From the IMG/VR virus record IMGVR_UViG_3300044841_000064, positions 1 to 22,881 of that record: a stretch of DNA of 22,881 nt; one strand, 5' to 3'. Both the position numbers and the translations under genes were made by a program. The stretch comes from a virus. Below, in pieces: positions 1-22,881 of the stretch (positions within the stretch are counted from its first letter, which is position 1; the number at the start of each line of letters is the position of its first letter). The notes below the pieces were generated by a model. It saw nothing but the letters and a program-made list of their open reading frames with translations. It was not told the origin of the DNA and ran no database searches.

Positions 1-395
1 TCGGAATCCGAAAGTTTCTGATAGGCGTCGCGGTTCTTACCCTGGTCAACGAGATCGAGCGCCGCGAGGACGCGAGACGCCGAGGGGCCGGTCCCGGCCT
101 GGGCAATCCGCCCCGCTCCGGCAATCAGGCTGCCCGTGCCGCTGACAAGCCCCTGACCGACCGCGTTGACGTCGGCGCCGACCTGACCTTGCGGTGCTGG
201 GTGCGCGGACGCCTGAGCGGACAGATCGCCGAACTCGCCACCGGCCGGCGCGGCCCAGTGCTGCGCGGGGGCAGTGATCCAGTCGTCTTTGCCCGCGGCC
301 GGCGTTTCGGTCGCAGCCGGCGTCGCGGCAGACGCAGCGGACGGCAACGAGATCCAGTCGTCTTTTTCTGCGGCAGCAGCGTCCAGCGGCGGCAT
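1..395 (-). CDS. Partial internal virion (ejection-type) protein, N-terminus only
   Basis: An open frame starts at the ATG at 395 and runs without a stop to the window edge, giving 131 complete codons. Its start overlaps the stop of the preceding gene as TAATG, which fixes the start and implies translational coupling. The N-terminus is Ala/Pro-rich and carries a motif twice, KDDWIS (about residues 11-16) and KDDWIT (about 36-41), separated by a low-complexity linker. A Gly/Ala-rich, probably helical region follows. No catalytic domain is visible in this part. Its place after the transglycosylase and other internal proteins suggests the start of a long ejection-type protein, but the function is inferred from position only. 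The rest of the gene lies outside the window. Confidence 0.75.
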   Translation of the reverse strand, partial: MPPLDAAAAEKDDWISLPSAASAATPAATETPAAGKDDWITAPAQHWAAPAGGEFGDLSAQASAHPAPQGQVGADVNAVGQGLVSGTGSLIAGAGRIAQAGTGPSASRVLAALDLVDQGKNRDAYQKLSDS

Positions 396-1699
396 TACTG
401 CGGCGCCCCGTAGATGGCGCCATCAGCGCCGCGCGCCTGGCCGCGTGACGGGCTGTACTGGTCTCCGGGCTTGACCCACGACGGGATCGCCGCAGCCGCC
501 GGCGCTGTCGTCGCTGATGCCGGCGAGGAACCGCCGATGCCCCTGGCCTTCACCACATCGGCCATCGTCTGGTTAGGATTATCGGACTTCTGCAACACAG
601 TAATATCGTGGTGCGTGAACGGGATGGCGGTCTGTATTTGCGTAATAATGCCCCGTATCTGCTCCTTTTGGACCTCCGGGATCTTCGGATCGACCAGATT
701 AGGCTCCATTCCCTTCTCAACGATCTGCCGGAGTTCCGCCATCTTGCGCATCTTCGTGATTTCGGAATCGCCCGCCTTCAACGTCAGCGAGTCCATGGAA
801 CCCGTCAGCGATCCGTTGGTCGCGAGACCGCCGGTCTCGATGGTGGCAAGCGAACGGGCAATCCCAGGCACGATCGTGTTGTAGTCCTGCACCCCCTGGC
901 TGGTGACGGCATTGACCAGCGATTCCTTCGCCGCGCCCAGCAAGCCGTTCGGGTGCCCGCGCCCCGCGAACCAGCCGCTATCTGATCCTGACGGCAGTTC
1001 CATGATGTTCTGCGCCGCCGCCGCCGCTTCGTTCGCCGCGACCGCGACACGCTTGAAATAAACCTCCGCACGGTTCCCGAGTGCGCCGCCCGCAGCCCCC
1101 GGCTTGTTCGGATTGGTGCCGGTCGGCAGGAAGTCGACGTCGCCGGTGCGCGTGTTCTGTCGGTTGACGCCGGAGATCACCTTGTTCGGATCATCCGGAT
1201 CGACCTGCGTTGTTGGCGAGAAGCTGTATTTCGCCCGGCCAGACAACACCGTGGTCAGAGCCTCCTGCAACTGCTCCTGCGTGGCACCTGGCCCAGCCAA
1301 AGCGCGCGCCATCTGCAACTCGCCGGTCGGCTTTTCCACCTCCAACTGCGTCCGGGCCATCGCACCCGCCTGGGACTCCGTATTGCGTGCCGCCTCGCCA
1401 GCCACCGTAGCTGCGGTGTTGGCAGCGGTGCCCGCTATGCTCGCCGTATTGCGAGTGTTCGCGCCGGCTTCCACGGTGGCTGTGTTGGCAGCGGTCGCGG
1501 CTTGGGACTTCGTGTTTTCCCCAGACTGGAAGTTCTGCTGTTGCCCCTGCAACGTCGTTTCCCGCACTGTGGCCAGCTGATCGGCGAGTACAGCGGATTG
1601 GTTCGCCAACTGCGATTTCTGCAACTCCAATCCCGCTGTTCCAGCAAACGCGGAGACGCCTTGGCCGAGCGCGGAGAGACCGTTCATCAGCGAGGCCAT
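395..1699 (-). CDS. Putative internal virion / ejection-type protein
   Basis: 434 residues. The start ATG is preceded by AGGAG about 10 bases upstream. The first 20 residues (MASLMNGLSALGQGVSAFAG) resemble the start of the neighbouring transglycosylase at 1948-2523. Residues about 25-120 are rich in Ala, Thr, Asn and Gln and look like a long helical or coiled-coil stretch with near-repeats of the type NTxxxAGxAANT. The middle (about 125-390) is more globular, and the tail is Ala/Pro/Gly-rich. No enzyme motif was seen. Composition, size and position between the transglycosylase and another internal protein suggest a component carried inside the head or ejected with the DNA. The family was not firmly recognised. 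Confidence 0.8.
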   Translation of the reverse strand: MASLMNGLSALGQGVSAFAGTAGLELQKSQLANQSAVLADQLATVRETTLQGQQQNFQSGENTKSQAATAANTATVEAGANTRNTASIAGTAANTAATVAGEAARNTESQAGAMARTQLEVEKPTGELQMARALAGPGATQEQLQEALTTVLSGRAKYSFSPTTQVDPDDPNKVISGVNRQNTRTGDVDFLPTGTNPNKPGAAGGALGNRAEVYFKRVAVAANEAAAAAQNIMELPSGSDSGWFAGRGHPNGLLGAAKESLVNAVTSQGVQDYNTIVPGIARSLATIETGGLATNGSLTGSMDSLTLKAGDSEITKMRKMAELRQIVEKGMEPNLVDPKIPEVQKEQIRGIITQIQTAIPFTHHDITVLQKSDNPNQTMADVVKARGIGGSSPASATTAPAAAAIPSWVKPGDQYSPSRGQARGADGAIYGAPQ

Positions 1700-1749
1700 G
1701 TCATGTTACTCCTGGTCTTGCGTTCACAAACCGCCTCCAAGGTGCAGAC

Positions 1750-1947
1750 ATGCCGCCAGACCCGCTTACCGTGGAAATGATCCAGGCCATTCGGGGGCTG
1801 ACGGCCGAGATTCAAGAGGCCCGTCGGGTGTTCAGGTTCGCGATGGAAACGAAGCGAACATTGCGATCCGCGAATATCATATCGGCGGCAGCGATCACTT
1901 TGTCGGTCGTCAGTTTAGCTGTCGCCGTCTGGCGCAACTGGCCGTAA
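1750..1947 (+). CDS. Small coiled-coil/membrane protein (accessory, + strand)
   Basis: 65 residues on the strand opposite to the virion genes. The N-terminal half is a charged helix (about 8-38). It is followed by one predicted transmembrane segment (about 41-60, ISAAAITLSVVSLAVAV) and a very short tail ending WRNWP. AAGG lies about 7 bases before the ATG. Its stop codon TAA at 1945-1947 directly abuts the stop codon of the converging transglycosylase gene at 1948-1950, which argues for a real, tightly fitted gene. The architecture resembles the two membrane proteins at 2757-3263, though sequence similarity is weak. A membrane-associated accessory role (holin-like, exclusion or other) is possible, but nothing in the sequence decides it. 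Confidence 0.6.
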   Translation: MPPDPLTVEMIQAIRGLTAEIQEARRVFRFAMETKRTLRSANIISAAAITLSVVSLAVAVWRNWP

Positions 1948-2523
1948 CTACGTCGCTCCCATATGGCTGCGGACGTTGGCAACGTAGTTGGGGTCACCGC
2001 CGCCGTTGAAACTTTTGAGCGCCGCATCAACCGATTTTGGGTCATTGAAGTTCGGGTTGCCGGCTTTGGCGCGCATGTAATCCGCCGCGAAATTTATGTT
2101 GGTTGCGGGATCGGAAAGGGTTTTCGGATCGATTGCGGCCACGCCGTAACCTGGATTAGCCGCTGTCGATGGCTTGATCTGGTGCAACCCGATTTCCCCC
2201 GCACTGCCCACGGCGCTTGGGTTGAAGCCGCTTTCCTGCTTGCCCTGCGCGATCAAAACGTCGACCGGAATGCCGGTGCGCTTTGCTGCGGCTTGGTAGA
2301 TGGGTAGGAGGTCGGGTGGCACGTTGGCGGGCGTTACGGACGCCAGCGCCGCCTGTGCGGCTTGCGCTGGGCTGGACGAGGGCGGTGTGGACTCTAGTGC
2401 CGTGGCGGCAGGCGCACTGTTCAGCAAGGGCGCGCGGGTTTGCGCCTCGGCATCTTTGGCCGCGCCGTCGGCGAAGGCGTTGAGACCGGAGCCCAGTGAG
2501 GAGAAGCCGTTGATCAAACTCAT
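1948..2523 (-). CDS. Lytic transglycosylase (SLT-like), probably virion-associated
   Basis: 191 residues. The ATG at 2523 is preceded by a strong AAGGAGG about 7 bases upstream; the frame stays open further upstream but without such a site. A 60-residue low-complexity leader is followed by a Slt70/goose-lysozyme-like domain at about 70-190. The visible motifs are QGKQESGFNP with the probable catalytic Glu97, GEIGLHQIKPSTA (about 109-121, the counterpart of the family's GLMQI..TA motif) and the downstream DPATNINFAADYM. Such enzymes cleave the glycan strand of peptidoglycan with anhydro-muramic acid formation. Within an ejection-gene block this suggests local wall penetration during DNA entry rather than late lysis. 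The N-terminus (MSLINGFSSLGSG) resembles that of the next gene. Confidence 0.88.
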   Translation of the reverse strand: MSLINGFSSLGSGLNAFADGAAKDAEAQTRAPLLNSAPAATALESTPPSSSPAQAAQAALASVTPANVPPDLLPIYQAAAKRTGIPVDVLIAQGKQESGFNPSAVGSAGEIGLHQIKPSTAANPGYGVAAIDPKTLSDPATNINFAADYMRAKAGNPNFNDPKSVDAALKSFNGGGDPNYVANVRSHMGAT

Positions 2524-2557
2524 GTCCGGCCTCCTTGGGTCAACATAATGTATGCCG

Positions 2558-2586
2558 TCGACGCCGGTTTCGCTTTCTGCCATATT
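2558..2586 (+). promoter_or_regulatory. Weak candidate promoter for the ribbon-helix-helix gene
   Basis: TCGACG (2558-2563) and CATATT (2581-2586) are separated by 17 bases, each matching four of six consensus positions. The predicted start of transcription would fall at about 2593, the ATG of the downstream gene, giving a leaderless message. The match is modest and could be chance. Confidence 0.25.
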
Positions 2587-2592
2587 GGCCCC

Positions 2593-2760
2593 ATGGACGA
2601 GCCCAATTCCGAACGGATCATCACGCCTATGCCGAAGTCGTTGGTCAAGACGATCGACGATTATCGCTTTGCGCAACGCTCGCCATCGAGGGCCGAAGCC
2701 ATCCGCCGGTTGATCGAACTCGGCCTGGAAGCGGCCAAACAACGCGAGACAGCAGAATGA
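2593..2760 (+). CDS. Ribbon-helix-helix DNA-binding protein (accessory, + strand)
   Basis: 55 residues from the ATG at 2593. An upstream ATG at 2548 in the same frame would add 15 residues, but those look unlike the family. The fold is readable: a beta-strand (ERIITPMP), then helix A (SLVKTIDDYRFAQ), a turn with SPSRAEA, and helix B (AIRRLIELGLEAAKQ). This is the Arc/MetJ/CopG pattern, in which a dimer inserts the paired strands into the DNA major groove. There is no clear Shine-Dalgarno sequence, so leaderless translation is possible. Its stop overlaps the next gene as ATGA. The likely role is repressor of its own cassette or of a host or phage gene; the target is unknown. Confidence 0.75.
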   Translation: MDEPNSERIITPMPKSLVKTIDDYRFAQRSPSRAEAIRRLIELGLEAAKQRETAE

Positions 2761-2780
2761 GCGACGTACCGGCAGACTGG
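2737..2780 (+). repeat. Direct repeat, copy 1 of a 270-base tandem duplication
   Basis: The stretch around the first membrane-protein start (AACAACGCGAGACAGCAGAA and onward through the first codons) recurs exactly 270 bases downstream with only a few substitutions. It spans the last codons of the ribbon-helix-helix gene and the first codons of the membrane protein. Confidence 0.8.
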
Positions 2781-2999
2781 CGGCCGCGGCTTGAACTCGA
2801 CGAACTGGTAAGCCGGATCGAGCGCCAGCAGGAAGAGACCCGCAAGTTCGTGGCTGAACAGCACAAGTTGATGGCGGAAGCCAAAAAGTTCGGTCGCGAC
2901 TGGTGGATCATCCCGCTCACCGTGTTGGGTGGGATCGTCGCCGGCGCGGTCGCACGCCTGCCGGAGATACTGCGCGCGTTTGGCTTTCACCCGGTCTAG
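2757..2999 (+). CDS. Coiled-coil protein with one C-terminal membrane segment, copy 1
   Basis: 80 residues. The start ATG overlaps the stop of the ribbon-helix-helix gene (ATGA), so the two are probably translated together. Residues about 10-48 form a charged helix (RIERQQEETRKFVAEQHKLM) likely to coil. Residues about 49-70 (WWIIPLTVLGGIVAGAVARL) form one transmembrane segment, with only a short tail after it. It is clearly paralogous to the next gene, sharing MSDVPAD, RL, EET and AEQHKL. The topology suggests a C-tail-anchored inner-membrane protein. A holin-like, superinfection-exclusion or signalling role is possible, but no known family was recognised with confidence. Confidence 0.7.
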   Translation: MSDVPADWRPRLELDELVSRIERQQEETRKFVAEQHKLMAEAKKFGRDWWIIPLTVLGGIVAGAVARLPEILRAFGFHPV

Positions 3000-3006
3000 A
3001 ACCCCG

Positions 3007-3050
3007 AAACAACGTGAGGCGGCAGAATGAGCGACGTTCCGGCGGACTAT
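3007..3050 (+). repeat. Direct repeat, copy 2 of a 270-base tandem duplication
   Basis: This matches 2737-2780 at an offset of exactly 270 bases. The part before the ATG equals the end of the ribbon-helix-helix coding sequence, but here it lies between genes. It is therefore a non-coding relic that now carries the GAGG ribosome-binding site of copy 2. Confidence 0.8.
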
Positions 3051-3263
3051 CGGGATCGCCTCGACATTCGGGAGCAGATCGCCAGAATCGACCGTGCGCG
3101 TGAGGAGACGCTGGAATTCACCGCTGAACAGCACAAGCTAACGGCCGAGGCAGCGAAGCTGGGACGTGACCGGTTGCTGGCACCCTGGTTGGCAATTGTC
3201 GGCCTGGTCGGCGGCCTGATCGCGATCGCGTCCACGATCGCTCACTGGAAAGGTTGGGGCTGA
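3027..3263 (+). CDS. Coiled-coil protein with one C-terminal membrane segment, copy 2
   Basis: 78 residues, with GAGG seven bases before the ATG. The order is the same as in its paralogue upstream: MSDVPAD start, a charged helix with the shared EET..F.AEQHKL pattern, then a transmembrane segment at about 52-71 (PWLAIVGLVGGLIAIASTIA) and a short basic/aromatic tail. The two copies share roughly half their residues in the first 50 positions and little in the membrane part. They arose by tandem duplication with a 270-base period and then diverged. The gene ends six bases before the stop codon of the converging virion gene at 3270. Function unknown; membrane localisation is the only supported inference. 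Confidence 0.7.
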   Translation: MSDVPADYRDRLDIREQIARIDRAREETLEFTAEQHKLTAEAAKLGRDRLLAPWLAIVGLVGGLIAIASTIAHWKGWG

Positions 3264-3269
3264 TACCCG

Positions 3270-3899
3270 TCACGCATCCGGTAGCGGCTGGCCGGAAGCC
3301 GCACCGCCGCCGCCGTTCATCAGCCCGTTCGGCCCCGGCAACGGCGTCGGCTGGCTCGCATCAGGGCTCTTTACGAAGCCCGCCTTGCGATTGATTAACT
3401 CCATTTTGCCCGGGTCTTGCGTGATCTTATGAACGTTCGTCGCTGCGGTTTGCAGCATTTTCGGCGTGATGCCGAGTTTATGGAACAACGTGTTCGTGAA
3501 AATCGTCGTCGCGCGGTCGAGGTCGGGCTCAGCGATTTTGGCGATCTTGGCCCGATCGATGAAGTCGAGGCCGTGGAACATCAGGGTCATGCCCGCCGGG
3601 ACGGCTGCCTTCATCGGCATGACGCCCTTGCTTTCCTTGCGCATGATCAGCAGCAGGGCAACCGCACCCGTCGCGCAGTCGGAAACAGGGTCTCGGCTAT
3701 TGCGCAGCTTCCCCATGAATCCGCCTGGCCCTTTATCGAGCGCAATATGTAATCCCGCCACGACGATCTTCATATAATTCTGATGCGTGGCCGGATCGAC
3801 GATGTTGGCTTCGAGTTTTTCCTCAGCCTGCGCGAGAAGCGGATTGTTGAGACCGCCCTTTGACGCGCCGGTTGTCGGGCCGTTGATGATGCCGCTCAT
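3270..3899 (-). CDS. Conserved phage virion/internal protein of unknown function
   Basis: 209 residues, with its start overlapping the stop of the preceding gene as ATGA. The protein is mostly helical and globular (about 18-180). It has an IVVAGLHIALDKGPGG stretch, a DPVSDCATGAVALLL stretch and a hydrophobic MTLMFHGLDFIDRA helix. The C-terminus is a Gly/Pro-rich tail. I believe similar proteins sit next to ejection proteins in related phages, but I cannot name the family. The context, between a hydrophobic internal protein and a transglycosylase, suggests an internal or connector component of the particle. Confidence 0.75.
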   Translation of the reverse strand: MSGIINGPTTGASKGGLNNPLLAQAEEKLEANIVDPATHQNYMKIVVAGLHIALDKGPGGFMGKLRNSRDPVSDCATGAVALLLIMRKESKGVMPMKAAVPAGMTLMFHGLDFIDRAKIAKIAEPDLDRATTIFTNTLFHKLGITPKMLQTAATNVHKITQDPGKMELINRKAGFVKSPDASQPTPLPGPNGLMNGGGGAASGQPLPDA

Positions 3900-5023
3900 G
3901 CCGGCGCTCCCGTTACCGCCGGCTGCTTCGGCGCCTGGTTGATGAACCCGGGTGTTGTGGCCGGCGGCGGAACGAGCGTCGCGGGCGCCCCCGTCACCGG
4001 TGCGGAGGACGCCACCGCCTTCGGCATCGCGAGGTTCGTCGTCTGCTGGCTGGTCAGCGCGGCCGCCGCGTTGTTCGCCGCCGCCTGGGCGTTCAATGCG
4101 GTGACCTGAGCGGGGGTCAGGGTGCTGGTCAGGCCTGAGAGCAGCGATCCCCCGGCCTGGAGGGCGCCCAGAGCGACGACGGGATTCTTGCCGGCGTAGG
4201 CAACGAGCTTGTCGAGCGTCCCGGATATGCCGGAGGTGCTGTCCGGCAGGCTGACGATCTTGCCCGTCGCTGGATCGACGTTCGTGGTGATCGTTTGGCC
4301 GGTTGCTGGATCGACAGCGCCAAGATTGGCGGGCGGCGCTGGCGGCTCCGAAATCACGTCCGATGGCGCCGCCGTCGTCCCAGGACCGGTCAGCCCCGGC
4401 GTGGTTGCACCGCCCGTTGTTCCCGGCGCCACGGCATCCGCCGCACCCGTTGTTCCCGGCGCCACGGCATCGGCCGCACCCGTTGTTGCCACCCCAGTTT
4501 GCGTCGCGTCGCCACTCTGACTGAGCGCCAACTGGGATTGCAGATCCCCGGCGTCGGCCGCCGAAAGCGGTGTTCCAGCCGGCGGCACGGCCCCGGCGAT
4601 ACTTGCAGCCGGATCGGCAGCGGCTGCGGTGGCGGACCCAAGCCCGTTCGACAAGGTCCCAACGATATCCGGCGCGGCGGCACTGCTCGCCGCGTCACTG
4701 CCGGCAGCCGCCGCAACATCCCAGGTCCCGGCCTCGACACCGGCGGAGGCGGCATCGGACCCGGCGGCGGAAACGACACCGGTGGCGGCGTCGCTCCCTA
4801 TAGCATCGACCGACCCGAATAGCGCTGCGGAGCCCCCGAGTGCACTGCTCGCCAAGGCGCCCACGCCACCGACCGCGCCCAACACCATGCCGACGGTCGA
4901 CAGCGTCTTGTTCTTCGTGACGGTGCCCACAACGCTCATCACCGCGCCCACGACGGCGACCGTCTCCAGGATGGTGGTCACGCTGATAGCGGTGGCGAGA
5001 CCGACGCCAACCATGAGTCCCAT
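3896..5023 (-). CDS. Hydrophobic, low-complexity internal virion protein
   Basis: 375 residues, starting at ATG 5023 within a TAATG overlap with the gene before. The first 66 residues contain two strongly hydrophobic stretches (about 5-36 and 42-64) rich in Val, Ala and Gly, which could insert in a membrane. The remainder is Ala/Gly/Thr/Pro-rich and low in charge. It includes an 11-residue unit, TGAADAVAPGT, present twice in tandem, and a more ordered segment at about 265-330. No catalytic motif was seen. In an ejection module, a protein with a membrane-inserting N-terminus would fit a role in the DNA-entry channel; that is inference from context and composition. Confidence 0.75.
   Translation of the reverse strand: MGLMVGVGLATAISVTTILETVAVVGAVMSVVGTVTKNKTLSTVGMVLGAVGGVGALASSALGGSAALFGSVDAIGSDAATGVVSAAGSDAASAGVEAGTWDVAAAAGSDAASSAAAPDIVGTLSNGLGSATAAAADPAASIAGAVPPAGTPLSAADAGDLQSQLALSQSGDATQTGVATTGAADAVAPGTTGAADAVAPGTTGGATTPGLTGPGTTAAPSDVISEPPAPPANLGAVDPATGQTITTNVDPATGKIVSLPDSTSGISGTLDKLVAYAGKNPVVALGALQAGGSLLSGLTSTLTPAQVTALNAQAAANNAAAALTSQQTTNLAMPKAVASSAPVTGAPATLVPPPATTPGFINQAPKQPAVTGAPA
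4413..4490. repeat. 33-base tandem repeat inside a virion gene
   Basis: Two near-identical 33-base units (4413-4445 and 4446-4478) are followed by a partial third unit, beginning CCCGTTGTT each time. The repeat preserves the frame and encodes the duplicated TGAADAVAPGT peptide. It is a likely site of length variation by slippage. Confidence 0.85.
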
Positions 5024-6096
5024 TAGTTTGCCTTCGCTAAATCGAGGCGGTACAACTGCCCTGCATCCTCGAAACCAAGCCGCCGATAAACAATTCCGAG
5101 CCGCGGTCCGGAGCCGATCGTGCCGGCGCGGCCAACAACCTCGGTCACGCCCTTGCGTCGCAACGCCTCAATCGAGGCTCGCTGCAGTTTCATTCCGAGA
5201 CCAGGGCAGTCCGGCGAGGCAAAGACCGGCATATGCTGGGCCATCAGCGCATCCGGATCATCCAGCGTCGGGCTGATGACGGCCATGAGATAGCCGAGCA
5301 TAAGCCCGTTGCGGGACCTCGCGGTGATGATCTGCATCGCCCCGGCATCATCCAGCCGGCGCCCGAGCGGGATGTTCTTGCGTGCCCAATCCTCGATCCC
5401 CTGGCCGGTCTGCGCCATGTGATCGCGAAACAGCGGGACAGCGTCGCGATACCAGCGGTCGAACGGCTCATCCTGGAAGGTGAACCCCTCCGGCGGCTCT
5501 ACGCGCGGTGCCATGTCCGTCAGGATCCGGTGCTTGGCCGCGCGCGCCAGCTTCTGCAGTTGCGGCAGATAAGCGCGGCAGTAGCGGACCTGAGCGGCGA
5601 GGTTGCCGGAAACGCGTTGCGCATCCCATGCCGCCCACCACACCGGATCATGGTCGTAGGGCAGGCAGTGCTCGAACACTTCGGCGCAAGTGGCCTCGTC
5701 CGCCAGGTCCTTGAAGCGCACCGACAGCACGCCTTGCATCCGCGTCTCGACCTGATCCAGTTTTCGATCAGCGGCCCAAAGCAATCGCCTCACGGCGGTC
5801 GGATCGCAGCCGGCGCGGGTCACGCTGGCGAGCACGTCCTCGATGCTTCGACGCACCGTCACGATGCGGATGTCCGGCTGGTAACGTCGGAGCAGCCGCC
5901 AGAATGGCGCGGCCGCCGTCTCGGCCGTGCCGACGTTCGGCTGGGTGAACCACGTCTGCACATCGTCCAGGGACCGCATGTGCTGCAGCTCGTCGTGGCC
6001 ACAGTGCCAGTCGCCATACGACAGGAACCTCGACAACCAAAAGGTGCGGCTGCGTGGGAGCGCCAGAACGATAAACGGCGGCATCACGTCGCTCAT
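5023..6096 (-). CDS. Sulfotransferase-like / GNAT-like two-domain protein
   Basis: 357 residues, starting in an ATGA overlap with the preceding gene. The N-terminal part (about 7-200) looks like a PAPS-dependent sulfotransferase. LALPRSRTFWLSRFL (11-25) matches the 5'-phosphosulfate-binding loop, and IRIVTVRRSIEDVLASV (76-92) matches the 3'-phosphate-binding strand-helix with its R...S pattern. The C-terminal part (about 250-355) looks like a GNAT acyltransferase, with a long strand containing GLMLGYLMAVI, a PGLGMKLQRASIEALRRKG segment resembling the acetyl-CoA-binding motif A, and a final YRRLGF motif. The substrate is unknown. Position among ejection genes suggests it is a virion component or modifies one; modification of a host molecule is an alternative. 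The activity of either domain is unproven. Confidence 0.72.
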   Translation of the reverse strand: MSDVMPPFIVLALPRSRTFWLSRFLSYGDWHCGHDELQHMRSLDDVQTWFTQPNVGTAETAAAPFWRLLRRYQPDIRIVTVRRSIEDVLASVTRAGCDPTAVRRLLWAADRKLDQVETRMQGVLSVRFKDLADEATCAEVFEHCLPYDHDPVWWAAWDAQRVSGNLAAQVRYCRAYLPQLQKLARAAKHRILTDMAPRVEPPEGFTFQDEPFDRWYRDAVPLFRDHMAQTGQGIEDWARKNIPLGRRLDDAGAMQIITARSRNGLMLGYLMAVISPTLDDPDALMAQHMPVFASPDCPGLGMKLQRASIEALRRKGVTEVVGRAGTIGSGPRLGIVYRRLGFEDAGQLYRLDLAKAN

Positions 6097-7508
6097 GACC
6101 CTGGGGAGGTCGTCCCCTGAAAGAACCCCGAGTTGGACGTGTCAACTGAGGATGGCGCCGTCGTCGCCGCGGGAGTCGTGGCTGCTGCTGCCGTTGGATC
6201 ACCGAACACCAGTGTGGAGCTGGCCTGTTGGTTCGACGCGATGCTGTTCAGGGCCGCCAGCCCGTCCTGCAGCTGCTTCACTCCGTTGTTCAGCGCGGTG
6301 GTCTGCTGCGACGTCGACAAATTCGGGTTCGTCATGATCGCGGACAGGTTGGTCAGCGCCTGATTGTACAGCTGCGATGCGCTGGCCGAGGTTTGCAGCA
6401 GCGTCTTGTTGTCGTTGGTCATCTGCTGGATTTGCGTGTTGATGGCCCCGTTCGCCTGGATATTGGCCAGCGAACTCGCGTTCTGCAGGTTTTGCACGGC
6501 GAGCGCGTTGGCGTTGTTCATTGACGCGATGACCTGCGCCGATTGGGTCTGCTGCTGCGCTACGGTCAGGCTGGTGTTGGCATTGATGTTGGCGATGACC
6601 TGGGCGCTGGTGTTGTTGACCGCCGCGAGTGCCGCGGTTGCCTGGGCAGCGCGGTCCTGGACCGTCAGTTGGGTATTGGCGCTCAATTGCCCGAGGTAGG
6701 TTTGCAGACCGGTCTGCTGCGTCTGCACCGCCAGCGTGGTCGCATCCTGCTTGTCCTGATTGGACAGGCTGGTGTTGGCCTGGATGTTGGCGATGATCTG
6801 TGAAGTCGCTGACGCCTTGTCCTGGACCGAAAGCGACGTGTTGGCTTGAATGTTCGCGATGGCCTGCGCCGAAGCGGTGTTCACCGAGGCAAGGTCTTTC
6901 GACCCGGCGATGGCCTGCGCGGCCTGTTGAGCGGTGTTGCCCGCGCCGGCGTTGAACTGGCTGGTCTGGGTAGCGAGCTGGGCGTTCTGCAAGCCCGCAG
7001 TGTTGGTGGCTGCCGCCTGCGCCGCGAGCGCGGTATTCTGCGCCGTCGTGGTGTTGGTGGCCGCCTGGTTGTAGGTCGCGGCGTCCGCCGTCGCGATCGG
7101 GGTTGCCGCCGAATACAGCGCGGACTGATCGGCGGTAACGCCCTGGCTCGAATTGATCAGCCCCCGCTGGTTCATCAGATTCCGCGCATTGGCCTCGGCC
7201 TGCTGCATAAGCGGCGAGCCGGACGCGATGATGTTGGAGATCTGGCCGGAGACGGTCTGGTCCGGCGAGACGGTGAAAGCGTTTGGCGTGGAGCCTGTAG
7301 CCGTAGCATTCGACGCGGTCGCCGTGGCGGGCGTGTAGGGCGTGACCGTCGCACCGCCGACCTGTTGCGGGGTCGCGGTGGCGGGGGCTGTGTTGATCAG
7401 GCCAGTCGGGGCGGGTGCGGCCGTCGGATCAGCGCCAGGAGCCCCGGGCGGTGGGATCGGCGGTGGGATGGTCGGCGTGTTGACGCCCGGGGTCTGGCTA
7501 CCGGACAT
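6093..7508 (-). CDS. Long helical-repeat virion protein (ejection- or fibre-type)
   Basis: 471 residues. The ATG at 7508 is preceded by AGGCGG about 4 bases upstream. Residues 1-75 are Pro/Ala/Thr-rich and probably disordered. Residues about 85-150 hold a recognisable segment, with QRGLINSSQGVTADQSALYSAATPIA, of a type I recall from many phage structural proteins. Residues 213-352 contain imperfect repeats of the form IANIQANTSLSVQDKASAT, predicted to form a long helical rod. The C-terminus is Ala/Thr/Ser-rich. Charged residues are scarce and Gln/Asn/Ala dominate, as in internal virion proteins that are unfolded and ejected. No enzymatic motif was found, so the exact place in the particle is not decided. 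Confidence 0.75.
   Translation of the reverse strand: MSGSQTPGVNTPTIPPPIPPPGAPGADPTAAPAPTGLINTAPATATPQQVGGATVTPYTPATATASNATATGSTPNAFTVSPDQTVSGQISNIIASGSPLMQQAEANARNLMNQRGLINSSQGVTADQSALYSAATPIATADAATYNQAATNTTTAQNTALAAQAAATNTAGLQNAQLATQTSQFNAGAGNTAQQAAQAIAGSKDLASVNTASAQAIANIQANTSLSVQDKASATSQIIANIQANTSLSNQDKQDATTLAVQTQQTGLQTYLGQLSANTQLTVQDRAAQATAALAAVNNTSAQVIANINANTSLTVAQQQTQSAQVIASMNNANALAVQNLQNASSLANIQANGAINTQIQQMTNDNKTLLQTSASASQLYNQALTNLSAIMTNPNLSTSQQTTALNNGVKQLQDGLAALNSIASNQQASSTLVFGDPTAAAATTPAATTAPSSVDTSNSGFFQGTTSPGS
6453..6872 (-). repeat. Protein-level helical repeats (ANIQANTSL units)
   Basis: At least four imperfect units of the type IANIQANTSL..QDK occur in residues about 213-352 of the overlapping virion protein. 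The two best-preserved units are 22 residues apart. The phrase NANTSL or SANTQL marks each unit. Confidence 0.7.
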
Positions 7509-7516
7509 CAGACCGC

Positions 7517-7550
7517 CTGATGTGGCGCGGAGCGCCCGGTATGATATAAA
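7517..7550 (+). promoter_or_regulatory. Candidate promoter for the 7557 ribbon-helix-helix gene
   Basis: CTGATG (7517-7522) and TATGAT (7540-7545) are 17 bases apart. TATGAT matches five of six -10 positions. An overlapping TATAAA (7545-7550) is an alternative -10. Transcription would begin at about 7552-7557, at or just before the ATG at 7557, so the message would be leaderless or nearly so. It lies in the 48-base gap between divergent starts. Confidence 0.45.
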
Positions 7551-7556
7551 GACGAC

Positions 7557-7757
7557 ATGCCAGCAAACGCATCAGATATGCCCACCACGATCACCATACG
7601 GATAAGACGGAACAGCGCCGACGCGATCGCGCGCGCCGCCAAACGACAGAAATGCACCCAGAAGCTGGTCATCTGTCAGGCGCTGGTAGCGGCGGGCATA
7701 AAGCTGGCACCGGATGATCTCGCCGATAAGACACCGCGCCGCCCGCCGCTCGCCTGA
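7557..7757 (+). CDS. Small ribbon-helix-helix-like protein (accessory, + strand)
   Basis: 66 residues, or 59 if translation starts at the second ATG at 7578. The pattern is a short basic strand (TTITIRIRR), a helix (SADAIARAAKRQ), a turn with KCTQ and a second helix (KLVICQALVAAGI), followed by a charged tail. This resembles the Arc/CopG family but is a weaker match than the gene at 2593. There is no Shine-Dalgarno sequence. The TATGAT/TATAAA box just upstream suggests leaderless expression. It is antisense to the virion polycistron, sitting 36 bases from the stop of one structural gene and diverging from the start of the next. It could control its own cassette or serve as an antitoxin-like regulator without a visible partner. 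Confidence 0.6.
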   Translation: MPANASDMPTTITIRIRRNSADAIARAAKRQKCTQKLVICQALVAAGIKLAPDDLADKTPRRPPLA

Positions 7758-7793
7758 GCTGACCTGCAACGCCTTGGGTGACGAAGCCGCTCA

Positions 7794-8360
7794 TCAATGG
7801 ACATTCAGCGCGAGCGTCAGCCCACGCCACGTCGAGCCGCCGTTGATGGTGTAGAACCCGAGCACGTCAACGCCGGACGCCGTTAAGACGGGCGCGAGGC
7901 CCGATGCCCATTGCACCCCCGACCACCAGGTAGTCGCGAAAGCGCCGCCGTTGGTCAGTTCGAGGACGAACGCCGCCGATGTGCCCGAGGCCGGGACGTT
8001 TGAAACCGTAAACGTCGAATTCCCGGTGATCGTCTTGGTAAAAATGGTCGCCGCGTTGCAGTCGATGTTGAGCGCCGGCATGGCGATGGCGGTTTCGTGC
8101 AGGCCGGTCAGCGTCGGATTGAGTTGCGGCGCCAGCGGCGCGAGATTCGCCAGGGTCGCGAGCGTCCCGGCCGCCGCCGGCAGCGTATAGGTGAAGTTGC
8201 CGACCTGCACCAAGACCGTGGCATACGCGCCGACTGTCGTGATCTGCGGGACCGCGTCAAAACCCGCGCCGATCGCGATGAATTCGGCCCGCAACAGCGC
8301 CGACAGGCCGTCGGATCCCCGCGCCGGATTTCCGGTCGGATTATAGAATGGGTTGCTCAC
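7794..8360 (-). CDS. Short tail/fibre-head protein
   Basis: 188 residues. GTG at 8360 is the start, overlapping the upstream stop as GTGA. The N-terminus, MSNPFYNPTGNPARGSDGLS, with the following ALLRAEFIAIGAGFD helix, is a motif I recall at the start of phage tail proteins. The C-terminal half (about 95-188) is a beta-rich domain. TITGNSTFTVSNVPASGTS, then WSGVQWASGLAPVLTASGVD and GFYTINGGSTWRG, are typical of the small globular domain found at the ends of phage fibres. It probably forms part of the tail or a short fibre. The host-receptor role is inferred, not shown. Confidence 0.75.
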   Translation of the reverse strand: MSNPFYNPTGNPARGSDGLSALLRAEFIAIGAGFDAVPQITTVGAYATVLVQVGNFTYTLPAAAGTLATLANLAPLAPQLNPTLTGLHETAIAMPALNIDCNAATIFTKTITGNSTFTVSNVPASGTSAAFVLELTNGGAFATTWWSGVQWASGLAPVLTASGVDVLGFYTINGGSTWRGLTLALNVH

Positions 8361-10606
8361 ACGCGCATCCCGCGCCGCATCGAAAAGTGATGCTGGATCG
8401 AATTCACAGTATATGCCCCGATGTAATTTGTGCCAGATGAAATCGTAACGCGGATGTTCTCGGCGGTTCCGGTCTCGTCGATGTCAGTCGGCAGCAGACC
8501 CGAGCCGTCCCAGGTGAATGCATCCCAGACGAACGAATCCCAGTGCTGCACGGCGCCGAGATTGAACGTTACGGATGTCGCTGGTAGTTGCGCAATCTGA
8601 TCGGAGTTGTAACCAAGCTGATAGCCGTACTGGATCTGCGCATAGCTAGCGCCCTGCACCTCAATCGAGGCCGCCCGGAAGCGCTTTAGAATGCGCGGCG
8701 ACTTTACCGCATCCCAGGCGGTCACGAAGTAGGCGTAAATCGCCGCGCCGTCGAACGATGTGCCGATATCCAACTGGAAGACATAGCCTGACTTTGACCC
8801 GGCATAGGTCACCTCGGTATCGTTGACCAGTTTGGTGGTATCGACGCTTGTCAGGATATCGGGAAACAGCACCGGCGCAGCGCCGAGATATTGCTGATTG
8901 AGGACCGTGCAATACAGCGCATAGCCATCGCCGAAGAATAGGCGATATTGGCTTTTCGACCGGCAGACCGACGATGCAACCAGATTGCCGCGCTCGCGGG
9001 CGATGAACGGCAGGATATTCTTCGTCAATGTCGAGGGTAGAAAATTCCCCCAATTCAGTGTCGTTTTCAACGTTACGACGCCAAGATCGTCCAAAAAGAA
9101 AGTGTCGAATAAATTCTGAACGGAGTAAGGAACCGCGCCGATGCTGCTGGAGAAGGTCACGAAATTAAATGTGGTCGGGTCGGTGCCGTATAGAAATGCC
9201 GCGTTGGAGCGGAGGTAAACGCCCAGCGTTGCCGTGGTTTGACTTCCGGGCAAGGTGATCATGCCGGTGATCGTATCGCCGGTCGCGATCTCGCCGCCCC
9301 CGTCTAAAGCCGACCATTTGAACGGGTTGCCGGCGGCGCAATAAATCAGCGAGGCGGCCTGCGCGATGAACAGGAAATTCTTATGGAAGCGAATATGCGA
9401 TGGCGCGTCCGGAGACAGCCCGGTCGAGATGGGCGCCAACGTATCGCCATCGAACTCGAAACAGGGATTGACCCCGTCGCAGCCGTAAATCCGCCGGGTG
9501 ATCAATTGGCCGGAGAAATTGCACTTCTCGAACTCGAACCGCCCGCCGGGCGCCATTGTGATCGGGGCCTGCACACCGGAAAGCGTCAGCGTCGCCCCGC
9601 TTGTCGTGGTAGCGGCCCCGGCGGTGAAACTACCGCCAACCGGATTGGTAACGACAAACTGCCCGATGGCGGACCCCGCCCAGGCGCCTGACTGCCACAT
9701 CACCCGCTTGATCGTTGCCGTTTTGCCGCCCTGGGTCAGGGTGTCGCCGTCGAGCGGCACCGCGGCGCCCCCGGCGGTAAACGAGATGAGGTTGTAGTAC
9801 GGCACCAGTATCCACCCGGCGGCGGTGGCCCGGTAGAGCAATGCCGCTGTCCCGCCAAGGTTGGCGCGTAACGCGTAGAGCTGATCAACGCCGAGAAACG
9901 CCATGGACACAACGCCGAGGACCGGACCAGCTCCCGGAACCTGCTGGATCAGCGCGCGGTAACCATCCGCCGCCGCTGCGGTGTAGACCGCCTTGGTCTG
10001 CGCATCGATCGAGACCGTCAAAGCAGCGGCGTTGCCGATCCCGATCGGCCCCGGCAGCGTCAACGGGCTGACCTGATCGAACACGCCGGAGACCAGGGTC
10101 AGCACCAGATAGGCCACCGGCGTGATGACCACGGCGACGATCGTCCCCTGCGCGCCGGTGTTGGGCTGGGTGACCACCTGCCCAACGGTGGGGGTGTTCG
10201 ACTGAGCCAAGATCGTGAAGTCGCTGGTGAAATCGGAGGTGAAGTCGGGCGGAACGAGGAAGCCGACCGAGACAGGCATGTAGGCCGCAATGAGGAAGTC
10301 GCCGCCGAAATCAGCGCCGAAATCTGGCAGGTTGGCGACCGACGCAACCTGGACGATGGTATAGGCCGCGGCACTCGGCGATGGGCGCCCGTCAACCCGC
10401 TCATAGCCATCGATCCTGGAATAGCCGCCGAAGGGGGCGACCTCGAAGTTCAGCGCGTCGGACAGCGCCCCCGGCTGCAAGCGTAGCGATGGCGTGGTTT
10501 GGTCGAGGCCGCCGGGAAACGCCTGGCCCTGCGCGTTCGTGCCGGACCCCAGCTGGGTCTGGCTGTATTTGACGGCCGGCCAGGCGTTTTTCGGGATGGC
10601 GTTCAT
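8357..10606 (-). CDS. Large tail protein (candidate tail hub/nozzle component)
   Basis: 749 residues, beginning with ATG at 10606 in an ATGA overlap. It is the largest protein in the window and is mostly beta-strand in character. The N-terminal segment QTTPSLRLQPGALSDALNFE (about 37-55) is a signature I associate with large tail proteins of short-tailed phages. Short DFT/DFG repeats occur at about 95-131 (DFGADFGGDF, then DFTSDFTSDFT). The middle has repeated WKSALDGG/GYALYCTVLNQ-type blade-like strands. The C-terminus has paired WDSFVWDAFTWDG and ends SMRRGMRV. A nozzle or propeller-like hub role fits size, position after the fibre genes and absence of a long tail, but homology was not tested. 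Confidence 0.65.
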   Translation of the reverse strand: MNAIPKNAWPAVKYSQTQLGSGTNAQGQAFPGGLDQTTPSLRLQPGALSDALNFEVAPFGGYSRIDGYERVDGRPSPSAAAYTIVQVASVANLPDFGADFGGDFLIAAYMPVSVGFLVPPDFTSDFTSDFTILAQSNTPTVGQVVTQPNTGAQGTIVAVVITPVAYLVLTLVSGVFDQVSPLTLPGPIGIGNAAALTVSIDAQTKAVYTAAAADGYRALIQQVPGAGPVLGVVSMAFLGVDQLYALRANLGGTAALLYRATAAGWILVPYYNLISFTAGGAAVPLDGDTLTQGGKTATIKRVMWQSGAWAGSAIGQFVVTNPVGGSFTAGAATTTSGATLTLSGVQAPITMAPGGRFEFEKCNFSGQLITRRIYGCDGVNPCFEFDGDTLAPISTGLSPDAPSHIRFHKNFLFIAQAASLIYCAAGNPFKWSALDGGGEIATGDTITGMITLPGSQTTATLGVYLRSNAAFLYGTDPTTFNFVTFSSSIGAVPYSVQNLFDTFFLDDLGVVTLKTTLNWGNFLPSTLTKNILPFIARERGNLVASSVCRSKSQYRLFFGDGYALYCTVLNQQYLGAAPVLFPDILTSVDTTKLVNDTEVTYAGSKSGYVFQLDIGTSFDGAAIYAYFVTAWDAVKSPRILKRFRAASIEVQGASYAQIQYGYQLGYNSDQIAQLPATSVTFNLGAVQHWDSFVWDAFTWDGSGLLPTDIDETGTAENIRVTISSGTNYIGAYTVNSIQHHFSMRRGMRV

Positions 10607-11559
10607 GGCGCGTGCGCCGCCGCGCCACCCTGGGCGACCGCTACGAAGTTGAGGCCGTTTCCAGCGACGCCTAACCAGCTCTGGCTGCTGGGTAACGTAG
10701 ACGCGGCCCAGGAGGCGCCGCCGGTCGGGCTGTACGCCGCCGCCGCTGAGGTGCCGCCCACCGCGACGAAGTTGCCGCCGCCTCCGCCGCCGACCGCGGT
10801 CCAGCTCTGGCTACTTGGCAGAGTAGACGCGGTCCAGGTGGCACCGCTGTTTGTGCTGAAGGCTGCCGCTGTGGTGGCGGAGGCACCCGGCACGGCGACG
10901 AAGTTGCTACCGCTTCCGGCAATGGACGACCAGGTCCGGAGGCTTGGAAGAGTCGACGCGGTCCAGGTCGCGCCGCCGTTGGTGCTGAAGGCCGCTGTGG
11001 TGCTGTTGGCAAAGCCGGTGGCGCAACAAACCGCGACGAAATTGCCGCCGTTGCCGGCCACCGCCCGCCAACACTGGCTGCTCGGCAAAGTCGACGCGGT
11101 CCAGGTCGCGCCACCGTTTGTGCTGAAGGCCGCCGTTGGAGACGGGTCGGTGGGATTGGTGCCGCCGCCCACCGCGACGAAATTGCTACCGCTGCCGGCG
11201 ACGCCTTCCCAAGTCTGGTTGACAGGCAAAGTCGACGCCGTCCAGGTCGCGCCACCATCGGTGCTGAAGGCCGCCGCCGCGCCGGACGCGGCCACCGCGA
11301 CGAAGTTATTGCCACTGCCGGCAACGGACGACCATTTCTGGCCACTTGGTAAAGTCGACGCGGTCCATGTAACTCCACCATTGGTGCTGAAGGCCGCCGC
11401 CGCGCCGGCTCCGGCCGATACGCCCCCGCCGACCACGACGAAAGTGCTGCCGCCGCCGGCGACGGCGGACCAGCCGGAGGCGGACGCCGGCAAAGTAGCG
11501 GCGACCCAGGATGGGGCGCCAGATCTACCCCCGGCCATCAGGATGGTCCGTATGCTCAT
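10603..11559 (-). CDS. Seven-unit Asp-box beta-propeller protein
   Basis: 318 residues, start ATG at 11559 overlapping the previous stop as ATGA. After a 16-residue leader it consists of seven tandem units of about 40-48 residues, each reading W.ASTLP....W..VAG.G.NFVAV....AAFST. Six of them end in an Asp-box of the form S-x-[ND]-G-G-x-[TS]-W: 58-65, 99-106, 146-153, 192-199, 235-242 and 277-284. Two of the six are imperfect: STNSGATW at 235-242 and SPTGGASW at 277-284. The seventh unit lacks the Asp-box strand while the first supplies an initial W.AATLP, the usual way a propeller closes on itself. Asp-box propellers occur in sialidases and carbohydrate-binding proteins, but no sialidase arginine triad is apparent, so binding rather than cleavage is likely. 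Its place among fibre genes suggests surface recognition. Confidence 0.85.
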   Translation of the reverse strand: MSIRTILMAGGRSGAPSWVAATLPASASGWSAVAGGGSTFVVVGGGVSAGAGAAAAFSTNGGVTWTASTLPSGQKWSSVAGSGNNFVAVAASGAAAAFSTDGGATWTASTLPVNQTWEGVAGSGSNFVAVGGGTNPTDPSPTAAFSTNGGATWTASTLPSSQCWRAVAGNGGNFVAVCCATGFANSTTAAFSTNGGATWTASTLPSLRTWSSIAGSGSNFVAVPGASATTAAAFSTNSGATWTASTLPSSQSWTAVGGGGGGNFVAVGGTSAAAAYSPTGGASWAASTLPSSQSWLGVAGNGLNFVAVAQGGAAAHAP

Positions 11560-11972
11560 GGCGGCAAGGCAGTGGCGGCAATGAACAGCGCGTCGACATC
11601 GGCCGAGGCCAGCCCGACCTGGGCCATCAGCGCGGGCGTTACGAACGGGCCATTGCGGTATAGATACTGTTGGTTGGCCCAGGCCAGCGCCATCGCTCCG
11701 CCGGTTGCGGCGACGATCGCCTGCACGTCCGACAGCAGCGTTGCTGGGGCCGGATGAACCTGGCTCGGCGTGGCCAGCATCTGCTGCATCGCCTGCCAGC
11801 GGGTGACCTGCTCCGGGACGACCGCATGAGGCGCTGGCGGCGTGAAGCTGGTGCCGTCGTACAGCCACCCCGGACCCGCTGCACCAGCCGCCACAGCACC
11901 GGGCCAGTCAGTCAGGGCGACGATCTCAATGACGTTGACGACGACGCCCGCGGCGATGATAGCGGCGCGCAT
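11556..11972 (-). CDS. Tail-fibre assembly-like protein
   Basis: 138 residues, start ATG at 11972 in a TAATG overlap with the fibre gene. The N-terminus (MRAAIIAAGVVVNVIEI), then GPGWLYDGTSFTPPAP (about 33-48), is the common beginning of small proteins encoded right after tail fibres. A helical C-terminal domain (about 55-135) follows, with RWQAMQQMLA, WANQQYLYRNGPFV and VDALFIAATALPP. Family members of this type are thought to help fibre folding or attachment. Being directly coupled to the glycine-rich fibre gene supports that. Which fibre it serves is not shown. Confidence 0.7.
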   Translation of the reverse strand: MRAAIIAAGVVVNVIEIVALTDWPGAVAAGAAGPGWLYDGTSFTPPAPHAVVPEQVTRWQAMQQMLATPSQVHPAPATLLSDVQAIVAATGGAMALAWANQQYLYRNGPFVTPALMAQVGLASADVDALFIAATALPP

Positions 11973-13450
11973 TACACCACTCCCCAGATACGCAACTCGC
12001 CTCTTGCGCCATTGCCCGCGTTGGCGCCGGTTTGGGTTGCGCCGCCGCCCCCCCCGGGCGTCGATCCTGCTGATCCAGGTGCCGCGACGACCGCCGCGCC
12101 CCCGGCGCCGCCATAGAACGCTGTCGCCGGCGCGCTTACGACGTTGCCGCTGGAGACACCACCGCCCGCGGTGCCGCCGTAAAGCGTGGCAGCGGGCTGT
12201 GCGCCGTTCCCCCCGGGGATGCCGCCGTTATAGATAATGGTCACGCCGGCAGTTGCCGTCTGCTGCACCCCCACGGGATCATAGCTAGTCGTAGCACCGG
12301 CCGGTGCGCCCTTCGCGGTCACATAGGTCGCTACGCTGCTGTCGCCGCCCGCGGTGCCGTCGCCATTGACAGACGCGCCTGTGCCGCCAGCCCCGATCGT
12401 GACGTCGTTTGTCGCGGCCATGGCCGAAGCGAGGAGCATAAGCGGCACACAAACCCCACCAGCGCCGCCATGCGCGAAGTTACTGGTTGCCGCCTTGCCG
12501 CCGCCGCTCGCGCCCCCCCACAGCAGGCCGGCGAACGTCACGTAGCCTGGCGGTTTGACAAAGCCGCTCGCCAGAGAAGCCGTGTAAATCTGGTAGAAAG
12601 GGTGCAGCACAACCGACGTCAGCGTCGTGCCGCTGCACTGCACAAGCCGGCATTCCTGCGGATACATCACAAAGGTTGTCAGCCCGTCGATCGTTTCCGC
12701 CCCGTTCGGGGTCAGCGTTATCGCCCCGGTGCCGGAATTGCGGAGATAACAGAACCACCCCGAGGCGAGCGTCGCCGACGCGGTAAATGTCTGCGCGAAT
12801 GTCCCGCTGGTAATGTCAACCAGCGTGCCTTTGTCAGCGGTTCCCAGAATGGTGTTCGAGGTTCGTGCGGATCGAATGAATAAACTGCCGCCGAAGCTCG
12901 CCGTGGCCGCCGCCCAGTCCGTCAGGTCCGAATGGGTCAAGCTGACCGCGCCAGTCCGCGTCGCCACGCTCTGCACCGGCGCCAGGGCGGGCACGGATGC
13001 CGTAGTCGCGTAGGGCGTCAGCGTCGTCGTGACCTGCGCCGCGGTTTGATAGCCGCTCGGATTGGTCGCGTTGTACGGCGTAAAGGCCAGCGCAGTCGTC
13101 ACATCGGCACTGCCGAGGGTGACCGCCCCAAGGCGTGTATTGAACGTCGTGACACCACTCGCCGCTACCGCCGCGCCGACGAATGCCGTCGTGGCAGGCG
13201 CGGCGGTCGCATTGCCCGGCGCCTGCGTCACCGCGATCGTCCCGGTCGGCAGCGACGGCGCTCCCGTGAACGGCGGCGAGGCCAGCGGTGCCAGCAGGCC
13301 TTCGGCGGCCAGCGCCCGCACCGTCTCCGCCGCGGCCGTCGCATAGTTGGCCGCCAAAGCAGCATTGACCGCGACATTGACCACCGGCGCCGTCAGCGGA
13401 GGCGTCCCCGGCGTAGTCGATGACCCAACCAAATTGATCGTAGCGCTCAT
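11972..13450 (-). CDS. Tail fibre with glycine-rich C-terminal domain
   Basis: 492 residues from the ATG at 13450, which has AGGGGG about nine bases upstream. The frame is open further upstream but overlaps the neighbouring gene. Residues 1-35 (INLVGSSTTPGTPPLT..AVNAALAA) match the N-terminus of the 141-residue protein at 16381-16806. Residues about 40-200 hold typical fibre phrases (FTGAPSLPTGTIA, FTPYNATNPSGYQTAAQV, TRTGAVSLTHSDLTDW). A beta domain lies at about 200-300. The last 190 residues are Gly/Ala-rich and end ARGELRIWGVV, a usual fibre tip. It is probably an adhesin whose glycine-rich tip contacts the host. The receptor is unknown. Confidence 0.85.
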   Translation of the reverse strand: MSATINLVGSSTTPGTPPLTAPVVNVAVNAALAANYATAAAETVRALAAEGLLAPLASPPFTGAPSLPTGTIAVTQAPGNATAAPATTAFVGAAVAASGVTTFNTRLGAVTLGSADVTTALAFTPYNATNPSGYQTAAQVTTTLTPYATTASVPALAPVQSVATRTGAVSLTHSDLTDWAAATASFGGSLFIRSARTSNTILGTADKGTLVDITSGTFAQTFTASATLASGWFCYLRNSGTGAITLTPNGAETIDGLTTFVMYPQECRLVQCSGTTLTSVVLHPFYQIYTASLASGFVKPPGYVTFAGLLWGGASGGGKAATSNFAHGGAGGVCVPLMLLASAMAATNDVTIGAGGTGASVNGDGTAGGDSSVATYVTAKGAPAGATTSYDPVGVQQTATAGVTIIYNGGIPGGNGAQPAATLYGGTAGGGVSSGNVVSAPATAFYGGAGGAAVVAAPGSAGSTPGGGGGATQTGANAGNGARGELRIWGVV

Positions 13451-13463
13451 GCGAGTGCGCCCC

Positions 13464-14876
13464 CTACATCCCGAAAAAGAAGTTGCCGGACCCGGACGAC
13501 GGTTTTGCGAAAACACCCGACGTAACCGCGCTGTCGGCCATGCTCGCAACGAAGGCGGCGACGGAAGAATAAGCGTCAGAGGTTACGGCGGCGTCGCTCA
13601 GGCCGCCGGTATAGGCGCCGGGCACCGATCCGGTGAAGTTGCCGGCTGTCGCGGTGGTATCAGCAATCGATGCAGTGAACGCCGCCAGGGCAGAGAATAC
13701 GTCCGACGACGCCGCCGTGTCGCTCAGGCTGCCGGTGTAGGCGCCAGCCGCCAGGCCAGTGAAGCTGTCGGACGATGCGGCGGTATCGGTAACCGATCCA
13801 GTGAACGCAGATGTCGCACTGAAGTTGTCGCTGGAAGCCGCGGTGTCGCCGAACGTGCCGGCCGACGTCATGTTGCTGCCGCTGGGCAGGCCGGTGAGGC
13901 TATCCGAAGATGCGACGGTATCAGTAACCGACCCGGTGAACGCTGCAGTCTCGGTGAAGCTGTCAGATGTCGCGGCGGTATCGGCAACGCTACCGGCCGA
14001 CACCATAACCCCGGATTGGCTGGTGCTGGAAGCTGCGCTGTCGCTGATGCTGCCGGTGTAGGCGCCGGTCGCCGCCGGGACGCTGTAAGTCCGCCGCACG
14101 ATCGGGCGCAGCATGGCGAACGGTTCGGCGGCGTGCCACGCGGCCTGACTTGCCGTGTAGATGCTGCTGAAAAGACCTACGTCTCTAATGGTCCCAAGCA
14201 GATAGGCTTGGGCGCCTGCGGGATCGGGCAGTCCGGAGGTCACCGAATCGCCTATGCAAAAATATGTGGTCGGATCAGCCCGCAGGCCACCGGTTCCCGA
14301 CGTTATCGCTAGCGGGCTATTCGCGTCCTCAACACCGTTGATATACAGGTGAATTGCCGACCCGTTATAGGTCGCGCAGATGTCGTAAAAAACGTTGTTG
14401 CTGATCGTCTTTGCCGCCGTCAGCGTCCACTGCGAAAGCGGGCTGCTGGTGACCACGTCGACATTCAGTTTGCCGCTGACGTCCAGGTATAACTGAAACG
14501 ACTGTGCGCCGTTTGTATTGGACACGATGGTCTGTTGCTGCGCCAGCCCAACGTTGGCGAACCACAGTCCAACAGTGCAGGTGATCGGGTTGAACGCCAG
14601 GTTCCCCGCCGAAACAAACGGCACCTGGATGTTATTGCCGTTTACGAGTAGCGCGGGACCGCTGGCGGTGACGATGATAGCGGCAGTCGGCCCCGACGCA
14701 CTGTACTGGGTGATGGGCTGCCGCCCGGCCAGATCGGTACTGTGGGCGCTGCCGGGAACGTAAACCATCTGCGGCGATTGCGCGAGCGGATGCAGGGGGT
14801 CCAGCATTACGGGAACAGTCGGAACGAGCGTCGGATTGAGCCGCGGACCCATGCCTGATGCGCCGCGGTATCCCAC
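13464..14876 (-). CDS. LamG-like lectin domain protein with serine/aspartate repeat tail
   Basis: 470 residues if GTG at 14876 is used; ATG at 14852 would remove eight residues. Neither has a clear Shine-Dalgarno sequence, and the GTG lies three bases after the previous stop, so coupling is likely. Residues about 60-245 form a concanavalin A/laminin G-like sandwich (SFQLYLDVSGKLNVDV, FYDICATYNGSAIHLYINGV, GTIRDVGLFSSIYTASQ). The phrase EPFAMLRP..RR follows, often seen at the end of such phage proteins. Residues 272-456 contain nine imperfect repeats of the kind GSVTDTAASSDSF. The protein likely binds a surface polysaccharide or decorates the particle. Ligand and location are inferred. Confidence 0.75.
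   Translation of the reverse strand: MGYRGASGMGPRLNPTLVPTVPVMLDPLHPLAQSPQMVYVPGSAHSTDLAGRQPITQYSASGPTAAIIVTASGPALLVNGNNIQVPFVSAGNLAFNPITCTVGLWFANVGLAQQQTIVSNTNGAQSFQLYLDVSGKLNVDVVTSSPLSQWTLTAAKTISNNVFYDICATYNGSAIHLYINGVEDANSPLAITSGTGGLRADPTTYFCIGDSVTSGLPDPAGAQAYLLGTIRDVGLFSSIYTASQAAWHAAEPFAMLRPIVRRTYSVPAATGAYTGSISDSAASSTSQSGVMVSAGSVADTAATSDSFTETAAFTGSVTDTVASSDSLTGLPSGSNMTSAGTFGDTAASSDNFSATSAFTGSVTDTAASSDSFTGLAAGAYTGSLSDTAASSDVFSALAAFTASIADTTATAGNFTGSVPGAYTGGLSDAAVTSDAYSSVAAFVASMADSAVTSGVFAKPSSGSGNFFFGM
13509..14063 (-). repeat. Nine-copy protein repeat region (SVTDTAASSDSF)
   Basis: Nine imperfect units at about residues 272-456 of the LamG-like protein are spaced alternately about 18 and 22-25 residues apart. 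The higher-order period is therefore roughly 42 residues (126 bases). The DNA repeats are visible as recurring GTATCGGTAACCGA-like and GTCGCTCAGGCTGCCGGT-like blocks. Confidence 0.8.
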
Positions 14877-14879
14877 GGT

Positions 14880-15356
14880 TCAGACGTTCAGATTTGTGTT
14901 GTAAGCGGAAAGACTGAGTGTCAGCGCCGCCGTCGCACTGAGGGCGACTCCCAGGTTGTTGCCAAAGGCCAGCTTGAAGGTGCGCGGCGGCAGGTTAACG
15001 AAGGGGATCGTCCCGGTAACCGTGTTGCCGCTGGTCACCCCGACCTTGACTCCGATGCTGCCCACCGCATAGCCGGCGGCGGGTTGGGTTGTGGTGCTGC
15101 TGGCATAGCCGTCGCCGTAGGTGGTCGCGTCCTGGTTCAGCGGCAGCAGAAAGATCGTGATGTAGCTGCCGGTCGTCGTCGTCCCACCAACCGTCACCAC
15201 AAACGACACGTCGCCGTACTGGTCGAGGTTGGTTGCATTGGCAACCGTAGTGGTCGCGAGTGCGCCGCCGCCACTCGCCAGCGAGTTAAGATCGCCGGCG
15301 GTGAAGGTCGGCGCAGTGTAGGCGCTATCAATGATCCAGCGTGTCGTGCTCGCCAT
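14880..15356 (-). CDS. Small virion protein, unknown function
   Basis: 158 residues, with AAGGA about ten bases before the ATG. The sequence is almost wholly beta-strand-like, rich in Thr, Ala, Gly and Val, and low in charge: TRWIIDSAYTAPTFTAGDLNSLASGG at the start, VSFVVTVGGTTTTGSYITIFLLPLN in the middle, a YGDGYASSTTTQPAAGYAVG loop, and a closing ALTLSLSAYNTNLNV strand. This composition is usual for small decoration or fibre-network proteins. It lies between a helical 125-residue protein and the LamG-like protein in the fibre block. No known family is recognised with confidence. Confidence 0.7.
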   Translation of the reverse strand: MASTTRWIIDSAYTAPTFTAGDLNSLASGGGALATTTVANATNLDQYGDVSFVVTVGGTTTTGSYITIFLLPLNQDATTYGDGYASSTTTQPAAGYAVGSIGVKVGVTSGNTVTGTIPFVNLPPRTFKLAFGNNLGVALSATAALTLSLSAYNTNLNV

Positions 15357-15368
15357 CGGCCGGCGTCC

Positions 15369-15746
15369 TTACAGCGTCAGCGCGACAAGCTGCGCCGCCG
15401 CACCGTTGGCGCTGACGGCCGAACCGCCGATCGCCGAGGCGACACCTTGCAGATAGGTCAGCAGCCCGGCGAGGGTGGTGGAACTGACGGCGCGGGTGAT
15501 CTCGTTCCCCGGGGCGATGCCGGTGTTGATCGGATTGGTGGTCACCGGCGATGTGTCCACCGTGCCGATGCCGCCCGTCGTGGTCGCCGCCGCGGTCGGG
15601 AACGCGTTCAGCTTGGTGGCGGCCGACAGGTTGGTCCACGCCGCGGAGACGGCGTTGATCTGTGTCTGGATACCCGCCAGCGCCGAGGTCAGGTTGAGGA
15701 TCTGATTGGCGAGGTTCGCGACCTGGACCTCTTGTGTCATCGACAT
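15369..15746 (-). CDS. Small helical virion protein, unknown function
   Basis: 125 residues. AGGAG sits nine bases before the ATG at 15746; a second ATG two codons on is less well placed. The first 50 residues form a probable coiled coil (VANLANQILNLTSALAGIQTQINAVSAAW), so the protein may trimerise. A Thr/Gly/Pro-rich linker (about 50-80) and a hydrophobic helix (LAGLLTYLQGVASAIGG) follow. It is separated from the upstream gene by 51 bases, in which I see only the ribosome-binding site and a GTAGCTG direct repeat. It might be a short fibre stalk or connector; this is inference from architecture. Confidence 0.65.
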   Translation of the reverse strand: MSMTQEVQVANLANQILNLTSALAGIQTQINAVSAAWTNLSAATKLNAFPTAAATTTGGIGTVDTSPVTTNPINTGIAPGNEITRAVSSTTLAGLLTYLQGVASAIGGSAVSANGAAAQLVALTL

Positions 15747-15797
15747 GATGGAATGCTCCTAAAAACCGTAGCTGCGTCGGGGCTTCGTAGCTGTCTC

Positions 15798-16376
15798 TCA
15801 GGTCAGCGTCGTCGAGTAGGACATCGCCAGCGTGTTGGTGGAAACCACCGGCTGTGGCGTGCCAAGCACCCCACCCGCATACAGCGTGCCGGCCGTGCTG
15901 AGGTTGGTGACGACGGCACCGCTCCCGGTCACCAGGAACGCGCCCTGCACGGTGCCAGTGCCGGTCATGGTGAAGGTCAGCGCCGCCGATAGCGCCTTGA
16001 CCCCAGCCGATGCTGCCGACCACGCGCAAACGATCCGCGCGGAATAGGTCGGGGCGTTGGTGGTGCCGGCCTCCAACCACCCGGCGTGCGACGCCATCGT
16101 ATCGGCCGCCACGACCGCCGAGAATGAGGTCGAGCTGATCAGCCCCATATACGGCCCCACGACCGTATAGGCCGACCCCGCCAGCGTGGTATCGAGCAAG
16201 AGGTTCTTGCCGAGCGTGGTCAGCAGGTTGGGGAATTCGTCTTCCCACAGCACGTTGCCAGCGGCATCGCGGCAGACCGCGGTGAAGCGGCCGATGGCGC
16301 GCACCACATCGCCTGGCGCGCGGCTTGCTGCCATCTGCCCGATGAGGCGGTCAGCGGTCGAATGTCCGTCTCGCAT
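15798..16376 (-). CDS. Phage structural protein, conserved type (192 aa)
   Basis: ATG at 16376 is chosen because GGAG lies nine bases upstream and the gene then begins five bases after the previous stop; upstream extension in the same frame reads like noise. The protein has a short N-terminal helix, then FTAVCRDAAGNVLWEDEFPNLLTTLGKNLLLD (about 30-62). A block YMGLISSTSFSAVVAADTMASHAGWLE follows, then a beta-rich end with FTMTGTGTVQGAFLV and GTLYAGG. I recall this pattern in many tailed-phage proteins near tail-fibre genes, usually without assigned function. It is probably a minor virion component. Confidence 0.75.
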   Translation of the reverse strand: MRDGHSTADRLIGQMAASRAPGDVVRAIGRFTAVCRDAAGNVLWEDEFPNLLTTLGKNLLLDTTLAGSAYTVVGPYMGLISSTSFSAVVAADTMASHAGWLEAGTTNAPTYSARIVCAWSAASAGVKALSAALTFTMTGTGTVQGAFLVTGSGAVVTNLSTAGTLYAGGVLGTPQPVVSTNTLAMSYSTTLT

Positions 16377-16380
16377 TGCG

Positions 16381-16806
16381 TTAAACTCCAAATCCGTGAC
16401 TGACCGCGGCCAGCATCCAAGTGGTGCCGCCGGAGTTGATGAATTGCAGCAGATCCCGCGCATTCGCAGCGGTCGACGCGGTGTAAGCGGTGATGTCGGT
16501 GCCAAACACGATGCCGGTGCCCAGCGTAACGACGCGCGATCCGGTGGCGTCCTGCTTGATCTCAACCCGCAACATCTGGCCGGCATACCCGGTGCCGATC
16601 GTCAGCGTGGTATTGGCGGAAATGGCAACGACAACCGAGCTGGCAGCGGCCGGCGCGATGACCGTGGTTCCGGTGGTCGCCGCCACCGTCGTTTGCGCCG
16701 AGAGCGCCGCCAGAGCAGCGTTCACCGCAGCATTGATCGCCGCCGGGGTAAGGTCAGGCGCACCAGGCACCGTCGACGGCCCGAACAGGTTGATGACCGG
16801 GATCAT
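16381..16806 (-). CDS. Short fibre-like protein sharing a fibre N-terminal module
   Basis: 141 residues, starting in an ATGA overlap with the adaptor gene. The N-terminus, VINLFGPSTVPGAPDLT, then AINAAVNAALAA, is clearly related to the beginning of the long fibre at 11972-13450. The rest (about 40-141) is a single beta domain, with TLTIGTGYAGQMLRVEIKQDATGSRVVTLG and a closing DLLQFINSGGTTWML, of the type found as fibre-head domains. It thus looks like a shortened fibre: attachment module plus head with no shaft. It could occupy the same attachment site as the long fibre or cap it. Confidence 0.75.
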   Translation of the reverse strand: MIPVINLFGPSTVPGAPDLTPAAINAAVNAALAALSAQTTVAATTGTTVIAPAAASSVVVAISANTTLTIGTGYAGQMLRVEIKQDATGSRVVTLGTGIVFGTDITAYTASTAANARDLLQFINSGGTTWMLAAVSHGFGV

Positions 16807-17534
16807 GCCAACGCGCCGCTGAAGCCAATCCGCGGCGCCCGTAGTGCCATCAGCTGCGCCAACATGCGGGTGCTTTCCGATGCGCCGCGTTGCATGACCT
16901 CGGGCGCGCTTTCGTAGCCGGCGTATTTTTGCATCGCCTGATAGACGATCAGCATGTGGAACCGCGTCGGCAGGCCGACCGGAACGTCGGTGTCAGCGAC
17001 CATCTCGGAGGGCGCGACGAAGTAATCCGCCGTGACGGTGTAGAGCCCATTCGGCGGCGGACCGAGATTGAGCGACTGATCCGGCCCGACCGCAATGACG
17101 ACCGGCCGCGTCTTTACCGACCGCTGGGCGCCGAACATATAGCTGTCGCGCCAGGTGTCGAACGGCACTTCGTCGAGATAATCCTCACCCTGGAACCCCA
17201 CCGCAGTTGGGAACGCGCGGAACGTCTCGCGGTCCCACTTGCCGAACGCATCGACCGCAACGCCGACCGTGCCAGCGCCGGCGCCGAGCGGATAGCTGGC
17301 CTGGCCGGCGATGGTGGGGAACGAAACACCGCCGCCAAGAAGGTTGCTTGACCGCATCCACGACCAGTCGTCGTGATCCATCTGAACATCCGACCACGCG
17401 TCCTGGACCCAGCCCACCACGCGCCCGACGCTGCCCGTTGCGCCCACGACGGTGGACAACGCGGTCTGGATCGCGCTGCCGCTGGCGACGCCACACTCGA
17501 CCGCTGCCCGTTGGCAGAGGGCCAGGAAGTTCAC
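16803..17534 (-). CDS. Head-tail adaptor (neck) protein
   Basis: 243 residues. GTG at 17534 overlaps the previous stop as GTGA. The N-terminus, MNFLALCQRAAVECGVASG, a VGRVVGWVQDAWSDVQ helix, then DDWSWMRSS and AGQASYPLG, is the pattern I recognise from phage adaptor proteins that sit between portal and tail in short-tailed phages (the role of P22 gp4-like proteins). A central beta region has FDTWRDSYMFGAQRSVKTRP and a strand pair with LGPPPNGLYTVTADYF. The C-terminal helices carry MLIVYQAMQKYAGYESAPEV. Position, directly following head genes and directly preceding tail genes, agrees. Confidence 0.75.
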   Translation of the reverse strand: MNFLALCQRAAVECGVASGSAIQTALSTVVGATGSVGRVVGWVQDAWSDVQMDHDDWSWMRSSNLLGGGVSFPTIAGQASYPLGAGAGTVGVAVDAFGKWDRETFRAFPTAVGFQGEDYLDEVPFDTWRDSYMFGAQRSVKTRPVVIAVGPDQSLNLGPPPNGLYTVTADYFVAPSEMVADTDVPVGLPTRFHMLIVYQAMQKYAGYESAPEVMQRGASESTRMLAQLMALRAPRIGFSGALA

Positions 17535-18019
17535 AGGTTACGCCGGCGGAGTTCTGTGACCCAACCCGGCCCGCGCGGGTTCTTGTCCTCGATTATGGAA
17601 AAACTGTGGACCGGCGTCGTGAAACGATTCACCACGTTGTTCGGCCGCTCGCTGTCCATTTCCTGGATTTTAGTGTGAATCGTATCGACTTTGGCGCGTA
17701 TGATGATTTCTAAAATCGAGCGCCGCACAGTCAAAATTCGCCCGACGGGCAAATATCCTATCTCATCCCATTTGCCATTTTGGAAAACTTCTGCCGGCTT
17801 TCCGTTGCACCAGCATGGATAGGCTCCAGCCGCATTTTTATCAGCGGAGGGTTCGATTCTGATGGTGACGGGCTCCTGCATAAAAGCCAGCTCATCGAGA
17901 TAGTCCTGCTGGTGCGTGCGCTCCGTCAGCACCACGTCGCCGTCATAGGTGGACGGATCGACGATCGGCGGCTTTTGCTCGATCGGCATTTTGTCGGAAT
18001 GCAGCTCTTGGCGTGCCAT
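17531..18019 (-). CDS. Conserved virion protein, unknown function (162 aa)
   Basis: GGAG stands about eight bases before the ATG at 18019. The N-terminus is charged and probably flexible. The region PVTIRIEPSADKNAAGAYPCWCNGKPAEVF, with WDEIGYLPVGRILTVRRSILEIIIRAK after it (about 50-108), looks like a compact beta/alpha domain. Two cysteines (PCWCNG) are close together but no second pair is seen, so a zinc site is unlikely. The end, SIIEDKNPRGPGWVTELRR, is charged. It sits between capsid-associated proteins and the adaptor, so a head or neck component is likely. The family is not recognised. Confidence 0.72.
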   Translation of the reverse strand: MARQELHSDKMPIEQKPPIVDPSTYDGDVVLTERTHQQDYLDELAFMQEPVTIRIEPSADKNAAGAYPCWCNGKPAEVFQNGKWDEIGYLPVGRILTVRRSILEIIIRAKVDTIHTKIQEMDSERPNNVVNRFTTPVHSFSIIEDKNPRGPGWVTELRRRNL

Positions 18020-18068
18020 TCAGTGTCTCCGGAATAAAGTGGCGAGGCCGCGCGATGGCGGCCCGCCG

Positions 18069-18572
18069 TCAGCTTGCCTGCGGCCGGTTGGGCAGCTGCG
18101 CGATGTTCTGGAACGTCGAGGCACTAACGCCCGATGCCGTCCAGGACCCGGTCCCAGGTATCCACGCGGCGGCGGAAGGTGCCGTGCGGACGATGGTATA
18201 GGCCAATGGGCAGAAGTCGTTCGGGAGCACCGGAAACTGCGGCTCGTTGATCAGCGCGCCGACCGTGGTGGTGACACCGATTGCGGTCCCGATGATCGGG
18301 CCTTGCGCCAGCTTGAGCACCCCGGCGAGGTTTTGCCCGAACACCAGCGCACAGGTCTGGTTCGGTTGCAGCGCGTTGAACGCCAGGAGGGTGTTCGCAT
18401 CCAAGGTTGGGCTCGCGGCGTTGGTTTGCGCGGCGAGCGTGGTCATGAACTTGCCGTTGATCACCCCGGCCGTCGTCACCGTGGAAGTGAACGACGAGGT
18501 CGTGCCGGCGACGGCAACGGCATTCACCAGGTTCATCGTGACGCTGGGGTCAAAGTCAGTGTTGTAGGCCAT
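18069..18572 (-). CDS. Small head-associated virion protein, unknown function (167 aa)
   Basis: AGGAG is placed about eight bases before the ATG at 18572. The protein is Ala/Thr/Val-rich and beta-strand-like. A stretch VINGKFMTTLAAQTNAASPTLDANT (about 37-61) and NQTCALVFGQNLAGVLKLAQG (about 71-91) are reminiscent of small proteins encoded after capsid genes in other phages. A C-terminal segment (YTIVRTAPSAAAWIPGTGSW) follows. Together with the next upstream gene, of similar length and composition, it may represent capsid decoration or head-surface proteins. Direct evidence is lacking. Confidence 0.7.
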   Translation of the reverse strand: MAYNTDFDPSVTMNLVNAVAVAGTTSSFTSTVTTAGVINGKFMTTLAAQTNAASPTLDANTLLAFNALQPNQTCALVFGQNLAGVLKLAQGPIIGTAIGVTTTVGALINEPQFPVLPNDFCPLAYTIVRTAPSAAAWIPGTGSWTASGVSASTFQNIAQLPNRPQAS

Positions 18573-18583
18573 TCTTGCTTCTC

Positions 18584-19084
18584 CTAGACCAGCACGGTGG
18601 GATCGAATGGACCCAGCGGGCTGACATAAACGGTGGTGGCGGTATCAAGTGCTGTGGTGCCGCCGGTGAACGTCGAGGCGTTGGTGATGATCAGAAACCC
18701 GATCAGCGCCTTGCTGTCCGGCGGTTGCGGAAACACCACCCCGCCGACCGTCGCGGCCTGGGTGCCGGCGGCGACCGTGACAACGGCGGCGCTATCGACG
18801 TAGAAGCAGACCACGTTGAAAAACGCCGCGGTGATGACGATCCCGGTCAGCGCCGGCAACACCGTTGCGGCGGCGACCTTGACGAGAACACCGGACGCTA
18901 CGGCATAGAAATCCGCCGCGCCGATCTTCGCCGTGGCCGCCGCGCCGGCGCTGATCACCAGCCCGGCGGAGGTCAGCGGCTGGGACGAATACCGGTCGAC
19001 CAAAGGCCGCAGTATCTTGCGCAGCGCATTGCGAAACCGGACCTCGGTAACGCCGGCAAGACATCTTGTCATCGTATCAAGCAT
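18584..19084 (-). CDS. Small head-associated virion protein, unknown function (166 aa)
   Basis: AAAGGAG about eight bases before the ATG gives a strong initiation site. The N-terminus (about 1-35) is basic and helical (FRNALRKILRPLVDRY). The rest is a hydrophobic, beta-rich domain with AGAAATAKIGAADFYAVASGVLVKV, VVCFYVDSAAVVTVAAGTQAA and a conserved-looking VYVSPLGPFDPT at the end. It immediately follows the major capsid gene (25 bases between). A decoration or minor head role fits the location. It is not assigned to a family. Confidence 0.7.
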   Translation of the reverse strand: MLDTMTRCLAGVTEVRFRNALRKILRPLVDRYSSQPLTSAGLVISAGAAATAKIGAADFYAVASGVLVKVAAATVLPALTGIVITAAFFNVVCFYVDSAAVVTVAAGTQAATVGGVVFPQPPDSKALIGFLIITNASTFTGGTTALDTATTVYVSPLGPFDPTVLV

Positions 19085-19109
19085 TGGAGTTCTCCTTTAC
19101 TTGATGATA

Positions 19110-20180
19110 CTAAACGAGGACCTTGGAACCAACGAAACCAACAGCCATCCAGCCGGCATTTTCGATCATTACTGCCTTCCACCAAGCAGTACCCGCATAG
19201 CCACGCTGGCCGAGCGGATCGCTCTTGGACTTCTCACCGGGCGGCAGGAATGTCGGGCTCAACGAGTCCTTGCCGCGCAGCGCGATCTGGCCCCAGGCGT
19301 CTTGGGCGGTCACGATGAACGGATACACGTCGATCGAGGTGCCGGTGGTCGAATACAGCCCGGTTGCGCCAATTGCCGCTCCGCCGTCCTGGATCGAGGG
19401 AAGATCCGGCGAGGTAATGAACCTGAACCGCTCGCATTTGCCGATTTCGTTCGCGAGCGGCGTCCCGGATGCATAGGCCTCGGCCGGCACGAAGTTGGGC
19501 AGGTCGCGGATGTCGGGTTCAAGATCGGTGTGGCAATACACCGTGTAGCCCTCGGCGACGGGATCGGTCGCGAAGTTCGGGCTCGCCTTCAAGACCTTGT
19601 TCACCGGCTTGCCGTGGTTCGCTTGCAGGTTCTTGGAGATCTTGCGGATCATTCCGAGCGTCATCCCGCCATTGACGGTGGCAATCGATGTTCCGGCACC
19701 GCCGTAATAGGCGTTCGTGCAACCCCTGAGCGCACCCCAGATGATCATTTCGTTGACGAAGGTCACCCGCTCGCCGATCTGCTCAATCATGGCTTTGGGA
19801 ATATCATCTTCGTACAAGTCAAAGGTTTTGTCAGTGAAACCATATAAACAGCCGAACTGTTGAACGACAACCGTAATATCCATCGGAACGATACTGTCGG
19901 GAGCAGGGGTTACTCCTTCCTGGATCTGATGCGCCTGCGTGACGATATTGCCTCTGTCGCCCGTGCCGTTCTGAAAGAACTGGTTCTGGCTCGACGCGGT
20001 GCTTGCAGTGGCACCATAGGGCAGCCATCTCCTAGCTACATAAGTGTCCGAATTATTTCTGGGCATGGGTATCTGCCGTCCGGTCTTACCCAATACTTCC
20101 ATCGGCACCGCGTGTGCGAGTATTTCACCCTTAAACTTATTTATCCTGCCCGGTGTGAGGTTAAACGACTGAACAGACAT
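19110..20180 (-). CDS. Major capsid protein, N4-gp56 type
   Basis: 356 residues from the ATG at 20180, which follows AAAGGA by nine bases. An in-frame TTG at 20228 would add 16 residues but has no such site. The recognisable features of the N4-gp56 major capsid family are the early GKTGRQIPMPRNNSDTYVARRWLPYG, then FTDKTFDLYEDDIP and a central helix NEMIIWGALRGCTNAYYGG. Further on come YCHTDLEPDIRDLPNFVPAEAY and ERFRFITSPDLPSIQDGGA, and the C-terminal GYAGTAWWKAVMIENAGW. The protein builds the icosahedral head (HK97-like fold in the family). Its gene is separated from the scaffold gene by the inserted + strand cassette, unlike the usual adjacent order. Confidence 0.9.
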   Translation of the reverse strand: MSVQSFNLTPGRINKFKGEILAHAVPMEVLGKTGRQIPMPRNNSDTYVARRWLPYGATASTASSQNQFFQNGTGDRGNIVTQAHQIQEGVTPAPDSIVPMDITVVVQQFGCLYGFTDKTFDLYEDDIPKAMIEQIGERVTFVNEMIIWGALRGCTNAYYGGAGTSIATVNGGMTLGMIRKISKNLQANHGKPVNKVLKASPNFATDPVAEGYTVYCHTDLEPDIRDLPNFVPAEAYASGTPLANEIGKCERFRFITSPDLPSIQDGGAAIGATGLYSTTGTSIDVYPFIVTAQDAWGQIALRGKDSLSPTFLPPGEKSKSDPLGQRGYAGTAWWKAVMIENAGWMAVGFVGSKVLV

Positions 20181-20289
20181 AGTATAGTATCCTTTGGGTG
20201 TTGGTGGAAGTTGAGGTTTGTTGTCCAAGAAACCGTCGTCACAAAGGCGACAGTCGCAGGCCCCACCGCACCCAAGCGCGTCAAGGTCG

Positions 20290-20318
20290 TTGCCATTTTA
20301 AGCCGATTAGTGTATAGA
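20290..20318 (+). promoter_or_regulatory. Candidate sigma-70-type promoter of the endonuclease cassette
   Basis: TTGCCA (20290-20295, five of six matches to the -35 box) and TATAGA (20313-20318, four of six matches to the -10 box) are exactly 17 bases apart on the + strand. Transcription is predicted to begin at about 20325, giving a 5' leader of about 57 bases that begins at the hairpin. Confidence 0.55.
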
Positions 20319-20323
20319 TCGGA

Positions 20324-20353
20324 TCAACGTCAGTGTTTCCGCACTGGCGTTGA
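20324..20353 (+). other. 12-base-pair inverted repeat (leader hairpin)
   Basis: Arms TCAACGTCAGTG (20324-20335) and CACTGGCGTTGA (20342-20353) pair over 12 positions around a six-base spacer TTTCCG. The single imperfect pair is T-G, a tolerated G-U in the + strand RNA but a C-A mismatch in the minus-strand RNA. There is no T-run on either side, so it is not a standard terminator. It lies at the predicted 5' end of the endonuclease message. Confidence 0.8.
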
Positions 20354-20381
20354 CCCTAACCACAACGAGAGCGACCTCGAT

Positions 20382-21284
20382 ATGGCTGAAATCAGCATAC
20401 CATTACCTAGCCCCTCCGGGCATTGGCATTTCGTCTACGTGACCACGGACCCAGAAACGGGAGAGTGGTATGGCGGGAAGCGATCCACCAAGAACCAACC
20501 ATTGTCCGATCGATACCTTGGATCAGGGAACTGGGTTAGGCAGCACCCAGCGCGAGAGCGGCTAAAACGTGAGGTTGTCGCGTTCTACCCGAGTTCGGCC
20601 GAGGTATTTGCTGCCGAGGCGGAAATGATCACCTGGGCCGTTGTGATGGACGACCCGCTTTGCATGAACCTGTGGGCGGGCGGGCAGGGTAGCACATCCG
20701 AGGCCGCGCTTCATCGCAGTGCAGGCACGGAATGGCGCGCGAACAATCTCGCGGCCGTCCGTCTGAGGTCCGCTAGTCCCGAGTGGCGCGCGAACCAGAC
20801 CGTAGGCGCTGCCAAGCGATTGGCCGATCCGGCGTGGCATGAGTCAAACAAAGCCGCCGCATGTATCAGATCTTCCGATCCGAAGTGGATTGAGAACCAG
20901 GGTGCGGCCATGCAAACAGTCCACGCTGACCCGGAATACCGAAAGAGCTACCTTGCAGGCATAGCCAAGCGATCGCCCGATCCGGCGTGGCCTGCCGCGC
21001 ACGCGGCGGCTATGGCCAAACGATCCAGCAACGCAGAGTGGAAGAAATACCAAGCCGCCTCAGTGCGCCGTGTGACAGAGACCCCCGAATGGAAGGAAGC
21101 CCAGCTTGCTGGCTCTCGGAAACGCGCCATTGTTTTTGTCGATCTGAACGGGAAGCGGATGTCGGTTGCCGATGCCTGCCGCGAGACCGGCATGTCCTAC
21201 AAGTTGGTGCTCAACCGCAGAAAGAACGGATGGCCCGAGAGCGAGTGGCTCACCCCGTTACGCAAACAAGGAACCGCCCGATGA
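20382..21284 (+). CDS. GIY-YIG homing endonuclease with tandem 17-residue repeats
   Basis: 300 residues on the + strand, within the minus-strand virion block. The ATG at 20382 is chosen because the nuclease domain begins right after it and the 174 open codons upstream would read through the capsid start. Residues 15-83 form a GIY-YIG domain: FVYV (17-20) for GIY, EWYGGKRS (28-35) for YIG with Arg34, DRYLGSG (43-49), and EAEMI with Glu79/Glu81 as the probable metal-binding residue. Residues 116-249 are eight 17-residue units (PEWRANQTVGAAKRLAD type). Residues 250-300 (VDLNGKRMSVADACRETGMSYK) resemble a NUMOD-like DNA-binding helix-turn-helix. The enzyme likely makes a site-specific cut in cassette-free relatives. 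YIG is altered to YGG. Confidence 0.85.
   Translation: MAEISIPLPSPSGHWHFVYVTTDPETGEWYGGKRSTKNQPLSDRYLGSGNWVRQHPARERLKREVVAFYPSSAEVFAAEAEMITWAVVMDDPLCMNLWAGGQGSTSEAALHRSAGTEWRANNLAAVRLRSASPEWRANQTVGAAKRLADPAWHESNKAAACIRSSDPKWIENQGAAMQTVHADPEYRKSYLAGIAKRSPDPAWPAAHAAAMAKRSSNAEWKKYQAASVRRVTETPEWKEAQLAGSRKRAIVFVDLNGKRMSVADACRETGMSYKLVLNRRKNGWPESEWLTPLRKQGTAR
20727..21128 (+). repeat. Eight tandem 51-base (17-residue) repeat units
   Basis: Residues 116-249 of the homing endonuclease are divided into units starting TEW, PEW, PAW, PKW, PEY, PAW, AEW and PEW at strict 17-residue spacing; the last is 15 residues long. Each has a Trp/Tyr at position 3, Ala-rich positions 8-11 and a basic residue near position 13. 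They probably extend the protein along DNA. Confidence 0.85.
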
Positions 21285-21520
21285 TCGAAATCACAACGCA
21301 GGAACAAGCCGAATTCGATCTCCAGAACGAGCTAGCCGATCAGCACCTCACTGCTGTTTTAGAGGATACTCCCGACGACGTGGACAGCATCGGCGTGCTC
21401 TACAGCCTTTGGGTGAACATCACCCATGTGCTGGCAGATGCCGGGTGGACCGGAGAGGAGTTAGCTCGCGACGTCCAACATCACGTAGCGAGCGCCACAA
21501 CTACGGGGCCGATGCAGTAG
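21281..21520 (+). CDS. Small acidic protein coupled to the homing endonuclease
   Basis: 79 residues. The ATG at 21281 overlaps the endonuclease stop (ATGA), and AAGGA lies eight bases upstream, so the start is well supported. The protein has about 15 Asp/Glu against one Arg and no Lys, a strongly negative charge. It has two helical parts, about 3-28 and about 35-66 (VLYSLWVNITHVLADAGWTGEELARDV). It ends five bases before the stop of the converging scaffold gene. The charge could mean binding to the basic endonuclease or DNA mimicry, but this is speculation. It could equally be an unrelated small accessory protein. No family is recognised. Confidence 0.75.
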   Translation: MIEITTQEQAEFDLQNELADQHLTAVLEDTPDDVDSIGVLYSLWVNITHVLADAGWTGEELARDVQHHVASATTTGPMQ

Positions 21521-21525
21521 CTTCG

Positions 21526-22392
21526 TCATCTTGAGCGAAAGCCGGCCTCGAATTCTTCGTCGTCGGTTTTGCCGGCGGCAGCGCCTGCGTTGTCACCTCG
21601 CGGTTGGACTGCTCCCCGAATCCGCTCGGCTCGCGCGGCATCGCGTGGCGTCCCGTTCACCTTCGCCGGTGCAGCTTTGGTTTCGTTTTGGAACAGCCGG
21701 ATGGCCCGGCCGATTACCTGGGCCGATTCCGAGCCGTTGATCCGATTCTGATAGGCGACGTCCTTGCCGCCCAGCCATTTCCGGAACGGGTTATTGGGGT
21801 CGGGCGCCTCGCGCGTCACATCGACCGCGCCCACGATCTCCCGCCAGTCCGGCCATTCATCGGCCAATGCTTTGACCTCGCGCTTGGCGTGAAAGGCCGC
21901 GAGCCGCTCCTCCATCTTGCTGTCATCGGCGTCATTGGCGCCGGGTCCGGGTAAGCCCGAAAGCGCGGCCTCGAGCGCCGCGCGGGTCTGTTGGGCGAGT
22001 TCCGGGAAGTCGCGTTCCATCGCGGCGAACGCTTCTTTCGGGATCTCGATCTTGCGGGCGGTCGCAGCGGCAGCGGCGGGTTGCCCGGCAGCTTTCTGCT
22101 CGTTCAGCAGCTTCTGGAGATTTCCGATGGTGCCGAACGCGCGGCTGAACTGCTGGTCATAGCTTGCCGTCCGGGCGGCGGCGGCCATGACATCAGCCCA
22201 GTCTTTTTCGCTGATCTGGACGAACTTTTCCGGCGTCGCCTCTGCCCGTAGGGTTTCCGCGGGCGCGGGCTTGTCCGGTTTGCCGGTTGGCTTTTCTGCT
22301 GGTTTGCCTTCGGCGCCCGTGAAGCCGCCAGAGAAGTCGGCATTTTCCTGCGCGTCGTCGACCGCAACGTCGTCGGGTTTTTCGTCAGCCAT
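21526..22392 (-). CDS. Scaffold-like (capsid assembly) protein
   Basis: 288 residues, ATG at 22392 with GGAG about ten bases upstream. Typical of capsid scaffolds, it is highly charged, Ala/Lys/Glu/Pro-rich and mostly helical. It has an acidic N-terminal stretch (MADEKPDDVAVDDAQEN), a Pro/Lys-rich linker, a central helix with SYDQQFSRAFGTIGNLQKLLNEQ (about 78-100), and a second helical part with ALADEWPDWREIVGAVD. The tail ends KTDDEEFEAGFRSR. Its place just upstream of the major capsid gene in the reading direction supports the assignment. Catalytic residues of a protease are not visible. Confidence 0.7.
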   Translation of the reverse strand: MADEKPDDVAVDDAQENADFSGGFTGAEGKPAEKPTGKPDKPAPAETLRAEATPEKFVQISEKDWADVMAAAARTASYDQQFSRAFGTIGNLQKLLNEQKAAGQPAAAAATARKIEIPKEAFAAMERDFPELAQQTRAALEAALSGLPGPGANDADDSKMEERLAAFHAKREVKALADEWPDWREIVGAVDVTREAPDPNNPFRKWLGGKDVAYQNRINGSESAQVIGRAIRLFQNETKAAPAKVNGTPRDAARAERIRGAVQPRGDNAGAAAGKTDDEEFEAGFRSR

Positions 22393-22420
22393 GGTGGGGT
22401 TGCTCCGTTACCCAGGCGCC

Positions 22421-22642
22421 TTACGGTGGCTGGTCGTCTTCGCCGGTCATCGGCCGGTCAGCCCCAAGCCGTATGAGTTGCTTGAGGCATCGAATTTCGC
22501 CGCGTATTGCTGCGGTTTCGTGCTCGGACTGCACGCGGTCATTGCGGTGGCGTGCGTCGGCAAGCCGGTCCTCGAAATGGGCTTTCAGCCGCAACCAGAG
22601 GCCTTGGGCCTTGTCGTGCTCGCTGAGGGTGAAGTCGGCTAT
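22421..22642 (-). CDS. Small coiled-coil protein with probable ATA start
   Basis: 73 residues if translation begins at ATA (22642-22640). The frame has no ATG, GTG or TTG between its upstream TAA and that point; the first TTG is 16 codons in. AAGGA lies eight bases before the ATA, and the ATA overlaps the previous gene's TAG as ATAG, exactly like the ATGA junctions elsewhere here. The protein begins IADFTLSEHDKAQGLWLRLK, continues with a long amphipathic helix (AHFEDRLADARHRNDRVQSE) and a basic LRxxIRxLKQLI-like region, and ends in an acidic tail. Small helical proteins between portal and scaffold are common in phages. The reading frame is convincing; the start codon is unusual. Confidence 0.7.
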   Translation of the reverse strand: MADFTLSEHDKAQGLWLRLKAHFEDRLADARHRNDRVQSEHETAAIRGEIRCLKQLIRLGADRPMTGEDDQPP

Positions 22643-22881
22643 TGCGCCGGTCCTTGTTCGAACGCCCTGCCATTACCTGCCCGCCCCGGCACCTGAATCG
22701 GCGGCCTGGCGCCACGCGGCGGCTGTGGCTTCGGCTGCGGATTGCGGTGCTTGTGCAGATCGATCGCGTTGTCGGCCGCGTTCAACTCCCGTTGCGCCTG
22801 CAAAGTCATCGCCGTCTTCGCGAGTTCCGCCTTGGCCTGGTCGAGACTGATATTTCGCCTGTTCGCATATTCCATCAGCGC
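22639..22881 (-). CDS. C-terminus of a larger protein, probably the portal
   Basis: The frame is open to the right edge of the window; the ATG at 22875 lies only two codons from the edge and need not be the start. The visible 80 residues (ALMEYANRRNISLDQAKAEL, then a helix with TAMTLQAQRELNAADNAID) end in a Pro/Arg/Gly-rich tail PPIQVPGRAGNGRAFEQGPAQ. A helical region rich in Gln and Lys followed by a PPGRA-like tail is what I recall at the end of portal proteins of phages of this kind. The position before the scaffold gene agrees, but the portal domain itself lies outside the window. Confidence 0.5.
   Translation of the reverse strand, partial: ALMEYANRRNISLDQAKAELAKTAMTLQAQRELNAADNAIDLHKHRNPQPKPQPPRGARPPIQVPGRAGNGRAFEQGPAQ

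Follow-up and report, generated by a model that had tools for sequence, protein, structure and literature searches.

Organization of the locus

The window, by which we mean the whole stretch of DNA that was analyzed, comes from a virus and comprises a contig of 22,881 bases. Its features are compiled in Table 1. We found a nuclease gene and a short acidic ORF on the plus strand, antisense to the late operon and located between a scaffold-like gene and the major capsid protein (MCP) gene. Both lie exactly at the positions given in the earlier note, which had laid no emphasis on their orientation against the late operon. The nuclease gene is preceded by a promoter and by a leader with two hairpins. 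For the MCP gene, the ATG at 20180 was taken as the likely start because relatives start at the equivalent ATG. The scaffold-like gene adjoins the MCP gene in about 75 relatives. Additionally, two related loci (L039, 3608-3895; L040, 966-1253) have, upstream of the full scaffold-like gene, a further scaffold-like match that is partial (43% to residues 139-237).

Table 1 Features of the scaffold-MCP junction in the window. Positions refer to the whole stretch.
Feature	Position	Strand	Basis
Major capsid protein (MCP) gene	19110-20228, likely start ATG at 20180	-	phrog_1357, 3.7e-54
Conserved MCP 5' element (CAACGACC ... GGCCTACGACCGGCGCCCTGTGACGGCGGTTTC ... SD)	20181-20292	-	alignment of 22 loci
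Cassette promoter, also MCP-side cassette end	20290-20318	+	conserved geometry, left-end coincidence
Leader hairpin I	20321-20356	+	MFE -22 kcal/mol, covariation, CM R1
Conserved CCCTAACCA linker, first three bases paired in hairpin I	20354-20362	+	conservation
Leader hairpin II (CGAG AGCGAC CTCG), ends 2 nt before start codon	20366-20379	+	arm swapping
Seg-like GIY-YIG nuclease, 300 aa	20382-21284	+	phrog_314, invariant residues, dN/dS
Eight tandem 17-residue repeats, residues 115-250	20724-21131	+	repeat register, predicted helices, pI 10.2
C-terminal beta-hairpin and helices, like HNH homing-endonuclease tails	21132-21281	+	phrog_3377
Acidic ORF, 79 aa	21281-21520	+	codon-position GC; lineage-specific
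Scaffold-like gene	21526-22392	-	position only; no family match

The inserted DNA sits exactly between the stop codon of the scaffold-like gene and a conserved element at the 5' side of the MCP gene. This element was delineated by aligning 22 loci, of which six are occupied and the rest lack the nuclease. It begins with CAACGACC and is intact in the occupied alleles aligned. The element had no match in Rfam, and its alignment contained no two-sided covariation. In further relatives, the place of the element is taken by another hairpin or by nothing more than a gap of 8-28 nt.

A nuclease of known type

The nuclease ORF, whose start codon lies in the context ATGGCT, encodes a protein with a divergent GIY-YIG head. 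The head matches phrog_314, a homing endonuclease family, with an E-value of 1.5e-12, and the same match is present in all 13 members of the nuclease family. Compared with phage Seg-like proteins, it gave tblastn matches down to 8e-10, and the match to the Pfam model SegE_GIY-YIG was sub-threshold. Residues of catalytic type (Y19, Y30, G31, E79, and N96) are unchanged in 13/13 relatives, and the N-terminal domain is under purifying selection, with a dN/dS of 0.17 relative to the nuclease of L002 and of 0.17-0.25 in comparisons of closest alleles. The predicted fold has I-TevI and UvrC catalytic domains among its best Foldseek matches, with a TM-score to the target of ~0.5 and E > 0.5. A PDB sequence search with the nuclease profile matched solely a ribosomal protein, on the repeats, which we judged spurious, and the bacterial genomes searched contained no relatives of the nuclease.

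The head is followed by exactly eight repeats of 17 residues each, starting at residue 115. Both this number and the GIY-YIG-like head had been read from the letters alone in the earlier note, and both readings hold. The repeats are of a DPEW type and basic (pI 10.2, with 9.70 for the whole protein), and AlphaFold2 predicts eight single helices for the region. Fold prediction, charge, and position suggest that the array is probably a DNA-reading tail. Pfam detected no NUMOD3 (PF07460) in the repeats of the window nuclease, unlike in other leader-bearing GIY-YIG nucleases (see below). Within the family, the number of repeats ranges from about 5 to 11, and the tail of the L086 nuclease switches midway to a NUMOD3-like pattern as judged by eye, although Pfam listed no NUMOD3 there. 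The C-terminal piece matches phrog_3377, an HNH endonuclease family (3e-7, residues 237-295), and is found in two of the 13 family members, the window and L002. In itself, the nuclease is an ordinary new representative of the free-standing homing endonucleases, with its gene lying between other genes and outside any intron or intein.

The acidic ORF is probably a passenger

The ORF downstream of the nuclease gene starts within an ATGA overlap with the nuclease ORF end and encodes a strongly acidic protein (pI 4.05; 15 D/E against 1 K/R), as the earlier note had described. Its codon-position GC (0.66/0.36/0.68) is as expected of coding sequence, suggesting that it is probably a real gene. A single-sequence fold prediction returned a three-helix model of middling confidence that had no significant structural match.

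The earlier note had included the acidic protein in the unit and speculated that it controls the nuclease. Such a functional pair, with the acidic partner binding and holding back the basic nuclease as an inhibitor, antitoxin, or DNA mimic, is suggested by the opposite charges (pI 4.05 versus 9.70), by the translational coupling that the ATGA overlap implies, and by the coding-like GC pattern of the ORF. However, when we followed the proposed check on whether the two genes co-occur, the acidic ORF was found only in the window. No other cassette with a visible 3' end is followed by this ORF, not even that of L002, in which a 72%-identical nuclease occupies the same site; relatives carry the nuclease alone. 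Searches of IMG/VR, of plasmids and annotated phages, and of 41 records of related phages found no relative of the acidic protein. The sole match in a bacterial genome (L100) lies inside a polysaccharide-deacetylase-like ORF and was attributed to chance, as was a match in L128 (E 0.005 over 38 residues). These data make a functional pair highly unlikely. Since the ORF is missing from the other cassettes and no credible relative was found, we treat it as a passenger that was probably acquired in the lineage of the window and lies outside the conserved cassette.

Cassette-free alleles and further insertion sites

A search with the MCP protein yielded 80 related loci in addition to the window, of which 77 could be classified at the scaffold-MCP junction. 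About 70 of these junctions, with both flanks visible, are cassette-free, and 0-284 nt separate the scaffold gene from the capsid gene. The nuclease is present at this junction in seven contigs, one of them the window, and is always antisense. Relatives lacking the insert, which the earlier note had proposed to look for, are therefore not only found but form the majority, and its claim of an insertion between usually adjacent genes is borne out. In L002, the stop codon of the nuclease gene directly abuts the stop codon of the scaffold-like gene. In L008, a gap of 200 nt still contains, as judged by eye, a promoter and the beginning of hairpin I but lacks a nuclease, and looks like a decayed cassette. 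In another relative (L018 and L088, one contig), the nuclease gene is interrupted by an IS1595-like element. This element (L088, 5753-8540) has the inverted ends ATTGCTTTTGCTCAA / TTGAGCAAAAGCAAT and contains an IS1595 transposase, a TnpB-like ORF, and an ORF of 146 aa that is itself preceded by a two-hairpin leader as in the nuclease.

A profile search identified four more cassettes with the same leader at other late-gene junctions. They adjoin a lysozyme-like gene (L084), lie at the 3' end of a portal gene (L086), precede a gene for a 208-aa protein in the virion region (L087), or lie beside the portal region (L091). Wherever the upstream sequence is visible, the left ends of the cassettes coincide at TTG(C), i.e. 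at the -35 box, across four insertion sites. In L086, portal C-terminal-tail-like sequence was seen by eye on both sides of the cassette (upstream of 4803 and downstream of 5969), as if the flank had been duplicated or carried by the insertion.

The mobile-nuclease reading holds because cassette-free alleles are in the majority and cassettes are found at other late-gene junctions. The idea of a mobile unit under acidic control is thus retained for the nuclease, which has empty alleles and other sites, and dropped for the acidic partner, which is absent elsewhere. In a tree of the N-terminal domain, alleles from the MCP site form no clade; since the tree is weakly supported, a single homing lineage at this site cannot be inferred from it. 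Likewise, the target specificity is not readable from the repeats, because repeat regions from the same site are as divergent as those from different sites, except for the pair of the window and L002.

We consider it very unlikely that the nuclease is instead ancestral at the MCP site and was inherited vertically with many losses. The same position and orientation in seven contigs and the weak support of the N-domain tree would be compatible with such a history, whereas the roughly 70 empty alleles and the presence of cassettes with the same leader and left end at other junctions argue against it. A role other than homing, in which the nuclease would be kept for excluding competing phages by cutting in the capsid region or for repressing capsid transcription through its DNA-binding tail, has a precedent: CapR, the capsid repressor of the ICP1 satellite PLE, has its evolutionary origin in the DNA-binding domain of nucleases of this kind (PMC10448857). 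Although the cassette adjoins the capsid gene and the nuclease is under purifying selection, we regard this role as improbable, because the catalytic-type residues are invariant, and the several insertion sites, the empty alleles, the remnant, and the interrupted copy fit the life cycle of a homing endonuclease.

The promoter and the two-hairpin leader

The cassette promoter consists of a -35 box TTGCCA (20290-20295), a spacer of 17 nt, and a -10 box TATAGA (20313-20318). A generic promoter scan did not report it since the last base is not T. Comparison nevertheless indicates that the promoter candidate of the earlier note is real: the geometry TTGnnA-17-TAnAAn is found in 9/9 relatives, with a mean score of 9.2 out of 12 versus 5.5 for shuffled sequences.

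All members of the nuclease family have in common the order promoter, hairpin I, CCCTRACCA, hairpin II, and ATGGCT. In this family, only 0-2 nt separate the end of the -10 box from hairpin I, and the outermost pairs of the hairpin may therefore not be transcribed from this promoter. Since the arms differ in length, MAFFT combined with RNAalifold on all 34 leaders gave no consensus structure, and the hairpins were consequently assessed in each leader individually and by exchanging arms between leaders. In hairpin I, 8 of the 14 pairs are changed on both sides, a number that none of 500 shuffles reached. A covariance model (R1) matches the window leader at 20310-20387 with 76.9 bits, a score to be read with the window having been part of the training set. 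For hairpin II, a stem of 4 bp at fixed geometry was found in 27/31 leaders compared to a mean of 15.8 with swapped 3' arms (0/2000 as high), and in 9/13 versus 2.6 when considering leaders without the commonest 3' arm. The ribosome-binding region lies in the loop or the 5' arm of hairpin II. The linker is also conserved in leaders whose detection did not depend on it as a search pattern.

The leader precedes genes of several families

The covariance model of the leader was applied first to loci from related phages and afterwards to 41 whole records, without using any nuclease protein sequence. It matched before GIY-YIG genes with NUMOD3 arrays (L003, L009, and L024) and on other contigs before three different HNH genes. 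No match to the model was obtained in long related records that lack such nucleases. On a contig of 29 kb (G005), three nuclease genes are leader-driven, one of GIY-YIG/NUMOD3 and two of HNH type; the leader of the GIY-YIG/NUMOD3 gene was recognized by eye only. In the corresponding locus L139 (G005:C1:14500-25500), the nuclease genes are located on the plus strand at 545-1562, 6466-7318, and 8763-9540, and portal- and terminase-like ORFs on the minus strand. Since the leader search alone recovered several nuclease families, the leader provides a protein-independent way to find cassettes.

A pattern scan of IMG/VR together with the leader model yielded about 20 further leaders. The pattern fixed CCCTRACCA, CCTC, and ATGGC, so that the conservation of these parts in the pattern-found set is by construction, which does not apply to the hairpins. 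The leaders found in this way precede GIY-YIG, HNH, HNH_3, and Endonuclease_7 genes, as well as an actinobacterial-type DUF2637 gene, look-alikes, and several small ORFs. Overall, about 26 of 37 leaders precede nucleases when near-identical contigs are counted once (~16/27 without the ten leaders of the seed family). Leader-like sequences were also observed before membrane-protein genes in L212 (4686-4765, minus strand), L213 (7534-7613, plus strand), L195 (22-99, plus strand), and L182 (1-60, plus strand). Among these four, Pfam confirmed DUF2637 in L212 only, and their leaders probably come from actinobacterial mobile elements. The only case seen of a leader before a structural gene is L155 (9115-9195), in which a leader-like sequence is followed by an ORF of 24 aa and then by an apparent major capsid protein gene. 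In structural terms, one and the same leader stands before non-homologous nucleases and some other mobile-element genes.

When the leader consensus was compared by BLAST with named phages and plasmids, nothing matched convincingly. The leader of L208, however, aligns over the full length to Rfam RF00043 (Plasmid_R1162) with 31.3 bits, the best score among the leaders and below the gathering cutoff of 55; the window leader did not match this family. Conversely, the phage-built model R1 finds the repA leader of the IncQ1 plasmid pWD1 at 20.6 bits, and this leader has its parts in the order of the phage leaders. RF00043, the repA leader of R1162/RSF1010, resembles the phage leaders in its stem I, CCTAACCAC linker, stem II with SD, and AATGGCTAC start, whereas the score below the cutoff and the unrelated downstream genes set them apart. 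Judging by its name in Rfam, the R1162 RNA regulates plasmid copy number. The resemblance may reflect homology or convergence.

The annotation of RF00043 as an antisense RNA also bears on how the hairpins work, as the leader might be the target of an antisense RNA. Alternatively, hairpin I could be an operator in the promoter DNA, given that the inverted repeat starts only 0-2 nt after the -10 box. Yet an operator would conserve its sequence, whereas the arms of hairpin I vary and covary, and some plasmid and actinobacterial leaders have no recognizable -10 box at hairpin I. On balance, we think it rather doubtful that the hairpins act in either of these ways and favor a restraint of translation, because hairpin II contains the ribosome-binding region and the mRNA would have hairpin I close to its 5' end.

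A proposed restrained homing cassette and its relation to known systems

We consider it likely that the unit is an intronless GIY-YIG homing endonuclease cassette that consists of the promoter, the two-hairpin leader, and one nuclease gene, is placed antisense in junctions of late structural genes, and is restrained in its translation by the leader. Transcription of the cassette would start at its own promoter and run counter to the late operon. By analogy to the GIY-YIG/Seg family, the nuclease would cleave the junction of a co-infecting relative that lacks the cassette, and repair of the break by recombination would copy the cassette in. The basic array of 17-residue helices would read the DNA and drift in number and sequence. 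The anatomy of the leader suggests that it would keep the level of a harmful enzyme low. The leader behaves like a module common to unrelated selfish nucleases.

The closest known arrangement is that of T4 segD, which is located antisense beside the major capsid gene (23/24) (PMC2988022). In common with SegD and the Seg family, the window has a GIY-YIG nuclease that is encoded between genes and has a modular, putatively DNA-binding tail. The window cassette differs in its conserved promoter and two-hairpin leader, whereas no promoter has been identified for segD, and in its DPEW-type repeats, which Pfam does not recognize as NUMOD3. Control by RNA hairpins that overlap or adjoin the ribosome-binding site is likewise known for several phage homing endonuclease genes, namely I-TevI, I-TevII, I-TevIII, segB, mobE of Aeh1, and seg43(25) (PMC2988022). 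In the passages of PMC2988022 consulted, these T-even-type hairpins are described nuclease by nuclease and without a common leader, in contrast to the single leader architecture with a conserved linker and an ATGGCT start that we found before unrelated nuclease families. The T5orf172/IPA-HNH nucleases of ICP1-like phages also have repetitive DNA-binding domains and are enriched beside capsid, terminase, and other essential genes; such clustering is known from other phages as well (PMC10448857). They belong to another GIY-YIG subfamily, and the text of PMC10448857 contains neither the word promoter nor the word antisense.

A leader common to unrelated selfish genes seems to be new. We found no paper on one leader common to unrelated nuclease families in a literature search that left subscription journals mostly uncovered and is weak evidence of novelty. 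Tentatively, and with somewhat more doubt than confidence, we suggest that the leader might be a transferable RNA module that was acquired independently of the protein family and provides one translational dosage control for at least four nuclease catalytic types, the IS1595-borne gene, DUF2637-type genes, and IncQ repA. More than the nuclease or the idea of an acidic partner, the shared leader is the part worth following. It offers a testable handle on how potentially harmful selfish nucleases stay tolerable and raises the question whether unrelated mobile genes use one RNA device.
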